This document shows positions 1 to 64,000 of a stretch of DNA of 64,000 nucleotides, one piece after another. A model generated the notes under the pieces. That model saw nothing but the letters and a program-made list of their open reading frames with translations, was not told the DNA's origin and did not search any database. The stretch covers positions 1,798,001 to 1,862,000 of the forward strand of contig NZ_LT629732.1 of assembly GCF_900104745.1 (NCBI RefSeq), written 5' to 3'. Every line of letters begins with the position of its first letter. Position 1 is the first letter of the stretch. The position numbers were made by a program, and so were the translations under genes. Source of the DNA: Actinopolymorpha singaporensis (lineage in GTDB: Bacteria > Actinomycetota > Actinomycetes > Propionibacteriales > Actinopolymorphaceae).

Positions 1-702
1 GGCGACGGGATGCGCGAGCTTCCCGACGGCGGACGGTTCAGACTGCGGTTGGACCAGGCGGCCGACGCCAACGAGGACGGCGACAAGATGGGCAACCTTC
101 TGCAGAAGTACTGGAAGGCGCTCGGACTTGACGTCATCCGCAACCCCGTCCCGCCGGCGCAGTGGAGCGTGAAGTGGCAGGCCGGTGAGCTGATGGCCTA
201 CACCGCCTGGATGAACCCCGCGATGCCGGTACACGAGTGCCTGGTCAGCCCGGAGCTGATGGTTCCGGTCGGCAACGGGCTGAGCGCCGCCTTCTGGGCG
301 CCGCTGTACGCGAACTACGCCATGATCCGCAACACGCCGGAGGAGGCGAAGGTCGCGAAGGTCGCTCCGTACGAACGCAACCCGCCCAGCATGAAGCCGC
401 CGGCCGACGACCCGGTGACCCGCCTGTGGGAGATCTACGACAAGGCACGGGTGGAGACCAACGCAATGAAGCGGTACCAACAGGTGTGGGAGATGATCAA
501 GATCCACATCTCCGAGGGCCCGTTCTACATGGGCGTGGTCGGCAACTATCCGTGCGTGGAGCTCGCCCACCAGGAGCTCGGAAACGTCCCTGCGCGGGAG
601 AACCTCAAGCTGAACGGCCTGATCGCGCCGTGGCAGCACCCCACGCCCGCGGCGTACGACCCGGAGGCTTTCTACTGGACGAACCCGGCACAGCACTCCT
701 GA
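1..702 (+). CDS. ABC transporter substrate-binding protein, family 5 (C-terminal part)
   Basis: This is the C-terminal 233 or so residues of an extracytoplasmic solute-binding protein of the peptide/oligosaccharide type (SBP_bac_5), truncated by the left window edge; the reading frame is open from base 1. Family knowledge: these lipoproteins capture peptides, oligosaccharides or sugar derivatives outside the membrane and deliver them to a two-permease importer. The visible part has the usual final lobe: a segment like GNLLQKYWKALGLDV, where a second substrate domain begins, then the typical terminal stretch ending in WYxxP-like motifs (FYWTNPAQHS). No transporter permease follows on this strand; an unrelated gene begins 27 bp downstream, so any partner genes lie upstream of the window. 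Substrate cannot be inferred. Confidence 0.75.
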   Translation, partial: GDGMRELPDGGRFRLRLDQAADANEDGDKMGNLLQKYWKALGLDVIRNPVPPAQWSVKWQAGELMAYTAWMNPAMPVHECLVSPELMVPVGNGLSAAFWAPLYANYAMIRNTPEEAKVAKVAPYERNPPSMKPPADDPVTRLWEIYDKARVETNAMKRYQQVWEMIKIHISEGPFYMGVVGNYPCVELAHQELGNVPARENLKLNGLIAPWQHPTPAAYDPEAFYWTNPAQHS

Positions 703-729
703 GCGACCGCTCGGCGCCCACCGCGCCGC

Positions 730-2232
730 GTGGCAGACTACGACGATGACGCCAGAGCTTCTCCCCGTGGCAGTGCCGTCGCCGGCGACTGTCCCGGCCG
801 GTGCGGCGTGAGCCGCGACATCCGGCCGGCACGCGCGGTCGCTGCGTTCGACTCCGCGTCGGCGATGCTGCGCGCGACCACGCGGGCACTGTGCGGAAAG
901 GACTTCCCTCACCTGGGCCAGGGTGCCGCCCGGGCGCTGCCGGTGCGAATGTCACGTCTGCTGCCGGTCGAGCAACGGCGACGGATGTACGCCTGGAGCG
1001 GGGCGGCGGAGGGTGTTCCGGCGGACCGGCTCGGTGACGTCGACCTGGACGCGATCGCGCGCTGGGTGGTGGGGCAGTACTCCCAGTCCCCGGACCGCCG
1101 GTATCCCGGTGTCGTGGTCGGCTCGTCCAACGGCGCGGCCGTCCACCTCTACGCCGCGACGGGGATGGCCTGGCTGCCGCAGACCGTCCTGGTGCCCGTG
1201 CGCTGGGCCGGCAACGATCCCGACGATCCGCAGGGCGCGATGGAGTTCGGCCGGGAGGTGGCCGGCCCACTGCTGAAACGCAACCCGCACGTCGTCCTGC
1301 ACCACATGCACGACGGCAACCAGGACCGGCTGATGGTCGCCGGCATGACGTACTTCCGGTTGAAGTGGACGAAACTTCCGCCTGCGTACGTGGAGTTTCT
1401 GGCCGGGCACCTGGAGCCGGGTGCTCCGGTGGTCACGTTGGAGGACACCTCCACCTGGCCGACCACGACGGTGGCGGAGCGGCACGTGTTCCAGACCGGT
1501 GCGCAAGGCGGGCTTGACGCGGCGGACTACCTGAACGGCTCGCCTCGGGTGACCGCCTTCCTGCACGAGCAGGGCTCCCCGCGCAGCCGCTTCGCCGCAC
1601 CCGAACCCGACGGCCGGAGTCCTGAGGCGGAGTGGGGATTCGACCCCCTCCTCGGTCAGGACGTGGCCGACTGGGCGGAGCGCCACGGTCGCTCGCACGT
1701 GCGCGTCCGGATCCCTTCCCCGCAGGCGCTTTCCGGCCCGGTAGCCAGGTTGTTCCGGCGCCGGATCAGGGAAGCGGGGGGCAGCGGCGACCGGATGCTG
1801 GTCGAGTCGTTCGTCATGCTCGACCCGGTCCAGGCCGAGCGTACGGCGTCGGTGCCGTACTGGACGTTCTTCGGCGTCGAGCGCGCGCGTCAGGACGTGC
1901 TCCGCCACCTCGCCGCTGCCGCCGCCGCGGGGGACCCGTACGCCGACGTGGAGGTTCTGCTGTTCCCGCACGGCGTCGCCTCGTCCGGGGCGACGCCGCC
2001 ACGGACGTGGGCCGAGCTCTCCCGGCACGTGACCGGCACCGTCCGCCTGCCCGCCTCGACGGTCGCCCGGTGGCCGGCGCACTTCGACGCGCTCGCCGAC
2101 TACGGCCCGATGCTGACGGCGCTGCCCACACCTGCCCGTGGCGTATCCCCGTCCCCACTCACCGTGCGGGCGCTGCTCGACGGCCTGTCCGGTGAAGGGG
2201 TCGACGTGTCCGGCGTGCCCGACGCGGGCTGA
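730..2232 (+). CDS. Conserved protein of unknown function
   Basis: A 500-residue soluble protein that I do not recognise. The clearly protein-like region starts near residue 40; the first 25-40 residues are low quality, so translation may instead begin at the in-frame GTG at 808. No Shine-Dalgarno is seen before either start. A segment at about residues 125-150 reads VVVGSSNGAAVHLY and resembles the nucleophile elbow of alpha/beta hydrolases (G-S-S-N-G), and the 'HHMHDGNQDRLM' stretch is rich in possible metal or acid-base residues, but no complete catalytic set is evident. No signal peptide or membrane segment is seen. It stands alone, 27 bp after the binding-protein gene and about 95 bp before the next gene. 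Function unknown; the hydrolase idea is only a resemblance. Confidence 0.6.
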   Translation: MADYDDDARASPRGSAVAGDCPGRCGVSRDIRPARAVAAFDSASAMLRATTRALCGKDFPHLGQGAARALPVRMSRLLPVEQRRRMYAWSGAAEGVPADRLGDVDLDAIARWVVGQYSQSPDRRYPGVVVGSSNGAAVHLYAATGMAWLPQTVLVPVRWAGNDPDDPQGAMEFGREVAGPLLKRNPHVVLHHMHDGNQDRLMVAGMTYFRLKWTKLPPAYVEFLAGHLEPGAPVVTLEDTSTWPTTTVAERHVFQTGAQGGLDAADYLNGSPRVTAFLHEQGSPRSRFAAPEPDGRSPEAEWGFDPLLGQDVADWAERHGRSHVRVRIPSPQALSGPVARLFRRRIREAGGSGDRMLVESFVMLDPVQAERTASVPYWTFFGVERARQDVLRHLAAAAAAGDPYADVEVLLFPHGVASSGATPPRTWAELSRHVTGTVRLPASTVARWPAHFDALADYGPMLTALPTPARGVSPSPLTVRALLDGLSGEGVDVSGVPDAG

Positions 2233-2326
2233 CTGGCCAGTTTCGGCCACTGCGGGCGTGTGATCGCGCCGACGCGGGGTACGCCCTCCGCAGGAGCCAA
2301 CTGGAGTACGGAGATTGGAGTTTCCG

Positions 2327-2659
2327 ATGCCACAGCAGGCTTGGAGTTCCAAACGCGAACGGCAGTACGAGCACGTCAAGGACTCCGCGAAGGACCGCGG
2401 CGCGGGTGAGGGCCGGGCCAAGGAGATCGCCGCACGCACGGTGAACAAGAACCGCGCCCAGTCCGGTGAGTCCGACCAGGCCAGCCCCGAATCCGTCAAG
2501 GACAAGTCGCCGCAGCAGCGTGGCGGCCAGCGTTCCGGCAACCGGACCGGCCCCAAGGGGCAGACCAAGCAGGAGCTGTACGGCGAGGCGCGGCGGCGCA
2601 ACATCAAGGGCCGCTCCAGCATGACCAAGTCGGAGCTGGAGCGTGCGCTCAGCAAGTGA
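2327..2659 (+). CDS. Small basic protein with C-terminal Rho_N/SAP-like motif
   Basis: A 110-residue, very hydrophilic, Lys/Arg/Gln-rich protein. I chose the ATG at 2327 over a TTG at 2315 because GGAG sits 7 nt before it. Residues 1-75 are low-complexity and probably disordered (many K, R, E, Q, S). The last 30 residues form a TKQELYGEARRRNIKG...SKSELERAL-type helix-extended loop-helix, as in Rho N-terminal or SAP-like nucleic-acid-binding modules. The same module ends the hemerythrin protein about 1.2 kb downstream, and the CBS-domain gene lies between them, suggesting a shared stress or nucleoid context. Related small proteins are often annotated as plasmid-stabilisation-like, without experimental support that I know of. 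Confidence 0.7.
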   Translation: MPQQAWSSKRERQYEHVKDSAKDRGAGEGRAKEIAARTVNKNRAQSGESDQASPESVKDKSPQQRGGQRSGNRTGPKGQTKQELYGEARRRNIKGRSSMTKSELERALSK

Positions 2660-2799
2660 CCACCGCAGCGGTTGGGTCACGAAGGGCCGGGTAGGACGCC
2701 CGCACGATCCGAGTACGGACCCTGCGCACGACCCCGTGCACGCTCCGTGCCCGATCGGACACGTCGGATGCTCTCGAACAGACGACAGGAGGCACATCC

Positions 2800-3225
2800 A
2801 TGACGACTGCCCGCGACATCATGACTCCGGGAGTGGACTGCGCACACGTCGACGACACGATCGCCGACGCCGCGCGGAAGATGGCCGAGCTCGACACCGG
2901 CGCGCTGCCCATCTGTGGAGCGGACGACCGGTTGAAGGGCATGCTCACCGACCGCGACATCGTGGTGAAGGTGCTCGCCGCGGGCCTCGACCCGAAGGAG
3001 ACCAGGGTCGAGCAGTTCCAGCAGGGCGACAAGCAGACCGTGACGATCGGCGCCGACGACGACGTGGACGAGCTCCTGGCCACCATGACCGAGCACCAGG
3101 TTCGTCGTCTGCCCGTGATCGACGGGCACCGGTTGGTCGGGATCGTCTCCCAGGCCGACGTCGCGCGTTCGCTGCCGAAGCCCGAGGTGGGCGACCTGGT
3201 CGCGGCCCTGTCCGTGGACTACTGA
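2800..3225 (+). CDS. CBS-domain pair protein
   Basis: A 141-residue protein made of one tandem pair of CBS domains (about residues 8-65 and 75-130), a Bateman module that in other proteins binds adenine nucleotides. Visible hallmarks are the opening ARDIMTPGV, the GMLTDRDIV segment closing the first repeat, and RRLPVIDGHRLVGIVSQADVA closing the second. A strong AGGAGG Shine-Dalgarno lies about 8 nt upstream. There is no catalytic or DNA-binding domain, so this is a stand-alone CBS protein, a class often linked to hypoxia, stationary phase or general stress in actinobacteria. It sits between the two genes that carry Rho_N-like tails. A perfect 8-bp-stem hairpin follows the gene. Confidence 0.9.
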   Translation: MTTARDIMTPGVDCAHVDDTIADAARKMAELDTGALPICGADDRLKGMLTDRDIVVKVLAAGLDPKETRVEQFQQGDKQTVTIGADDDVDELLATMTEHQVRRLPVIDGHRLVGIVSQADVARSLPKPEVGDLVAALSVDY

Positions 3226-3246
3226 GCCCGGCGGCTCCCCTTACGG

Positions 3247-3274
3247 CTGCGGCGGCTTCCCGGACTCGCCGCAG
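3247..3274 (+). terminator. Hairpin after CBS gene
   Basis: CTGCGGCG (3247-3254) and CGCCGCAG (3267-3274) form a perfect 8-bp stem with a 12-nt loop, 22 bp after the stop codon of the CBS gene. No T-tract follows, which is common for high-GC actinobacterial terminators. The function is inferred from position only. Confidence 0.45.
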
Positions 3275-3372
3275 CGTCGCGACAAGCGACTGACCAGGAA
3301 CCATGGTGGAATGACGGCGCGGACCAACTCACCGCACCAAGTGACCAGAAATATCGGGGAGAGGAAATACAC

Positions 3373-3918
3373 ATGGCGGATGTCGTCGACCTGATCATGG
3401 CAGACCATCGCGAGGTCGAGCGGTTGTTCGACGTCCTGCAGAACGAGCCTGACAAGCGAGCATTGACATTGCCCGAGCTGTCGGCCCTGTTCGTGGCGCA
3501 CTCCCGGGCTGAGGAAGCCGAGGTGTACCCCGTGGCTCGCAGCGAGGCTGCTGAGGCCGACGAGGTTGCGCACAGCCAGGAAGAACACGCCCAGGCAGAG
3601 GAACTCCTCGCCCAGCTGAAGGCCACCGACCCCAACGACCCGAGCTTCGAGACCAAGCTGAACGAGTTCGTCGAGGCGGTGCAGCACCACGTGGACGAGG
3701 AGGAGAGCCAGGTTCTTCCCGGCCTCCGCGACCGGCTCGACGAGGCGCGCCGGGAGGAGCTCGGCAAGGCGTTCGCGGCAAGCCGGGAGAAGCACATCGG
3801 CGAGCAGCCCGGTCAGGAGACCAAGCAGGAACTCCTCGTCCAGGCCCGCAACGCGGGCATCGAGGGCGCCGGGGGCATGTCCAAGGAGGAGCTGACCCAG
3901 GCTTTGAAGTCGCAGTAG
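3373..3918 (+). CDS. Hemerythrin HHE protein with Rho_N-like tail
   Basis: A 181-residue protein. Residues 1-135 form a hemerythrin-like four-helix bundle with the expected metal ligands: H12 in the MADHREVE segment, the FVAHSRAEEAEVYP helix, the HSQEEH segment and QHHVDEEESQVLP. In this family a di-iron centre binds oxygen or senses redox state. Residues 148-181 (ETKQELLVQARN...MSKEELTQALKSQ) form a short Rho_N/SAP-like module closely similar to the tail of the small protein encoded at 2327-2659. The start is supported by a GAGAGG Shine-Dalgarno. A strong hairpin follows the gene. The combination suggests that the module targets the hemerythrin to nucleic acid or to a partner, which is inference. 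Confidence 0.88.
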   Translation: MADVVDLIMADHREVERLFDVLQNEPDKRALTLPELSALFVAHSRAEEAEVYPVARSEAAEADEVAHSQEEHAQAEELLAQLKATDPNDPSFETKLNEFVEAVQHHVDEEESQVLPGLRDRLDEARREELGKAFAASREKHIGEQPGQETKQELLVQARNAGIEGAGGMSKEELTQALKSQ

Positions 3919-3946
3919 TCCGATCGGTTTCAGCGTTGCCTGTCGG

Positions 3947-3962
3947 CCGGTCGTACGACCGG
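3947..3962. repeat. 16-bp perfect palindrome
   Basis: CCGGTCGTACGACCGG reads identically on both strands, 29 bp after the hemerythrin stop and 21 bp before a terminator-like hairpin. It could be a short cruciform, part of the transcript end, or a protein-binding site. Nothing more can be said from sequence. Confidence 0.4.
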
Positions 3963-3982
3963 TTACGCGGCCGGTGACACGG

Positions 3983-4009
3983 ACGCGGGTGCCGGATTGG
4001 CGCCCGCGT
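3983..4009 (+). terminator. Terminator-like hairpin after hemerythrin gene
   Basis: ACGCGGGTGCC (3983-3993) pairs with GGCGCCCGCGT (3999-4009) over 11 positions, with one G-U pair and a 5-nt loop. It lies 65 bp past the stop and before the leader of the F420 oxidoreductase gene, so it probably separates the two transcription units. Confidence 0.55.
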
Positions 4010-4107
4010 TCGTGTCTGCGTACCTTTTCACGATCTTTCCTGGGCCGGTTTCTCGATCGTTTTATGCATCTTCGAACTTTCGTAACAATCGACGAAGGAG
4101 ACACCAG

Positions 4108-5064
4108 ATGCGTCTGGGCTATTTCCTGTCCTGTGAGGAGTTCACCCCGGCCGAGTTGGTGGCTCAGGCCAAACTGGCCGAGCGGGCCGGCTTCGAGGCG
4201 TTGTGGATCTCCGACCACTACCACCCGTGGAACGACGAGCAGGGGCAGAGCGCGTTCGTCTGGTCGATGATCGGCGCGATCTCCCAGGTGTGCAGTCTGC
4301 CGATCACCACCGCCGTCACCTGCCCGACGATCCGTATCCACCCCGCGATCGTCGCCCAGGCGGCGGCGACCAGCCAGGTGCTGCTGGACGGCAGGTTCGC
4401 GCTCGGTGTGGGCAGCGGCGAGGCGCTGAACGAGCACATCCTCGGTGACCCGTGGCCGGCCACCAGCACTCGCCTCGACATGCTCGAGGAGGCGATCGAG
4501 GTGATGCGGAAGCTGTTCACCGGCAAGGTGGTCAACCACGACGGCCCGCACTACACCGTGGAGCACGCCCGCCTCTACACCTGCCCGGACCAGCCGCCGC
4601 CGATCTACGTGTCCGCGTTCGGTCCGGAGGCCGCTCGGCGGGCCGGGCAGGTCGGCGACGGCCTGTGCACCACGATGCCGGACGCGTCGTTGCTGGAGGA
4701 GTTCCGTTCCAACGGCGGCGAGGGCAAGCCGACGCAGGTGGGCTTCAAGGTCTGCTACGGCACCGACGCGGGCAAGGCGCGCGCCACCGCGCACCGCCTG
4801 TGGGCCAACGAGCAGCTCCCGGGCGAGCTCGCGCAGGTGCTGCCGTACCCAGAGCACTTCATGCAGGCGTCGAGTCTGGTCACCGAGGACATGGTCGGCG
4901 AGGCGCTGGTGTGCGGCGACGACCTCGACGAGCACATCTCGGCGGTCAAGGAGTACGCCGACGCCGGCTTCGACGAGGTGTACGTCAACCAGATCGGCCC
5001 GGACCAGGAAGCGTTCTTCGGCTTCTACGCCGAGAAGGTCCTGCCGCGGGTGCGTGGCCGCTGA
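4108..5064 (+). CDS. F420-dependent LLM-class oxidoreductase, glucose-6-phosphate dehydrogenase subfamily
   Basis: A 318-residue luciferase-like monooxygenase-fold enzyme expected to use coenzyme F420. The start at 4108 is fixed by GAAGGAG 7 nt upstream; a longer frame upstream has no coding character. The protein opens with MRLGYFLSCEEF and contains the subfamily motif ALWISDHYHPW, then VGSGEALNEH and the conserved IYVSAFGPEAARRAG stretch. Members of this branch oxidise sugar phosphates or related alcohols, or reduce F420 from an unknown donor. The real substrate is not deducible. It appears to be a single-gene unit, following a terminator-like hairpin and convergent with the DUF2237 gene 5 bp downstream. 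Confidence 0.88.
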   Translation: MRLGYFLSCEEFTPAELVAQAKLAERAGFEALWISDHYHPWNDEQGQSAFVWSMIGAISQVCSLPITTAVTCPTIRIHPAIVAQAAATSQVLLDGRFALGVGSGEALNEHILGDPWPATSTRLDMLEEAIEVMRKLFTGKVVNHDGPHYTVEHARLYTCPDQPPPIYVSAFGPEAARRAGQVGDGLCTTMPDASLLEEFRSNGGEGKPTQVGFKVCYGTDAGKARATAHRLWANEQLPGELAQVLPYPEHFMQASSLVTEDMVGEALVCGDDLDEHISAVKEYADAGFDEVYVNQIGPDQEAFFGFYAEKVLPRVRGR

Positions 5065-5069
5065 TCCGC

Positions 5070-5462
5070 TCAGGTGAGCGATCGGATGTCGGGGGGTACG
5101 TCGACGGCGTACTTGCGGAGCGTCTCCAGCGGAATGAGCTGCGTTGCCTGGGCGTTCGTCGCCTCCAGCACGACCGGCGGGGCCACGCCCGCCTCCAGCG
5201 CCTGCAGCCAGCGCGCGGCCACCACGCACCAGCGGTCGCCGGGACGAAGGCCGGGAAAGTGGAACTCCGGCCTCGGCGTGGACAGGTCGTTGCCGAGTTC
5301 GCGTTGCTGGGCGAGGAATTCCTGCGTCACCACCGCGCACACCGTGTGGCTTCCGAGATCGTCCGGACCTGTGCTGCACGTGCCGTCCCGGTAGAAGCCG
5401 GTCACCGGGTCGGTCCCGCAGGGGGCGAGTTCGCCGCCGAGCACGTTCCGATCGTCGTTCAT
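5070..5462 (-). CDS. DUF2237 family protein
   Basis: A 130-residue protein of the DUF2237 family, recognised from the NVLGGELAPCGTDPVTGF opening, the GSHTVCAVVT segment, the GNDLSTPRPEFHFPGL block and the GVAPPVVLEATN ending. Family members occur widely in bacteria and have conserved cysteines and aromatic residues, but their biochemical role is unknown. I place the start at ATG 5462 from the usual family start; an in-frame GTG at 5483 would add seven residues. The gene converges on the F420 oxidoreductase gene with a 5-bp gap. It lies 75 bp downstream of the GNAT gene on the same strand and may be cotranscribed with it. Confidence 0.85.
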   Translation of the reverse strand: MNDDRNVLGGELAPCGTDPVTGFYRDGTCSTGPDDLGSHTVCAVVTQEFLAQQRELGNDLSTPRPEFHFPGLRPGDRWCVVAARWLQALEAGVAPPVVLEATNAQATQLIPLETLRKYAVDVPPDIRSLT

Positions 5463-5537
5463 CCCGCAAGCCTGCCATGTCACCGCCGAAGACGCCGCAA
5501 CGACTGTCCGTGCGTGGCCTCGTCGTGGCTCTTTCCG

Positions 5538-6131
5538 TTACGGGGCGGGCTTCTGGGGAAGCGGGCGAGCGAAGAAGAGCGCGATCTCCCGTGGCCCGCT
5601 GGGCGGGTCGCCGTAGAGTTCCAGGTCGAGGCCGCAGGGTTCGAAACCCAACGCGCGGTAGGCGCGGATTCCCGGCACGTTCAGGTGCGAGGTCTCCAGC
5701 CACAGGCAGTGCCCCTGCTCACGGATCATCGGATCCTCGTCGATGTTCTCCAGCAGCGCACGTGCGACACCCCGGCCGCGGTGGGCGGAGTCGACGTAGA
5801 GGTGGTAAAGCTCGACCCGGTGGTTCCACCGGGAGAAGCGGACGGCGGCGAAACCCACCACGGTAGTTGGGCGGGTGCTCTCGGGGTGGTCACCGGTGTC
5901 AGCGGCTTCGGCGACCCAGGCCGCGTCCCACCGGCCGTGCTCGGTCTGCTGGTCGAGGTCGAGCGGGAAGACCTTCGTGAGCGGTTCGGCGCTCACCTCG
6001 GCGAGCTCGAAGCCGTCGTCTGTACGTGAGACCCGCACGGCCTCGTCGGTGACGAACGAACGGTCGATCGCGGCAACCGCATCCGTGTCGGTGGCCTTGT
6101 CGAACGGCCGGACTGTCACCGCAGGGTTCAT
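5538..6131 (-). CDS. GNAT family N-acetyltransferase
   Basis: A 197-residue GNAT-fold acyltransferase that transfers an acetyl group from acetyl-CoA to an unknown amine. The acetyl-CoA motif A is clear: LYHLYVDSAHRGRGVARALL (about residues 108-127) contains the R/Q-x-x-G-x-G/A turn, and NVPGIRAYRALGFEPCG carries the motif B helix and the usual YRALGF ending. I chose ATG 6131 because the reading frame upstream lacks coding character, although no strong Shine-Dalgarno is visible. The gene is divergent from the S51 peptidase gene, with about 250 bp between starts. Confidence 0.87.
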   Translation of the reverse strand: MNPAVTVRPFDKATDTDAVAAIDRSFVTDEAVRVSRTDDGFELAEVSAEPLTKVFPLDLDQQTEHGRWDAAWVAEAADTGDHPESTRPTTVVGFAAVRFSRWNHRVELYHLYVDSAHRGRGVARALLENIDEDPMIREQGHCLWLETSHLNVPGIRAYRALGFEPCGLDLELYGDPPSGPREIALFFARPLPQKPAP

Positions 6132-6382
6132 CGTCGTCCATCCGTCGTCGCCGAGACGCCGAAGCGATCGGCGTGCTGAGTATCGTGCCAGCGTGCGGCC
6201 CGAGGCGGCCCGGGTGGGCGCTACTGCCGTGGTGCCGTACGGTGCTGCCTCCGCTCGATCTGAACGGGGCTGAGCGATCGGCCGGTTGGTGGTAGCTTTC
6301 CCCCGTTCAGCAAGGCCAGGTTGCGCATTGGTCCCGGTTCCGTACGTCGGACCGCCCCGTCGCACTCGAATCGGGAGGCATC

Positions 6383-7054
6383 TTGAAGCTCCTTCTCACC
6401 TCCGGTGGTGTCACCAACCCAAGCATCCGCGATGCGCTCGTCGACCTGCTGGGCAAACCGATCTCCGATTCGAGCGCCCTGTGCATCCCCACCGCGCAGT
6501 ACGGCCATCCCTGGGTCGGCCCCGGCGTCAAGGCCTGGGAGTTCATCAGTGGAAACTCCCAGAATCCCATGGTCGACCTGGGCTGGAAGTCCGTCGGCGT
6601 GCTGGAGCTCACCGCGCTGCCCAGCATCGACGAAGAACGCTGGGTACCCCTGGTCCGGGAGACGGACGTCCTGCTGGTGGCCGGCGGCGATGTCCTCTAC
6701 CTGTGCTACTGGATGCGGCAGTCCGGACTGGTGGACCTCCTTCCGTCGCTGAGCGAGACGGTCTGGGTGGGACTCAGTGCTGGGAGCATGGTGATGACCC
6801 CCGAGGTCGGAGAGGACTTCATCCAGTGGAGGCCACCGACCGGGGACGACAGCACCCTGGGCATCGTCGACTTCTCGATCTGCCCCCACCTGGCTCCGGA
6901 CGGCATGCCGGGCAACTCCATGGCCGAGGCGGAACGATGGGCGGCCGGGATCTCCGGTCCGGCGTACGTGATGGACGACCAGACGGCCATCAAGGTGGTC
7001 GACGGCACCGTCGAGGTCGTGTCAGAAGGGCAGTGGAAGCACCTTCCTTCCTAG
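6383..7054 (+). CDS. Peptidase family S51 (dipeptidase E-like)
   Basis: A 223-residue serine peptidase-type protein related to PepE, which in Enterobacteria cleaves Asp-X dipeptides. The nucleophile elbow is GLSAGS with Ser132, the preceding LLVAGGD loop matches the family GGx motif, and CPHL (His169) is a candidate catalytic histidine. There is no signal peptide, so it is cytoplasmic. Translation starts at TTG 6383, with GGGAGG 6 nt upstream as a strong Shine-Dalgarno. The gene stands alone; 125 bp downstream begins the insertion sequence. Other S51 members act on cyanophycin or N-acyl amino acids, so the substrate is open. Confidence 0.85.
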   Translation: MKLLLTSGGVTNPSIRDALVDLLGKPISDSSALCIPTAQYGHPWVGPGVKAWEFISGNSQNPMVDLGWKSVGVLELTALPSIDEERWVPLVRETDVLLVAGGDVLYLCYWMRQSGLVDLLPSLSETVWVGLSAGSMVMTPEVGEDFIQWRPPTGDDSTLGIVDFSICPHLAPDGMPGNSMAEAERWAAGISGPAYVMDDQTAIKVVDGTVEVVSEGQWKHLPS

Positions 7055-7156
7055 CTCAGCACTTGCGTGGGTCTGTCGGGGCTGGCGCAAGGTGAAGTTG
7101 CTACCCGGGATTCTTCGTTGTGGGTAAGGGGTTTCCGGCGCGCGCGGGTCGATCTT

Positions 7157-7178
7157 GTTCGGTAGAATCGAACGCGTG
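7157..7178 (+). promoter_or_regulatory. Displaced leaderless promoter of the DUF222-HNH gene
   Basis: TAGAAT (7163-7168) is a good -10 hexamer, followed by 7 nt and then GTG at 7176-7178, the leaderless arrangement seen elsewhere in this window. GTTCG (7157-7161) and CGAAC (7169-7173) form an inverted repeat around the -10 box, a plausible repressor site. The GTG and following A belong to the target sequence now duplicated on both sides of the insertion sequence, so this promoter originally drove the HNH gene at 8619. It now reads a 31-codon junction peptide (7176-7271) into the insertion sequence. Confidence 0.55.
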
Positions 7179-7179
7179 A
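7172..7179. repeat. Target-site duplication, left copy
   Basis: ACGCGTGA directly flanks the left inverted repeat and is repeated exactly at 8615-8622 beyond the right inverted repeat. Eight base pairs is the usual duplication length for the ISL3 family. Confidence 0.92.
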
Positions 7180-7202
7180 CCCTCTCCTCGGCTTGGTGTG
7201 GG
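7180..7202 (+). repeat. Left terminal inverted repeat of the insertion sequence
   Basis: Twenty-three bases beginning CCCTCTCCTCGG match the reverse complement of 8592-8614 at 20 positions. The end abuts the 8-bp target duplication. Confidence 0.92.
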
Positions 7203-7337
7203 TTGCTGGCCGGGCCGGGAGGGGCGGTTGGTGTGGATGGCTTGGGGTGTGGGGTGCGGGGCGGGGCATGAAAGGACGCGCACGTGGTTGCCCTTAGGTT
7301 CTGGGTGTCGAATCCTTAACCGTCTGGAGCAACGCAC

Positions 7338-8606
7338 GTGCGCGTCAGCACAGTATTCAACCGCATCCTGGGTCTGCCCGGGGCATCGGTGTGCTCGGTG
7401 GAGTTCACCGGCGACGGCCTGGTTGTGGGTCTTCGGCGCCGGCGGGGTCGCCGCTACCGGTGCCCGTGTGGGTACTCGACCCGGGCCCGCTATGACATCT
7501 CCCGCCGCCGCTGGCGCCACCTGGACTTCGGGGCCACCAAGGTGTGGCTGGAAGCCGACATCGCCCGGATCGCCTGCCCCGCATGTGGGATCCGCACCGA
7601 GACCGTGCCGTGGGCGCGGCCGAACGCCCGGCACACTCGCGACTTCCAAGACGTGATCGGCTGGCTGGCCCAGCGCATGGACAAAACGAGCGTCGCGCGG
7701 CTGCTTCGGTGCTCGTGGGAAGCGGTCGACCGGGCAGTGAGAATGCTGGTGGCCGAGCACCTGCCCACCGACCGGCTGGACGGGCTGTATCGGATCGGGG
7801 TGGACGAGATCTCCTACAAACGTGGCCACCACTATCTGACCATCGTCTGCGACCACGACACCGGCCGGGTGGTGTGGGTCACCAAGGACCGCACCCGCAA
7901 AGCGTTCACCGACTTCTTCACCGCCCTGGGCCCTGACCGCAGCGAACAGCTCACTGCGATCACCATGGACGGCTCACCGATCTACATGCCCGTCGCCGAA
8001 GAGAACGCGCCCCAGGCCGCGGTGTGCCTGGACCCCTTCCACGTCATCAAGTGGGCCAACGAAGCCCTCGACAAAGCCCGCCAAGCCAACCCCGCCATAC
8101 CGCCCACCCCGGCCACGCCGATCAAGCGGTCCGGGCCGCTCACCGTGGCCGAACAGATCAACGCCCCCGCCAAGGCGTGGCGACGACTGAAGACAGCGCT
8201 GCGCTCAGGTGCTGAGAACCTCACCGACGAACGCCGCGCCCTCATCAACGCCCTGCGCCGCCACAACTACCAACTCTTCCGGTCGTGGACCCTCAAAGAA
8301 CAACTACGAGACCTCTACCGCATCCCACCCGAACAGGCCCGCCGATACCTCAAAAGGTGGATCATCCGCGCGTTCCGATCCACGATCCCCGCGATGCACC
8401 AACTGGCCACCCGCCTGACCAAGTACTTCGAACAAACCGTCGCAGCCGTCGAACTCGGCCTGTCCAACTCCCGAGCAGAAGGCATCAACAGCAAGATCCG
8501 AGTCATCCAACGCCGCGGCTACGGACACCCAGGACCCGACTCCCTCACCGCCATGATCTACCTCTGTCTCGGCGGGATCACCCTCAACCTCCCCACACAA
8601 ACCTGA
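7338..8606 (+). CDS. ISL3-family transposase
   Basis: A 422-residue DDE transposase. The N-terminal region has a zinc-ribbon-like pair (CPCG near residue 43, CPAC near residue 80) and an HTH-type helix around WLAQRMDKTSVARLL. The catalytic core carries the expected acidic residues: D in IGVDEISYKRGH, D in AITMDGSPIY with the nearby CLDPFHVIKWANEALD, and a late E in LSNSRAEGINSKIRVIQRRGYG, the ISL3 signature. The start is GTG 7338 with GGAG 8 nt upstream. The stop codon lies inside the right inverted repeat, so the gene reaches the element's end. It is intact and predicted active. Confidence 0.95.
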   Translation: MRVSTVFNRILGLPGASVCSVEFTGDGLVVGLRRRRGRRYRCPCGYSTRARYDISRRRWRHLDFGATKVWLEADIARIACPACGIRTETVPWARPNARHTRDFQDVIGWLAQRMDKTSVARLLRCSWEAVDRAVRMLVAEHLPTDRLDGLYRIGVDEISYKRGHHYLTIVCDHDTGRVVWVTKDRTRKAFTDFFTALGPDRSEQLTAITMDGSPIYMPVAEENAPQAAVCLDPFHVIKWANEALDKARQANPAIPPTPATPIKRSGPLTVAEQINAPAKAWRRLKTALRSGAENLTDERRALINALRRHNYQLFRSWTLKEQLRDLYRIPPEQARRYLKRWIIRAFRSTIPAMHQLATRLTKYFEQTVAAVELGLSNSRAEGINSKIRVIQRRGYGHPGPDSLTAMIYLCLGGITLNLPTQT

Positions 8607-8614
8607 GGAGAGGG
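8592..8614 (-). repeat. Right terminal inverted repeat, also carrying a Shine-Dalgarno
   Basis: This end overlaps the transposase stop codon (8604-8606) and contains GAGGAG at 8605-8610, 8 nt before the GTG of the HNH gene at 8619. The inverted repeat therefore supplies a ribosome-binding site to the downstream host gene. Confidence 0.88.
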
Positions 8615-8622
8615 ACGCGTGA
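8615..8622. repeat. Target-site duplication, right copy
   Basis: ACGCGTGA is identical to 7172-7179. Its GTG (8619-8621) is the present start codon of the DUF222-HNH gene. Confidence 0.92.
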
Positions 8623-10586
8623 GCGATGGCGGTGAGTGCTTCGACGGCCACCTGGGCGGGCAGCCCGGTGGCCGTCGGGTGCTGCCCGCGGGGTTTGCTG
8701 ATCTGCCGGCGGGTCCTGGGTTGGCGGCGGCGGTGGCGGGGGTCGACGTGGCTGGGTGTAGCGGGTTCGAGCTGGAGGAGCTGATCAAGGCACGGCGGCG
8801 GCTGATCTGCTGGCTGGAGGCTGAGTGCCTGGCCGCGGTGAACGAGTTGGCCTACGCCGAACCCGGCAGGGTTGACGGCCCGGCCGGACGCAGGGTCACC
8901 CCGGATCCGATGACCCCGGAGGTCCTCGAACCGCTGCTGGGGTGGACCGGGTACCGCGCGCACCAGTACGTGGCCCTGGCCGCCACGCTGCCCCGGCTGC
9001 CGCGGGTACGTGAGGCGTTGGCCAGCGGGCAGCTGGAGCTCAACGATGTGCGGGTGATCGTGGACCGGATCACCGACGCCGAACCCGATGTGTGGGGTGC
9101 CATCGAGGACGCGATCTTCCCCAAAGTCCTGGAACTGCGGGGCGGGTTGTTGCGGGCGAAGGTCGAAGCCGAGGTCGTCAAGGCAGACCCCGACGCCGCC
9201 GCCAAACGTCACCGCGCCGCCAGGTCCGGGCGCAACGTGGCGATCTGGCCCGCCGTCGACGGCGTCGCCGACCTCGCCATCCGCGGCCTGTCCGCAGACC
9301 AGGCCGCCGAAGCGTACGGCCACATCGACGCCATCGCCCGCGCAGTCAAAGCAACCGGCGACACCCGCACCCTCAGCCAACTCCGCGCCGACGTCGCCGC
9401 CGCCCTACTCACCGGCACCGCCGACATCGCCGACTGCTCGGTCCCAGCGCTCGCTGAACAAACGCACGGCGAAACCGAGCAGGACGAGGCTGGGCAGGAC
9501 GAGGTTGGGCAGGATGATGCGGAGCAGAAGCGGCCTGAGCAGGACGAGGCTGGGCGGGACGAGACGCGGCGGGACGAGAAGCCGCGGGAGACTGAGCAGT
9601 GCACCGCGGAAGGCGACGCCTGGCAGGAGCGCGGCGAGCAGGGGTGCTGTGCGGTACACCGGTACCCCGACCACGACCTGCACAGCGCCGGATGTGACTG
9701 CGGCGACTGCGCTCCCGCCGGAACCGCAAACACCACCGCCCACTACACCCCCTGCCACTGCTCCACCACGCACGACGCTGAAGCCCACGACGCCGCCGCG
9801 CGCGCCGCGGCCGCAGAGAATGCAACCGCTCGCACCATGGGGTCCAACACCTCCGGTCCCAACTCCGTTCTCCCCACCGCGGGTCAGATTCCGCGGCAGA
9901 ACCGCAGACCCGATGAGCCGGCCGACCCGCCGGGTCTGCCTGATCCGCCTGATCCACCGACAGGCAACCCGACACCACCAACACCACCCTGGTGCTCCTC
10001 ACAACCGAGCTGGGGTGCCATACGAACGCGCGCGAAGATCCAGCTGAACATCCCGCTCACCACCCTGATGGGGCTGTCCGCCCAGCCGGGTGAGCTCGGC
10101 GGGTTCGGACCCGTCATCACCGAGGTGGCCGCCAGGATCGTCGCCAACCACCTCGACAACCCCGAGGCGAGATTCAGTGTCGGGGTCACCCACCCGGTCA
10201 CCGGACGCTTGTTGCATCTGCATCCGCTACCCACCCGATTCCTGCGCGGGCTGCAGGCAGAGCTCGTGCATGCCCGCGACCAGCGCTGCGCATGGACCAC
10301 CTGCAGGAGACCGGCGGCGACCTGCCATCTGGACCACAACACCGAACACGCCCACGGCGGATCGACGTCTGTAGAGAACATCGCACCGCTGTGCCCGCGC
10401 CACCACAAGGCCAAAACCGACCGCGACTGGAAACTCCACCAGAGCGGACCCGGCGAACACACCCTCACCGACCCCCACGGCCGGCGCTACCGCAGCGGAA
10501 CACCATCCCTCACCGACCCGGCCGTCGATGACCCAGTGGTCAGCGCCACAACGGGAACGGCCGACAACGACCTACCGCCGTTCTGA
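8619..10586 (+). CDS. DUF222 / HNH endonuclease protein (13E12-repeat type)
   Basis: A 655-residue protein of the actinobacterial DUF222-HNH family. Residues 25-275 hold the helical DUF222 domain. Residues 285-330 are an expanded Glu/Gln/Asp/Arg-rich linker with an internal 60-bp periodicity, followed by a Cys/His-rich and Pro-rich linker. The C-terminus (about residues 555-600) is the HNH nuclease, with CHLDHNTEHAHGG, the N of SVENIAPLC and the terminal CPRHHKAKTD. Family role is uncertain; it is proposed to be linked to mobile repeats. The original leaderless promoter was separated from the gene by the insertion sequence, but the start codon was restored by the target duplication, and the element's right end now supplies GAGGAG. 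The gene is therefore not broken and may depend on transposase read-through. Confidence 0.9.
   Translation: MSDGGECFDGHLGGQPGGRRVLPAGFADLPAGPGLAAAVAGVDVAGCSGFELEELIKARRRLICWLEAECLAAVNELAYAEPGRVDGPAGRRVTPDPMTPEVLEPLLGWTGYRAHQYVALAATLPRLPRVREALASGQLELNDVRVIVDRITDAEPDVWGAIEDAIFPKVLELRGGLLRAKVEAEVVKADPDAAAKRHRAARSGRNVAIWPAVDGVADLAIRGLSADQAAEAYGHIDAIARAVKATGDTRTLSQLRADVAAALLTGTADIADCSVPALAEQTHGETEQDEAGQDEVGQDDAEQKRPEQDEAGRDETRRDEKPRETEQCTAEGDAWQERGEQGCCAVHRYPDHDLHSAGCDCGDCAPAGTANTTAHYTPCHCSTTHDAEAHDAAARAAAAENATARTMGSNTSGPNSVLPTAGQIPRQNRRPDEPADPPGLPDPPDPPTGNPTPPTPPWCSSQPSWGAIRTRAKIQLNIPLTTLMGLSAQPGELGGFGPVITEVAARIVANHLDNPEARFSVGVTHPVTGRLLHLHPLPTRFLRGLQAELVHARDQRCAWTTCRRPAATCHLDHNTEHAHGGSTSVENIAPLCPRHHKAKTDRDWKLHQSGPGEHTLTDPHGRRYRSGTPSLTDPAVDDPVVSATTGTADNDLPPF
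9477..9600 (+). repeat. Degenerate GA-rich tandem repeat inside DUF222-HNH gene
   Basis: The 19-mer GAGCAGGACGAGGCTGGGC occurs at 9477-9495 and again at 9537-9555, with shorter GGGCAGGACGAG-type copies between and after. It encodes an acidic/basic Gln-Asp-Glu-Arg linker. The purine bias differs from the flanking codons, suggesting slippage-driven expansion. Confidence 0.65.
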
Positions 10587-10609
10587 GGAAGCCAACCCCA
10601 GAACCCGGC

Positions 10610-11929
10610 TCAGTCGGTGGTGCAGTCGGCGGCGCGGCGCAGGAGCAGAGCGCGTTCGCGCTCGTTGCGGGTGAGCGAGGCGGCGCGCTCGAACTCCGCC
10701 CGCGCCTCGTCCCGCCGGTCCAGCTTCACCAACAGGTCGCCGCGCACAGACGGCAACAGGTGGTACTCCGCCAGCGTGCCCTCGGCGACCAGCGCATCCA
10801 CCAGGGCGAGTCCCTCCGCCGGGCCCCGGGCCATTCCCACCGCGACCGCGCGGTTGAGCTCGACCACCGGCGAGGGGACCATCGCGGCGAGTACGCCGTA
10901 CAACCCGACGATCCGCGTCCAGTCGGTCTCCTCCGGCGTACGGGCGCGAGCGTGGCAGGCGGCGATCGCGGCCTGGACGACGTACGGCCCGGCGGGCTGC
11001 CCCAGCGAGTCGGCCCGCTCCAGTGCGGCCAGTCCCCGGCGGATGAGCAGCTGGTCCCAGCGCCCGCGGTCCTGGTCGAGCAACAGCACCGGCTGCCCGG
11101 ACGCGTCGACCCGCGCGTTCGCCCGCGATGCCTGGATCTCCATCAGTGCGACCAGGCCGTGCACCTCGGCCTCACCCGGTGCGAGCTCAGCCAGGATCCG
11201 CCCCAGCCGCAACGCCTCGTCGCACAGGGCCGGCCGCAGCCAGTCGTCACCGGCGGTCGCGGCGTACCCCTCGTTGAAGATCAGATAGATCACCTCGAGC
11301 ACCGACGACAGTCGGGCCGCGCGGTCGGAACCCTCGGGGATCTCGAACGGCACACCGGACTGAGCGAGCGTGCGTTTCGCGCGCACGATCCGCTGGGCGA
11401 TCGTGGCTTCGGGTACGAGGAAGGCGCGGGCGATCTCGTCCGTACGCAGGCCACCGATCACCCGCAACGTCATCGCCAGCCGGGCATCGGTGGACAGCAC
11501 CGGATGGCAGGCGACGAAGATCAACCGGAGCAGGTCGTCCTCGATGTGGTCGTCCAGGGCAGCGGCCACCTCGTCGGCGTGGTCGCCCTGCTCGACGTCG
11601 AGGTCGCGGGCGATCTCGGCGTACTTCTGGTCGCGCCGCTCCTCCCGCCTCAGCCGGTCGATCCCGCGCCGCTTGGCGATGGTCATCAGCCACGCCGCCG
11701 GTTTCGGGGGAACCCCCTCGGTCGGCCACTGCTCCAGGGCGGCGACCAGCGCCTCCTGCGCGAGTTCCTCGGCCAGGCCGACGTCGCGCACGATCCGGGC
11801 CATCCCGGCGATCAGTTTGGCCGACTCCATCCGCCAGACCGTCTCGATCGCCCGGTGGGCGTCCCGGTGGGCGTTCGGACGACTGGTCGGATGGCCGGCG
11901 AGCTGGGATTCTGCCCTCACGGGCCCCAT
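10610..11929 (-). CDS. ECF sigma factor with TPR-like C-terminal extension (ECF42 type)
   Basis: A 439-residue sigma-70-family factor. Region 2 is in residues 25-95 (VGLAEELAQEALVAALEQWP, KPAAWLMTIAKRRGIDRLRR), region 4 in residues 130-185 (LRTDEIARAFLVPEATIAQRIVRAKRTL). It then has the long helical extension of about 230 residues (DUF6596 plus TPR-like repeats, LNRAVAVGMARGP, ending with the RGDLLVKLDRRDEARAEFERA segment) that defines ECF42-type factors. These have no anti-sigma factor and are encoded beside DGPF/YCII proteins, as here. The start is uncertain: ATG 11929 and GTG 11920 are both possible and neither has a clear Shine-Dalgarno. Confidence 0.9.
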   Translation of the reverse strand: MGPVRAESQLAGHPTSRPNAHRDAHRAIETVWRMESAKLIAGMARIVRDVGLAEELAQEALVAALEQWPTEGVPPKPAAWLMTIAKRRGIDRLRREERRDQKYAEIARDLDVEQGDHADEVAAALDDHIEDDLLRLIFVACHPVLSTDARLAMTLRVIGGLRTDEIARAFLVPEATIAQRIVRAKRTLAQSGVPFEIPEGSDRAARLSSVLEVIYLIFNEGYAATAGDDWLRPALCDEALRLGRILAELAPGEAEVHGLVALMEIQASRANARVDASGQPVLLLDQDRGRWDQLLIRRGLAALERADSLGQPAGPYVVQAAIAACHARARTPEETDWTRIVGLYGVLAAMVPSPVVELNRAVAVGMARGPAEGLALVDALVAEGTLAEYHLLPSVRGDLLVKLDRRDEARAEFERAASLTRNERERALLLRRAADCTTD

Positions 11930-12056
11930 CAGACCACGCCCGCCGGCCGACGCCGGGACGGGCGCGGGTGACGCGAGCGGCGCGACCGAGCGTTATCGGC
12001 GAATCGCGCGCCGGTAGACCACCCCGGCGGACCGGCGCACCGGCCGCCGGCCCGAA

Positions 12057-12479
12057 CTACCGCTGCGAGGTCTGTGCGCGCAGGCGCGCGTCACGCTCCC
12101 GGGCCTCCGGGGTGAACGCCTCGCCGAAGTCCTCCGGCTCGAACACCGGGCGGATCTCGATCTCGGAATCGGTGAGCATCGGGTTGGGGCACCGCTTCAC
12201 CCACTCGACCGCCTCGTCCATCGAACGAACCTGCCACAGCCAGTAGCCGGCGACGAGTTCCTTCGTCTCCGCGAACGGCCCGTCGATCACCGAGCGTTCC
12301 TTGCCGGAGAAGCGCACCCGGACGCCCTTGGAGCTCGGGTGCAGGCCGTCGCCGGCGAGCATGACCCCGGCCTTGACGAGCTCCTCGTTGTACTTCCCCA
12401 TCTCGTCGATCAACTGCTCCTCCGGCATCACGCCGGCCTCGGAGTCGTCGGTCGCCTTGACCAGAACCATCACGCGCAT
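12057..12479 (-). CDS. YCII-related DGPF protein
   Basis: A 140-residue protein of the YCII/DGPF family, named for the motif seen here as VIDGPFAETKE (about residues 65-75), followed by GYWLWQVRSMDEAVEWVKRCP. The fold is a ferredoxin-like alpha/beta dimer; the biochemical role is unknown. AGGAG precedes ATG 12479 by 9 nt. Genes of this family are the usual partners and targets of ECF42 sigma factors, and one lies 127 bp downstream on the same strand. A possible ECF42-type promoter lies at 12536-12563. Confidence 0.92.
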   Translation of the reverse strand: MRVMVLVKATDDSEAGVMPEEQLIDEMGKYNEELVKAGVMLAGDGLHPSSKGVRVRFSGKERSVIDGPFAETKELVAGYWLWQVRSMDEAVEWVKRCPNPMLTDSEIEIRPVFEPEDFGEAFTPEARERDARLRAQTSQR

Positions 12480-12535
12480 GTCGATCTCCTGTGTGCCTCG
12501 TCTGTGGTTGGGCCTCGACCCACCTTCCAACCACA

Positions 12536-12563
12536 CTTCGAACGGCCGGGCACCGGTTCGACA
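12536..12563 (-). promoter_or_regulatory. Candidate ECF42-type promoter of the DGPF gene
   Basis: On the minus strand TGTCGA (12563-12558) is followed after 17 nt by CGAAG (12540-12536), about 57 nt before the DGPF start codon. From memory, ECF42 factors recognise a TGTCGA-like -35 element and a CGA/TC-like -10 element. The match is suggestive, and the assignment is inference. Confidence 0.4.
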
Positions 12564-12652
12564 CGGTGTCCGAACTATTTTCTCCGGACTTCCCGTCGGA
12601 CTCCTCCGTCGGACGCGCCTTCGAGGAGGTGGTACTTGTTTAAGCCCGACCT

Positions 12653-12658
12653 TATAGT
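12653..12658 (+). promoter_or_regulatory. Candidate -10 box and dyad before SRPBCC gene
   Basis: TATAGT lies 36 nt before the ATG at 12695, within an imperfect inverted repeat (AAGCCCGAC at 12642-12650 against GTCGAGGCTT downstream). No convincing -35 hexamer is placed 16-18 nt upstream. The dyad over a -10 box is an operator candidate only. Confidence 0.35.
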
Positions 12659-12694
12659 CGAGGCTTCGACTTGTGCGACGAACAGGAGTGGTCC

Positions 12695-13207
12695 ATGGCC
12701 GACACACGTGCCGACCTCGGCCGGGTGGTCCCCGAAGACGGCGAAGGAGCGGGCGTAGGCCTGGAGTTCCGCCGTACCTACCCGGACCCGGTCGAGGAGG
12801 TGTGGGCCGCCGTCACCGAGTCCGAGCGGTCGGCCCGCTGGATCGGCACCTGGACCGGACGTCCAGGCATCGCGTCGACCGTGGAGTTCACCATGACCGG
12901 CGAGGACGGCGCGGGGCCGGAGCCGGTGACCATCCTGGAATGCGACCCGCCGCACCGGCTGGTGGTCGACTGGTCCGTTCCGGGGGAGCCTCGTTGGCGG
13001 GTGGAGGTCACGCTCACTCCGGATGACCCAGAGGGCACCGGCACCAGCCTGCTCTTCGTTCATCGGCTGCCGACGGCCGCCGGCGTGACGGACGTGGCCG
13101 CGGGTTGGCACTACTACCTCGACCGGCTGGCCGCCGCGCTGGCCGGCCGCCCGGGACCGGAGTGGGACGACGTCGTGGCGGAGCTCACCAAGCTGTACGC
13201 ACGGTAG
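12695..13207 (+). CDS. SRPBCC / AHSA1-domain protein
   Basis: A 170-residue START-fold protein of the AHSA1 (activator of Hsp90 ATPase homologue 1-like) group. It shows the typical FRRTYPDPVEEVWAAVTESERSARWIG opening of the helix-grip fold, the EFTMTGEDG and ILECDPPHRLVVDW strands, and a C-terminal helix in GWHYYLDRLAAALAG. Such proteins bind hydrophobic ligands; many are co-encoded with ArsR regulators, but none is adjacent here. ATG 12695 has AGGAG 6 nt upstream. It is divergent from the DGPF gene and 68 bp ahead of the ABC exporter operon. Confidence 0.88.
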   Translation: MADTRADLGRVVPEDGEGAGVGLEFRRTYPDPVEEVWAAVTESERSARWIGTWTGRPGIASTVEFTMTGEDGAGPEPVTILECDPPHRLVVDWSVPGEPRWRVEVTLTPDDPEGTGTSLLFVHRLPTAAGVTDVAAGWHYYLDRLAAALAGRPGPEWDDVVAELTKLYAR

Positions 13208-13236
13208 CGGTCCCTCCGCCTCCCGGCGTAAACCAA

Positions 13237-13265
13237 TTGCCGCGCGGCGGTCCGCCTCGTAGCGT
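13237..13265 (+). promoter_or_regulatory. Promoter of the first ABC exporter operon
   Basis: TTGCCG (13237-13242) and TAGCGT (13260-13265) are spaced by 17 bp, a good housekeeping-type pair, and lie 10 nt before ATG 13276. The transcript would have an untranslated leader of only a few bases. Confidence 0.5.
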
Positions 13266-13275
13266 CGAGGCGATC

Positions 13276-15069
13276 ATGTCTACTTCCCCCTCCCCCCGTC
13301 GTGTCGTCCTGCGCCTGCTGTGGCCTGGGCGGCGAGCCGCGCTTGCCCTGGTGGCGGTGATCCTGGTCGCCACCGTGCTGCCGCTGCTGGCTCCACAACT
13401 CACCCGCAGGTTCGTCGACGAGGCGATCGCCGGCGCCGGCACCGGACAGCTCACGTTCCTGGCGGTCGGATACCTCGGGCTCGCGGTGTTCGGTCAGCTG
13501 GCCCGGATGCTGACCGCCTGGCTGGCCAGCCGGCTCGCCTGGGACGGCACCAACCGGCTGCGCGAACGCCTCGCCGAGCATGCCCTCGGCCTGGACATGG
13601 CCTACCACGGCAAGCGCACGCCGGGGGAGATGATCGAACGGGTCGACGGTGACGTGGTCGCGCTGGCCGACTTCGTGGTGGCGTTCCTGCTCGATGTCGT
13701 GGCCAGCCTGCTGCTCCTGGTCGGCGTGCTCATCGTCGTACTCAACGTCGACCTGCGCATCGGCGCCGTGCTGCTCGCGTACTGCGTCCTCATCGGCTGG
13801 TTCATGGTGCGTGCCCAGCGGGTCGCAGTGCCCGCGATGACACGCGTACGCGAGAAGTTCGCGGCGTTGTTCGGGGCCGTGGAGGAGCGGCTGGCCGCGG
13901 CGGAGGACATCCGGGCCAACGGCGCGGGCGAACACGTGGTCAGGCGGTTCCACCGCACCAGCGCCGACGTCTACCGCGCGGAGCTGCGCGCCGAACGCAT
14001 CGGCGGCGGGCTGTTCGCCGTCACCAACCTCGCGTTCGCTGCCGGCACGGCGCTCGTGTTGGGGCTCGCCGCCTGGGTGCAGCAGTCGGGAACGCTGACG
14101 GTGGGTACGGCCGTGCTGTTGTTCCAGTACACCCAGATGGTGCGGTCGCCGTTCGAGCGGATCATCGACCAGCTGCAGCAGTACCAGAAGGCCCTCGCCG
14201 GAGTGGCCCGGATCGGCGGCCTGCTCGCCGAGGAACGCACGCTGCCCGAACCCGCCCACCCCACGCCGCTACCCGCGACCGGCCCCATGCGGCTGGAGCT
14301 TTCCGGTGTGCACTTCGCCTACGCCGACGACGACGAGCCGGTGCTCACCGATGTCAACCTCGAGTTGGCACCGGGGGAGACGCTCGGCCTGGTGGGGCGT
14401 ACCGGCAGCGGGAAGACCACGATCGCCCGGATGGTGTTGCGGTTGTACGACCCGACCCGGGGGAGTGTCCGGCTCGGCGGGGTCGACCTGCGCGACACCG
14501 ACCTCGCCTCGGTCCACCGCCGGATCTGCGTGGTGACCCAGGACGTCCAGCTGTTCGCGGCGAGTGTGCGCGACAACCTGATGATGTTCCGGCGTGACGC
14601 CGACGACGACCTGCTGCGGGAGGTGGTCGCCGAGGTCGGCCTGGGCGACTGGCTGGCGTCCCTGCCCGACGGGCTGGACACCGTGCTCGGGGCTCAGGGC
14701 GGTGGCGTGTCCGCCGGCGAGGCGCAGTTGCTGGCGTTCGCCCGGGCGTTCCTGTCCGACCCGGGCCTGGTCGTCCTCGACGAGGCCTCCAGCCGGCTGG
14801 ACCCGGCCACCGAACACCACATCGAGGGCGCGATCGACCGGCTGCTGGCCGACCGTACCGCCGTGCTGATCGCGCACCGGCTGTCCTCCCTGGCCAGGGT
14901 GGACAAGATCGCCGTCGTCGAGGACGGCCGGGTGGTGGAGTACGGCCGGCGCGAGGTGCTGGCCGCCGACCCGGACAGCAGGTTCGCGCACCTGCTGGCC
15001 GCGGCGGGGCTGCGTCAGCCCCGGCCGGAGCGGCCGGAGCCCGAAGTGATGAGTGGAGTACGCCGATGA
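13276..15069 (+). CDS. ABC exporter half-transporter, subunit A
   Basis: A 597-residue fused permease-ATPase. About six membrane helices occupy residues 20-300, and the ATPase covers residues 345-580. Walker A is GRTGSGKTT, Walker B plus catalytic glutamate is VVLDEAS, and the H-loop is LIAHRLSSLA. The signature is altered: GVSAGEAQ replaces LSGGQ. The next gene has the complementary defect, so the two should form a heterodimer with one normal and one degenerate ATP site, as in TM287/288-type multidrug exporters. The start overlaps a near-leaderless promoter; GAGG lies 5 nt before ATG. The stop overlaps the next start (ATGA). Confidence 0.92.
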   Translation: MSTSPSPRRVVLRLLWPGRRAALALVAVILVATVLPLLAPQLTRRFVDEAIAGAGTGQLTFLAVGYLGLAVFGQLARMLTAWLASRLAWDGTNRLRERLAEHALGLDMAYHGKRTPGEMIERVDGDVVALADFVVAFLLDVVASLLLLVGVLIVVLNVDLRIGAVLLAYCVLIGWFMVRAQRVAVPAMTRVREKFAALFGAVEERLAAAEDIRANGAGEHVVRRFHRTSADVYRAELRAERIGGGLFAVTNLAFAAGTALVLGLAAWVQQSGTLTVGTAVLLFQYTQMVRSPFERIIDQLQQYQKALAGVARIGGLLAEERTLPEPAHPTPLPATGPMRLELSGVHFAYADDDEPVLTDVNLELAPGETLGLVGRTGSGKTTIARMVLRLYDPTRGSVRLGGVDLRDTDLASVHRRICVVTQDVQLFAASVRDNLMMFRRDADDDLLREVVAEVGLGDWLASLPDGLDTVLGAQGGGVSAGEAQLLAFARAFLSDPGLVVLDEASSRLDPATEHHIEGAIDRLLADRTAVLIAHRLSSLARVDKIAVVEDGRVVEYGRREVLAADPDSRFAHLLAAAGLRQPRPERPEPEVMSGVRR

Positions 15070-16958
15070 GCGCCCCGACCGAGACCACCACCGCGCAGCG
15101 CGGGAGCCGGCCGCCGGTGAGCTGGCGGTCCGGCGTACTCCTCGTCATGCGCCGGCTGGTGGGGTTCGACCTGCGCCGGTACGTCGTCGGCGGCCTGCTG
15201 TGGTCGCTGTTCTTCGTCGTACCCCTGCTCACCGGCCTGATCCTGAAGGGGTTGTTCGACCAGATCAGCGGTCACAGCGCCGCCGGCCTGGACACCGCGC
15301 TGTGGCTGTGCGCGGCGTTCGTCGCGGCGGAGGCCGCTCGCGGTGGGGTGTTCTGGTTCGCGGTGAACATCTGGCCGTACTGGTGGATCGGTGCGGGCAC
15401 CATGCTGCGTTCCAACGCACTGCGGTCCATCCTCACCGCCCGCGGCCCGGCGGCGAGCCGGTTGCCGCACTCCTCCGGTGAGGCCGTGTCCCGCTTCCGG
15501 GACGATGTCGAGGACCTCGTGATCGCCACCGACAACGGCGTCGACCTGATCGGCGCCGTGCTGTTCGGCATCGGCGCGTTCGCCATCATGACCTCGATCG
15601 ACCCGGTGATCACGGTCGTCCTGGTACTGCCGCTCACGGTCGTGGTGGTCCTCATCCGCGTGCTCAGCGAGGTGATCCGACGCATCCACGCCCGTGCCCG
15701 CGAGCTGGGCGCGGCGGTGACGGCGTTCGTGGGCGAGACGTTCGCGGGCGTGCTGGCCATCAAGACCGCCGGTGCGGAGAACGCCGTCCTCGACCGGCTG
15801 CGGGCACACAACCGCCGCCGCCGGCAGGCCGCTGTCAAGGACCGGTTGGCGATGGACATGCTGGACACCGTCACCGGCGCGACCGTCGAGGTGAGCATCG
15901 GTCTGGTGCTGCTGCTGGCGGCACCGGCGATGCGGCGCGGCGACTTCACCGTCGGCGACCTGGCGTTGTTCACCAGCTACGTCGGCTGGCTGACGATGCT
16001 GCCGCGCATCCTCGGCCGGATGCTCTACCGCATCCCCCAGGGCGCGGTCGCCACCGAGCGGCTCACCCGGCTGATGGCCGACCACGAGACCGCCGACGAC
16101 CTGGCGCGGCACAGTCAGGTGTGGTTCGACGAGGAGCCGCCGCCGGTGCTCACCGAGGCGCCGGACCGAGCCGGGGCCGCCGACCGGCTGCGCACGCTGG
16201 AAGTGCGCGACCTGACCGTACGCCACCACGACGGCGGCCGGGGGGTCACCGGCGTCGACCTGCGGGTCGAACGCGGATCCTTCACCGTCGTCACCGGTGC
16301 CGTCGGGGCGGGCAAGACGACGCTGGTCCGCGCGTTGCTCGGCCTGCTGCCGGCCACCTCCGGCACGGTGCGCTGGAACGACGAACAGGTGGACGACCCG
16401 GGTACGTTCCTGGTGCCCGGCCGGGTCGCCTACGCCGGACAGGTGCCGCGGCTGTTCTCGGACTCGCTGCGGGAGAACCTCCTGCTGGGCTGGCCCGCAG
16501 ACGGTGACACCCTCGCGAACGCCATGCGGCTGGCCGCGCTGGAGCGCGACCTCGCCGAGATGCCCGAGGGCCTGGAGACGGTGGTCGGGCCGCGCGGCGT
16601 ACGGCTGTCGGGTGGCCAGGTGCAGCGGGCGACGGCGGCCCGGGCTCTCGTCCGCAATCCCGACCTGCTGGTGGTCGACGACCTGTCGTCCGCGCTGGAC
16701 GTGGAGACCGAGCACCTGCTGTGGGACCGGATCGCCGACGCCGCCAAGGAAGGGCGCGGCCCGGAGACGGTGCTGGTGGTGTCCCACCGGCGGGCGGCGC
16801 TGCAGCGAGCCGACCAGGTGGTGGTGCTCGACCGCGGCCGGGTCGTCGGGAGCGGGCCGCTGCCGGACCTGTTGGCAACCTGCCCGGAGATGCGCCGGCT
16901 GTGGGCGGAGGAGCTGGTGGTGGAGGCCGAGGAGGACCCGGACCCCGCGACCGTGTGA
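15066..16958 (+). CDS. ABC exporter half-transporter, subunit B
   Basis: A 630-residue permease-ATPase, translationally coupled to subunit A by a 4-bp overlap. Six membrane helices lie at about residues 35-330 and the ATPase at 375-610. Walker A is GAVGAGKTT and the signature is the canonical LSGGQVQRA, but the residue after the Walker B aspartate is Asp (LVVDDLSS) instead of catalytic Glu. Its own Walker site paired with subunit A's VSAGE signature would be the degenerate site. The H-loop is VVSHRRAAL. The substrate is unknown; drugs, lipids or peptides are all exported by this family. Confidence 0.92.
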   Translation: MSAPTETTTAQRGSRPPVSWRSGVLLVMRRLVGFDLRRYVVGGLLWSLFFVVPLLTGLILKGLFDQISGHSAAGLDTALWLCAAFVAAEAARGGVFWFAVNIWPYWWIGAGTMLRSNALRSILTARGPAASRLPHSSGEAVSRFRDDVEDLVIATDNGVDLIGAVLFGIGAFAIMTSIDPVITVVLVLPLTVVVVLIRVLSEVIRRIHARARELGAAVTAFVGETFAGVLAIKTAGAENAVLDRLRAHNRRRRQAAVKDRLAMDMLDTVTGATVEVSIGLVLLLAAPAMRRGDFTVGDLALFTSYVGWLTMLPRILGRMLYRIPQGAVATERLTRLMADHETADDLARHSQVWFDEEPPPVLTEAPDRAGAADRLRTLEVRDLTVRHHDGGRGVTGVDLRVERGSFTVVTGAVGAGKTTLVRALLGLLPATSGTVRWNDEQVDDPGTFLVPGRVAYAGQVPRLFSDSLRENLLLGWPADGDTLANAMRLAALERDLAEMPEGLETVVGPRGVRLSGGQVQRATAARALVRNPDLLVVDDLSSALDVETEHLLWDRIADAAKEGRGPETVLVVSHRRAALQRADQVVVLDRGRVVGSGPLPDLLATCPEMRRLWAEELVVEAEEDPDPATV

Positions 16959-17004
16959 GTGGTGGTGGGCCCCGGACCCGTGTGGCAGGGCCGGATCCGG
17001 CCGT

Positions 17005-17052
17005 CCTGGAACGTCGTCATCCCTGGAACGGCCGGGTACGCGTAACTACGCT
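17005..17052 (+). promoter_or_regulatory. Candidate promoter of the GH5 gene with repeated CCTGGAACG
   Basis: TGGAAC (17024-17029) and TACGCT (17047-17052) are 17 bp apart. The 9-mer CCTGGAACG occurs at 17005-17013 and 17022-17030, that is 17 bp apart, so the second copy overlaps the -35. GGAAC-type -35 elements are typical of ECF-dependent promoters, but the call is tentative. No CebR-like cellulose operator was seen. Confidence 0.35.
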
Positions 17053-17100
17053 CCGGGGCGGTTCGTGCCCGGGAACGGTCCACCAGAAAGGTCGTGCCGC

Positions 17101-18840
17101 ATGCTCGGACGCAGCAGGCAGGCCCTCGTCGCGGTGTTCACGATCGCGCTGGCCCTCGCGTTGTCGTCCGCCGGCGGACCGGCCCTCGCCCAGGGACGTG
17201 CCATGCCAGCAAAGGACCTGCCCGCGAACGCCGTGCGTTCCGGCGACCTGCAGGCCTACGTCGACGCCATGCAGCCGGGCTGGAACCTCGGCAACACCTT
17301 CGACTCCACCGGCCCGGACGAGACGTCGTGGGGAAATCCCCGGGTGACTAGAGAGTTCCTGCAGAAGCTCAGGGCGCAGGGCTACCGCAGCATCCGGATC
17401 CCGGTGACGTGGTTCCAGCACATGGGTCCTGCGCCGGACTACACGATCGACCCGGCCTACCTGGACCGGGTGGAGCAGGTAGTCGACTGGGCGTTGCAGA
17501 CCGGCTTCTACGTCATGGTCAACATGCACCACGACTCCGGCACCTGGGTCATCGAGATGCCGACCAAGCACGACGAGGTGATGGCGAGGTTCCGGGCCGG
17601 GTGGACGCAGATCGCCGACCGGCTGCGGGACAAGCCCGAGCGGCTGATGCTGGAAAGCATCAACGAGCCGCGGTTCTCCGGCGACTGGAACGCCGACAGC
17701 CCGGAGTACTTCCAGTGGCTGGACGAGTTGAACACGGCGTTCCACCAGATCGTCCGTGACTCCGGAGGGCGCAACTCCAGCCGCCCGCTGGTGCTGCCCA
17801 CGCTCACCTGCTCGCCGTCACAGGCCCGTCTGGACGAGCTGAAGAAGACCATCGACAAGCTGCACGACAACCGGATCATCGCCACCGTTCACTATTACGG
17901 GTACTACCCGTTCAGCGTGAACATCGCCGGTGGCACCCGGTTCGACGACGCGGCGAGGCAGGACCTGACCGACGCCTTCGACCGGGTGCACGACACGCTG
18001 GTCGCGGCCGGAATCCCGGTGGTGGTGGGCGAGTACGGCCTGCTGGGGTTCGACAAGTTCACCGGGACGATCGAGCAGGGCGAGAAGCTGAAGTTCTTCG
18101 AGTACCTCGGCTACTACGCCCGCAGGCAGCACCTCACCACGATGCTGTGGGACAACGGCCAGCACTTCGACCGGGTCGCCTACCAGTGGCGGGACACCGA
18201 CCTCTACGACGTGATGCGGACGAGCTGGGTCGGCCGGTCCTCCACCGCGAGCAGCGATCTGGTGTTCGTGGACAAGGACGCCGAGCCCGCCGACCAGACG
18301 GTCACCCTGAACCTCAACGGCAACCAGCTGGTCCGCATCGAGTACGCCGACCGGGTCCTGCGCGCCGGGCGCGACTACGTGCTGAACGGCGACCAGTTGA
18401 CCTTCCGTGCGGGGCTGCTGGCGTCCCTAACCGCAGGCGGCGACTACGGAACCAACGCCGTGCTGACCGCGAGGTTCTCCGCCGGCTCGACCTGGAAGTT
18501 CGAGGTCGTCGTGGCGGACCGGCCCCTGCTGGCCGCGGCGACCGGGGCGTCGGACGCGTTCGCCGTGCCCACCGCATTCCACGGCGACCGGCTGGCCACG
18601 ATGGAGGCCGTCTACCCCGACGGAAGTAATGCCGGACCGGCGGACTGGACGTCGTACAAGGAGTTCGGGGCGTCCTTCCTCCCCTCCTACGACACCGGCG
18701 AGATAAGGCTGCTGCCCGCGTTCTTCGCCGAACTGCACGACGGCACGGTGAACCTGCGGTTCCACTTCTGGAGTGGCGAGGTCGTCGACTACACGCTGAC
18801 GAAGGCGGGTACGAGCATCACCGGAGCGCCCGCGGAGTGA
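17101..18840 (+). CDS. Secreted glycoside hydrolase family 5 with C-terminal accessory domains
   Basis: A 579-residue secreted glycosidase, probably an endo-beta-glucanase. Residues 1-31 form a Sec signal peptide ending ALAQG. The GH5 barrel (about 45-385) has GWNLGNTFD, acid/base Glu189 in ESINEP, HYYGYYPF and the nucleophile Glu311 in VVVGEYG. Residues 390-475 look like a CBM_X2 Ig-like module and 485-575 like a CBM46-type module, an arrangement known from Bacillus GH5_4 enzymes. The ATG at 17101 follows GAAAGG. It should cleave beta-glucans outside the cell; cellulose, xyloglucan and mixed-linkage glucan are all possible. Confidence 0.88.
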   Translation: MLGRSRQALVAVFTIALALALSSAGGPALAQGRAMPAKDLPANAVRSGDLQAYVDAMQPGWNLGNTFDSTGPDETSWGNPRVTREFLQKLRAQGYRSIRIPVTWFQHMGPAPDYTIDPAYLDRVEQVVDWALQTGFYVMVNMHHDSGTWVIEMPTKHDEVMARFRAGWTQIADRLRDKPERLMLESINEPRFSGDWNADSPEYFQWLDELNTAFHQIVRDSGGRNSSRPLVLPTLTCSPSQARLDELKKTIDKLHDNRIIATVHYYGYYPFSVNIAGGTRFDDAARQDLTDAFDRVHDTLVAAGIPVVVGEYGLLGFDKFTGTIEQGEKLKFFEYLGYYARRQHLTTMLWDNGQHFDRVAYQWRDTDLYDVMRTSWVGRSSTASSDLVFVDKDAEPADQTVTLNLNGNQLVRIEYADRVLRAGRDYVLNGDQLTFRAGLLASLTAGGDYGTNAVLTARFSAGSTWKFEVVVADRPLLAAATGASDAFAVPTAFHGDRLATMEAVYPDGSNAGPADWTSYKEFGASFLPSYDTGEIRLLPAFFAELHDGTVNLRFHFWSGEVVDYTLTKAGTSITGAPAE

Positions 18841-18897
18841 GTGCACTCGCCGTGTCCGCGTTCAGCGGATTCGGACACCCGTGTCGGAAGCGACAGT

Positions 18898-18903
18898 TAG
18901 GCT
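18898..18903 (+). promoter_or_regulatory. -10 box of leaderless lipoprotein gene
   Basis: TAGGCT ends 6 nt before the ATG at 18910, with no Shine-Dalgarno between. The same hexamer and spacing precede the next lipoprotein gene at 20611. The start of transcription would be at or near the start codon. Confidence 0.45.
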
Positions 18904-18909
18904 CGGCCG

Positions 18910-20544
18910 ATGATCTCCAACGGGGACTGCGACCGACTGCCCGGCCCGGCCCGGGTGATCCCTGCCCGGAGCCGCACACGCCTGCTGGCGGCCGTGTTCG
19001 CCGGCGTTCTGGCCGTCGCCGGGTGCACGTCGACGACGGCGCAGCGTGGCGATGCGGGCACCGACGCGGGCGCGGATGAGGGTGCGGGTGCGGGTGCGAA
19101 GGTGAGTGCGGACCGGTCGCAGGCCCAGGCCGTCACCGCAGAGCCGAAGGATGCGACCACTGTGGTCGACGGAACGACGGCGGCCCAACTCGCACTCGGC
19201 GCGAGCCAGGCCCTCTACAGGCGCTCCCCCGCAGTGGTCCTGGTTGCCGACGGCGACCAGGGCGGCCTGCCCCGGGCCGCTGCGGCCGCCGAGCGGCTCG
19301 GCGTACCGCTGCTGGTCACTCCGGCGGGTGGCGGCGCCCCCGCACGCACGGCGGGAGACGCGGTACGCGCCGAACTGGATCGGCTGGGGGTACGCACGGC
19401 CGTGCCGGTAGGTGCCAAGGCGACGACGTGGGCGAGGCAACACTCGGCCGGGTCGCCGGTGAAGGTGTCACCGGACGCGGCCCGCGGTGCGGAGACCGGA
19501 ATCCGACCGCCCGCCCCGCTGAAGGGCCTGGTGGTCCTCGCACTCGACCAGCCCGCCAGCCGGGCGGCCACGGCCACTGCGCGTGCCGGCGGTGCGCGGG
19601 TGGTGCAGACTCGCGCCGCCGATCCGCGCGCCGAGGGCGGAACGATCAGCGCCCTGGCCGGCCACGGTGCTTCCCGCGTTCTCGCGCTGGGCAGCGCGTT
19701 CGGGCCCGCCGATCGGCTACGCGACCGCGTCGACGCGGCCGCGACCGGGGTCCAGTTGCCCGGCGGCGGCCAGCTGCTCTTTCCCGGCCGGCGCATGGTG
19801 GCGCTCTACGGCCACCCGGGCAGCACGGTTCTCGGCTCGCTCGGGCAGCAGCCGCTCGATGCCGCCATCGCCCGGGCCCGGCGGGTCGCGGCCGAATACC
19901 AGCCGCTGAGCAAGGAGAAGGTGATACCCGCCTTCGAGATCATCACCACCGTTTCCGCCGCCTCGCCCGGATCGGACGGCGACTACTCCCGCGAGACGTC
20001 GGTCACCAAGCTGCGGCCGTGGGTCGAGGCCGCGCACCGGGCCGGCATGTACGTCGTGCTGGACCTGCAACCCGGCTACACCGACTTCCTGACCCAGGCC
20101 AAGCGGTACGCCTCGCTGCTCGCGCTGCCGAACGTCGGCCTTGCCCTGGACCCGGAGTGGCGGCTCGAGCCGCCCGAGCGACCGATGAAGGTGGTCGGTT
20201 CGGTCGACGCGGCCGAAGTCAACCGCACGGCCGAATGGCTGGCGGGCTACACCCGGGAGCGTCACCTGCCACAGAAGTTGCTGATCCTGCACCAGTTCAA
20301 GCTCAGCATGATCGAGAACCGGTCCGCCGTGCACACCGACTACGACGACATCCAGGTGCTCATCCACGCCGACGGCTTCGGCACTCCGGGCGAGAAGTTC
20401 GAGACCTGGAACAAGCTGCACCGTGACGCCCCGCCCAACGTCCAGTGGGGATGGAAGAACTTCTACCGGGCGGACAGTCCGACGTTCACCCCGCGGCAGA
20501 CCATGAAGGTCAGCCCGACCCCGGTCTTCGTCTCCTACCAATGA
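18910..20544 (+). CDS. Lipoprotein with CWB2-like region and TIM-barrel-like C-terminus
   Basis: A 544-residue exported lipoprotein; the lipobox LAVAGC places the lipid-modified cysteine at residue 39. Residues 60-325 contain repeats resembling cell-wall-binding repeat 2 (SPAVVLVADGDQ, AAAERLGVPLLVTP, RVLALGSA). Residues 330-544 look like a glycosidase-type barrel seen in many actinobacterial lipoproteins (MYVVLDLQPGYTDFL, NVGLALDPEWRL, LILHQFKLSMI, VLIHADGFG). No enzymatic activity is established for that family to my knowledge. The protein should sit on the outer face of the membrane. It follows the GH5 gene by 69 bp but seems to have its own leaderless promoter. Confidence 0.8.
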   Translation: MISNGDCDRLPGPARVIPARSRTRLLAAVFAGVLAVAGCTSTTAQRGDAGTDAGADEGAGAGAKVSADRSQAQAVTAEPKDATTVVDGTTAAQLALGASQALYRRSPAVVLVADGDQGGLPRAAAAAERLGVPLLVTPAGGGAPARTAGDAVRAELDRLGVRTAVPVGAKATTWARQHSAGSPVKVSPDAARGAETGIRPPAPLKGLVVLALDQPASRAATATARAGGARVVQTRAADPRAEGGTISALAGHGASRVLALGSAFGPADRLRDRVDAAATGVQLPGGGQLLFPGRRMVALYGHPGSTVLGSLGQQPLDAAIARARRVAAEYQPLSKEKVIPAFEIITTVSAASPGSDGDYSRETSVTKLRPWVEAAHRAGMYVVLDLQPGYTDFLTQAKRYASLLALPNVGLALDPEWRLEPPERPMKVVGSVDAAEVNRTAEWLAGYTRERHLPQKLLILHQFKLSMIENRSAVHTDYDDIQVLIHADGFGTPGEKFETWNKLHRDAPPNVQWGWKNFYRADSPTFTPRQTMKVSPTPVFVSYQ

Positions 20545-20546
20545 CC

Positions 20547-20563
20547 GGGCGGGGTGAGCGCCC
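20547..20563 (+). terminator. Small hairpin between the two lipoprotein genes
   Basis: GGGCG (20547-20551) and CGCCC (20559-20563) form a 5-bp stem immediately after the stop codon. It is weak alone, but a new promoter follows 13 bp later, which fits a transcription boundary. Confidence 0.3.
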
Positions 20564-20575
20564 GCCGTCGGCCGC

Positions 20576-20604
20576 TTACCCCGTGACGTGGTGATCGGTA
20601 GGCT
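20576..20604 (+). promoter_or_regulatory. Promoter of leaderless lipoprotein gene
   Basis: TTACCC (20576-20581), 17 bp, TAGGCT (20599-20604), then 6 nt to the GTG at 20611. No Shine-Dalgarno is present, so the mRNA is probably leaderless. Confidence 0.5.
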
Positions 20605-20610
20605 CACGTC

Positions 20611-22140
20611 GTGATCAGCAGGCGCACCGTAGCGGCCGCAGTGTCGGCCGCGGTGATGGCGTCCGGGGTGCTGGCCGCGTGCGGGAGCGCGTCCGCGCCG
20701 CACGGAGCGGCCGGTCGCCCGCGTGTCACCGCCACTCCGGTCCCCACGCCGACGCCGAGCGCGTCCCCGAGTCCCGTACCGGCCGCACACCTGGACTGCC
20801 GGCCGACGGTCGCCCCCACCCCGGCACCGCCTGCGAACGTGCCGCGGATCGTGGCCGTCAGGGACGACGACTGCGACCTCACTCCCGGCGGGCCGCCCGC
20901 GCGGTTCCGGGTCGACGTCACCAACCCGACCGGTCGTGCCGTGCCCGACGCAGGCCTGTCGTTCACCTACCCCTGGGGCGGGAAGGCCGACGCGCTGCGG
21001 CTTGAGTACGAGGAGAACGGCAGGTGGCGCCGGCTGGCGATGAGGTGGAACAGCCCGGACGAACCCGAACTCCTCTTCAGCGCACCGGTGCCGGTACGCC
21101 TGCGCCCGCACGAGACCCGCACCTACCACCTGCGGGTCGGCGTGCCGAAAACCTACCAAGCCGAGTACGGCATGGTGACCTTCGCCGGAATCGCCGGACT
21201 CGACCTCGGCCGCAAGGACCACCGCGACGACAGCAGCGCCCCGGGGCCGGTGTTCGCCTTGAACCCGCCCGTCGGCAGCCCGGTGAACATGACCTTGCCC
21301 GGGCCGGCGACGCCCGGTGGCGCGCCGGTCGAGTTCACCGCCACCGTCGACAACACCACCGGTCGCGCGTACGAACGGGTCGGCCTCGACCTCGGCATCG
21401 GCACCGCGGCAGCGGACCGGACGAGGCTGGAGGTACGTCGCGACGACGGCTGGCTCCGTCTCCAACTGCGACGCGTTCCGAACGAGCAGACGGTCCTCGC
21501 CTCGCCGACCGCCGACTTCGCGCTGCCGGCCAACTTCCACCGCGCCTACCGCTTCCGGCTCACCCTGGAACCCGGCGCGGTGCGGGGAAATCCCCTGGTG
21601 TCGTTCTCACTGCGGGATCGGTCCCGAGCGGGCTCCGCTACGCGGGCAGCCGAAGGCGCGGACCTGGGTACGGCGTACCGCATGCTGCACGTCCAACTCC
21701 CGAGCATCCACACACGTACGCCGAGGGGCGTCACGGTGCCGGGCACGGCGAACCTGACCGTCGGTTTCGCCAACGACACCGGCGTCTCACTTCCGCCTGT
21801 CCACGTGAGGTTGACCGTCACCAACCCACCGAACCGGGACTGGTTCGCCGTGAGCTTCCGGCCGGCCGGCAGCGGGAGGCCGTGGACGACGCTGCCCGTA
21901 CGCGCGGACCCGGAAGTCTTCCACGCCTGGACGATCGACCTTCCCGCACCTCGGAAGGACAGCACCCCGACCGGGCTCCGTGCGGACTACGAGGTTCGGA
22001 TCCAGGTGCGGACCTGGGACCTCGAGGTCGCCAACCTGCTGCACGTGGCGTCGGAGGTGACGCTCGCCGACGGTACGCCGGTCTCGGCCTCGACGGAGGG
22101 CGATCCGGCGCACGCCTACATCGGGGTGTCGACCCGCTGA
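20611..22140 (+). CDS. Lipoprotein with repeated beta-sandwich-like domains, function unknown
   Basis: A 509-residue lipoprotein; the lipobox LAAC gives lipidated Cys24. After a Pro/Thr/Ser-rich spacer (residues 30-60) come two or three Ig-like beta-rich repeats at about 75-210, 225-350 and 360-505. Each contains a pattern like FRVDVTNPTGRAVPD, FTATVDNTTGRAYE or TVGFANDTGVSLP, that is, strand, V-x-N-x-T-G-R, then strand. This repetition suggests a wall-exposed adhesion or scaffold protein, but I do not recognise the family. The start GTG is set by a leaderless promoter. Its 3' end overlaps the convergent MFS gene by 25 bp. Confidence 0.75.
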   Translation: MISRRTVAAAVSAAVMASGVLAACGSASAPHGAAGRPRVTATPVPTPTPSASPSPVPAAHLDCRPTVAPTPAPPANVPRIVAVRDDDCDLTPGGPPARFRVDVTNPTGRAVPDAGLSFTYPWGGKADALRLEYEENGRWRRLAMRWNSPDEPELLFSAPVPVRLRPHETRTYHLRVGVPKTYQAEYGMVTFAGIAGLDLGRKDHRDDSSAPGPVFALNPPVGSPVNMTLPGPATPGGAPVEFTATVDNTTGRAYERVGLDLGIGTAAADRTRLEVRRDDGWLRLQLRRVPNEQTVLASPTADFALPANFHRAYRFRLTLEPGAVRGNPLVSFSLRDRSRAGSATRAAEGADLGTAYRMLHVQLPSIHTRTPRGVTVPGTANLTVGFANDTGVSLPPVHVRLTVTNPPNRDWFAVSFRPAGSGRPWTTLPVRADPEVFHAWTIDLPAPRKDSTPTGLRADYEVRIQVRTWDLEVANLLHVASEVTLADGTPVSASTEGDPAHAYIGVSTR

Positions 22141-23360
22141 GCGACTCCGGACCGGCGCAGGCCGCGTACCGAGGAGTCGGCGACGGTGAGCGCCACGACC
22201 ACACCGAGGACGACGGCGCCGCCGACGATCACCGCCGAGGTGCCGAACACCGCTGCCAACGGGCCCGCCAGAAGCTGGCCCACCGGGACCGCGACCATCG
22301 AACCCAGCGCGTCGTAGGAAGCGACCCGGGACAGCCGGTCGGTCGGGACGTGCTCCTGCAGGGCGGTCTCCCAGCCGATGCCGAACAGGTCGGTACCCAC
22401 CCCGACCAGGAAGCTGATCGCGAGCAGCGGTGCGAGGGTGGGCGTCAACCCCAGCAGCAGAAGCTCGAACACGGCGACCCCGCAGCCGAGCATGCCGACC
22501 ACGAGCGGCCTGCGCGGCCGCCAGCGCAGCATCACCAGCGCGCCCACCACCAGGCCCACGCCACTGGCCGACTGGACCAGTCCCCAGCCCACCGCACCGA
22601 ACGTCTCGTCGGCGACCACCGGACCGAGGGTCTGGAACGCCCCGGCGGTCACCGCGTTGAACACGCAGAACGCCGCGACGATCACCCACACCCAGCGCCT
22701 GGACACGAACTCCTGCCAGCCCACCCGCAGGTCGGCCCAGGTGGAGGACCGCTGCTGGGACTCGCGAGGGACCCCGGCCAGCCGGAGGCGAGAGATCAGC
22801 AGCGCCGCGACCCCGAACGTCACCGCGTCCACGGCCAGGCCCCAACCCGGCCCGAGGAAGCCGACCAGGGCCCCGCCCACCGCCCCGCCGCCGATCAGGG
22901 TGACGTTGCGGCTCAGGCCGTTCAGCGCGTTCGCCTGCTGGAGTTCGGATCGGTTCACCAGTTGGGGCAACAGGCCCTGCAGCGCCGGGAACGTGAACGC
23001 CGCGGCCGCGCCGTTGACCGCCTCGATCGCGGCGATCTGCCAGACCTGCGCCGTGCCCGTGAGCAGCAGGATCGCTGCCATGGACTGGGTGAGCAGACAG
23101 ACCACGTTGGCCGAGACGAGTACGACGTCGCGACGGATCCGGTCGGCCACCACCCCGCCGAACAACACCAGCACGACCATCGGGATCGTCCGGGCGGCGA
23201 GCACCACGCCCAGTGTCGCGGGGGAGTGGGTGAGGTCGAGCACCGCGAACGCCACCGCGATGGGCGCGATCGCGCTGCCCAGCAGGGTGGCGAACCGGGC
23301 GCCGAGGAAGTAACGGAAGCGTTGGTGGCGCAGCGGCGCCAACGAGTGCCGGTCGATCAT
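22116..23360 (-). CDS. MFS transporter (MFS_3/enterobactin-exporter-like)
   Basis: A 414-residue membrane protein with about 12 transmembrane helices. It has the loop 2-3 motif GGVVADRIRRDVVLVSAN typical of the EntS/MFS_3 branch, whose members export siderophores, drugs or macrolides. The start ATG overlaps the stop of the ArsR-like regulator gene (ATGA), so the two are translated from one message and the regulator probably controls this exporter. The last 25 bp overlap the end of the lipoprotein gene on the other strand, so no terminator separates the two convergent units. Confidence 0.88.
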   Translation of the reverse strand: MIDRHSLAPLRHQRFRYFLGARFATLLGSAIAPIAVAFAVLDLTHSPATLGVVLAARTIPMVVLVLFGGVVADRIRRDVVLVSANVVCLLTQSMAAILLLTGTAQVWQIAAIEAVNGAAAAFTFPALQGLLPQLVNRSELQQANALNGLSRNVTLIGGGAVGGALVGFLGPGWGLAVDAVTFGVAALLISRLRLAGVPRESQQRSSTWADLRVGWQEFVSRRWVWVIVAAFCVFNAVTAGAFQTLGPVVADETFGAVGWGLVQSASGVGLVVGALVMLRWRPRRPLVVGMLGCGVAVFELLLLGLTPTLAPLLAISFLVGVGTDLFGIGWETALQEHVPTDRLSRVASYDALGSMVAVPVGQLLAGPLAAVFGTSAVIVGGAVVLGVVVALTVADSSVRGLRRSGVAQRVDTPM

Positions 23361-23929
23361 CGCCTGCTCTCCGTCTGTGCATTCTTACGGGCGAGCTCGA
23401 ACAGCGCCATGGTCGCGTTGACCCGCATCGTGCCGGACGTGCGTGCCCGGCGGGCGTTCGTGTGCAGGAGGTTGGACGCCTCCGCGGCGAGCGCCACGGC
23501 CCGCTGCCAGGTTTCGGGGTCGACCCACAGCTCAGCGTCGGTGAGGAGCTCCGGCCGGCCGGTGCGAACCTGGTGGTGGGCGCGCCGGAGGAGTTCGTCC
23601 GCGATGGCCTGCCAGACCGGCAACTGCCGCGGGTCGACCTCGCCGGGCGGTGCCGCCGTGCCGGGCGATCCGGGCGCTCCGGGTGACCCGGGTGGGCGGA
23701 CCAGATAGCGATACCTCTTCGCCACCCCACCGCGGACGTTCTCCTCACCGGCCGGCTCGAGCATGCCGGCCGACACCAGGAGCCGCAGGTGGTAGGAGGC
23801 GTTGGCGTGGGTGATGCCCAGTTCCTGGGCGAGTTCGGTCGCCGACATGGCCGCGCCCGTGAGCAGCGACAGCATGCGAAGCCTGACCGGATGGGCGACG
23901 GCCCGCATGGTCCTGATCTCCGACGGCAT
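23357..23929 (-). CDS. ArsR-type helix-turn-helix regulator
   Basis: A 190-residue winged-helix regulator. The DNA-binding domain is in residues 5-75: HPVRLRMLSLLTG, then the recognition region SATELAQELGITHANASYHLRLLVSAGML. A Gly/Pro-rich linker follows, then a C-terminal helical domain. No metal-binding cysteine motif is present, so it more likely senses a small organic ligand than metal. I chose ATG 23929 because -35 TTGACG, 18 bp, -10 TACCTT and 6 nt lead directly to it, giving a leaderless message; an in-frame TTG at 23965 lies in that -35. It is the first gene of an operon with the MFS exporter. Confidence 0.87.
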   Translation of the reverse strand: MPSEIRTMRAVAHPVRLRMLSLLTGAAMSATELAQELGITHANASYHLRLLVSAGMLEPAGEENVRGGVAKRYRYLVRPPGSPGAPGSPGTAAPPGEVDPRQLPVWQAIADELLRRAHHQVRTGRPELLTDAELWVDPETWQRAVALAAEASNLLHTNARRARTSGTMRVNATMALFELARKNAQTESRR

Positions 23930-23935
23930 TCCGGG

Positions 23936-23965
23936 AAGGTAGCGGCTCGGCACGCCGACCGTCAA
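23936..23965 (-). promoter_or_regulatory. Leaderless promoter of the ArsR/MFS operon
   Basis: On the minus strand TTGACG (23965-23960) is separated by 18 bp from TACCTT (23941-23936), and ATG follows after 6 nt at 23929. It is the best -35 match in the window. Autoregulation by the encoded repressor is likely but no clear dyad was identified. Confidence 0.5.
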
Positions 23966-24108
23966 ATGATTGTTGGGAGGTACGACTCCACGGGTGACTT
24001 CAGGTTGTAACCCCCGGCGTACGGGAGTTCACGTGGCGGCAACACCGGCTTCCTACCGTCCGGAGGAAGTCGTCTCGTACCTGCCACTCGCCTGGGGAAG
24101 GTGGCGCC

Positions 24109-24741
24109 ATGAGAGCGCTCGTCGTGATCGACATGCAGAACGGCTTCTGTCATCCGGAGGGATCACTCGCGCACGTCGGGATGAAGCTCGCCGACGTGGA
24201 CCAGGCCGTCCGCGCCACCGCCGAGGTGGTCGCCGACGCGCGTCGAAACCGCGTACCGGTGATCTTCACCCGGCACGTCTACCGGCCCGGCCGTGCCGAC
24301 GAGGGGGCCAACGCCGCCCGGCTGAACCCGCGGCTGGCACAGTTGGACGGGCTGGTCGCCGGCACCTGGGACGGCGCGCTCGTGGCCGAACTCGGCGCGC
24401 TGCCCGACGACCTGACGGTCGACAAGGTGCGCTTCGACGCGTTCCTGTGGACCTCACTGGACCCGCTGCTGCGTGGGCTCGGGGTCAGCGAACTCGTCTT
24501 CGCCGGCGTCGTCACCAACATCTGCGTGGAGTCGACGGTCCGGTCGGCGTTCATGCACGACTACGAGGTGACGGTGCTCTCGGACTGCTGCGCGGCCCAG
24601 ACGCCACGCCTGCACGAGATCTCACTGGAGGCACTGGACGCGTACGGCCTGGCAACGGTCACCTCCGTCGACGCCGGGTTCACCTTCGCCCGCGAAGCCA
24701 CCGTCGAACCGCCCGCCGCGGCGATGCCCACGGTGGCCTAG
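24109..24741 (+). CDS. Isochorismatase-family cysteine hydrolase
   Basis: A 210-residue cytoplasmic hydrolase of the isochorismatase/nicotinamidase superfamily. The catalytic triad is visible: Asp8 in VVIDMQNGF, Lys106 in VDKVRFDAF and Cys139 in VTNICVEST, the last with the preceding cis-peptide segment GVVT. Family members hydrolyse carbamates, ureides, nicotinamide or isochorismate; the substrate here cannot be named. GAAGG precedes the ATG. No obvious pathway partners adjoin it: the ArsR/MFS operon is divergent, and a methyltransferase follows. Confidence 0.9.
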   Translation: MRALVVIDMQNGFCHPEGSLAHVGMKLADVDQAVRATAEVVADARRNRVPVIFTRHVYRPGRADEGANAARLNPRLAQLDGLVAGTWDGALVAELGALPDDLTVDKVRFDAFLWTSLDPLLRGLGVSELVFAGVVTNICVESTVRSAFMHDYEVTVLSDCCAAQTPRLHEISLEALDAYGLATVTSVDAGFTFAREATVEPPAAAMPTVA

Positions 24742-24749
24742 GTGTGACC

Positions 24750-24794
24750 TGACTGAAGTGCCCCTGATTGAAGTGCCCCTAATTGAGGTGCTCC
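24750..24794 (+). repeat. Three tandem 15-bp repeats
   Basis: TGACTGAAGTGCCCC (24750-24764), TGATTGAAGTGCCCC (24765-24779) and TAATTGAGGTGCTCC (24780-24794) follow one another, ending directly before the GGGGAGG Shine-Dalgarno of the methyltransferase gene. They may be a regulatory array or slippage product. Confidence 0.7.
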
Positions 24795-24808
24795 GGGGAG
24801 GCGGCCCG

Positions 24809-25624
24809 GTGCATGATGAGCGGATGCCTGACGATCGGCGGCTGCGGACCACGTTCGACGAGGCGGCGGTGACGTACCAGTCGGCCCGTCCCGACTATCC
24901 CGAGCAGTTGTACGCCGACCTGCTCGACGTCACCGGTTCGGAGCCTCCGGACCACCTGCTGGAGGTGGGCTGCGGCCCGGGCAAGGCCACCTTGCCACTG
25001 GCCCGGGCGGGATTCGCGATCACGGCCGTGGAGCTGGGCCCGGCGCTGGCGGAGCAGGCTCGGCGCAACCTGGCCGGCTTTCCCGACGTCGACGTCGTCA
25101 CCGCGCCCTTCGAGGAGTGGCCGGGGCCGGTCGACGGAACGCGGTACTCCCTCGTCTACGCCGCGACGGCCTGGGCCTGGGTCGATCCGGCGGTGAAGTA
25201 CGCGAGGGCCGCGGAGTTGCTGCGGCCGGGCGGGCACCTTGCGGTGTGGAACGCCGTGCACGGCTTCCCCGCCGGATACGACCCGTTCTTCGAGCAGATC
25301 CAGGAGGTGTACGTCGAACTCGGCGAGGACAGGCCCGGCGACAAGTGGCCCCCGCCGCCGCCGGAGGCAGCACCGGATCTGTCCGCGGAGTTGGAGGAGT
25401 CGGGCCACTTCGAGCCGGTGGCGGTGCGGCGCTACGTGTGGGGCCGCCGCTACACCGCCGATGAGTACATCGCCTTGCTGGACACGTTTTCCGGGCACAT
25501 CGCGATGGGACCGGTGAAGCGGGACCGGCTGTACGGCGAGATCCGCCGACGGCTCGCGGCCCGCCCCGACGGCCGGCTGACCCGCCACTGGGTGTCGGTA
25601 CTCACCGTCGGCCGGCGGCGCTGA
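24809..25624 (+). CDS. Class I SAM-dependent methyltransferase
   Basis: A 271-residue Rossmann-fold methyltransferase. Motif I is LLEVGCGPGKATLPLA (about residues 50-65), followed by an acidic residue ending beta2 (AVELGP) and post-I elements in VDVVTAPFEEW and LVYAATAWAWVDP. These features match UbiE-like or methyltransferase-11/25 proteins acting on small molecules. I chose GTG 24809 because GGGGAGG lies 7 nt upstream; ATG 24824 is an alternative that removes five residues. The methyl acceptor is unknown. Three 15-bp repeats lie just upstream. Confidence 0.88.
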   Translation: MHDERMPDDRRLRTTFDEAAVTYQSARPDYPEQLYADLLDVTGSEPPDHLLEVGCGPGKATLPLARAGFAITAVELGPALAEQARRNLAGFPDVDVVTAPFEEWPGPVDGTRYSLVYAATAWAWVDPAVKYARAAELLRPGGHLAVWNAVHGFPAGYDPFFEQIQEVYVELGEDRPGDKWPPPPPEAAPDLSAELEESGHFEPVAVRRYVWGRRYTADEYIALLDTFSGHIAMGPVKRDRLYGEIRRRLAARPDGRLTRHWVSVLTVGRRR

Positions 25625-25655
25625 CTCACCGGCCGGCCGCAGCCGTCAGGCGACC

Positions 25656-26744
25656 TCACGCCACCCGGCGGTTGTCGATCGCGTCTGCATCCCACGCGAT
25701 GCCGAGCCCGGGCGCGTCCGGCGCGACCGCGTGCCCGTCGACGATCCGGAGCTCCTCGGTGGTGATCGCCCGCAGCTGGGGGATGTGCTCGACGTAGGAG
25801 CCGTTCGGCACGGCGGCGGCCAGGCTCACGTGCAGCTCCATCAGGAAGTGCGGTGCCACCGCGACGTTGAACGCCTCGGCCAGGTGCGCGACCTTCAGCC
25901 AGGGCGTGATTCCGCCGATCCGGGCGACGTCCACCTGCACGATGCCGGCGGCGCCCGCCTCGAGGTAACCGCGGAACTGCCCGAGGGAGTACAACGACTC
26001 GCCCACCGCGATGGGGACCGAACTCGCCCGGGCCAGCGCCGCGTGGCCGGACACGTCGTCGGCCGGCAGCGGCTCCTCGAACCACGCGACGTCCAGCTCC
26101 TCGAACGCCCGCGCCCGCCGGGTCGCGCCGGCCACTGTCAACGACTGGTTGGCATCGACCATGATCTCCATTCCGGGCCCGAGCTCGACCCGGACGGCGG
26201 CGATGCGGGCGACGTCTTCGGCGACCCGCGGCTTGCCCACCTTGAGCTTCACCCCGAACAACCCGGCGTCGCGGGAGGCGGCCGCGCCGGCGACGAGTTC
26301 CTCGGCCGACAGGTGCAGCCAGCCGCCCTCGGTGTCGTAGACGGGCACCTGCTGCCGGAACCCACCGGCCATCCGCCACAGGGGCTCGCCCGCGCGCCGG
26401 CAGCGTACGTCCCACAGGGCGGTGTCGACGGCGGCGAGGGCGAGCGCGGTGATGACGCCGATGCTGGTCGCCCGGGTGACGGCGTACAGGTCGTTCCACC
26501 GCGCCTCGATGTCACCGGCCTCGGTGCCCACCAGCCGCGGCAGCAGGTCGTGCCGGAGCAGGGCCAGGACGGCGTGCCCGCCGGTGCCGATCGTGTAGCT
26601 GTAGCCGAGACCGGTGAGACCGTCGTCGGTGGTGATCTCGACGAACACCGTCTCCTGCTTGACGAACGACTGCACCGCGTCGGTGCGCGGCGTCTCCACC
26701 TCCAGGTCGACGAGGTATGCCGACGCGCTGACCACCTTGCTCAT
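25656..26744 (-). CDS. Mandelate racemase/muconate-lactonizing (enolase superfamily) enzyme
   Basis: A 362-residue enolase-superfamily enzyme. The N-terminal capping domain (1-125) precedes a barrel with KLKVGK (Lys166 and Lys168, base residues), metal ligands Asp197 (MVDANQ), Glu223 (WFEEPL) and Glu249 (VGES), and a QVDVARIGGIT strand. Members remove a proton alpha to a carboxylate; most MR-group relatives in such loci dehydrate sugar acids. GGAGG is 6 nt before ATG 26744. It is divergent from an SDR gene, and beyond that lie a dioxygenase, an importer and a ROK regulator, supporting a role in sugar-acid breakdown. Confidence 0.9.
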   Translation of the reverse strand: MSKVVSASAYLVDLEVETPRTDAVQSFVKQETVFVEITTDDGLTGLGYSYTIGTGGHAVLALLRHDLLPRLVGTEAGDIEARWNDLYAVTRATSIGVITALALAAVDTALWDVRCRRAGEPLWRMAGGFRQQVPVYDTEGGWLHLSAEELVAGAAASRDAGLFGVKLKVGKPRVAEDVARIAAVRVELGPGMEIMVDANQSLTVAGATRRARAFEELDVAWFEEPLPADDVSGHAALARASSVPIAVGESLYSLGQFRGYLEAGAAGIVQVDVARIGGITPWLKVAHLAEAFNVAVAPHFLMELHVSLAAAVPNGSYVEHIPQLRAITTEELRIVDGHAVAPDAPGLGIAWDADAIDNRRVA

Positions 26745-26833
26745 CCGTCCTCCACTTCTCGGCGGCGTTCCCGACCGTACCGGCAGCCGGTGACCGGGCG
26801 ACAGCGTGCCGAACAGCTTCGGACGGAGCCGGA

Positions 26834-26839
26834 TAGCTT
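26834..26839 (+). promoter_or_regulatory. Possible -10 box of SDR gene
   Basis: TAGCTT lies 33 nt before the GTG at 26873 in the 128-bp divergent gap. No good -35 is seen at 16-18 bp spacing. Confidence 0.25.
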
Positions 26840-26872
26840 TGGGGCGGAGTCCGGCCAACGGAAGGACAGCGC

Positions 26873-27640
26873 GTGAACGTCTTCGACAGCTTCAGCCTCA
26901 CGGGTCGCAAGGCCCTGGTCACCGGCGGCAACCGCGGCCTGGGCAGGGCCTTCACGGTCGCGCTGGCCCGGGCCGGCGCCGAGGTCGCCTTCGTCTCCCG
27001 GCACGCCGACCGCAACAAGCAGGCCGCCGCGGAGCTGGCCGAAAGCGGCGTACCCGTGGTGCCGATCACCGGCGACATCACCGTCGCCGCCGACGTGGAC
27101 CGCGCGGTGGAGGAGACCGTCTCGGCGCTCGGCGGCCTGGACATCCTGGTCAACAACGCCGGGGTGTGCTTCCACGCGCCGTCGTGGGAGGTCACCGACG
27201 AGGAGTGGGACCAGGTGTTCGATCTGAACGTCCGTGCGCTGTGGCGGTGCTGCCGGGTCGCCGGACGCCACATGGCCGCCAACGGAGGAGGCTCGATCGT
27301 CAACGTGGGTTCGATTTCCGGCATGATCGTCAACCGCCCGCAGTGGCAGCCCGCATACAACGCGTCGAAGGCGGCCGTGCACCAGTTGACGAAGTCGCTG
27401 GCGGCGGAGTGGGCGCCGCACGGCATCCGGGTCAACGCACTCGCGCCCGGTTACGTCAAGACCGAGATGGCGCCGGTGGACCGGCCGGAGTTCCGGCGGC
27501 AGTGGATCGAGGATGCGCCCCAGCAGCGATACGCCTCCCCCGAGGAGATCGCGCCGAGCGTTGTGTTCCTGGCCAGTCCGGCGGCGTCGTTCATGACCGG
27601 GTCCGTGCTCGTCGTCGACGGCGGTTACACCGTCTTCTGA
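26873..27640 (+). CDS. Short-chain dehydrogenase/reductase (gluconate 5-dehydrogenase-like)
   Basis: A 255-residue classical SDR. The cofactor site is TGGNRGLG (residues 17-24), the NNAG motif is at 94-97, and the catalytic set is a serine in GSIS (147-149), Tyr162 and Lys166 in YNASK. Overall pattern (FSLTGRKALVTGGNRGLG, VNALAPGYVKTEM, GSVLVVDGGYTVF) resembles sugar-acid or polyol dehydrogenases such as gluconate 5-dehydrogenase. GTG 26873 follows GAAGGA. It shares a divergent gap with the enolase-superfamily gene, and the PhyH gene follows within about 150 bp, so the three probably belong to one catabolic set. Confidence 0.92.
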   Translation: MNVFDSFSLTGRKALVTGGNRGLGRAFTVALARAGAEVAFVSRHADRNKQAAAELAESGVPVVPITGDITVAADVDRAVEETVSALGGLDILVNNAGVCFHAPSWEVTDEEWDQVFDLNVRALWRCCRVAGRHMAANGGGSIVNVGSISGMIVNRPQWQPAYNASKAAVHQLTKSLAAEWAPHGIRVNALAPGYVKTEMAPVDRPEFRRQWIEDAPQQRYASPEEIAPSVVFLASPAASFMTGSVLVVDGGYTVF

Positions 27641-27788
27641 GGTCGCACCCTCACGGGACTGTCCGATGGCGGACGCCCGGACGATCCGGGAAGCAGGGCG
27701 GAGGATGCTGGAGGCGCGCCCGGATCCTCCGCCCCTATGGTCGGTGGCGAACCAGGCGTACAGCCGTGCTCGGAAGAGGTGGAGACCC

Positions 27789-28613
27789 GTGGAACGAAAG
27801 CAGCCGACCCCGCTGGACGACTTCCTGTTCGACCTTCGTGGTTACCTCGTGCTGAAGAACGCCGTCGAGCCGGACCTCCTGGACGACCTCAACCACGCCT
27901 TCGACAACTTCCCCGAGCTCGCCCCCGGCCAGTGGTGGGGCAACGCGCAGCGCCGCGACTACACCGACGAGACCGGCTTCGAGCTGCACAACTGCGTCGA
28001 GGCCGGCGAGCCGTTCGAGCGGCTCGTCGACCACCCGTCCTGGATCAGCCTGGTCACGCACTTCGCCGGCGAGGAGAAGTGTTACGTGGAAGGCGTCTTC
28101 ATCGACGAGTGCATCGCCTCCATCCGTACCTCCGGCGGCCACCACCCGGTGCACAGCGGCGGTTTCCAGGGCGCGGTGCGCGGGGCCTACCAATACAAGA
28201 ACGGCGTCTTCCGCTGCGGCCAGGTGAACATCATCCTGGCGCTCACCGACGTGCGCGAGGGTGACGGCGCGACGATGGTCGTCCCGGGCAGCCACAAGTC
28301 GAACTTCCCGCACCCGCTGGCCGGTGACTACGCGGCCGGGGACCGGATGGACACCCTGGAGGGCGCGGTCCCGCTGTATCTGGAGAAGGGCGACGCGCTG
28401 CTGTTCGTGGACGGGCTGATGCACGGTGGGAGCAGTCGCACCAACCCGGGCGAGCGCCGGGTCCTCATCTACCGCTACGGCCCCTCGTGGGCGCGGACGA
28501 GGTTCAACTACGAGTACTCCCAGGAACTGCTGGACCGGCTGACTCCGGAACGGCGGCAGATCCTGCAGCCGGTCGCCCCGGCCCGTCCGCCGGTGGCGCA
28601 GCCCGTCCCCTGA
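27789..28613 (+). CDS. Phytanoyl-CoA dioxygenase (PhyH) family protein
   Basis: A 274-residue Fe(II)/2-oxoglutarate oxygenase-type protein. The double-stranded beta-helix region contains CGQVNIILALTDVREGDGATMVVPGSHKSNFPHP and DGLMHGGSSRTNPGERRVLIYRYGPSW, the latter with the distal histidine and an arginine for 2-oxoglutarate. The first iron-binding histidine is probably in SGGHHPVHSGG. PhyH-like enzymes of this kind occur in many sugar-utilisation loci and hydroxylate unknown substrates. I placed the start at GTG 27789, which has GAGG and GGAG upstream; an in-frame ATG at 27666 would add 41 low-complexity residues. Confidence 0.82.
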   Translation: MERKQPTPLDDFLFDLRGYLVLKNAVEPDLLDDLNHAFDNFPELAPGQWWGNAQRRDYTDETGFELHNCVEAGEPFERLVDHPSWISLVTHFAGEEKCYVEGVFIDECIASIRTSGGHHPVHSGGFQGAVRGAYQYKNGVFRCGQVNIILALTDVREGDGATMVVPGSHKSNFPHPLAGDYAAGDRMDTLEGAVPLYLEKGDALLFVDGLMHGGSSRTNPGERRVLIYRYGPSWARTRFNYEYSQELLDRLTPERRQILQPVAPARPPVAQPVP

Positions 28614-28629
28614 TCAGCCCGATCCCTGA

Positions 28630-29643
28630 TCAGCCGGACTTGTGCAGGGCCGCGACGTGGCAGGCGGCGGAGTGGCCCGGGGTCAGCTCACCCAGTGGTG
28701 GCGTGACGGTCTCGCACACCGGGATCGCCAGCGGGCACCGCGGCCGGAACCTGCAGCCCTCCTCGGGGTCGACGACCCGCGGCGGCTCGCCGTAGTCGTC
28801 GGGGCCGCTCTCCTCCCGCATCGCGTCCGGGTCCGGTGCGGCCGACAGCAGCAGTTGGGTGTACGGATGACGCGGGTCGGCGAGCACCTGCTCGGCGGGC
28901 CCGCTCTCCACCACCTGTCCGGCGTACATCACCATCATCCGGTCGGCGACGTACCGCGCGCTGGCCAGGTCGTGGGTGATGTAGAGGAACGACACGTCCT
29001 CCTGCTCGCGCAGCCTCGCCATCAGGTTGAGCAGCCCGATCCGGATCGAGACGTCCAGCATCGACACCGGCTCGTCGGCCAGGATCACCTCCGGCCGGCA
29101 GGCCAGCGCCGCGGCGAACCCGACCCGTTGCCGCTGACCGCCGCTCAGTTCGTGCGGGTACTTCCGCATCACCTCACCGGGCGGGGTGAGGCCCACCAGG
29201 CCGAGCAGGCGTTCGGCCTCCTCCCGCCGCTCGGTCGCGGACAGGTCGCCGCGGTGCAGCCGCAGCGACCGCAGGATCGCGTGCGAGACGGGGTAGACCG
29301 GGCTCAGTGAGCTGTAGGGGTCCTGGAAGACCATCTGGACCCGGCGGCGGTAGTCCAGGCGTTGCCGCCGGCCACGCAGCGAACCGACCGGCCGGCCGTG
29401 GTAGTGGATCTCACCCGCGGTGACCGGGTGGAGCAGGGCGAGCAGTCTCGCCACCGTGCTCTTGCCGCTGCCACTCTCACCCACCAGTGCGACGATCTCG
29501 CGCCGCCCGATCGTGAGGTCCACCCCGTCCACGGCGTGCAGGGTGTTGCGGCCCAGCCGGCCGCCGACCCGGAAGTGGCGGGTGAGGTTGGTGGCCCGCA
29601 GCACCGGGCCATTCGGATGCGGTGGCGTCGCTGCGGCGGTCAT
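28630..29643 (-). CDS. Oligopeptide/dipeptide-type ABC importer ATPase (OppF-like)
   Basis: A 337-residue ATPase subunit. Walker A is GESGSGKSTV, the signature LSGGQRQRVGFA, Walker B VILADEPVSMLDVS, and the C-terminal oligo_HPY extension has RPRCPLAIPVCE with the conserved cysteines that in relatives bind an iron-sulphur cluster. The start ATG overlaps the stop of the OppD-like gene by 4 bp. It is the last gene of a five-gene importer operon reading leftwards, and converges on the PhyH gene with only 16 bp between stops. It energises uptake at the inner face of the membrane. Confidence 0.92.
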   Translation of the reverse strand: MTAAATPPHPNGPVLRATNLTRHFRVGGRLGRNTLHAVDGVDLTIGRREIVALVGESGSGKSTVARLLALLHPVTAGEIHYHGRPVGSLRGRRQRLDYRRRVQMVFQDPYSSLSPVYPVSHAILRSLRLHRGDLSATERREEAERLLGLVGLTPPGEVMRKYPHELSGGQRQRVGFAAALACRPEVILADEPVSMLDVSIRIGLLNLMARLREQEDVSFLYITHDLASARYVADRMMVMYAGQVVESGPAEQVLADPRHPYTQLLLSAAPDPDAMREESGPDDYGEPPRVVDPEEGCRFRPRCPLAIPVCETVTPPLGELTPGHSAACHVAALHKSG

Positions 29644-30662
29644 CGCGGCTCCTGGTGCTCGGGTGCGCCGGGTCCGTAGAGATGGCACCGGACGAGTTCG
29701 GTGGCGCCGACCTGGTACGGCGGCGGGTCCTCCCGGCAGATGTCCATCACCTTCGGACAGCGCGGCTGGAAACGGCAGCCACGCGGCGGGTGCCGCAGGT
29801 CCGGCGGAGCGCCCGGGATGCCGGTCAGCTCCCGGCGCTCACCGCGCAGGGAGGGGAACGCGCCGAGCAGGCCCACGCTGTACGGATGCCGGGCGTGCGC
29901 GAACACCTCGCGGGTCGGGCCCAGCTCGACCAGCTGCCCGGCGTACATGATCGCCAGCCGGTCGGAGTAGTGGCTGACCAGAGACATGTCGTGGGTGACG
30001 AACACGACCGCGAACCCGAACTCCTCCTGCAGCGCCTTGACCCGCCGCATCAGCGACCGCTGCGCCACCACGTCGAGCGCGGACGTCGGCTCGTCCATGA
30101 TGATCAGGTCGGGCCGGAACACCAGCGCCATCGCGATCATCGCGCGCTGCCGCATCCCGCCGGACAGCTGGTGGGGGTAGCTGGTCAGGTGGATCGGGTC
30201 GATGCCCACCAGCCGCAGCACCTCCTCCGACCGCTGCCGCATCTGCGCGGCCGGAACGCGTTCGTGCGCGGCCATCGCGTCGCGCAGTTGGGCGCCGATG
30301 CTGAGTACGGGATTGAGCGCGTTCATCGCGCTCTGCATCACCACGGAGTAGTCGCGCCAGCGGATCGGGCGCAGCTCGTCCTCGGTGAGCCGGACCATCT
30401 GGTGCCCGGCGAAGTCGACCTGCCCGGACACGATGCGCGCGGGCGGGCTGAGCAGCCGGGCGACGGCGTAGAGCAAGGTGGACTTGCCACACCCTGACTC
30501 GCCGACGATGCCCACGAACTCGCCCCGGCGCACCCGCAGGCTCACCTGGTCGACCGCCCGGACCGGCTCGTGCATGCCGTACTCGACTACCAGGTCGGTG
30601 ATGTCAAGCAGTGGTTGACGCGGATCCGGTGTGGTGTCAGGGCTGCTGGACAGCGTTCGCAC
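29640..30662 (-). CDS. Oligopeptide/dipeptide-type ABC importer ATPase (OppD-like)
   Basis: A 340-residue ATPase subunit partnered with the OppF-like protein. Walker A is GESGCGKSTLLYA, the signature LSGGMRQRAMIA, Walker B LIIMDEPTSALDV, H-loop VVFVTHDM, and the terminal oligo_HPY motif GCRFQPRCPKVMDICRE. The GTG start at 30662 has a very strong AAGGAGGT 5 nt upstream and lies inside the end of the preceding permease gene (26-bp overlap), which implies tight translational coupling along the operon. Confidence 0.92.
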   Translation of the reverse strand: MRTLSSSPDTTPDPRQPLLDITDLVVEYGMHEPVRAVDQVSLRVRRGEFVGIVGESGCGKSTLLYAVARLLSPPARIVSGQVDFAGHQMVRLTEDELRPIRWRDYSVVMQSAMNALNPVLSIGAQLRDAMAAHERVPAAQMRQRSEEVLRLVGIDPIHLTSYPHQLSGGMRQRAMIAMALVFRPDLIIMDEPTSALDVVAQRSLMRRVKALQEEFGFAVVFVTHDMSLVSHYSDRLAIMYAGQLVELGPTREVFAHARHPYSVGLLGAFPSLRGERRELTGIPGAPPDLRHPPRGCRFQPRCPKVMDICREDPPPYQVGATELVRCHLYGPGAPEHQEPR

Positions 30663-31644
30663 CGGCCACCTCCTTCCGGTCCGGCCGAGGCCGGCGCCGT
30701 CGCGGCGGGCGCAGGGCGGGGTTGCTCACCTCGTCGAAGGCATAGTTGATCAGCGAGAAGCTGGCACCGAGCAGCGCGATGCACAGGCCGGGGGCGAGGT
30801 CCCACAACGGCGTTCCTGCCTGCAGGGCCTCGTTGTTCTCCGCCCAGTGCATCATCGAGCCCCAGCTGATCGAGGTGATGTCGCCGAGCCCGATGAACTG
30901 CAGGCCGGCGACCGCCAGCACGCCGTACACCGCGGCGCCGAGGAAGTTGGCCACCAGCAGCCCCGACATGGTGGGCAGGATCTCGAAGACGACGGTGTAG
31001 GAGGTGCGCTCGCCACGCACCCGCGCCGCGTCCAGGAACTCCCGGTTGCGCAGCGACAGCGCCTGCGCTCGGAACTGCCGGGCGCCGTAGGCCCAGCTGG
31101 TCACCGCGATCACGCCGACCATCACCATGATGCCGCCGCCGCGGATGTAGGACGAGATGACGATCAGCAGCGGCAGGCCCGGGATCACCAGGAAGATGTC
31201 GGTGAGCAGGGACAGGCCGTGGTCGACGAGGTTGCCGACGTACGCCGCACCCACGCCGATGAGTGCGGACACCACGGTCGCCACCCCGCCGACGAGGAAC
31301 GCGATCAGCAGCGACTGCCGGGTGCCGTACACCAGTTGGGAGAAGACGTCCTGGCCGTACGTCGTGGTGCCCAGCCAGTGCGCGCCGCTGGGGCCGACAC
31401 CGCGGCCGTAGTCGGTGGCGTGCGGGTCGTACGGCGCGATCAGCGGCGCGAACACGGCCACCAGAACGAACATCCCCAGGACGGCGGCACCGGTGAGGGC
31501 CTTGGGATTGTGCGCGATCGAGCCGAGCAACTGCCCGATCGCACTCCGGTGACGGTTGTCGTCCTCTTGGGCGGCGGCCTCGACGGCGGTGGCGGCGTCG
31601 TCGGTACTGCCGGTGCCGCTGGTGTGGCTGAGGTCGGTGCTCAT
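30637..31644 (-). CDS. ABC importer permease (DppC-like)
   Basis: A 335-residue permease with about six membrane helices. It begins with the cytoplasmic OppC_N region, includes the periplasmic PHATDYGRGVGPSGAHWLGTTTYGQDVFSQLVYG motif area characteristic of DppC/OppC proteins, and carries the ATPase-coupling EAA loop around REFLDAARVRGERTSYTVVFEILP. The start ATG 31644 overlaps the stop of the DppB-like gene by 1 nt (TGATG). The C-terminus is unusually Arg-rich. It forms the translocation channel with the neighbouring permease. Confidence 0.92.
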   Translation of the reverse strand: MSTDLSHTSGTGSTDDAATAVEAAAQEDDNRHRSAIGQLLGSIAHNPKALTGAAVLGMFVLVAVFAPLIAPYDPHATDYGRGVGPSGAHWLGTTTYGQDVFSQLVYGTRQSLLIAFLVGGVATVVSALIGVGAAYVGNLVDHGLSLLTDIFLVIPGLPLLIVISSYIRGGGIMVMVGVIAVTSWAYGARQFRAQALSLRNREFLDAARVRGERTSYTVVFEILPTMSGLLVANFLGAAVYGVLAVAGLQFIGLGDITSISWGSMMHWAENNEALQAGTPLWDLAPGLCIALLGASFSLINYAFDEVSNPALRPPRRRRPRPDRKEVAGANAVQQP

Positions 31645-32630
31645 CACGCCCTGCCCCGGGTCCGCGGGTCGAGGACGTACGTCACGGCGTCGGCGATCAG
31701 GACCGAGACCAGCGTCGCGGCGGTGATGAGCAGGAACAGCGCCTGCATCAGCGGGTAGTCCTGCCCGGTCACCGCCTGCACCAGCAGGTAGCCGACCCCC
31801 GGATAGGTGAACACCAGCTCCACCAGCAGCGCGCCGCTGATGACGAAGCCGAGCGACATGGCGAACCCGGTGAGGTTGGGCAGGATCGCGTTGCGGCTGG
31901 CGTACTGCAGCATGATCCGGCCCGAGGGCAGCCCCTTCGCCCGCGCCATCTTCACATAGTCCTCCGACAGCACGCCGATCATCGTGTTGCGCATGGTGAG
32001 AATCCAGCCGCCGATCGAGGTCAGCACGATCACCGTGGCCGGCAGCAGGGCGTGGGAGACGATCTGGCTGATCGTCTGCCAGTTGAACGACAACTGGCCC
32101 GCGGTGATGTCGTACCCGAACCCGATCGGTGCCCACGGAAGCAGGACGCCGAAGACGTACAGGAACAGCAGTCCCACCCAGAAGAACGGCAGCGCGCCCA
32201 CCACGATGAAGACCGGCGGCAGCACGCTGTCGAGCACCCCGCCGCGCCGCCAGGCCGCGACCGCGCCCAGCAGGGTGCCGAGCACGAACGCGAGGATCGT
32301 GGTGACCCCGACCAGTCCCAGCGTCCACGGGATCGCGATCGAGATCACGCTGGTCACGCTGTCGGGGAAGTAGGTGATGGAGGAGCCGAAGTCGAACCTG
32401 AACACCTGGCCCCAGTAGGAGATGTACTGCTTCCACAGGGGTTCGTGGGTGTTCAGGCCCAGCATCACCTCCAGCGAGTGTCGTCGGGAACCGGTGATCT
32501 GGCCCTTCATCCGGGCCATCATCTGCTGGATCGGGTCTCCGGGCATCATCCTGGGCAGCAGGAAGTTGATGCTCACCGCTGCCCAGAACGTGACGACGAA
32601 GAACTCCAGCCGGCGGATCAGTCGGGGCAT
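31644..32630 (-). CDS. ABC importer permease (DppB-like)
   Basis: A 328-residue permease with six predicted membrane helices. N-terminal features LRRLEFFVVTFW-like and NFLLPRMMPGDP are typical of DppB/OppB proteins. The EAA loop is SEDYVKMARAKGLPSGRIMLQYASRNAILP, followed by the conserved LVELVFTYPGVGYLLVQAV. It lies 14 bp after the binding-protein gene. It functions as one half of the membrane channel of the importer. Confidence 0.92.
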   Translation of the reverse strand: MPRLIRRLEFFVVTFWAAVSINFLLPRMMPGDPIQQMMARMKGQITGSRRHSLEVMLGLNTHEPLWKQYISYWGQVFRFDFGSSITYFPDSVTSVISIAIPWTLGLVGVTTILAFVLGTLLGAVAAWRRGGVLDSVLPPVFIVVGALPFFWVGLLFLYVFGVLLPWAPIGFGYDITAGQLSFNWQTISQIVSHALLPATVIVLTSIGGWILTMRNTMIGVLSEDYVKMARAKGLPSGRIMLQYASRNAILPNLTGFAMSLGFVISGALLVELVFTYPGVGYLLVQAVTGQDYPLMQALFLLITAATLVSVLIADAVTYVLDPRTRGRA

Positions 32631-32643
32631 GCCTTCGCCTTCG

Positions 32644-34317
32644 TCACTTCTGCACGGGCTCGAGGTTGAGCAGGACGACGCCCCAGTCGGGCGCGGCGTA
32701 AGGCGCCGGGTTGGCGTAGGGGTTCTGCTTCGTCGGCCAGTTGGTGAACCTCGTGCTGTCCATCTGGCTCCACGAGACCGACTGGGTGACCGGGATGACC
32801 GGTACCTGTTCCAGCATCACCTGCTCCAGTTGCTTGACCACGCCGATCTGGGCCTGCTTGTCGGTCATCGTGTCGTACTTGCGGATCAGGGCGTCGGTGG
32901 CGTCGTCCTTCCAGCGTTCGTAGTTGCGGCTGGTGTCCTGCCCGACGGGCTTGGCGTAGGCGCCGTAGAGGACGTCGCGGAGTTCGTAGTACGGCGTCGG
33001 ACCGGAGCTGGCCGACATGTACGCCAGGTCGAACTGACCCTGGCTCAGCCGGCGGTTGTACTCGTTGCCGTTGAGGTTGAGCGCCTCCACCGTGATGCCG
33101 GCCTTCTTGAAGCTCGCCGTGAGCACCTGCACCGCGGCCACCCAGTCGGTGAAGCCGCCGTTGTTGATGATGCTCAGCTTGAACGGCTTGCCGTCCGGCG
33201 TCTTGAACATCCCGTCCGGACCCTTGGTGAAGCCGGCCGCCTGGAGCCTGCTCGCCACCTTCGCCGGATCGAAACCGTAGGCGTACTTCGACACCGCGGC
33301 CTGGTCCAGCCAGTCCTTGAACGTGGGGGTGGGGATCGCGGCCTGGTTGGCCGGCGGCTGGTAGCCGTACATCGCGTCGCTGGACACCTTGTCCCGGTCG
33401 ACGGCGTACGACAGCGCCTGGCGGACCCGCTTGTCACCGAGGTAGGGCTTGGCGCTGTTGATGCCGATGTAGACGTTGCCGCTCGGCGGATACCAGTACT
33501 TGCGGTGTGCCTTGTCCTTGGCGACCCAGTAGTTGTCGATGTTCGGGACGAACTGGCCGCCCCAGTCGCCCTTGCCCTGCGCGAGGTAGCGGTTGGCCGG
33601 CTGGTTGTCGACGAAGGCGGGGTAGAGCACCTTGTCGACCTTCGGCTTGCCCTTCTGCCAGTACTTGGTGTTCTTGGTGTAGGTGACGGCCTGCGGTGTG
33701 CACGAGCCGATGGTGTACGGCCCGGTGCCGACCGGCTTGCGCATCATCTCCTTCACCGGGTCCTTGACCTTGCTCCACACGTGTTCGGGAAGGATCCAGG
33801 TCTGGCCGGCGATGTAGTAGAACGACGACGTGGACACCCGCTTGAACCGGAACCTCACCGTCGTGTCGTTCACCGCGGTCACGCTGTCGAGGACGCCCTC
33901 GCCCCACAGGGCGTAGCTGTCCAGCGCGTCGTTGGCCTTGGCGGCGTTGAAGGTGTAGGCGACGTCCTTGGCGGTGAACGGCTTTCCGTCGGTCCACTTC
34001 ACCCCCGACCGTGTGGTGAAGGTGAGCTCCTTGCGGTCCGGGCTCCACTTGTAGCCCGTGGCAAGCCACGGTTTCTCCTTGCCGGTCAGGGTGTTGACGT
34101 AGATCAGCGGCTCCCACACCGCGCCGGCGGTCTGCCCCGAGGCGGGCGCATAGGGGTTGAAGTTGCAGGTCCACAAGGCGCCGGAGGCGTTCACCACCGA
34201 CAGTGTGCTGGCACCGGCGGAGCTGCCGCCCTCACCGGACTGCCCGCCGCAGGCGGTCGCGGCCAGAGCGAGGCCGCACGCACCCACGAGAAGTCGTACA
34301 ACTGCCGATCGTTTCAT
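32644..34317 (-). CDS. ABC importer substrate-binding lipoprotein, family 5
   Basis: A 557-residue lipoprotein with lipobox AATAC (lipidated Cys23). The mature part is a complete SBP_bac_5 fold, with WEPLIYVNTLTGKEKPWLA, the family signature KELTFTTRSGVKWTDGKPFTAKDVAYTFN, and RVRQALSYAVDRDKV. It binds the substrate outside the membrane for the four following subunits. In actinobacteria, such systems often carry oligosaccharides or sugar derivatives instead of peptides; the neighbouring enolase, SDR and PhyH genes favour that here. ATG 34317 has GAGG 5 nt upstream. It is divergent from the ROK regulator across 276 bp. Confidence 0.92.
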   Translation of the reverse strand: MKRSAVVRLLVGACGLALAATACGGQSGEGGSSAGASTLSVVNASGALWTCNFNPYAPASGQTAGAVWEPLIYVNTLTGKEKPWLATGYKWSPDRKELTFTTRSGVKWTDGKPFTAKDVAYTFNAAKANDALDSYALWGEGVLDSVTAVNDTTVRFRFKRVSTSSFYYIAGQTWILPEHVWSKVKDPVKEMMRKPVGTGPYTIGSCTPQAVTYTKNTKYWQKGKPKVDKVLYPAFVDNQPANRYLAQGKGDWGGQFVPNIDNYWVAKDKAHRKYWYPPSGNVYIGINSAKPYLGDKRVRQALSYAVDRDKVSSDAMYGYQPPANQAAIPTPTFKDWLDQAAVSKYAYGFDPAKVASRLQAAGFTKGPDGMFKTPDGKPFKLSIINNGGFTDWVAAVQVLTASFKKAGITVEALNLNGNEYNRRLSQGQFDLAYMSASSGPTPYYELRDVLYGAYAKPVGQDTSRNYERWKDDATDALIRKYDTMTDKQAQIGVVKQLEQVMLEQVPVIPVTQSVSWSQMDSTRFTNWPTKQNPYANPAPYAAPDWGVVLLNLEPVQK

Positions 34318-34448
34318 CGCGTCCTCACCGTCTGTGCCTGCGCGCCGGGACGGGCGTACCTGGAGATCTGGTGCAGCGGAACTGGTGTGCAGCGTCGGAT
34401 CGATCTTCTGTGCAGGTCGAGATTCGCGCTCCGGCCGGTCGATAGCAA

Positions 34449-34472
34449 GCCTTGTTTAGGTAAAGGCCTTGT
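34449..34472. promoter_or_regulatory. Candidate operator in the importer/ROK divergent region
   Basis: CCTT (34450-34453), 9 nt, AAGG (34463-34466) is an inverted repeat, and GCCTTGT occurs directly at 34449-34455 and 34466-34472, 17 bp apart. The site lies midway between the divergent genes, in the most AT-rich part of the gap, where a ROK regulator would be expected to bind. The rest of 34318-34593 shows no other clear element. Confidence 0.4.
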
Positions 34473-34593
34473 GAAATTACTGGCCGCTTCCGTCGCCCGG
34501 GCACTGGCGGCCGCCCCCGGTCGTGATGCTGGTGACCACTGCCAGGTGTCGGCAGCGCATCGGTCGAGGTTCGCCACGAAGGAGTGAGGACAC

Positions 34594-35883
34594 TTGCAGG
34601 TAAGCGACCCCGCGACGCCGGCTCTGCTGCGGCGCATCAACGCGCGCACGGTGCTGGACACCCTGCGCATCACCGCGGCCGACCAGAGCGTCGCGGAGGT
34701 CGCCGCCCGCACCGAACTGTCGCGGCCCACCGTCGACGCGGCGATGGCCGACCTCGTGCGGCTCGGTGCCGTGGTGGAGGCGAGCGGTCCCGCGTCCACA
34801 CCAGCCCGGCCGCGGCGCGGGCGGCCGGCCCGGAGGTTCTGCTTCCGTGCCGACGCGGGCCACCTGCTCGGGGTGGACGTCGCCGAGGAGTCGGTGCACG
34901 CTGTCGTCGCCGACCTGGCCGGCGACCTGGTCGCCGAACGCACCCGCGGGGTCGGCCGGGACGCCGGACGCCGGCTTCGGCTCCGGGCGGTGCGGGCGAC
35001 CGTACGGGCGGCGCTGGCCGCCGCCGGTGTGCGCACCGGCGACGTGCTGACCGCCGTGGTCGGCACGCCCGGCACGGTGGACGCCGACACCGGCCGGGTG
35101 CGCTTCTGCACGGCGCTGCCGGATTGGTCCGACCTGGACCTCGCCCGGTCGGTGTCGTCGGCGTTCGGCTTCCCGGTACTGGTGGAGAACGACGCCAACC
35201 TGGCCGCGGTCGGCGAGGCGTGGCGGGGAGTGGCCGTGGGCTGCCGCGACATCGCGTTCCTGCTGCTGGGTTCTCGTACGGGCGCGGGATTCGTGGTCGA
35301 CGGGCGGCTGCTGCGCGGGCACGGTGGCGGAGCCGGGGAGCTCGGTTTCCTCGACCTGTGGGAGGAGTCGCGCACGGCCCGCGGTGACGTGGCCGAGGTC
35401 AGCGCGGAGCTGGTGGCGGAGTTCGTCGGCTGGGGGAGCCGCCGACCCAGCCGGCACAGCCTGCGCCGGCCCGAGGACCGGGAGAGCCTGTCCTGGGGCG
35501 TGGAGACCAGGCCGCTGATCGAGGCGGCGTCCGGCAGGTCCCGAGAGGCACGTGCGGCACTGGAACGCTTCGTGGCCGGAGCCGGATACGGGCTGGTGAC
35601 GGTGGCGTTGCTGGTGAGCCCCGAGCTCGTCGTCGTCGGCGGCGGCACCGCGGCCGACGAGGTGCTGGTGGATCCGCTGCGCCGGATCACCCACCGGTTG
35701 CTGCGCGGCCGGATGGCGAGCCCGCCTCGGGTGGAGGCCTCAGCTCTCGGCGAGCGGGCGGTGGTGCTCGGCGCGGTCCGCCGTGGCCTGGACGACGTGG
35801 AACCCCGCCTGCTCGACTGGTTCGAGTCCCGGGTCAGCGCTGAGCGGGAGCCTCGCCGAGGTGCCGCGCGACCGCGTCGGTGA
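34594..35883 (+). CDS. ROK-family transcriptional regulator lacking the zinc motif
   Basis: A 429-residue ROK protein. Residues 8-75 form the N-terminal winged helix (LLRRINARTVLDTLRI, AARTELSRPTVDAAMADLVRLGAV). The kinase-like fold follows, with GTPGTVDADTGRV and VENDANLAAVGEAW. The usual ligand and zinc signature is missing: GELGH is GELGF here, and the C-x-C-G-x2-G-C cluster is absent. This argues against binding of an ordinary hexose through the standard histidine. It should control the divergent importer operon. TTG 34594 has AAGGAG upstream. The last 50 bp overlap the convergent dehydrogenase gene. Confidence 0.88.
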   Translation: MQVSDPATPALLRRINARTVLDTLRITAADQSVAEVAARTELSRPTVDAAMADLVRLGAVVEASGPASTPARPRRGRPARRFCFRADAGHLLGVDVAEESVHAVVADLAGDLVAERTRGVGRDAGRRLRLRAVRATVRAALAAAGVRTGDVLTAVVGTPGTVDADTGRVRFCTALPDWSDLDLARSVSSAFGFPVLVENDANLAAVGEAWRGVAVGCRDIAFLLLGSRTGAGFVVDGRLLRGHGGGAGELGFLDLWEESRTARGDVAEVSAELVAEFVGWGSRRPSRHSLRRPEDRESLSWGVETRPLIEAASGRSREARAALERFVAGAGYGLVTVALLVSPELVVVGGGTAADEVLVDPLRRITHRLLRGRMASPPRVEASALGERAVVLGAVRRGLDDVEPRLLDWFESRVSAEREPRRGAARPRR

Positions 35884-36964
35884 ACTCCTCCGTGCCGGCC
35901 GTTCCGCCGAGGTCGGGCGTACGGACGCCGGCGGCGAGCACGGCCTCGAACGCCGCGACCACGTCCGCGGCGGCGGCCGGCTCACCCAGGTGGTCGAGCA
36001 TCATCGCACCGGCCCACATCTGGCCGACCGGGTTGGCGACGCCCTGCCCGGCGATGTCCGGCGCGGATCCGTGCACCGGTTCGAACATCGACGGGTGGTC
36101 GCGCTCGGGATTGAGGTTGGCGCTCGGCGCGACCCCGATCGACCCGGCGATCGCGCCCGCGAGGTCGGAGAGGATGTCGCCGAACAGGTTGGACGCCACG
36201 ATGACGTCGAACGCCGTCGGCGCCAGCACCAGCTTCGCCGCCATCGCGTCCACCAGGATCTTCTCCAGCCGTACGCCCGGACGACCGGCAAGCGTCTGCT
36301 CCACCACCTCGTCCCAGAAGGGCATAGTGTGCACGATGCCGTTGGACTTGGTGACGGAGGTGACCAGGCCGCGCCGCCCGGCGGCGAGTTCGGCCGCGAA
36401 CGCCGCCACCCGGGTGATGCCCGCCCGGGTGAACACCGCCTCCTGGATCGCCGCCTCGGCCGGCTCACCCCGGTAGATCCGCCCGCCGACCTCTGAGTAC
36501 TCGCCCTCGACGTTCTCCCGCACGATCACCAGGTCCATGGTGTCCGCGCCACGCACCGGGCTCGGCGCGCCGGGCAGCGTACGCACCGGCCGGAGGTTGA
36601 CGTACTGGCTGAACCTGCGCCGGATCGGGATCAGCAACCCCCACAGGGTCTCGGTGTCGGGGATGTCCGGCGCGCCGACCGCGCCGAGGAAGATGGCGTC
36701 GTGCGCGTGCAGCCGGTCCAGGCCATCCGGCGGCATCATCGCGCCGTGCCGGCGGTAGTGGTCCGAGCCCCAGTCGTACTCCGTCCAGGCCAACCCGAAG
36801 CCGTGCCGGGCGGCGGCGAGGTCCAGGCAACGGATCGCGGCCGGCACCACCTCGCGGCCGATGCCGTCACCGGCGATGACGGCGACGTCGTGCGTGCGTG
36901 GGTTCGTAATACCGTTGTGCCTGTCGGTGGTGGCCGTTACGGTCCTCGGCGTGTTCGCACTCAT
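35834..36964 (-). CDS. Tartrate/D-malate dehydrogenase-type isocitrate/isopropylmalate dehydrogenase family enzyme
   Basis: A 376-residue NAD-dependent decarboxylating beta-hydroxyacid dehydrogenase, closest in pattern to the TtuC/DmlA group. It shows AVIAGDGIGREVVPAA, the arginines of the substrate loop (RRRFSQYVNLRPVRTLPG), RENVEGEYSEVGG, the Lys/Asp catalytic region SVTKSNGIVHTMPFWDEV, and FEPVHGSAPDIAGQGVANP. These enzymes oxidise D-malate, tartrate or related acids, which fits end-product metabolism of a sugar-acid pathway. The only usable start is ATG 36964, preceded by TAGGCA and 6 nt but no Shine-Dalgarno. This start overlaps the 5' end of the divergent ABC exporter gene. Confidence 0.9.
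   Translation of the reverse strand: MSANTPRTVTATTDRHNGITNPRTHDVAVIAGDGIGREVVPAAIRCLDLAAARHGFGLAWTEYDWGSDHYRRHGAMMPPDGLDRLHAHDAIFLGAVGAPDIPDTETLWGLLIPIRRRFSQYVNLRPVRTLPGAPSPVRGADTMDLVIVRENVEGEYSEVGGRIYRGEPAEAAIQEAVFTRAGITRVAAFAAELAAGRRGLVTSVTKSNGIVHTMPFWDEVVEQTLAGRPGVRLEKILVDAMAAKLVLAPTAFDVIVASNLFGDILSDLAGAIAGSIGVAPSANLNPERDHPSMFEPVHGSAPDIAGQGVANPVGQMWAGAMMLDHLGEPAAAADVVAAFEAVLAAGVRTPDLGGTAGTEEFTDAVARHLGEAPAQR
36915..36943 (+). promoter_or_regulatory. Leaderless promoter of the second ABC exporter operon
   Basis: TTGTGC (36915-36920), 17 bp, TACGGT (36938-36943), then 7 nt to GTG 36951. It lies within the N-terminal coding sequence of the divergent dehydrogenase gene. It supports GTG 36951 as the real start. 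Confidence 0.5.
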
Positions 36965-38840
36965 CGGGTATGCCTACCAGGTCGCCCGCCGCAACACCCT
37001 TCTGACGCTCGGCCTGGCCGTCTCCTCCTCCGTTCTCGGCGTTCTGCTCACCTACCTCGTCGGGCAGGTCGTCGGCGCGGTGCCCGATGTCGTCGCGGAC
37101 AGGTCCGCGGCGATGTCCCTCGCCGGCTTCGGGTTTCTGCTCGCGGCGATGCTGGTGGTGTTCGTCGCCCAGAGCACGCTTCCCGCCCTCACCCAGGTCA
37201 CGCAGTGGAACCTCTCCAACCGGGTCGCCCGCGACATCGGCGTCCGCGTCATCGACCCGCTCCTCGCGCCCCGCCGCATCCACCACCTGGAAGACCCGCA
37301 GGTGCAGGACGAACAGGAACGCGCCAAGGGCAAGGAGGGGTACCAGGTCAGCAACGGCCTGCACACCCTGCCCGGGCTGGTGTCCAGCCGGCTCACGTTG
37401 CTGGGTTCGGCCGTTCTGGTCGGCCGGACGTTCTCCTGGCCGGTAGCGGTCGTGCTGGCCGCCGTGACCTTCCTGATGGAGTGGGACCGCCGCCGGGTGG
37501 TGGAGCGCGAGATCGACTCCTGGTGGGGACTCACCGAGGGGCAGCGACGCACGTGGTACCTCTTCGACCTCGGCATGAAGGACGCGCCGAAGGAGTTGCG
37601 GGTGTTCGGTCTCAACCGCTGGCTGGTCGAACGCCACCTGCGGGAGTGGCTGGACGCGATGCGGCCGGTGTGGGCGGCCCGGCGCAAGGGCACGGTGGCG
37701 GCCGCCGGCGCGGCGGTGGTGCACCTGGCCGCGCACGCGGTCGCGGTGGTGCTGGTCGCCCGGGCGGCTCTGGCCGGTGACCTGCCGCTGACCCAGGTGG
37801 CCACCGCGGTCCCCGCGATCCTCGCCGTCGGCATGTCGTACAACGGTTTCGCCGCGGTGCAGGTGCGGCGGGCACAGACCGCCCTTCGCGCGTTGCGTGA
37901 GCTTCCGGGGTTCATCGCCGAACGCCACCCCGAGCAGACCGCGGGCAAGGTCGGCGGCCTGGGCGACGGCGCACCCGACGTCAGCGTGATGCCACGGGAG
38001 TGCGTCCGGTTCGAGGACGTCAGCTTCCGTTACCCGGGCGCGGCGGAGGACGCGGAGGTGCTGTCGGGACTCGACCTGGAGATCCGGGCCGGCGAGGCAC
38101 TGGCCCTGGTCGGGGTCAACGGCGCCGGGAAGTCCACGCTGGTCAAGCTCCTCGCCGGCGTCTACCAGCCCACATCGGGCCGGATCACCGTGGACGGCGT
38201 CGACCTGCGCGACCTCGACCTGGCCCGGTGGCAGCGGCGGATCGCCGCCATCGTGCAGGACTTCCTGCGGTTCCCGCTGTCGGCCACCGACAACGTCGTA
38301 CTCGGCGCGGTCGAGCACGCCGGACCGCCCGGCTCGTCGCCTGCGGTCGACCCCGGGGATGCGGTGGGCCGGGTGGCCGCCGAGGCCGGGATCACCGACG
38401 TCGTCGCCCGGCTTCCCTCCGGATGGAACACCGTGCTGGACAAGACCTACACCGGTGGCGTGGACCTGTCCGGCGGAGAGTGGCAGCGGGTCGCCCTGGC
38501 GCGCGCGCTGTTCGCGGTCGACGCCGGAGCCGGGGTGCTCGTCCTCGACGAGCCGGCCGCCGCGCTGGACGTCCGTGCCGAGGCCGAACTCGTCGAGCGC
38601 TACCTCGACCTGACCTCGGGGCTCACCTCGCTGATCATCTCCCACCGTTTCTCGGTCGTACGGGACGCGCACCGGATCTGCGTGCTGGAGGACGGCCGGA
38701 TCGTCGAGTCCGGCACACACGAGCAGTTGCTGGCCACCGGCGGGCGGTACGCCGACATGTTCACGTTGCAGGCCGAGCGGTACGCCGTGGCCGACCTGGC
38801 CGAGGTGGCCGAGGTGGCCGAGGTAGAGGGGAGGGCCTGA
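36951..38840 (+). CDS. ABC exporter half-transporter, second pair, subunit 1
   Basis: A 629-residue permease-ATPase. Membrane helices lie in about residues 15-320 and the ATPase in 365-600, with Walker A GVNGAGKST, Q-loop VQDFLRFPL, signature LSGGEWQRVALARA, Walker B LVLDEPAAALD and H-loop ISHRFSVVRDAH. Both catalytic residues are present, unlike the first exporter pair. The QDF Q-loop and GGEWQR signature match exporters often linked to peptide natural products, but no precursor peptide or modifying enzyme is nearby. GTG 36951 is chosen from the leaderless promoter; ATG 36861 would extend deep into the divergent gene. The end carries an AEVAEVAEV repeat. Confidence 0.85.
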   Translation: MFALIGYAYQVARRNTLLTLGLAVSSSVLGVLLTYLVGQVVGAVPDVVADRSAAMSLAGFGFLLAAMLVVFVAQSTLPALTQVTQWNLSNRVARDIGVRVIDPLLAPRRIHHLEDPQVQDEQERAKGKEGYQVSNGLHTLPGLVSSRLTLLGSAVLVGRTFSWPVAVVLAAVTFLMEWDRRRVVEREIDSWWGLTEGQRRTWYLFDLGMKDAPKELRVFGLNRWLVERHLREWLDAMRPVWAARRKGTVAAAGAAVVHLAAHAVAVVLVARAALAGDLPLTQVATAVPAILAVGMSYNGFAAVQVRRAQTALRALRELPGFIAERHPEQTAGKVGGLGDGAPDVSVMPRECVRFEDVSFRYPGAAEDAEVLSGLDLEIRAGEALALVGVNGAGKSTLVKLLAGVYQPTSGRITVDGVDLRDLDLARWQRRIAAIVQDFLRFPLSATDNVVLGAVEHAGPPGSSPAVDPGDAVGRVAAEAGITDVVARLPSGWNTVLDKTYTGGVDLSGGEWQRVALARALFAVDAGAGVLVLDEPAAALDVRAEAELVERYLDLTSGLTSLIISHRFSVVRDAHRICVLEDGRIVESGTHEQLLATGGRYADMFTLQAERYAVADLAEVAEVAEVEGRA

Positions 38841-38844
38841 GACC

Positions 38845-40665
38845 GTGACCGACAAGAAGGCGGCGGACCGCTCGCTGCCGCTGCCGGAGGCGGTCCGGGC
38901 CGTACGCCTGTGGGCGGTCACCGCCTTCCGCGCGGCCCCGCTGCTGGTCGTCGTCCAGTGCCTGCTCGCCATTCTGCAGGCGGTGACCGCGCCGGCCCAG
39001 ACGTACGGCGTGAAACTCCTCGTCGACGGGCTGACCGGGCGGGACGCGGCCACCATCTGGCTGGGCTCCGCCGTCATCCTCGGCGGGTTCGCGGTGAGCT
39101 TCGTCGGGACGGTCGTCAGCATCCCGATCCAGGACACCACCGCCGAACGCGTCGCCGGCCGGGTCTACCGCGACCTGCTCGACGTCACCGTGTCGATCCC
39201 GAGCATCACCCACCACGAGGATCCGGAGGTGGCCGACCGGCTGGAGCTGATCCGGGAGCAGGCGTGGCGGCTCGGCATGAGCTTCGAGATGCTGCTGTTC
39301 GCCATCGGGATCGGCGCCAACACCGTCGCGGTCCTCGGCCTGCTCGGCTCGGTCCACCCGGCGCTGTTGCTGCTTCCGCTGCTCGGCCTCGGCCGGGTGT
39401 GGTCGTCGTACCGGAACATCCGCCGGGTGCAGGACGCGATCGAGGAGACCGCGCCACGCCACCGGATGATCGACCGGCTGATCGAGATCTCCAAGGACGC
39501 CCGCAACGGCCTGGAGGTCCGGGTCTTCGGGCTGCGGCCGGTGCTGGTCGACCGGCTCGCCCGGTTGCACGACGAGGTGTTCGACATCCAGGCCACCGCG
39601 CTGCGCAGGGGAGCCCTGCTCGACAGCGTGGTGCGGGCCGCCTTCGGCGTCGTCTACGCCGCGGCGATCGTGTGGGTGCTGGCACGGGCGCGTTCCGGCC
39701 AGTTCAGCGCCGGCGACGTCGTACTCCTCATCCTGGTCGCGCCGCAGGTGGACCAGCTGGCCGGCGGCCTGGCCGGGAACGTCTACTGGATGGGCGAGAT
39801 CCTGCGCAGCTTCGGCCGCTACGACTGGCTGCGGGAGTACGCCGCCCGCAACTCCTGGTCGGACAGCCGTGCGCCCGCACCGCCCCGGTTGACCGAGGGG
39901 ATCAGCTTCCGCGGCGTCGGGTTCCGCTATCCCGGCTCGGAGCAGGCCACCCTGCACGACGTCGACCTGGACCTCCCGGCCGGCTCGACCGTCGCGCTGG
40001 TCGGCGAGAACGGCGCCGGAAAGACCACACTCGTGAAGCTGCTGGCCAGGTTGTACGACCCCACGACGGGCTCGATCCGCGTCGACGGCACCGACCTGCG
40101 TGACATCGACCCGGCGGGGTGGCGACCCCGGATCTCGGCGGGTTTCCAGGACTTCGTGAAGTTCCAGTTCACCGCCCGGGAGGTGGTGGCCATCGGCGAC
40201 ACCGAACGGATGGACGACGAGCACGCGGTGGCGGCAGCCATCAGGCGCGGCGACGCCGAGGCGGTGGTGGAGAAGCTGCCCCGAGGTCTGGACACCCAGC
40301 TGGGCAGGAAGTTCTCCGAGGGCGTGGACCTGTCCGGCGGGCAGTGGCAGCGGCTCGCCCTGGCCCGCGCGTTCATGCGGGAGCGCACGTTGCTGTTGCT
40401 GCTCGACGAACCCACCGCGGCACTCGACCCCGAGGCCGAGCACGTGCTGTTCGAACGGTTCGCGCAGGCGTCCCGGCTCGCGGCCGCGGAGACCGGCGGT
40501 GTGACCATCCTGGTGTCCCACCGGTTCTCCACCGTCCGGATGGCCGACCTGATCGTGGTGATGGCCGACGGGCGGGTCGCCGAGGTCGGCTCGCACGAGG
40601 AGTTGGTGGCCCTGGGCGGCCGGTACGCCGAGCTGTTCCGGATGCAGGCCCGTGCCTACCGCTGA
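38845..40665 (+). CDS. ABC exporter half-transporter, second pair, subunit 2
   Basis: A 606-residue permease-ATPase separated from the previous gene by 4 bp. Six membrane helices occupy about residues 30-320. The ATPase has Walker [11 protein letters not shown]-loop FQDFVKFQF, signature [14 protein letters not shown], Walker [12 protein letters not shown] and H-loop [12 protein letters not shown]. Both ATP sites of the presumed heterodimer should be competent. GTG 38845 is preceded by a GAGGGGAGGG run. It likely forms a heterodimeric exporter with the upstream gene product; the cargo is unknown. Confidence 0.9.
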
Positions 40666-40678
40666 CCAGGGGGCGAGC

Positions 40679-40684
40679 TACCGT
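40679..40684 (+). promoter_or_regulatory. -10 box of leaderless lpdA
   Basis: TACCGT lies 7 nt before ATG 40692, without Shine-Dalgarno and without a clear -35. Confidence 0.35.
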
Positions 40685-40691
40685 CTTGGGC

Positions 40692-42092
40692 ATGTCGACA
40701 CACTTTGACGTGGTGGTGCTGGGTTCGGGTCCGGGCGGCTACACGGCGGCGGTACGAGCCGCGCAACTCGGTAAGAAAACCGCGGTCGTGGAGGAGAAGT
40801 TCTGGGGCGGCGTCTGCCTCAACATCGGCTGCATCCCGTCCAAGGCGCTGCTGCGCAACGCCGAGCTGGCCAACCTCGTCACCCGGGAGGCCAAGGCGTT
40901 CGGCATCTCGGCCGACGGTGAGGTACGAGTCGACTACGGTGCGGCGTACACCCGCAGCCGGAAGGTCGCCGACGGGCGCGTCAAGGGCGTCCACTACCTC
41001 ATGAAGAAGAACTCGATCACCGAGTACGACGGCCGCGGCACCTTCACCGACCCCCACACCATCCGGGTCGACAAGACCGACGGCGGCACCGAGACGATCA
41101 CCTTCGACAACTGCATCATCGCTGTCGGCGCGGAGACCCGGCTGCTCCCGGGCACCTCCCTCAGCGACCGGGTGGTGACCTACGAGGGGCAGATCCTCAG
41201 CGAGGAGCTCCCGGGCAGCATCGTCATCGCCGGCGCGGGCGCGATCGGGGTGGAGTTCGCGTACGTCCTGAACGCCTACGGCGTGAAGGTCACCATCGTG
41301 GAGTTCCTCGACCGCGTGGTGCCCACCGAGGACGCCGAGGTGTCCGCGGAGCTCAACCGCAGGTTCCGCAAGCTCGGCATCGACATCCTCACCTCGACCC
41401 GGGTGGAGTCGATCGACGAGAGTGGCGACCAGGTGGAGGTGCTCGTCACCCGCAACGGCGAGAAGCAGACCCTGAAGGCCGACAAGGTGCTGCAGGCGAT
41501 CGGCTTCGCGCCCCGGGTCGAGGGCTACGGCCTGGACGCCACCGGGGTCGAGCTGACCGACCGCGGCGCGATCGCCGTCGACCGGCGCGGCCGCACCAGC
41601 GTGCCGCACATCTTCGCCATCGGCGACGTGACCGCCCAGCTGATGCTCGCCCACGCCGCGGAGGCGATGGGCATCGTGGCGGCGGAGACGATCGGCGACG
41701 CGGAGACGCAGGAGCTCGAGTTCGTGATGATCCCGCGGGCCACCTACTGCCAGCCGCAGATCGCGAGCTTCGGGCTCACCGAGGAGCAGGCCCGCGCGGC
41801 CGGCCACGACGTCAAGGTGGCGAAGTTCCCGTTCACCGCCAACGGCAAGGCACACGGGCTCGGCGACCCGGGCGGCTTCGTGAAGATCCTCAGCGACAAC
41901 AAGTACGGCGAACTGCTCGGCGCCCACATCATCGGCCCGGACGCCAGTGAGCTGCTGCCGGAGCTGACCCTGGCCCAGCAGTGGGACCTCACCGTCAACG
42001 AGATCGCCCGCAACGTGCACGCCCACCCGACGCTCGGGGAGGCCGTCAAGGAGGCGATCCACGGGCTCGCCGGTCACATGATCAACATGTGA
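40692..42092 (+). CDS. lpdA: Dihydrolipoamide dehydrogenase
   Basis: A 466-residue FAD-dependent pyridine nucleotide-disulphide oxidoreductase, the E3 component of 2-oxoacid dehydrogenase complexes. It has the FAD motif [14 protein letters not shown], the redox disulphide [16 protein letters not shown] (C43/C48 region), NAD motif [14 protein letters not shown], the second FAD contact [10 protein letters not shown], and the C-terminal His-Glu dyad HAHPTLGE at the dimer interface. ATG 40692 lacks a Shine-Dalgarno but follows TACCGT by 7 nt, so it is probably leaderless. No E1 or E2 genes adjoin it. Confidence 0.93.
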
Positions 42093-42096
42093 GCCG

Positions 42097-42113
42097 CCGT
42101 CGTTCGGCGACGG
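42097..42113. terminator. Hairpin between lpdA and the antiporter gene
   Basis: CCGTCG (42097-42102) and CGACGG (42108-42113) form a 6-bp stem closed by a TTCGG loop, 4 bp after the lpdA stop, between convergent genes. It could act in both directions. Confidence 0.45.
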
Positions 42114-42144
42114 TCCCGGCGGCGTCCGGGCGGAGGTCCGCCGG

Positions 42145-43452
42145 CTACCGGGCGCCTCGCCGAGGCGCCTCTTCGTCCGCGTCGGCCGGCCCGACCTCGA
42201 GCGGCTGACCCTCCGCCGACCGGCCGTCGACCGGGCTGCCGGCCGGTGGCGGTGCCGTTGGCGAAGAGGGCGAAGAGGGCGAAGAGAGCGGGGCGTTGAA
42301 AGTTCGCCGGAGCCGGCCGACGACGGGTTCGGCGTACCGCGCGGTGAGCGGTCCGGCGATCACCAGCAGCAGGACGTACGCCGTGGCCAGCGGGCCGAGC
42401 TGCGGCTGCAGACCGGCGGTCACCCCGATCCCGGCGATGACGATGGAGAACTCACCCCGGGCGACGAGCGCACCACCGGCCCGCAACCGTCCGCGTTCAC
42501 CGATCCCGGCCCGCCGCGCCGCCCAGTAGCCGGTGGCGATCTTGGTGATGACCGTGACGACCGCGAGCAGCAGCGCGGGAACGAGGACCGGCGGGATGCT
42601 CGCCGGGTCGGTGTTCAGCCCGAAGAACACGAAGAACACCGCGGCGAACAGGTCCCGCAGCGGGCTGAGCAGCGTGTGCGCGCCCTCGGCCACCTCGCCG
42701 GACAGGGCGATGCCGACCAGGAACGCGCCGACCGCCGCGGAAACCTGCACCTGCTGCGCGATCCCGGCCACCAGCAGCGTCAGCCCGAACACCACCAGCA
42801 GCAGCTTCTCCGGGTCGTCACTGGAGACGAACTGCGAGATCAGCCGGCCGTAGCGGAGCGCGACCAGCAGGACGACGGCGGCCGCACCGAGCGCGATGAC
42901 CAGCGTGATGCTGCCGGTGACCAGCCCGGTCCCGGCCAGCAGTGCGGTGATGATCGGCAGGTAGACCGCCATCGAGAGGTCCTCGAGAACGAGCACGCTC
43001 AAGATGACCGGCGTCTCCCGGTTGCCGACCCGGCCCAGGTCGGACAGGACCTTGGCGATCACCCCGGAGGAGGAGATCCAGGTGACCCCGGCGAGGACGA
43101 CGGCCGCCACCGGTCCCCAGCCGAGCAGCAGTGCGGCGAGCGCACCGGGGACGGCGTTCAGGGTGAAGTCGACGATGCCGGCCGGGAACTGCGTCTTGAG
43201 GTTGGTGACCAGGTCGGCGGCGGTGTATTCCAGCCCCAGCATCAACAGCAGCAGGATGACACCGATCTCGGCGCCGACGGACACGAACTCCTCGCTGGCG
43301 TCCAGCGGAAGCAGTCCACCGTGGCCGAACGCGAGCCCGGCCAGCAGGTAGAGGGGAATGGGGGACAGGCCGTAGCGGCCGGCGAACCGGCCGAGCAGAC
43401 CCAACCCGAGGACGATGGCACCGAGTTCGATCAGCAGGAGTGCTGGGTGCAC
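42145..43452 (-). CDS. Cation:proton antiporter, KhtU/CPA2-like
   Basis: A 435-residue membrane protein with about 12-13 transmembrane helices, of the monovalent cation:proton antiporter-2 family. LLLMLGLEYTAADL and the helix containing VTWISSSGVIAKVLSDLG mark the ion-translocation core; the C-terminal 50 residues are a Ser/Pro/Gly-rich cytoplasmic tail. It starts at GTG 43452, whose GGGAG Shine-Dalgarno overlaps the stop of the preceding TrkA_C gene, so the two are coupled. By analogy to Bacillus KhtTU it should expel potassium in exchange for protons. Sodium cannot be excluded. Confidence 0.9.
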   Translation of the reverse strand: MHPALLLIELGAIVLGLGLLGRFAGRYGLSPIPLYLLAGLAFGHGGLLPLDASEEFVSVGAEIGVILLLLMLGLEYTAADLVTNLKTQFPAGIVDFTLNAVPGALAALLLGWGPVAAVVLAGVTWISSSGVIAKVLSDLGRVGNRETPVILSVLVLEDLSMAVYLPIITALLAGTGLVTGSITLVIALGAAAVVLLVALRYGRLISQFVSSDDPEKLLLVVFGLTLLVAGIAQQVQVSAAVGAFLVGIALSGEVAEGAHTLLSPLRDLFAAVFFVFFGLNTDPASIPPVLVPALLLAVVTVITKIATGYWAARRAGIGERGRLRAGGALVARGEFSIVIAGIGVTAGLQPQLGPLATAYVLLLVIAGPLTARYAEPVVGRLRRTFNAPLSSPSSPSSPTAPPPAGSPVDGRSAEGQPLEVGPADADEEAPRRGAR

Positions 43453-43456
43453 CGCG

Positions 43457-43942
43457 TCACTCCCGTTCGAGGATCGCCGCGGCCGCGTCCACCCCCTCCC
43501 GGGTGCCGATCACGATGAGGGTGTCACCCCCGGCCAGCCGGAAGTCGGGGCGAGGGGACGGGATCGCGTCCGTTCGCCGGAGCACGGCGACGATCGACGC
43601 GCCGGTCTCCGTGCGCAGCCGGGTGTCGCCGAGCAGTCGGCCGTTCCACATCGAAGTGGCCGACAGCGGGATCCGGTCCGCGACCAGGCCGAGGTCGGTG
43701 TTGTACAGCAGGCTCGGGCTCTTGTGCCTCGGCAGCAGGGCCTCGGCCAGGGTGGCCGCCTCGGGCCCGGTGAGCTGGAGGGACAGCGCGCACGCGTCCG
43801 GGTCGTCGCCCCGGTAGGCGGACAGTGTCCGGGCGCCGTCGCGGTGCGCCACCACCGACAGGTGCCGGTCGTCGCGGGTGGTGAGGTCGTACTGCACCCC
43901 GATCCCGGGCAGTGGTGTGGAGCTCATCCGTGGGCCGGCCAT
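43457..43942 (-). CDS. TrkA_C-domain regulatory subunit of antiporter (KhtT-like)
   Basis: A 161-residue soluble protein. The N-terminal half (PGIGVQYDLTTRDDRHLSVVAHRDGARTLSAY) matches KhtT-type proteins; the C-terminal 80 residues form a TrkA_C (RCK-C) ligand-binding domain (GRLLGDTRLRTETGASIVAVLRR, LAGGDTLIVIGTREGVDAAAAI). In Bacillus the KhtT subunit gates the KhtU antiporter in response to cyclic di-AMP and pH. I chose ATG 43942, which has AAAGGG about 8 nt upstream; ATG 43927 is an alternative. It precedes the antiporter gene by 4 bp. Confidence 0.87.
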   Translation of the reverse strand: MAGPRMSSTPLPGIGVQYDLTTRDDRHLSVVAHRDGARTLSAYRGDDPDACALSLQLTGPEAATLAEALLPRHKSPSLLYNTDLGLVADRIPLSATSMWNGRLLGDTRLRTETGASIVAVLRRTDAIPSPRPDFRLAGGDTLIVIGTREGVDAAAAILERE

Positions 43943-44125
43943 CCGGATTCCCTTTCCGCGTTCGGGTTCGTCGATCCTGCTCGGCCACCCGGCTGGGCGT
44001 GGGCGGGCCGGGACCGATCCTCTCACCCACCGTCGCGTTCGCCCACCGCGTACGGTTTGCGCCGGTGCGCTGCGGACCCGCGTCCGGTGGTGGCCGCCGG
44101 ACTGTCCAGACGTACTGGCCGGCAC

Positions 44126-44131
44126 TAGCGT
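44126..44131 (+). promoter_or_regulatory. -10 box of leaderless hydrolase gene
   Basis: TAGCGT is 6 nt before ATG 44138, with no Shine-Dalgarno in between. The -35 region is poor (TGTCCA at 17 bp). Confidence 0.4.
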
Positions 44132-44137
44132 CGGACG

Positions 44138-45007
44138 ATGAGCACCGCACGCGAATCCGAGACCCGGGAGCCGCGGCCCCGACCCGGGCGAACCGGGCAC
44201 ATCGCCTGGACCCGCCGCGGCGGCCGGACGGAGCTCTTCTTCCTGCACGGCTTCAGCGACTCCGGCGCCTGCTGGAACCCGGTGGTGTCCGCCCTCGGAC
44301 CCGGCTGGGGCGTCCTTGCCGCCGACGCCCGCGGCCACGGTGAGTCCGGGCTGCCGGAAGAGCCGTTCGGTCACACAGCGCACGCCCGGGACGCCGCCGC
44401 CGTCCTGGACGACCAGCCCGACCTCGACCCGGACGGGGTGATCGTCGTCGGCCACTCGATGGGTGCGGTGACCGCGGCCGCGCTCGCCGGGTTGCGGCCG
44501 GACCTGGTACGCGCGGTGGTGCTGGAGGACCCGCCGCCGGGCGAACGTGAGGACGCGCCGGGTTCCGCGCCGGCGCCGCGGACCGCCGAGGCCCGGCCGG
44601 GGCCGCCGCGGCAGATGCCCGACTGGCTGCGGGCCGTCCGCGCACTCGACCCGGCTGCCCGGATCGCCCGCGGCCGCGCCGACAACCCGGGGTGGTCGGA
44701 GGAGGAGCTGGTCCCCTGGGCAACGTCCAAGGAGCAGTTCGACCCGCGCGTGGTGGAGTTGCCGACCGAGCCGTTCGTCCCGCTGCGCGAACTGCTGGCG
44801 AAGGTGACCTGCCCGGTGCTGCTGATCCACGGCGACGTCGACCGGGGCTCGCTGCTGCCGCCCACGGTCGCGGCCGCGTGCGCGATGGCGGCCGGCGGCG
44901 ACGTGGAGGTCGCCCGGATCGACGGCGCCGGTCACTCCGTACGCAGGGACCGCCCCGGCCCCTACGTCGCCGCCCTCACCGACTTCCTGCTCCGGCACCG
45001 CGGCTGA
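44138..45007 (+). CDS. Alpha/beta hydrolase
   Basis: A 289-residue hydrolase with a complete triad: nucleophile serine in VVGHSMGAV, aspartate in LLIHGDVDRG and histidine in GAGHSVRR. The oxyanion-hole motif is FFLHGFSDSG. The cap region is Pro/Arg-rich. No signal peptide is seen. Substrate unknown; esters, lactones and epoxides are all handled by this fold. It is divergent from the KhtTU-like operon and converges with RNase H, 22 bp away. Confidence 0.9.
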   Translation: MSTARESETREPRPRPGRTGHIAWTRRGGRTELFFLHGFSDSGACWNPVVSALGPGWGVLAADARGHGESGLPEEPFGHTAHARDAAAVLDDQPDLDPDGVIVVGHSMGAVTAAALAGLRPDLVRAVVLEDPPPGEREDAPGSAPAPRTAEARPGPPRQMPDWLRAVRALDPAARIARGRADNPGWSEEELVPWATSKEQFDPRVVELPTEPFVPLRELLAKVTCPVLLIHGDVDRGSLLPPTVAAACAMAAGGDVEVARIDGAGHSVRRDRPGPYVAALTDFLLRHRG

Positions 45008-45029
45008 GCGACCGATGCCGGCCCGATAC

Positions 45030-45494
45030 TCACGGGGCGTGGACGAGGCTCTCCCGGGCGGCGTTGGCGAGTTCGTCGCAGCGTTCGTTCTCGGGGTGAC
45101 CGCTGTGCCCCTTGATCCAGTGGAAGCGGACGTCGTGCGGCGCGACCAGCTCGTCCAGCCGCTGCCACAGGTCGAGGTTCTCCACCGGCTTGTTGTCGGC
45201 CTTGCGCCAGCCGCGGGCCTTCCAGCGCGGCATCCAGTCGCGCAGGCCACGCAGGACGTACTGCGAGTCCGAGGTCAGGTCGACCACGGAAGGTCGGCGG
45301 AGCGCGGCCAGCCCCTCGATCACCGCCTGCAGCTCCATCCGCTGGTTGGTCGCCACCGGGGCGGCACCGGAGCGTTCCCGGGTCTTGCCGCTGGCCGGAT
45401 GCCGGAGCACGTACGCCCAGCCGCCAGGGCCAGGGTTGGGCCGGCAGGACCCGTCGGTGAAGAGCTCGACGTGCGAGGGTGCGGGTGCGGCCAC
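45030..45494 (-). CDS. rnhA: Ribonuclease HI
   Basis: A 154-residue RNase HI that cleaves RNA in RNA-DNA hybrids using two metal ions. Active-site residues are Asp14 (LFTDGSC), Glu54 (QRMELQAV), Asp76 (TSDSQYV) and Asp140 (NERCDELAN), with the flexible-loop His130 in KGHSGH. The length equals the E. coli enzyme. I chose GTG 45494 because TAGTCT lies 7 nt upstream (leaderless) and sequence further upstream does not look coding. Confidence 0.93.
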   Translation of the reverse strand: MAAPAPSHVELFTDGSCRPNPGPGGWAYVLRHPASGKTRERSGAAPVATNQRMELQAVIEGLAALRRPSVVDLTSDSQYVLRGLRDWMPRWKARGWRKADNKPVENLDLWQRLDELVAPHDVRFHWIKGHSGHPENERCDELANAARESLVHAP

Positions 45495-45582
45495 AGCAGC
45501 GAGACTAGCCGCCTGGCGGACGGGTAGGGGAACAGGTCGACGACGCCGCGGCCAGGGGATGCGGCGGGTTACGGGAGGGCAG

Positions 45583-46170
45583 ATGGCGGACGCCGGGACG
45601 GGCCGGCTGCCGGCGAAGCGCCCGGCCACGCTGGCCGCCGGGCCCTACGGCCACCCGCTGCACCCGGCACTGGTCACCATCCCCATCGGTTGCTGGGTGG
45701 CGAGCTTCGTCTTCGACGTGGTGTCGAGGTTCTCCAGCATGCCGGTGCTGTTCGCCGAGGGCTCGCACTGGCTGGTCGGGATCGGCCTCGTCGGCGCGGT
45801 GGTCGCCGCGACCGTGGGGTTCCTCGACTTCCTGGTCATCCCGGGGCGGACCCGTGCCTACCGCGCGGCGATTCTGCACATGTCGCTCAACCTTCTGGCG
45901 ATAGGGCTGTACGTCGTCAACTTCTTCATCCGGTCCAACCCGCTCGGCCCGGTGGGATGGGGGCAGCTGATCCTCTCCGCGGTCGGGCTCTCCCTGCTGG
46001 GCGGATCCGGATACCTCGGCGGCGAACTCGCGTACCGCTACGGCGTACGGGTGGCGGCCGAGTCCACCCAGGCGTCCGGTTTCGCACCGGAGGCTTCGGG
46101 CGGCCCGGGCGAGGGGAGTGGTTCGGGCAAGCCGGGTGGTTCCGGTGGTTTGCCCCCGAAGCGCGACTAG
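45583..46170 (+). CDS. DUF2231 membrane protein
   Basis: A 195-residue membrane protein of the DUF2231 family with four predicted helices. It opens with the family motif GPYGHPLHPALVTIPIGCW, whose histidines may bind a cofactor or metal. The C-terminal 45 residues are a Gly/Ser-rich tail. Function unknown; relatives occur near heme or oxidoreductase genes. GGGAGG precedes ATG 45583. The next gene, another small membrane protein, begins 14 bp downstream, so they form an operon. Confidence 0.85.
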   Translation: MADAGTGRLPAKRPATLAAGPYGHPLHPALVTIPIGCWVASFVFDVVSRFSSMPVLFAEGSHWLVGIGLVGAVVAATVGFLDFLVIPGRTRAYRAAILHMSLNLLAIGLYVVNFFIRSNPLGPVGWGQLILSAVGLSLLGGSGYLGGELAYRYGVRVAAESTQASGFAPEASGGPGEGSGSGKPGGSGGLPPKRD

Positions 46171-46184
46171 GAAAGGACGGAACG

Positions 46185-46619
46185 ATGGCTGTCGCCGCAC
46201 TGATCACCTGGGTGATCACCGCGATCCTGGGTGCCACGATGCTACGGAAGTGGGTGTCCGGCGGAGGTCTGGCCGCGGCGCGGGCCGATGCCGCCGGGAC
46301 GGCAGAGGCCGCGACGTCACCCCAGGCGGCGGCGACGTCGTTTCCTCCCGGGGTGGTCTTCGGGCACTTCCTGGTGGTGCTGGCCGGGCTCGTGCTCTGG
46401 ATCATCTACATCGTCGTTGACAACGACGTGTTGACATGGGTGTCGTTCGCAGCCCTGATCGTGGGTGCGGTGCTCGGCGACGTGATGTTCCTGCGGTGGC
46501 GGAAGTCCCGGTCCGGCCCGGAGTCCCAGCTGCCCCGCGAGCTGGTCTACGTGCACGGCGGCTTCGCGGTCGTCACGATCGTTCTGGTCCTGCTGACAGC
46601 GCTCGGCGTCGGCAGTTGA
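46185..46619 (+). CDS. Small membrane protein, function unknown
   Basis: A 144-residue protein with three predicted membrane helices (about residues 2-20, 55-77 and 80-100, and possibly a fourth at 122-143) and an Ala/Thr-rich loop after the first. I recognise no family motif. AAAGGA precedes ATG 46185, and the gene lies 14 bp downstream of the DUF2231 gene, so the two are probably cotranscribed and may act together. A cupredoxin-like lipoprotein gene follows 165 bp later. Confidence 0.75.
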   Translation: MAVAALITWVITAILGATMLRKWVSGGGLAAARADAAGTAEAATSPQAAATSFPPGVVFGHFLVVLAGLVLWIIYIVVDNDVLTWVSFAALIVGAVLGDVMFLRWRKSRSGPESQLPRELVYVHGGFAVVTIVLVLLTALGVGS

Positions 46620-46784
46620 CCGGGAGCCGTGCGGCAGCCGACCCGCAGCCGAGCGGCAGTTGGCCCGAACGCCATCCGCACGTCCCCACCGTGCCCTAGG
46701 GTCGGACTGTTCGCGGCGGCCGGCGCCCCACGCGTTGTGTCGGGCCTGGACGCTGGGCCTGGCCACTGGGTATCGGGGGTTCCC

Positions 46785-47300
46785 ATGCGGGCACGCATGC
46801 TGGTCGCCGGGTTGGTCGTCGGGTCGTCCGCGCTGGCGGCACTCGCCGGCTGCGGCGGAGGAGAGCCCGCGACCGCGCCCAAACCGAAGGCGACGCGGGT
46901 CTCCGTCGCCCCGAAGCCACTGGCGTACGGCGCCAAGGTGAAGGTCGCCGGGATCCGCGCCAACTACCACGGCACCAAGGACGTCCGGAAGGCGCGCAGC
47001 GTCTACGTCGAGATCGAGGACTTCTACTTCTCGCCCACCATCATCCGCGGCCGGCCGCGGCAGAAGATCACCCTGCTGGTGGAGAACGAGAGCCAGACGC
47101 CGCACACCTTCACCACGTCGGACAAGACCCTGGACGTGCAGCTCCAGCCGGGATCGCTCGCCAAGCTGGCGTTCACGCTACCCGCCCACGGCAACGTGTC
47201 GTTCTACTCGACCGGGCACCAGCAGCAGGGCATGGCCGGCGGCCTCACGGTCTCCGGGTCGTTCGCCGCGCCGGCACCGACGCCGAAGACTCCGCAGTGA
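46785..47300 (+). CDS. Cupredoxin-like lipoprotein without the copper cysteine
   Basis: A 171-residue lipoprotein: lipobox ALAGC (lipidated Cys23), then a beta-barrel cupredoxin-like domain at about residues 70-165. It contains FYFSPTIIRGRPRQKITLLVENES, the first His ligand position in TPHTF, and a C-terminal loop FYSTGHQQQGMAGG. In blue copper proteins this loop carries Cys, His and Met; here the cysteine position is Ser, so a type-1 copper site should not form. It may bind Cu(I) through His and Met or be structural. The start at ATG 46785 follows a GGGGG run. Confidence 0.78.
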   Translation: MRARMLVAGLVVGSSALAALAGCGGGEPATAPKPKATRVSVAPKPLAYGAKVKVAGIRANYHGTKDVRKARSVYVEIEDFYFSPTIIRGRPRQKITLLVENESQTPHTFTTSDKTLDVQLQPGSLAKLAFTLPAHGNVSFYSTGHQQQGMAGGLTVSGSFAAPAPTPKTPQ

Positions 47301-47314
47301 TGACAGGCAGGATG

Positions 47315-47740
47315 TCAAGCGGTAGTTGACACGGGAACGGCTGCCGCCCGGCGGCCGTGGATCCTCGTCAACGGCACCCGGACGAACTCCGCAGTGCGCG
47401 ACGGCCACGGCCTGGCCGCCTCGTGCAGCAGCCGGGCCGCCTCCTTGCGTTCACGCACCACCTGGGCCCGGCCGAGAACCGTCACGGTCCAGCCGGTGAG
47501 CACGGGTTCGGTCGCCACCTCGTCCGCCTGGAAGGCGATGATCGAGTCGTGCACCGCACGGGCGACGTGGGACTCGGCCGAGGTGCCGACGACGACGAAG
47601 TCGCCGTCCACCGTGAACGGCAGGGGGGACACCGCGGGCAGTCCCGCGTCGGTGAAGACGAGCCGGCCGACGGCGGCCTTGTCCAGCAGGCGTATGCATT
47701 CGCTCGGCGAGAGGACTTCCAGCCCGTTGCTGTCCAACAT
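47315..47740 (-). CDS. Pyridoxamine 5'-phosphate oxidase-fold protein
   Basis: A 141-residue split-barrel flavin-binding-type protein. The pattern LSPSECIRLLDKAAVGRLVFTDAGLPAVSPLPFTVDGDFVVVGTS is typical of the small actinobacterial PNPOx-like group, some of which bind F420 or heme; the ligand here is not known. I chose ATG 47740, with GGGAGC 10 nt upstream, over longer in-frame options. It is convergent with the cupredoxin-like gene; a TGACA/TGTCA dyad occupies the 14-bp gap. Confidence 0.87.
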   Translation of the reverse strand: MLDSNGLEVLSPSECIRLLDKAAVGRLVFTDAGLPAVSPLPFTVDGDFVVVGTSAESHVARAVHDSIIAFQADEVATEPVLTGWTVTVLGRAQVVRERKEAARLLHEAARPWPSRTAEFVRVPLTRIHGRRAAAVPVSTTA

Positions 47741-47942
47741 GGTGTTCCGTGCTCCCTCCGGGTTCCCCGCGATCTGCCCGTGACGTCCGTGTTGCACTAT
47801 GACGCAACACACACACATCACACCCTGCCCCGGCAGGGGCGGGGCGGCATCGGGATGGGTACGCAGAGCGAGTGAACTCCGGGGGGCAGGTACCGAGGAG
47901 GTACGTACACCGGTGGTCCCGTGTGCCGGTTCGCGGCGTTTC

Positions 47943-50381
47943 CTACCGATCGTCGCGGCCGTCGCCCGCGTGTCCCTGCTCGGCGGTCCAGGCGGCGACC
48001 TGCGCGCGTGAGGTGAAGCCCAGCTTGACCAGGATGTTCTCCACGTGACTTTCCGCCGTCCGCTGCGCGATCACCAGTGCGTTGGCGATCTGCTTGTTCG
48101 TACGGCCCTGTGCGATCAGGTCGGCGATCTCGCGTTCGCGCGGTGTCAACGGAGACTTGCCCGGGGGCCTGCGGACGCCGCGCCGGTCCGGCTCCTCCTG
48201 CAGGGCGGCGGCGACCGCTTGGTCGTAGCTTCGAGCGGCGCCCTCGGCGAACGCCCGTGCGTAGGCCTCTTCGCCCAGCGTGGCACGGAGTTCGCGGACG
48301 CAGCGGTCCTGGTACGCCGACAGGTGGGTGTAGCCGGTGAGGGAGACCCCGAGCGAGCGGTTCGTCGCGTCCAGCGCGCCGAACAGCTCGGCCGCGCGGG
48401 TGGGCTGCCCGCCGGACGCCGCGGCCAGCGCCAGCACCTGAAGGTTCAACGCAACGCCCACATGGTCGTCCAGACTCTGGTTGTAGCGCAGGCTCTCCTG
48501 TTCCAGCCTGGTCGCCCGGGCGACGTCCCCCTGCCGCCAGAGTTCGATCCCGAGCGCGAGGAGTACGTACGACTTGTGCCAGATGTCCCCGGCGGCAGCG
48601 CACAGCGGCAGCGCCTCCTCGGCGAGTTCGACGGCTCGTGCCGAGTCGCCCATCGCGGAGTAGGCCATGGACGACCGGATCAGCGCGAACGCGATCCCGT
48701 GCTGGTTGCCGACCGCCCGGTGGATCTCCCGGGCCCGGGCGTAGTGCACCAGGCCGGCCCCGGCGTCGCCGGTGGCGGTGGCGAGCATCCCCGAGAACAA
48801 CTCGACGTACCCCAGCGTGCTCGGTGCGTCCACCGTTTCCAGGATCGACCGCGCCTGGGCGAGCATCCGCCGCGCCGCAGGAAAGTCGCTCTGGATGATG
48901 GCCAGCCAGGTGTTCACCCACAACGCGTCGGCCCGGGTGGCCGTGGGTTCGGTGTCGGCGGCCAGGAGGCGGTCCAACCAGTCGCGGCCCTCGTTCAGGT
49001 AGCCGTCCAGCCAGTGGTAGAGCAGGTCGGCGGCCAGCCTGAGGCCTTCCTGCCGGAGGTCGGGGTCAGCCAGCGCGTAGTCCAGGGCCGCCCGCAGGTC
49101 GGCGTGTACGGACCGCAGCCGAGCGAACCACTCCACCTGGTGTGGCGCCAGCCAGTGCTGTGCGGTCCGGAGCCCCTCCTCCCTGAAGTAGTCGAAGTGC
49201 CGTCGGCGGGCGAGGGTCGACGTCTCCTGCTCGGCCAGCCGGCACAGGCCGTAGTCCCGGATGAGGGTGAGCTGCCGGTACGTCGCGCGGCCATGGTGGT
49301 CCTCGCGGAGCAGCACCGACTTGTCGATCAGGCCGGTCACGAGGTCCATCACGTCCTCGGGGGCCAGGCCGTCGCCCGCGCACACCGCCTCGGCCGCGTC
49401 CAGGTCGAAGCCGTCGGCGAACACCGCCGACCGCGCCCACATCGACTGTTCCCCCGCCGAGCACAGGTCGTAGCTCCAGTCCAGCATCGACACGAGCGTC
49501 CGGTGCCGTGGGTCGCTCGAGCAGGGACCGGAGGTCAGGACGCTGTAGCGCTGGTCGAGCCGGTCCAGGATCTGGCGGGGCGTCAGGACGCGGACCCGGG
49601 CGGCGGCGAGTTCGATGGCCAGCGGGATGCCGTCCAGTCGCCGGCAGATGCCCACCACCGCGTCCTCGTTGTCAGCGGTCAACGCGAAGTCGTGCTGCAC
49701 CGCCGCCGCGCGTTCGACGAACAGCGCAACCGACTCGAACCTCGCCGGGATCTGACGACCGGCTCCGACACCGACACCGACACCGGCGCCGGCTCCGACA
49801 CCGACACCGGCGCCGGCTCCGACACCGACACCGGCGCCTGCACCGTCGCCGTCCGCCGACCGGCGTGCGTCCGGGAGCGGAAACGGTGCGACCGTGAGTG
49901 TGTGCTCGGTGGCCACGTCCAGCCGCTGCCGACTGGTGGCCAGCAGGTGCAGGCCCGGCGCCTCGGGCAACAGCCGTTCGGCCAGTGCTGCACAGGCCGC
50001 CGGGAGATGCTCGCAGTTGTCCAGGATCACCAGCAGCTGCCGGTCGCGCAGATGGTCGGCCAGTATCTGGGTGGGGTCACGGCGGGAGCCTTCCGGCACC
50101 CGTAGCGACTCCGCCACCGTCGGTGCGACCAGTGCGGGGTCGGTGACGTTTGCGAGGTCGACCAGCCACACCCCGTCGCGGAACGAACGTCGTAGCGCGT
50201 GCGCCGTGCGCAGGGCGAGCCGGGTCTTCCCCACGCCACCGAAGCCGGTGAGCGTCACCATCCGCGTGGTCGCGAGCAGACGCTTCACCTCGGCCAGCTC
50301 CCGCCGTCTCCCGATGAAGCTGGTCGCGTCCGCAGGAAGATTGCCCACCTGCGCGGAGGCGTCCGATCCGGCCTTGGTCAT
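47943..50381 (-). CDS. Large LuxR-family ATPase regulator (LAL/NB-ARC type)
   Basis: An 812-residue regulator. The P-loop ATPase begins at residue 22 (FIGRRRELAEVKRLL), with Walker A TGFGGVGKTRLA and Walker B QLLVILDNCEHL. Helical TPR-like repeats occupy about residues 380-730. The C-terminal LuxR HTH is SPLTPREREIADLIAQGRTNKQIANALVIAQRTAESHVENILVKLGF. A Gly/Ala/Val-repeat linker (about 190-225) is encoded by a DNA minisatellite. Such STAND-type proteins oligomerise on ligand and ATP binding to activate transcription. It is divergent from the globin operon, a likely target by position only. Confidence 0.9.
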   Translation of the reverse strand: MTKAGSDASAQVGNLPADATSFIGRRRELAEVKRLLATTRMVTLTGFGGVGKTRLALRTAHALRRSFRDGVWLVDLANVTDPALVAPTVAESLRVPEGSRRDPTQILADHLRDRQLLVILDNCEHLPAACAALAERLLPEAPGLHLLATSRQRLDVATEHTLTVAPFPLPDARRSADGDGAGAGVGVGAGAGVGVGAGAGVGVGVGAGRQIPARFESVALFVERAAAVQHDFALTADNEDAVVGICRRLDGIPLAIELAAARVRVLTPRQILDRLDQRYSVLTSGPCSSDPRHRTLVSMLDWSYDLCSAGEQSMWARSAVFADGFDLDAAEAVCAGDGLAPEDVMDLVTGLIDKSVLLREDHHGRATYRQLTLIRDYGLCRLAEQETSTLARRRHFDYFREEGLRTAQHWLAPHQVEWFARLRSVHADLRAALDYALADPDLRQEGLRLAADLLYHWLDGYLNEGRDWLDRLLAADTEPTATRADALWVNTWLAIIQSDFPAARRMLAQARSILETVDAPSTLGYVELFSGMLATATGDAGAGLVHYARAREIHRAVGNQHGIAFALIRSSMAYSAMGDSARAVELAEEALPLCAAAGDIWHKSYVLLALGIELWRQGDVARATRLEQESLRYNQSLDDHVGVALNLQVLALAAASGGQPTRAAELFGALDATNRSLGVSLTGYTHLSAYQDRCVRELRATLGEEAYARAFAEGAARSYDQAVAAALQEEPDRRGVRRPPGKSPLTPREREIADLIAQGRTNKQIANALVIAQRTAESHVENILVKLGFTSRAQVAAWTAEQGHAGDGRDDR
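49761..49838. repeat. 24-bp minisatellite encoding a GAGV linker
   Basis: Three units of GGCTCCGACACCGACACC followed by GGCGCC, at 49761-49790 (with one extra CCGACA), 49791-49814 and 49815-49838. It is in frame in the LuxR ATPase gene and gives a repetitive Gly-Ala-Gly-Val linker. Confidence 0.85.
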
Positions 50382-50546
50382 GACTGCGTTCGGACGGCCA
50401 CGGGTGGTCGCCGCCCGACAACCGCATGGTATGTCGCCAGGTCAGGCGGTGCCGAATCTCCTTGTCCGCAAGGCCGGATGTGCCCGATGATCAGCTGGTT
50501 GCGGACGATCGGCGAAACCGGCAGTTGTCCGACTGCCAACCTGAGC

Positions 50547-50576
50547 TTGCGCTCGAACGGGCCTCGCTGGTAGCAA
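50547..50576 (+). promoter_or_regulatory. Possible promoter of globin operon
   Basis: TTGCGC (50547-50552), 18 bp, TAGCAA (50571-50576), followed by a 43-nt leader with GAGG 8 nt before ATG 50620. A weak match. The 238-bp gap to the LuxR gene shows no other clear motif. Confidence 0.3.
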
Positions 50577-50619
50577 TGCCCTTGATCTTTGCCCTTCGGG
50601 ACGAAATGAGGCATATCGG

Positions 50620-51009
50620 ATGGCCGACCACAACGGCACGGGGGCCGAGAGCGACTACGACCGGATCGGGGGCGGACCCGCGGTGCGTGCCGTGGTGGAG
50701 CGCTTCTACGAGCTGGTCCTCGCCGACGCCGACCTCGCGCCGTTCTTCGTCGGCGTCGACATGTCCGGCCTCAAGCGGCACCAGGCGCTGCTCATCTCCC
50801 AGGTGCTCGGCGGGCCGGCGGAGTTCACCGGCCGGGAGCTGCGCACCGCACACGCCGGCCTCGCGATCACCGCGGAGCACTTCGGCGCGGTGGTGGCCCA
50901 CCTGGTGACGGCGCTGACCGAGGCCGGCGCGCCGCCCGAGGTGATCGCCCGGGTCGGTGCGGCCCTCGGCGCCACCGAGAAGGACATCGTCACCCAACCC
51001 GTGAGCTGA
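50620..51009 (+). CDS. Truncated hemoglobin, group I
   Basis: A 129-residue 2-over-2 globin of the TrHb1/GlbN type. The proximal heme ligand is His78 in LRTAHAGL; Tyr30 in VERFYELV is at the B10 position that contacts bound ligand, and the distal area contains LKRHQALL. The YDRIGGGPAVRAVVERFY opening is typical. TrHb1 proteins detoxify nitric oxide or bind oxygen. It is the first gene of a three-gene operon, 5 bp before the flavohemoprotein-like gene. Confidence 0.92.
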   Translation: MADHNGTGAESDYDRIGGGPAVRAVVERFYELVLADADLAPFFVGVDMSGLKRHQALLISQVLGGPAEFTGRELRTAHAGLAITAEHFGAVVAHLVTALTEAGAPPEVIARVGAALGATEKDIVTQPVS

Positions 51010-51014
51010 CCGGT

Positions 51015-52184
51015 ATGGACACCGCCGCACTCCAGAGCAGCTGGCAGATCGTCGCGAAGTCCGGCGACGACGTTCCGCTGTTCTTCTACTCCCATCTGTT
51101 CCTGTCCCACCCCGAGCTGCGGGAGATGTTCCCCATCTCGATGGCCGCCCAGCGGGACAAGCTGGTCGGTGCCCTCGGGAGCGTCGTCAGCAGCGTCGAC
51201 CGGATCGAGGAGGTCGTACCCCTCATCCAGCAGCTCGGCCGCGAGCACCGGCGGTTCTCCGTCGTCGCCGAGCACTACGGCGCGGTGGGCGCGTCGCTGC
51301 TGGCCACGCTGAAGCACTTCCTCGGGCCGGCCTGGACGCCTGAGCTCGCCGCCGACTGGTCCGCGGCGTACGGCCTGGTCGCGCGGACGATGGTGGAGGC
51401 CGCGGAGGCGGCCGCCGACACCCCGGCGTGGTGGTCGGCCGACGTGACCGCGATCGAACGCCGCACGCTGGACGTCTCGGTGCTCCGCCTCCAGCCGCAC
51501 GAGCGCTACGACTACCGCGCAGGTCAGTCGTTCGCCATGGAGGTGCCACAGCGCCCGCGGTTGTGGCGTTACTTCAGCCCGGCCAACGCGCCGCGCCGGG
51601 ACGGTTCGATCGAGCTGCATGTCCAGCTCGTCGACGGCGGCCAGGTCAGCACGTCGATCGTCCGGTCCACCAAGGTCGGTGACACGGTGCGGCTCGGTGC
51701 GCCGATCGGCACCGCGCTCACGCTTCCCAACGACATCGCCACCGACCTGCTGATGGTGGCCGGCGGGACCGGGCTCGCGCCGCTGCGTGCGGTCCTCGAA
51801 CAGGTCGACCGGCGCTGGCAGGTCACCGGCGAGGCACCCCGGGTGCACCTGTTCCACGGCGTACGCGTGTCGTGGAGCCTGTACGAGCGGGAACTCCTCA
51901 CCCAGCTGGCACACCGTCCGTGGTTCGACTACACAGAAGTCGTCTCCGACGATCCGTCCTTCCCCGGGGCACGCGGACTGGTCGGCGCGGTGGCGGCGCG
52001 CAGCGGTGACTGGAGGGGGCGCACAGCGCTGGTCTGCGGTTCGCCCGCGATGGTCGAGCACGCCGTCGCCAAGCTGACCGAAGCCGGGGTCACGCGGGAG
52101 CACATCCGTTTCGAGTCCTTCGGGGCGGCGGGGGACGCCAACCAGTCACAGCAGGAACCCGGCAGGCAAGGTGATGGGCAGTGA
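51015..52184 (+). CDS. Flavohemoprotein-like globin/FAD-NAD reductase
   Basis: A 389-residue protein with an N-terminal globin domain (1-135) and a ferredoxin-NADP reductase-like module (140-370). In the globin, Tyr25 (FFYSHLF), Gln46 (AQRDKL) and proximal His78 (GREHRRF) match the positions of Hmp-type flavohemoglobins. In the reductase, LWRYFSPA is the FAD site and VAGGTGLAPLRAVL the pyridine nucleotide site. Expected activity is nitric oxide dioxygenase, converting NO to nitrate with NAD(P)H. It follows the truncated globin gene by 5 bp, and its stop overlaps the DivIVA gene start. Confidence 0.9.
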   Translation: MDTAALQSSWQIVAKSGDDVPLFFYSHLFLSHPELREMFPISMAAQRDKLVGALGSVVSSVDRIEEVVPLIQQLGREHRRFSVVAEHYGAVGASLLATLKHFLGPAWTPELAADWSAAYGLVARTMVEAAEAAADTPAWWSADVTAIERRTLDVSVLRLQPHERYDYRAGQSFAMEVPQRPRLWRYFSPANAPRRDGSIELHVQLVDGGQVSTSIVRSTKVGDTVRLGAPIGTALTLPNDIATDLLMVAGGTGLAPLRAVLEQVDRRWQVTGEAPRVHLFHGVRVSWSLYERELLTQLAHRPWFDYTEVVSDDPSFPGARGLVGAVAARSGDWRGRTALVCGSPAMVEHAVAKLTEAGVTREHIRFESFGAAGDANQSQQEPGRQGDGQ

Positions 52185-52939
52185 GTGACTTCCCGCGTGA
52201 GCCGCGTGCACCCAGGCGGTCGCCGCAGGTGATCCGGTCCGCGACGTTCTCCCAGCGCAGGCGGGGTTTCGACGAGGACGAGGTGCGTGCCTTCCTGGAC
52301 CGCGTCGCGGGCCAGGTCGAGGCCGCCGAGGCCGAGTGTGCCGACCTGCGGGCCGAGGCCGACCGGTTGCGGGCGGAGGTCGACCGCCTGCGGATCGAGC
52401 TTCGGGATCGCGAGGACTCTCCGCCGGAGGTCAACGAACGCGCGGTCGCGTTGTTCAGCCAGGCGCAGCAGGTCGCCGACCGGTTGGTCGAGGAGGCTGT
52501 CCAGCACGCCCGTGACCTGATGTCGGCGGCGCGTTCGCAGGAGCGGGAAATCATACAGCGGGCACACGAGGCGGCGGAGGCCGCCGCGCGTGAGGCGGGT
52601 GCACGGTCGCCCGGCGGAGCGGCGGGCCACGGCGGGTCCGGATACGACGTTCCGGTGTCGGAGATCGAGTACGTCCGCACGTTCGCCCGGGTCGCACAGG
52701 TGCAGTTCCGGTCGGTGCTGGAGGCGTTGAGCGAACAGGTCGACCGCCTCGGTCAGGTGCCCGACCTGCCCGAGGGACGCCGGTCGCACCGGCCCGCCGA
52801 CGTGTCGTGGCAGCTCGAGGCCGGCCCGGTCGAGGCCGGGCCCGGTGAGTCGGCCCGCATCGAGTACGCCCGGGACGAACTCGACGGAGACGGGCCCCAC
52901 CCGGGTGACCGGCGCTGGAGCGAGCTCGGCCTGGGGTGA
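52181..52939 (+). CDS. DivIVA-domain coiled-coil protein
   Basis: A 252-residue protein with an N-terminal DivIVA domain: VIRSATFSQRRRGFDEDEVRAFLDRVAGQVEAAE corresponds to the lipid-binding hairpin and start of the coiled coil, which runs to about residue 75; a second helical region covers 85-140. The C-terminal 100 residues are less ordered. DivIVA/Wag31 proteins mark curved membranes and direct polar growth. This paralogue is too short and too divergent to be the essential Wag31. GTG 52181 overlaps the flavohemoprotein stop (GTGA), so the three genes are one operon, an unexpected pairing of NO defence and a polarity protein. Confidence 0.88.
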   Translation: MSDFPREPRAPRRSPQVIRSATFSQRRRGFDEDEVRAFLDRVAGQVEAAEAECADLRAEADRLRAEVDRLRIELRDREDSPPEVNERAVALFSQAQQVADRLVEEAVQHARDLMSAARSQEREIIQRAHEAAEAAAREAGARSPGGAAGHGGSGYDVPVSEIEYVRTFARVAQVQFRSVLEALSEQVDRLGQVPDLPEGRRSHRPADVSWQLEAGPVEAGPGESARIEYARDELDGDGPHPGDRRWSELGLG

Positions 52940-53069
52940 CACCGCACCCGCAGCGTGGGGGACACGTGGCCGGAACCGCCCGACATGGGGCCGCACCCGT
53001 TGACCCGCGTCCACCCGGCCGCTGAGGTGAAGTCGTCCGTCCGACGACGCGCGAACCTCGGGAGCCGAC

Positions 53070-54317
53070 ATGACTCACGCCGCGACGACCACCTCCACCA
53101 GGCAGCGCAGACGCAGAGCCGGGCCGGCCAGGCTCACGGCGTTGGCGGCGAGCGGGCTCGGCCTGCTGCTCGGCACGGGCGCACTGCTCGGCGCCGGTCC
53201 GTCCGCGGCGGCTGCGCCTTCCGGCCCCTCCGCCGCCGGCCCGTCCGCTGCCGGCCCGGGGACGGCGCACTGCTCGCTCACCGGCCGGCACTGGACCGCG
53301 CAGGCCCGGGTCGACCGTGCCCGCACCGAGCGGTTCGCGGCGTACGGCAACAGCGGCGTCGGCTGGACCGGCGGTGACAGCACCTACTCCGTGCCGCTGC
53401 CCGCGCACCGCACCGCGTGGTTGTTCTCCGACACGTTCTGGGGGCCGGTGAACGCCGACCTCAGCCGTCCCACGACCGTGCCGTTCCTCAACAACTCGTT
53501 CGTGGTCGAGCGCGGCGGGGACCTGCGTACGGTCGCCGGCGGCACGCCGGAGGCACCCGACTCGCTGGTTCCGCCGGACGAGCCGGGCACGTGGAACTGG
53601 CTGGGCGCGGGTCAGGCGACGCCTGCGTCGCTTGACGTGATGTTCCTCGAGTTCGGCCGCACCGGATCGGGGCCGTTGGACTTCGCCTGGCGGGAGAACA
53701 AGCTCGGCCGGTTCGACCCGGACACCCTGCGGCCGCGTGAGGTCGTTCCGATGCCGTCGGCGGCCGGCGTGCAGTGGGCGTCCTGGCTGCTGCGTTCGGG
53801 CGGATTCACCTACGTGTACGGCGTGGAGGACCTCGGCCTGACGAAGTACATGCACCTGGCGCGGGTGCGCGGCACCGACCTCGCCAGCGGGAGGTGGGAG
53901 TACTGGACTGGCAGCTCCTGGTCGCCCACCGAAACCGACTCGGCCCGGGTGATGCCGGGAGTCGCCAACGAGTACAGCGTTTCCCGCTGGCACGACGGCT
54001 ACCTGCTGGTCACCCACGACACCCGCGAGCTGTTCAGCTCACGCATTCTTGCCTACGTGGGCTGCTCGCCGACCGGGCCGTTCACCGAGGCCGCCACGCT
54101 CTACACGACCCCGGAGACGGGTGCTGCCGGTTCGTACGCCGACGCCGACATCTTCACCTACAACGCGCACGAGCACCCGGACCTTCGCCGCGGCGACCGC
54201 CTGCTGGTGACGTACAACGTCAACAGTCTCGACCCGAACGCCGACCTGTACGACGACGTGACGATCTACCGTCCGCGGTTCGTCGAGGTGAAGCTGGTGC
54301 CCGGGCGACACCGCTGA
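53070..54317 (+). CDS. Secreted DUF4185-type protein
   Basis: A 415-residue exported protein. Residues 1-50 carry an Arg-rich N-region and a hydrophobic stretch ending AAAAPS, a Sec or Tat-type signal. An Ala/Gly/Pro/Ser-rich spacer follows, then a beta-rich domain of the DUF4185 type with TAWLFSDTFWG, FVYGVEDLG-like (TYVYGVEDLG) and NEYSVSRWHDGYLLVTHD blades, suggesting a five-bladed propeller related to glycosidases. No catalytic residues are assigned. A strong inverted-repeat terminator follows. Confidence 0.8.
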   Translation: MTHAATTTSTRQRRRRAGPARLTALAASGLGLLLGTGALLGAGPSAAAAPSGPSAAGPSAAGPGTAHCSLTGRHWTAQARVDRARTERFAAYGNSGVGWTGGDSTYSVPLPAHRTAWLFSDTFWGPVNADLSRPTTVPFLNNSFVVERGGDLRTVAGGTPEAPDSLVPPDEPGTWNWLGAGQATPASLDVMFLEFGRTGSGPLDFAWRENKLGRFDPDTLRPREVVPMPSAAGVQWASWLLRSGGFTYVYGVEDLGLTKYMHLARVRGTDLASGRWEYWTGSSWSPTETDSARVMPGVANEYSVSRWHDGYLLVTHDTRELFSSRILAYVGCSPTGPFTEAATLYTTPETGAAGSYADADIFTYNAHEHPDLRRGDRLLVTYNVNSLDPNADLYDDVTIYRPRFVEVKLVPGRHR

Positions 54318-54335
54318 GGACCGAGAGCCCCCCAA

Positions 54336-54378
54336 AACAAGGGGGTTCCCGGTGCGGTCACACCGGGAACCCCTTGTT
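54336..54378. terminator. Bidirectional terminator
   Basis: AACAAGGGGGTTCCCGGTG (54336-54354) pairs with CACCGGGAACCCCTTGTT (54361-54378) over about 18 bp, with one bulged G and a 6-nt loop. It lies between the convergent DUF4185 and phospholipase genes, with A-rich sequence before and T-rich sequence at its end. Confidence 0.88.
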
Positions 54379-54426
54379 CTGCTCGACATTCCGCGTGGTT
54401 CAGTCGGCCTGTTCAGCCGGCCTGGT

Positions 54427-56127
54427 TCAGGCGCCGTGGTCGCCCTTCGCCGGCTGCCCGGTCACCGGGTCCAGCAGCAGCGGACGCAGATCGCGGTGCC
54501 GCCAGTCGAACATCGCGTCCAGGCTGTTCGCCAGGGTGTCGAACGACGCCTTGTCGATCGCGGCGCCGGATGCCTCACCGAGCCGCTGACCACCGAGCCA
54601 GTTGTCCTCCACGAACCGCAGGACGGAGGTCTGGTCGGTGATGGTGCCGTCGACGAAGTTGCGCTTGGCGTACGGCGAGAGCACCAGCAGCGGCAACCTG
54701 GGACCGTAACCACACCTGGCCTGGTAGCCACCCATCGGCTCGGCCGTCCCGCACTGACCGGGCGCGTTCAGCGCGTCCTGGTCGGTCTGCGAGGCGTTCA
54801 CGATCGGCGGCACCACGTGGTCGTACCACCCGTCGCTGTCGTCGTAGGCGATGACGACCGCGGTCGACGCCCAGTCGCGCGACTTCTGCAGCTTGTTCAC
54901 GACGTTCACCACGAACTGCTGCTCGTCCAGCGGGTCGGAGTACCCCGCGTGCCCGTCCTGGTAGTTGGCCGCCTTGAGGAAGCTCACCGCGGGCAGGTTG
55001 CCGTTGCCCAGGGCGTCGTACCAGTCGGTCATGTCGTACTGGTGGTTCGCCTGGTCCTGCTTGCCCACCATGTCCACGCTGGTCGGCGGGAGGTGGTGCG
55101 GATTGGCGGTGGACTTGTAGTACTGGAAGGGCTCGTGGTGCGGGTTGTAGTCACCGGTGAAGCCCGCCTCGCCGGTGTAGCCGAGGGCGGCGCCGATCGG
55201 GTGCTTCGCGGTGCACTGGGCGGTCTTGCCGAACTCCTGGTCATACGTCGAGGAGTCGGTGTAGGACTGCGGCCGGAACCCGCCCTGGAACCAGCCCCAG
55301 GTCACGTACTGCTTGTTGAGCATGTCGCCCACGTTCGAGCCCGACATCACCGCGAGGTTGTGGGACGCGTTGGAGCAGTCGTCCCAGGCCGGGTCGGGGT
55401 CGTTGATCATGGTGCCCACGCCGTCGGCGTTCGGTGCGATCACGACGTACGGGTCCGGTGTGGCGGTCTTCCTGCGGTCCGCACCCACGGAGTAGATGCC
55501 GGAGGTCTGCCCGGACACCAGGTTGACCGCGCCGGGTGAGGAGGGACCGAAGTTGGTGTCGAAGGAGTTGTCGCTCATGGCGAACCGCTGGGCGTAGTTC
55601 CAGTACGCCGTCACGGTGTTGCCGTCGTAGTAGTCGAGCACCTGCGTCGGCGAGGAGTAGTGCTTGGGGTCCTTGCACGTCCGGTTGGTCGCAGGCACGA
55701 ACTGGTCCATCAGCCCACGGTCGACCGCGACCTGCTCGTCCTTGTAGTTGTGGTCCATGTCGCAGGTCAGTGCCTGGTCGCGGCCCAGCCGCGTGGGGTT
55801 GACCTGGTGCCCGTCCATGACGTTCGGGTTGTGGTTGAGGAGCAGGGGGCTGAGGCCGTTCACCGTGGGGGTTCCGGGTGCGGCGTGGAACGCCGGCTCG
55901 ACCGCGGGGTTCGCGGCGTTGGGATAGGTGCCGAAGTAGTGGTCGAACGACACGTTCTCGCCGAAGATCACCACAAGGTGCTTGATGGGCGTCGCCGTCT
56001 TGGCGCCCGGTCCGTCGAGGGGCCCGTTCCCCGTCCCGTTCGCCTGTGCCGGCGCCATCGTGCCGGCCGCCAGGAACGCGGCGGCCGCGACCGCGGCTCC
56101 CGCTCCGGCGATTCGTCTGACTCGCAT
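54427..56127 (-). CDS. Secreted phospholipase C/acid phosphatase-type phosphoesterase
   Basis: A 566-residue exported phosphoesterase of the alkaline-phosphatase-like fold. The signal peptide covers residues 1-38 (RRIAGAG...AQA). The metal-binding start is PIKHLVVIFGENVSFDHYFGTYP, where E, N and Thr/Ser-type residues form the active site; GPSSPGAVNLVSGQTSG, MTDWYDALGNGNLPAVSFLK and IAYDDSDGWYDHVVPP are further family blocks. Members hydrolyse phosphatidylcholine or other phosphodiesters and are often induced by phosphate starvation. GGAGGG precedes ATG 56127. A PHO-box-like repeat lies upstream. Confidence 0.9.
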   Translation of the reverse strand: MRVRRIAGAGAAVAAAAFLAAGTMAPAQANGTGNGPLDGPGAKTATPIKHLVVIFGENVSFDHYFGTYPNAANPAVEPAFHAAPGTPTVNGLSPLLLNHNPNVMDGHQVNPTRLGRDQALTCDMDHNYKDEQVAVDRGLMDQFVPATNRTCKDPKHYSSPTQVLDYYDGNTVTAYWNYAQRFAMSDNSFDTNFGPSSPGAVNLVSGQTSGIYSVGADRRKTATPDPYVVIAPNADGVGTMINDPDPAWDDCSNASHNLAVMSGSNVGDMLNKQYVTWGWFQGGFRPQSYTDSSTYDQEFGKTAQCTAKHPIGAALGYTGEAGFTGDYNPHHEPFQYYKSTANPHHLPPTSVDMVGKQDQANHQYDMTDWYDALGNGNLPAVSFLKAANYQDGHAGYSDPLDEQQFVVNVVNKLQKSRDWASTAVVIAYDDSDGWYDHVVPPIVNASQTDQDALNAPGQCGTAEPMGGYQARCGYGPRLPLLVLSPYAKRNFVDGTITDQTSVLRFVEDNWLGGQRLGEASGAAIDKASFDTLANSLDAMFDWRHRDLRPLLLDPVTGQPAKGDHGA

Positions 56128-56195
56128 GCGTGCCCTCCACTCAGCAGCCGTACGTGAGACGTACGCGACGGCGATCATCCGGTGCCCGCCTGGGA

Positions 56196-56228
56196 ATGAG
56201 CTGACCTCCGGTGAAACGTCGAGCGAAC
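56196..56228 (-). promoter_or_regulatory. Candidate PHO box before the phospholipase gene
   Basis: On the minus strand three consecutive 11-mers read GTTCGCTCGAC, GTTTCACCGGA and GGTCAGCTCAT. The first and third match the 7-base streptomycete PHO-box core GTTCACC at 5 of 7 positions and the second at 4 of 7. The site is about 70-100 bp upstream of the start codon. Confidence 0.4.
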
Positions 56229-56310
56229 AGTCGGCGTGACTGTAGGCGTCCCGGCGCGGCCTGACTACGGATCTTCGCCGAGTGGCCGCTATCGGGCGGC
56301 CCGCCCGCGG

Positions 56311-56373
56311 CCGGTGGGTCCCGGTGGGTCCCGGTGGTCCCGGTGGGGTCCAGTGGGTCCCGGTGGCTCCGGT
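56311..56373. repeat. 10-bp tandem array before phosphotransferase gene
   Basis: Six to seven degenerate copies of CCGGTGGGTC (variants CCGGTGGTC, CCGGTGGGGTC, CAGTGGGTC, CCGGTGGCTC), ending 35 bp before the start codon at 56409. The remaining intergenic sequence 56128-56310 holds only the PHO-box candidate. Confidence 0.75.
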
Positions 56374-56408
56374 ACTGTCACTGCGGCTCGGCGGGAAGGG
56401 TGGGTGCG

Positions 56409-57398
56409 ATGACGAACACCGAGGTGCATCTGTACGAGGCGATGGGCGAACGCCTGCCGGACGCGGAGGTCGCGGCCGCGGTGCGGACGCAGGTGGGTGC
56501 GCCGGTCGACGCGGTCCGGCCGCTCGCCGGGTTCGTCGGCAACCAGGACTTCCTCGTCACCACAGGCCGCGGCGACTTCGTGCTCAAGGCCGGAGACGCC
56601 CACGCGGTGGTGTCCGAGGCGTGGGCGTGCGAGCGAGTCCGCGCGGTGGGTGTGCCGGTGCCGGAGGTGGTGGCCGTCGACGCGGACCGGAACACGCTGG
56701 CCCTGCCGTACCTGCTGATGCGCCGCCTGCCCGGCGCTCCGGTCGACGATGTCGACGACGCGGACGCCGCGCTGGAGACGGCCGGACGGTGGCTGCGTGC
56801 GGTGCACGAGATCGAGGTCGAGGGGTACGGCCTGCTCACCGCGTCCGGCCGCGGCGGGCCGGGGGAACGCGGCGGGCCGCCGGCTCAGGTGCACGGGCGG
56901 GAGTCGACGTGGGCCGACGTCGTCGCCCGTCCGCTGGCCGAGCTCCCCGCCCTGGTGGCGGAGAAGATTCTGGACGAGCCGCTGGCCGAGCGGGTGCGGT
57001 CGGCATTCGCCGCCGACGCCGGCCTGCTGGCGTACGGGACCGGTGGTGGGAGCGGCAGGGACGGCGACCGTCGCGGCGTACTCCTGCACGCGGACCTGCA
57101 TCCGCGGCACGTGTTCGCCGAGCGGGGCCGGCTGACCGGCATCATCGACTGGGGAGACGCGACCGTCGGCGACCCGGCGTACGAGTTCGGCCGCTACTCA
57201 CGGGCCGGCGACGCCTCGCTCGCACTCGTCCTGCGTGGCTACCAGCCCGACCGGGACGCGGAGTTCGACCGCCGGATCGTGCTCTACCGTGTGCTGTGGT
57301 CGTTGTACGCGCTGGTCTGGGAACATGCCGCCGGCGGCGACTGGTTCGCGGGCCACGTGCAGGCCGTACGAGACGGCCTGCACGCGCTCGACGCCTGA
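56409..57398 (+). CDS. Aminoglycoside phosphotransferase-fold kinase
   Basis: A 329-residue kinase-like protein of the APH family. The catalytic loop is LLHADLHPRHVFAE (HxD with the usual metal-binding Asn replaced by His), and the metal-binding DFG-equivalent is GIIDWGDATVGDPAYEFGRY. The N-lobe has FVLKAGDAHAVVSEAWACE with the ATP-contacting lysine. It could phosphorylate an antibiotic, sugar or other alcohol; macrolide phosphotransferases share these motifs, but resistance cannot be claimed. GGAAGG precedes ATG 56409. Its end is 13 bp from the convergent TPR gene. Confidence 0.83.
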   Translation: MTNTEVHLYEAMGERLPDAEVAAAVRTQVGAPVDAVRPLAGFVGNQDFLVTTGRGDFVLKAGDAHAVVSEAWACERVRAVGVPVPEVVAVDADRNTLALPYLLMRRLPGAPVDDVDDADAALETAGRWLRAVHEIEVEGYGLLTASGRGGPGERGGPPAQVHGRESTWADVVARPLAELPALVAEKILDEPLAERVRSAFAADAGLLAYGTGGGSGRDGDRRGVLLHADLHPRHVFAERGRLTGIIDWGDATVGDPAYEFGRYSRAGDASLALVLRGYQPDRDAEFDRRIVLYRVLWSLYALVWEHAAGGDWFAGHVQAVRDGLHALDA

Positions 57399-57411
57399 AC
57401 GGACAGGTGCG

Positions 57412-57660
57412 TCAGGTGCTCGGCGTGGTGCTCGGTTTGGCGCTCGGCGTGGTGCTCGGTTTGGCGCTCGGCGTGGTGCTCGGTTTGGCGCTCGGCGTGG
57501 TGCTCGGTTTGGTGCTCGGTGTGGTGCTCGGTGTGGTGCTCGGTGTGGTGCTCGGTGTGGTGCTCGGTGTGGTGCTCGGTGTGGTGCTCGGTGTGGTGCT
57601 CGGTGTGGTGCTCGGTTTGGCGCTCGGCGTGGTGCTCGGTTTGGCGCTCGGCTTGGTGCT
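57412..57660. repeat. 12-bp minisatellite, about 21 units
   Basis: A 249-bp block of GGTGCTCGGTGT and variants (GGTGCTCGGCGT, GGCGCTCGGTTT) encodes, on the minus strand, about 20 tetrapeptides of the PSTT or PSAK type at the C-terminus of the TPR protein. Higher-order 24-bp units occur at both ends of the block. Confidence 0.92.
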
Positions 57661-58977
57661 AGGCCCGGCCTTCAGGTCCTGCAGGGCCTTGCGCGCCAGC
57701 GGCGCCTGCAGCGGTGAGAAGCGCGGGTTCAGCTTCAGCGCCTCGGTCAGCAGTTCGCGAGCGCGGGCAGTGTTGCCGACTCCCCGTTCGATCATGCCCC
57801 GGTGGTAGAGGAAGTTCGCGTCCTTGTAGCCGGTGCGGGCGGCGTAGTTGGCGAACGGCACCGCCTCCTTGTCCTGGCCCGAGACGTGCAGTGCCCACGC
57901 GACCGCGTCCGCCACCTCGATGCTGTGCCGCTTCTTCCACTCGGCCTTCGCGAGCCGGAGCGCCAGTTGGTGCTTGCCGTGGTCGGCGGCGAAGTTGGCC
58001 AGGTCCATGGTCACCCGGACGCCGTTGTCGCTGGCGATGGTCTGCCACGTACTCACCACGTCGTATTGGTTGGAGGCGCTGACGGTCTTGCCGGCGGCGG
58101 TGTACAGGTCGCCGAGTTCGGCGACGTACTCCGGCTCCGGAACTCGCTGGGCGAGGTCGCGGTACCAGCGGATCGCGGTCGTGAGCCGGCCCTGGGTGTA
58201 CAGCGCCTGTGCCGTGCCGGCCACCGCCGGCGGGTACGTCGGGTCGATCCGACGCGCCTCGCGGTAGGCGTTGGCGGCGGCGGTGAAGTCACCTTGCCGG
58301 AGGGCGAGGTCGCCCTGGGCGGTGAAGACCTGGAGCCGGTCGGTCCGGGCGGTGGCGAGTTCCCCCGCGCGGATGAGCAGCATCTTTGCCCGGGCAGGGT
58401 TCCCGCTGAGCTCTGACAGCCGGGCAAGCCGGATCACCGCACCCGCCGAGGGGTCCAGGGCGTACAACTCCTTCGCCGAGAGCAGGGCCTCGTCGTAGCG
58501 GCCGAGTTTGATCAGCGCATCGATCCGCAGCAGGTTGCTGCTCTGGTCACGGGCGTTGACCGACAGCGCCTGGTCGGCCCAGCTGATCGCGCCGCCGAAG
58601 TCGTTGCGCAGGTACGCGAGTTCGGCCCGGCCCCGCAGGGCGACGTCGTTGTAGTCGGACTCGATCCGCAGCGAGTTCGACAGTGCCCGGTCGGCCTGGG
58701 TGTAGAGAGTGTGGTCGACGGTGGCCTGGCCCTGGTCGATCAACGCCACCCCGAGCTGCGCCCAGCCCAGGTAGTCCCGGGGCTGCCGGCGCAGGTGGTC
58801 CTGGAGCTGGCCGATGCTCGCGTTGGGAGGGGCCAGGGCGACCGGCCCCTCGTCGAGTGCGCGCGGGGGGCTCGGCGGGGGAGTGTGATTGTCCCGGCCG
58901 AAATAGAGCACCAGTCCGAGCGTCATCGTGAGTGCGGTCATGAATGTGCCCACCACGATGAGAAGCCGTATTCGCAT
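57412..58977 (-). CDS. Membrane-anchored TPR protein with PST-repeat tail
   Basis: A 521-residue protein. Residues 5-25 form one membrane helix, so most of the protein is probably outside the membrane. Residues 55-430 contain TPR-like helical pairs (DYLGWAQLGVALIDQGQ, LRGRAELAYLRNDFGGAISWADQALS, ALFTQGRLTTAIRWYRDLAQ-type). The last 85 residues are about 20 repeats of PSTT and PSAK, a rigid Pro/Ser/Thr/Lys tail that could cross the cell wall or be glycosylated. ATG 58977 lacks a convincing Shine-Dalgarno. I do not recognise a specific function; TPR domains bind protein partners. Confidence 0.82.
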   Translation of the reverse strand: MRIRLLIVVGTFMTALTMTLGLVLYFGRDNHTPPPSPPRALDEGPVALAPPNASIGQLQDHLRRQPRDYLGWAQLGVALIDQGQATVDHTLYTQADRALSNSLRIESDYNDVALRGRAELAYLRNDFGGAISWADQALSVNARDQSSNLLRIDALIKLGRYDEALLSAKELYALDPSAGAVIRLARLSELSGNPARAKMLLIRAGELATARTDRLQVFTAQGDLALRQGDFTAAANAYREARRIDPTYPPAVAGTAQALYTQGRLTTAIRWYRDLAQRVPEPEYVAELGDLYTAAGKTVSASNQYDVVSTWQTIASDNGVRVTMDLANFAADHGKHQLALRLAKAEWKKRHSIEVADAVAWALHVSGQDKEAVPFANYAARTGYKDANFLYHRGMIERGVGNTARARELLTEALKLNPRFSPLQAPLARKALQDLKAGPSTKPSAKPSTTPSAKPSTTPSTTPSTTPSTTPSTTPSTTPSTTPSTTPSTKPSTTPSAKPSTTPSAKPSTTPSAKPSTTPST

Positions 58978-59168
58978 GGCGCTTCTACCCCCGGTCTTTC
59001 TGTGGTACGGCGGGCTTTGTTCGCGTTCGCCGACGGGCTGCCGATACCCGTCCGCAGATTGACGGAAGCGATCGGGAGCGGGTGAATCGGCAATGTCGCG
59101 AATCCCGACCGGCACGAAATCGACACCGCAAAAGCCATGCTTCGAAAACGGAAATGCACACTATTTCC

Positions 59169-59258
59169 GCCCTGCCGGGCGAAAAAGCCCTGCCGGGCGA
59201 AAAAGCCCTGGGCGGCGAAAAAGCCCTGCCCGGCGAAAAAGCCCTGCCCGGTGAAACG
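59169..59258 (-). repeat. Five 18-bp tandem repeats with hairpin and T5 in each unit
   Basis: Units at 59169-59186, 59187-59204, 59205-59222, 59223-59240 and 59241-59258, plus-strand consensus GCCCTGCCGGGCGAAAAA. Read on the minus strand, units start 15 nt after the stop codon of the gene at 59274-59969, and each GC-rich dyad is followed by TTTTT. This may be a multi-copy terminator. The remaining gap 58978-59168 has lower GC and no clear element. Confidence 0.8.
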
Positions 59259-59273
59259 CGAAGGCGGTTTTGG

Positions 59274-59969
59274 TCAGCCCCGTCCGAGGCGGGGGAACAT
59301 CGCGTCGAAATCGATGCCCAGCTCCGCGTCGATCCGGTCCAGGTCCAGGATGGGCCGACCCTGCTCGTCGCGTCCGGTGTGGTCCTGCCCGATCCGCAGG
59401 TCGAGTTCGAGCACGTGCCCGTGCGCCCAGCGCAGCCGGCCGGCGTGCAGGACCGGGACGCCGAGGACCGCGCGGGTCAGCCCCTCGTGGTGGTTGCCGG
59501 CCCAGGCGAGCACGAGAAGCTCCCCCGGCGGAAGCTCCGGCATGCCGGCCAGGATGCCCTGCCGGGGCGCGTCACCAGGTGCCAGTCGGCCCTTGAGGGC
59601 GTCGTCGTCGGCCAGCCGGAATCCGGCGTAGGGGTCGGCTCCGCCCTCGGAGTACTTGTAGGGGTAGACCACCCGGCCACCGAACTCGACAGTGAACGCC
59701 GTGCCGATCCGGTCGCTGGGCCGGTGCACGTCTGCGGCCGGCAGGCGTTGCTCGATCACCCGGCCGAGGACCTCGCACAGGATGTGGTAGCGCAGCTGGC
59801 CGTACGCGGTGGCGTTGAGGTAGTCGGTGGCGTCGAACAGCCTGGCCGCCTCGGCGTGGGCGAAGTGCAGGCATGGGACGGCGTAGGTGGTCAGCACGAA
59901 CGCGGCGCGCTCGCCGACCTGGCGGGCGAGCCAGTCGCCCTCCGGCCGCGCGGTGTCCTCGTCGAGCAC
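59274..59969 (-). CDS. Conserved protein of unknown function
   Basis: A 231-residue soluble protein that I do not recognise. It shows a helical N-terminal half (WLARQVGERAAFVLTTYAVPCLHFAHAEAARLFDATDYLNATAYGQLRYH region) and a beta-rich second half (TVEFGGRVVYPYKYSEGGADPYAGF, ELLVLAWAGNHHEGL, WAHGHVLELDLRIGQD). The good amino-acid composition and GGAAGG about 9 nt before the GTG start support a real gene. No catalytic motif or signal peptide is visible. It appears to be a single-gene unit followed by the five-copy 18-bp array. Confidence 0.72.
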   Translation of the reverse strand: MLDEDTARPEGDWLARQVGERAAFVLTTYAVPCLHFAHAEAARLFDATDYLNATAYGQLRYHILCEVLGRVIEQRLPAADVHRPSDRIGTAFTVEFGGRVVYPYKYSEGGADPYAGFRLADDDALKGRLAPGDAPRQGILAGMPELPPGELLVLAWAGNHHEGLTRAVLGVPVLHAGRLRWAHGHVLELDLRIGQDHTGRDEQGRPILDLDRIDAELGIDFDAMFPRLGRG

Positions 59970-60067
59970 GCCGCCATCCCTTCCGGCCTTCGGGCCGCGA
60001 TCGAGTGCCTGTCAGCTCCCGGGACCAATCGCGGACCGTCCCGAGCGTTCTCAGACCAGTGATCCTC

Positions 60068-61582
60068 TCACTGCCCGCCGACAGGGGTGGCCGACCGGTC
60101 GACGATGGCACCTTCGCCGTCGGCGAGGCTGTCCGAGGCGTGGGTGCGGGGCGGAGCGGCCGGTGCGGCGCGCGAGCGGGCGAGGACCAGCGCCGCCGTG
60201 ACGAGGAGCAGTGCGGCGGCAGCGACCAGAGCCACGTCGACCCCGTGGGCGGTGCCGAGCGCGGCGCCGGGCCCGGCAACGTGCCCGGTCCCGGCGCCGG
60301 TGCCGTGTCCTGCACCTGCGGTGGTCACGACGGCGACCGTGGCGGCGACCCCGAGAGACGATCCGATGTAGCGGGCGGTGTTGTTCGCCCCGGAGCCCAT
60401 GCTGGCCCGTCCGGCCGGCACCGACTCGATGGCCAACCGGGCCAGGGCGGAGTTCAGCAGGCCGCTGCCCATCCCCGCGACAACCAGCCCGGCGACGGTC
60501 CGCGTCGGCGACCAGGAGCCGGCCGAGCCGAGGAGAAGCAGGCTGCCCGCGCCGGCGAGGGCGAAGCCCAGGGCGAGTTGGTGGTCCGCGCCCAGCCCCG
60601 CGCGGCGGGCCTGCGTGGCGGCGGCGAACGACGTACCCGACCACAGCGCGAACCAGCAGGCGGTGGCCAGTGGTGTCCAGCCGAGGGTGTGCTCCCAGGC
60701 GGTCGGGAGATAGCTCATCACCCCGATGACGCCGAAGCCGGTGATCAGGGCGCCGCCCACCGACAGCAGGAACGCCGGCCGGGTGAACAGGCCGAGGTCG
60801 AGCATGGGCTCTCGGGTACGGGCCTCCACCGCGACGAAGGCGCCGAGCAGCAGGACCGCCCCAGCGAACAGCGCCAGCACCAGCGGCCGGCCGAAGCCCT
60901 GCCGGCCGGCCGTGACCGCGGCCAGCAGCACGGCCACTCCCGCGCCGAGCGTCACCACCGCGGGCACGTCGGGGCGGCGGCGGACGGCGGCACGGGACTC
61001 CCGGAGCGTCAGCGCGCCGAGCAGGCCGAGGGCCGCCGAGGCGAGGGCGTACGCCCAGAAGAACGCGCGCCAGGATGCCGCGGCGGCCAGGCCCGCGGAG
61101 GCGAGCGGCCCGAGCGCGATGCCGGCGCCGAGGCTTGCGCCCCACATGCCGGTCGCGCGCACCCGGTTGTGCCCGGCCGGGAACTCGTGGCCGATGATGC
61201 CGAGCGTTGCGACCAGGATCGCCGCGCCCGCCCCGCCCTGCACCACCCGGGCGAGCACCATGACGAGTGTCGTACCCGCCGTCGCGGCCATGACGCTTCC
61301 CACCAAGGACACCGCCGTGCCCAGGAGGAACATCAGCCGGCGCCCGTGGTTGTCGGCCAGGCTGCCCGCGACCAGAAGCAGGGAGGCCAGGCCGAGCGCG
61401 ATGCCGTTGAGGATCCAGGTCTGCCCGGAGGGGCCGGCGTGCAGGTCGGTGGCCATCTGCGGAAGCACGGTCATCGGCTGGGTGTAGTTCATCAGCACCA
61501 GCAGTGTCGAGACGCACGCGGCCAGCAGGGTGAGGGTCGGTCGGTGGCCCGATCTGTCCGGCATGTTCGGCATGGTCGGCAT
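60068..61582 (-). CDS. MFS drug transporter (DHA2-like)
   Basis: A 504-residue transporter with 13-14 predicted membrane helices. It has the DHA2-type motif ILNGIALGLASLLLVAGSLADNHGRR and motif C-like GASLGAGIALGPLASAG, both typical of multidrug efflux pumps driven by the proton gradient. The C-terminus holds a Gly/Ala/His-rich loop (AGAGHGTGAGTGHVAGPGA). ATG 61582 has GGGGAG 8 nt upstream. It is divergent from an HxlR-type regulator, and two copies of a 21-bp dyad lie between them, so its expression is very probably controlled by that regulator. Confidence 0.9.
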   Translation of the reverse strand: MPTMPNMPDRSGHRPTLTLLAACVSTLLVLMNYTQPMTVLPQMATDLHAGPSGQTWILNGIALGLASLLLVAGSLADNHGRRLMFLLGTAVSLVGSVMAATAGTTLVMVLARVVQGGAGAAILVATLGIIGHEFPAGHNRVRATGMWGASLGAGIALGPLASAGLAAAASWRAFFWAYALASAALGLLGALTLRESRAAVRRRPDVPAVVTLGAGVAVLLAAVTAGRQGFGRPLVLALFAGAVLLLGAFVAVEARTREPMLDLGLFTRPAFLLSVGGALITGFGVIGVMSYLPTAWEHTLGWTPLATACWFALWSGTSFAAATQARRAGLGADHQLALGFALAGAGSLLLLGSAGSWSPTRTVAGLVVAGMGSGLLNSALARLAIESVPAGRASMGSGANNTARYIGSSLGVAATVAVVTTAGAGHGTGAGTGHVAGPGAALGTAHGVDVALVAAAALLLVTAALVLARSRAAPAAPPRTHASDSLADGEGAIVDRSATPVGGQ

Positions 61583-61604
61583 GGCGGCTGCTCCCCGGAT
61601 CACG

Positions 61605-61673
61605 AGTTCAGTGAACGAACTGACGACAGGTCGCCAACCGTACCAGGTCTTGGTTCGGTGAACGAACTAACGA
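61605..61673. promoter_or_regulatory. Duplicated operator in the MFS/HxlR divergent region
   Basis: GTTCAGTGAACGAACT (61606-61621) and GTTCGGTGAACGAACT (61653-61668) are direct copies extending to 21 bp each, 47 bp apart. Each contains an AGTTC or GGTTC arm and a GAACT arm 7 nt apart. Copy A lies 23 bp before the MFS start; copy B covers the -35 region of the leaderless regulator promoter (-10 TAGGAT, 61678-61683). Confidence 0.75.
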
Positions 61674-61690
61674 GGAGTAGGATCGGTGCC

Positions 61691-62215
61691 GTGGCACTCG
61701 GCAAGGACTACCAGGGACAGGACTGCTCGCTGGCGCGCGCGCTCGAGCTCGTCGGCGAACGCTGGACGATGCTGGTGCTGCGGGACGCGTTCTACGGCGT
61801 ACGCCGGTTCAGCGACTTCGCCGACCACCTCGGCATTCCGCGCGCCGTGCTCACCGAACGCCTGCAGGCACTGGTCGAGGCAGGCGTCCTGGCCCGGCAG
61901 CGTTACCAGGAGTCCCCGCCGCGCGACGAGTACGTCCTCACCGAGGTGGGCCAGGAGCTGTGGCCCGCGCTGTACGCGCTGTCCCGCTGGGGCGAACGCC
62001 ATCGGACCACCGGCAAGCCGCGCCGGGTGTTCCGGCACGCCGGGTGCGGCCGGCGGCTCGACCTCGCCGGCGCCTGCCCGGCCTGCGGGTACGTCGTTCC
62101 CCCCGCCGAGGTGGAGACCCGCCTCGGCCCCGGCGCCGGACCGGTCCGTGACGATCCCGTCAACCGCGCGATGGCCAAGCCGCACCGGCTGCTCGAACCA
62201 CTTCTCCCGGCGTAG
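61691..62215 (+). CDS. HxlR-type winged-helix regulator with Cys-rich tail
   Basis: A 174-residue regulator. The HxlR DNA-binding domain covers residues 8-100: CSLARALELVGERWTMLVLRDAFYGVRRFSDFADHLGIPRAVLTERLQALVEAGVL, then YVLTEVGQELWPALYALSRWGE. The C-terminus has HAGCGRRLDLAGACPACG, a small zinc-ribbon-like cluster. Cys12 at the domain start is the redox-sensing position in some HxlR proteins. GTG 61691 is set by TAGGAT 7 nt upstream (leaderless). Paired operators in the divergent gap indicate autoregulation and control of the MFS pump. Confidence 0.9.
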   Translation: MALGKDYQGQDCSLARALELVGERWTMLVLRDAFYGVRRFSDFADHLGIPRAVLTERLQALVEAGVLARQRYQESPPRDEYVLTEVGQELWPALYALSRWGERHRTTGKPRRVFRHAGCGRRLDLAGACPACGYVVPPAEVETRLGPGAGPVRDDPVNRAMAKPHRLLEPLLPA

Positions 62216-62327
62216 GGCCCCGGCGGTGGCGCCTGCCCGCGCCGCGGGTTCGCGACCGCGCCCGGCTCGTCGTCCTCGCCTACGAGTCCGGCCTGCTCAC
62301 CCCGCGACTCCTGACGATCTCAGGCAC

Positions 62328-64000
62328 TCACCTCGTCGTCGGTGGGGTTGTCGTGGTGGTACCAGACGGTGGTGTTGGGGGGATGGTGTCTGGGGGGTGG
62401 GGGGTGGGGTGGGTGGTGAGGATGGGTTGGCCGGGGTGGGGGTGTGGTGTGGGGATGGGGTGGTGGGTGGTGTTGGTGTAGGTGGTGAGGTGGGTGCCGC
62501 GGGTGAGGGCGAGGAGTCCGGGTGGGGTGTTGTTGTGGATGGTGAGGGTGTGGGTGGTCAGGTCGGGGATGGTGCGGCGTAGGGCGAGGGCTTGGCGGTA
62601 GAGGTTGAGGGTGGAGGTGGTGGTGTGGTGTTGGGTGTCGGCGGCGAGGTCGGCCCAGGTGGGGGGTTGGGGTAGCCAGGCGGGGGTGGTGGTGGTGGGT
62701 GGGGAGAAGCCGTGGTGGTGGTCGGGGTTGGTGGTCCAGGGCAGGGGGACGCGGCAGCCGTCGCGGCCGGGGCGGGTGCCGTTGCTGCGGTGGTACATGG
62801 GGTCCTTGAGGACCGTTTCGGGGAGGTCGAGGACGTCGGGCAGGCCGAGTTCTTCGCCTTGGTAGAGGTAGACCGCGCCGGGCAGGGCGAGCATCAGTGC
62901 CGCCTGCGCGCGGGCGCGGGCCAGCCCGATCTGTGCGGGGTCGGCACCGGCCGGCAGCCCCTCCTCACCGTCTTGTTCGGTGGTGGTGGTGGTGGGGGTG
63001 TGGCGGGTGACGGCGCGGGGCAGGTCGTGGTTGTTGGCGACCCAGGCCACCCCGCCTGGGTGGTGGGCCAGGGCGGTGTCGATGACGCGCCGGTAGGCCT
63101 GGGCGTCGAAGGTGGCGTGGGCGAAGGGGAAGCAGAAGGTGTGGTGGAGTTCGCCGGGGCGGGTGTAGTCGGCCACGGCGGCGGGGTCGGTCAGCCCGAC
63201 CTCGCCGATCAGCAGCCGGTCCCGCCCGTCGGCGGCGGTGTAGGTCTCGACCAGTGCCCGCCAGGACCGCCACACCTGGTGCACGGCCGGCTGGTTCCAG
63301 GCGTGGGGGTTGACCGGGTCACCGGTCGCCTCGTCCGCGGCGGCGTCGGGGTGGTCGGGCAGGCCGGGCTTTTTGTGCAGGCCCTGGGCGACGTCGATCC
63401 GGAACCCGTCCACGCCGCGGTCCAGCCAAAACGACAGCACCTGCTCGAAATGGGCGGGCACGTCGGGGTGGGTCCAGTTCCAGTCCGGCTGTTCGGCGGC
63501 GAAGGTGTGCAGGTACCACTGCCCCGGTGACCCGTCCGGCTCACTGATGCGGGTCCAGGCCGGCCCGCCGAAGATGGACCGCCAGTTGTTCGGCGGCAAC
63601 TGCCCGCCCGGGCCCCGGCCGTCGGCGAAGTGGAACCGGGCCCGCTGCGGGCTGCCCGGCCCCGCGGCCAGCGCGTCAGCAAACCAGGGGTGAGCGATCG
63701 AGGCGTGGTTGGGCACCACATCCAAGATCACCCGGATCCCGTGCCCGTGCGCGGCCTCGACCAGATGATCGAAGCACTCCAGCGACCCGTACGCCGGGTC
63801 CACCGCGCAGTGATCAGCCACGTCATAACCATGATCATGCCCAGGCGAGGCGTAGAACGGGTTCAGCCACAACCCGTCCACACCCAAACCCGCCAGATAC
63901 GGCAACTTCTCCACCACACCCGCCAGATCCCCCACACCATCACCATCAGCATCACAGAAACTCCGCACATACACCTGATACACAACCGCACGACGCCACC
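62328..64000 (-). CDS. GH13 alpha-glucosidase/oligo-1,6-glucosidase (N-terminus beyond window)
   Basis: At least 557 residues of a GH13 enzyme. The frame remains open to the right edge (WRRAVVYQVYVRSF), so the true start lies outside. Conserved regions are DVVPNHAS, GFRIDVAQGL (nucleophile Asp), LIGEVGL (acid/base Glu) and WVANNHDLPR (third Asp). The pattern fits intracellular alpha-glucosidases acting on malto- or isomalto-oligosaccharides, or trehalulose/sucrose isomerase relatives. No signal peptide can be judged. The last 120 residues are rich in Thr, His and Pro, and their DNA is almost only G and T on the plus strand. Confidence 0.9.
   Translation of the reverse strand, partial: WRRAVVYQVYVRSFCDADGDGVGDLAGVVEKLPYLAGLGVDGLWLNPFYASPGHDHGYDVADHCAVDPAYGSLECFDHLVEAAHGHGIRVILDVVPNHASIAHPWFADALAAGPGSPQRARFHFADGRGPGGQLPPNNWRSIFGGPAWTRISEPDGSPGQWYLHTFAAEQPDWNWTHPDVPAHFEQVLSFWLDRGVDGFRIDVAQGLHKKPGLPDHPDAAADEATGDPVNPHAWNQPAVHQVWRSWRALVETYTAADGRDRLLIGEVGLTDPAAVADYTRPGELHHTFCFPFAHATFDAQAYRRVIDTALAHHPGGVAWVANNHDLPRAVTRHTPTTTTTEQDGEEGLPAGADPAQIGLARARAQAALMLALPGAVYLYQGEELGLPDVLDLPETVLKDPMYHRSNGTRPGRDGCRVPLPWTTNPDHHHGFSPPTTTTPAWLPQPPTWADLAADTQHHTTTSTLNLYRQALALRRTIPDLTTHTLTIHNNTPPGLLALTRGTHLTTYTNTTHHPIPTPHPHPGQPILTTHPTPHPPDTIPPTPPSGTTTTTPPTTR
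62392..62413 (+). other. G-quadruplex-forming sequence
   Basis: G6, T, G6, T, G4, T, G3 occur consecutively on the plus strand (template strand of the GH13 gene), giving four G-runs with single-base loops, a pattern predicted to fold very stably. It sits in a roughly 380-bp stretch that is almost entirely G and T on this strand. Confidence 0.75.

Follow-up and report, generated by a model that had tools for sequence, protein, structure and literature searches.

A branch of the actinobacterial ISL3 insertion sequences very probably selects the LexA operator as its target, and its insertion into a gene whose start codon lies in that operator duplicates the start, cuts off the -10 element and the operator, and adds a Shine-Dalgarno (SD) sequence. 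The target specificity is restricted to a single clade and goes together with a fixed geometry of duplication and SD sequence and with a conserved, predicted leaderless layout of the uninterrupted DUF222-HNH genes. The element was found in a window of 64,000 nucleotides (NZ_LT629732.1, positions 1,798,001 to 1,862,000) of Actinopolymorpha singaporensis, a member of the genus Actinopolymorpha with a genome of 6.4 Mb.

An ISL3 element at the start codon of a DUF222-HNH gene

The features of the locus are as follows, with the evidence in brackets.

7163..7168, + strand: TAGAAT, the former -10-like hexamer of the HNH gene, separated from the old GTG by 7 nt and now facing into the element (sequence; TANNNT likewise placed in empty DUF222-HNH genes; putative promoter)
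7168..7179, + strand: left remnant of the SOS box after the split, TCGA-ACGCGTGA; the whole box before insertion was TCGAACGCGTGAGCGA, 10/12 consensus positions (sequence; box identity from lexA, imuA' and Rv2578c-type genes)
7172..7179, + strand: left target duplication ACGCGTGA, holding the orphaned old GTG start, 7176-7178 (sequence; empty paralogues)
7180..8614, + strand: ISL3-family insertion sequence, 1,435 bp, intact (target duplication, inverted repeats, ISL3 transposase, second copy)
7180..7203, + strand: left inverted repeat CCCTCTCCTCGG..., which also offers AGGAG when read outward (repeat alignment)
7275..7346, + strand: 12-bp inverted repeat, 7275-7286 and 7335-7346, predicted to bury the transposase start in a hairpin, with a -10-like TAGGTT (7295-7300) in the loop (fold z-score -3.95; related elements)
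7338..8606, + strand: intact ISL3 transposase gene, encoding 422 aa and ending in TGA at 8604-8606 (ORF and profile matches)
8591..8614, + strand: right inverted repeat ...CCTGAGGAGAGGG (repeat alignment)
8605..8610, + strand: SD-like GAGGAG, 8 nt before the rebuilt GTG and overlapping the transposase stop (sequence; 9/9 comparable insertions)
8615..8622, + strand: right target duplication ACGCGTGA, holding the rebuilt GTG start, 8619-8621 (sequence)
8615..8626, + strand: right remnant of the SOS box after the split, ACGCGTGA-GCGA (sequence)
8619..10586, + strand: DUF222-HNH (13E12-like) gene, 655 aa, ORF intact (ORF; HNH PF01844; paralogues)

The element resembles other actinobacterial ISL3 elements in its DDE transposase with the ISL3 helix-turn-helix, its 8-bp target duplication and its inverted repeats of about 24 bp. 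In a profile search, the transposase matched PF01610 (E 6e-57), with PF13542 also over its cut-off, and scored 278.8 bits against NF033550 (cut-off 180), as expected of an ISL3 DDE transposase. The terminal repeats are imperfect, with 20/24 positions matched, and fall within the ISL3 range of about 15-40 bp. The duplication has the 8 bp typical of the family, and its two copies agree at 8/8 positions both at this locus and at most other insertions. When the whole window was searched, ACGCGTGA was found at the two junctions only.

One further copy, 1 nt different, is present in the genome (G000:C1:1974351-1975785). It interrupts a different DUF222-HNH gene in the opposite orientation, at precisely the nucleotide hit in the window, and is flanked by the same 8-bp duplication; this second interrupted paralogue contains an internal stop. 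That both genome copies (2/2) occupy the same nucleotide within a 16-bp sequence points to target selection, beyond chance. A copy in the congener A. rutila (G004) has a transposase 92% identical to that of the window element.

The empty site and its leaderless start

A preliminary description of the window had proposed that, before insertion, the HNH gene carried TAGAAT, 7 nt and GTG, a leaderless promoter that would now point into the element. This arrangement was confirmed at the left junction, where the putative promoter lies to the left of the first base of the element at 7180. No orthologous empty site was found in the congener genomes searched: the neighbouring peptidase gene is conserved there and the HNH gene is absent from the locus. 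Paralogues were therefore used as the empty-site reference. Five uninterrupted paralogues of the same genome, L004, L005, L011, L012 and L013, carry the predicted empty site, GGTAGAATCGAACGCGTGAGCGATGG, without any change, and L006 has a close variant of it.

In this genome, all uninterrupted DUF222-HNH genes with a placeable start have TANNNT followed, after 6-7 nt, by ATG or GTG, and in these genes the start codon lies within the centre of the box described below. As judged from this shared layout, the interrupted gene would originally have been leaderless too, and predicted leaderless starts are well supported for the DUF222-HNH genes. The spacing of TANNNT agrees with leaderless transcription and the transcription start rule mapped in M. 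tuberculosis (PMC3898074). One group of DUF222 genes carries TTGTCGGTG-N8-TANNNT, a promoter motif linked to PafBC (PMC5656591, PMC6789036).

The target site matches an SOS box

The mycobacterial SOS box is TCGAAC-N4-GTTCGA (PMC4181829). Exact copies of this sequence precede lexA, imuA' and an Rv2578c-type gene in the same genome, and the motif also precedes a Y-family polymerase gene. A genome-wide pattern search allowing at most one mismatch returned 90 sites, compared with 14 for the backward control. The empty site TCGAACGCGTGAGCGA is, by its sequence, a LexA SOS box, to which LexA would be expected to bind, with a match to the consensus at only 10/12 positions. The preliminary description was right about the local signals and missed the reason for the site, since the target is a LexA operator of the kind chosen by the whole subfamily.

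SOS boxes are the target of a single clade

Junctions were read in relatives picked by transposase similarity, giving a sample of 30 insertions, several of them from identical copies in one genome. The hosts, which span several actinobacterial families, were Actinopolymorpha, Saccharopolyspora spinosa, Actinoplanes, Dactylosporangium and a relative, a Rhodococcus opacus plasmid and five genomes of one further family. Of these insertions by related elements, 28/30 scored at least 10/12 for TCGAAC-N4-GTTCGA, as did 24 of the 26 different sites, against a background rate of 8 in 100,000 (99,997 flank positions). The target specificity is backed by many independent junctions. The logo of the target reads TCGAACRYRYGTTCGA; its centre is RYRY, like that of LexA boxes, and positions beyond these 16 bases carry almost no information. 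The cut pattern is TCGA^ACNNNNGT^TCGA, so that the duplicated 8 bp are the box centre ACNNNNGT. Both exceptions scoring below 10, L069 and L072, have unequal target copies, and their low scores are consistent with later small indels. In L107, the half-sites are SOS-like and mutually mismatched.

In a maximum-likelihood tree, the SOS-targeting transposases formed one clade (UFBoot 99, SH-aLRT 98), and the switch of target required one change, in 98% of bootstrap trees. The closest outsider, L076, is inserted at an A+T-rich site. The SOS-targeting clade thus differs from the ISL3 relatives compared: more distant elements, with transposases 35-47% identical, also occupy A+T-rich sites, with box scores of 0-5. 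The S. spinosa genome holds both types: its one SOS-type element lies in a box and its AT-type ISL3 elements occupy A+T-rich sites, which shows that host background alone is not decisive. The orientation of the elements relative to the target gene was about 13 same and 6 opposite in a hand count, not a convincing bias. Among the papers searched, none was found to describe an insertion sequence that targets SOS boxes. The SOS-box-targeting ISL3 clade is proposed here.

Genes interrupted by the clade

A Pfam scan identified DUF222 in most of the neighbouring genes scanned, and also dinB (L085), an NrdH-like glutaredoxin (L105) and DUF5131 (L106); neighbours at several Dactylosporangium and other insertions carry no gene name, and the status of SOS promoter is not proven for every target. 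The copy on the Rhodococcus plasmid also sits before nrdH. The promoter region there is 84% identical to that of L105 and is hit at the same position, by an element that shares only 70% DNA identity with the one at L105; the orthologous nrdH box was therefore most likely hit twice independently. Two insertions interrupt coding sequence, that of a thioredoxin-reductase-like gene at L102 and that of another transposase at L069, and promoter context is thus not required.

The rebuilt start codon and its Shine-Dalgarno sequence

The preliminary description had further held that the 8-bp target contains the GTG start of the DUF222-HNH gene, that the right target copy restores it, and that the right inverted repeat supplies an SD sequence with the transposase stop close upstream. 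All of this holds at the right junction: the rebuilt GTG at 8619-8621 opens the 655-aa frame, GAGGAG lies 8 nt ahead of it, and the TGA of the transposase overlaps GAGGAG. The same geometry extends to other insertions. In all nine with a start codon inside the duplicated 8 bp (9/9), AGGAG precedes the rebuilt start by 6 or 8 nt, and either end of the element can face the gene and provide it. In the second genome copy, the left end faces the gene and supplies the same SD sequence without coupling to the transposase.

We considered that the SD sequence evolved to rebuild starts. This was rejected, as CTCCT, the SD-like motif, occurs at the same position of the repeat in AT-targeting ISL3 relatives and is absent from the SOS-targeting elements of Dactylosporangium and Actinoplanes. 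Because it is shared with relatives outside the SOS-targeting clade, the SD sequence looks like an older, inherited feature of the inverted repeat and its present role like an exaptation.

A predicted hairpin over the transposase start

The inverted repeat around the transposase start recurs with the same layout and different sequences in most related elements examined. The hairpin would form in transcripts that enter from outside but not in those begun at the element's own promoter, so that it may protect against read-through translation of the transposase. Such hairpins block translation of transposase from read-through RNA in IS10 and IS50. Here, as in IS10 and IS50, an inverted repeat around the likely transposase promoter would bury the start only in transcripts from outside; unlike theirs, the present hairpin is known from sequence and a predicted fold. 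Protection of this kind would suit an insertion sequence that enters promoters.

Mechanism and alternative explanations

In the mechanism that we favor, the ISL3 branch picks TCGAAC-RYRY-GTTCGA as its target, with the transposase probably reading the box sequence itself, and cuts 8 bp apart about its centre, splitting the operator and leaving 12/16 bases in each flank. In this genome the DUF222-HNH genes have their predicted leaderless start codon at the centre of the box, and insertion therefore duplicates it. Both the -10 element and the operator are severed from the gene, and the AGGAG of the inverted repeat comes to lie before the rebuilt start. The HNH gene may then be translated from transposase read-through RNA, or from an outward transcript where the element is reversed, in either case without LexA control.

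Direct reading of the box appears to be the likeliest mechanism, with guidance by LexA as the second possibility. If LexA bound at the operator recruited the transposase, the motif would reflect LexA occupancy instead of DNA reading by the transposase. The RYRY centre of the logo and the many targets that are SOS-type promoters suit this explanation, but at least two insertions are in coding sequence (L102, L069), though LexA could bind there too, and the exact cut at the box centre fits direct reading and is harder to reconcile with LexA covering those bases. We regard recruitment as unlikely. A related proposal, that LexA guides transposition or that its release times it, so that the element would sense DNA damage through its target, is doubtful to a similar or slightly greater degree. 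That the element instead homes to the DUF222-HNH family as its parasite, with the SOS box incidental, is scarcely credible: both genome copies and the Actinopolymorpha insertions read are indeed at DUF222 genes, but targets outside the family contradict it, as dinB, nrdH (twice), DUF5131 and the coding-sequence targets have only the box in common, and the diverged DUF222 genes that were hit are alike in little but the box around the start.

The remaining alternatives concern the fate of the gene. According to the preliminary description, the element landed by chance on a leaderless start and moved the gene to SD-dependent, transposase-coupled translation. All the local signals for this are present, and the switch to SD-dependent translation is a reading of these signals only. 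However, the landing at the window site follows the rule of the element and not chance, because the whole subfamily selects such operators, and the second copy is reversed and cannot couple to the transposase; as a whole, this account is very unlikely. A more serious possibility, somewhat short of an even chance, is that the element merely separates the gene from its promoter, leaving the HNH gene silent and the rebuilt start and SD sequence inconsequential. The element parts the gene from its old promoter, an internal stop is present in the second interrupted paralogue, and the hairpin would limit translation from transcripts that enter the element. Against this, the 655-aa frame is intact in the window, though a recent insertion would account for that too.

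Significance

To our knowledge, few simple insertion sequences choose a defined regulatory site. The SOS-targeting clade shares strong selectivity for a palindromic target with the REP-targeting elements ISPa11, ISPpu9 and ISPsy8, which target repeated palindromes (PMC1525189); their target is a repetitive extragenic palindrome, whereas the clade targets a global repressor's operator, in which a start codon often lies. LexA-regulated 13E12/DUF222-HNH genes are known in mycobacteria (PMC5005354, PMC4181829). The genes described here likewise have an SOS box, but it overlaps the leaderless start codon and serves as an insertion target.

Insertions of the clade would mark LexA boxes in actinobacterial genomes, and its sister L076, with a different target, would make the target-choice residues of a simple DDE transposase mappable. 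With a rebuilt start and SD sequence, the element could strike a promoter and yet leave a translatable gene. If LexA did guide or time transposition, the element would enter SOS promoters and remove genes from the SOS regulon. By choosing the main DNA-damage repressor's operator, such a clade would rewire SOS genes again and again, with dinB, nrdH and DUF222-HNH nucleases among those hit.

Dispersed copies of the DUF222-HNH gene

The DUF222-HNH gene that carries the ISL3-family element (7086-7171 and 8619-10586) is a dispersed repeat with a conserved leader of ~60-87 bp. The gene is present in many copies in the genus Actinopolymorpha, and in five congeners it was not present at the locus corresponding to that of the window. 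The window holds an intact copy; the second interrupted paralogue (L010/L002, at G000:C1:1972411-1974343 in the same genome) contains a stop codon and frame breaks. Alignments with paralogues break at 9470-9600, where the middle of the HNH protein is an acidic, repeat-like stretch (EQDEAGQDE...).

Features of the inserted element

The start of the transposase gene is covered by a conserved hairpin:

7275-7346, hairpin whose loop holds a -10-like TAGGTT

This structure likely blocks transposase production from transcripts that originate outside the element. At the other end of the gene (8604-8621), the HNH gene lies in frame with the transposase, and the stretch between them consists of the stop codon TGA followed by four codons. 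The element copy at locus L107 carries an SOS-like half-site at each end; the two half-sites are mismatched with one another, which may reflect recombination between two copies.

DNA-damage motifs upstream of DUF222 genes

In seven DUF222 genes of the same genome (L029 and L031-L036), a PafBC-type motif, TTGTCGGTG-N8-TANNNT, lies immediately 5' of both the SOS box and the leaderless start. This adjacency of motifs suggests that these nuclease-like genes may be under the control of both DNA-damage regulators.
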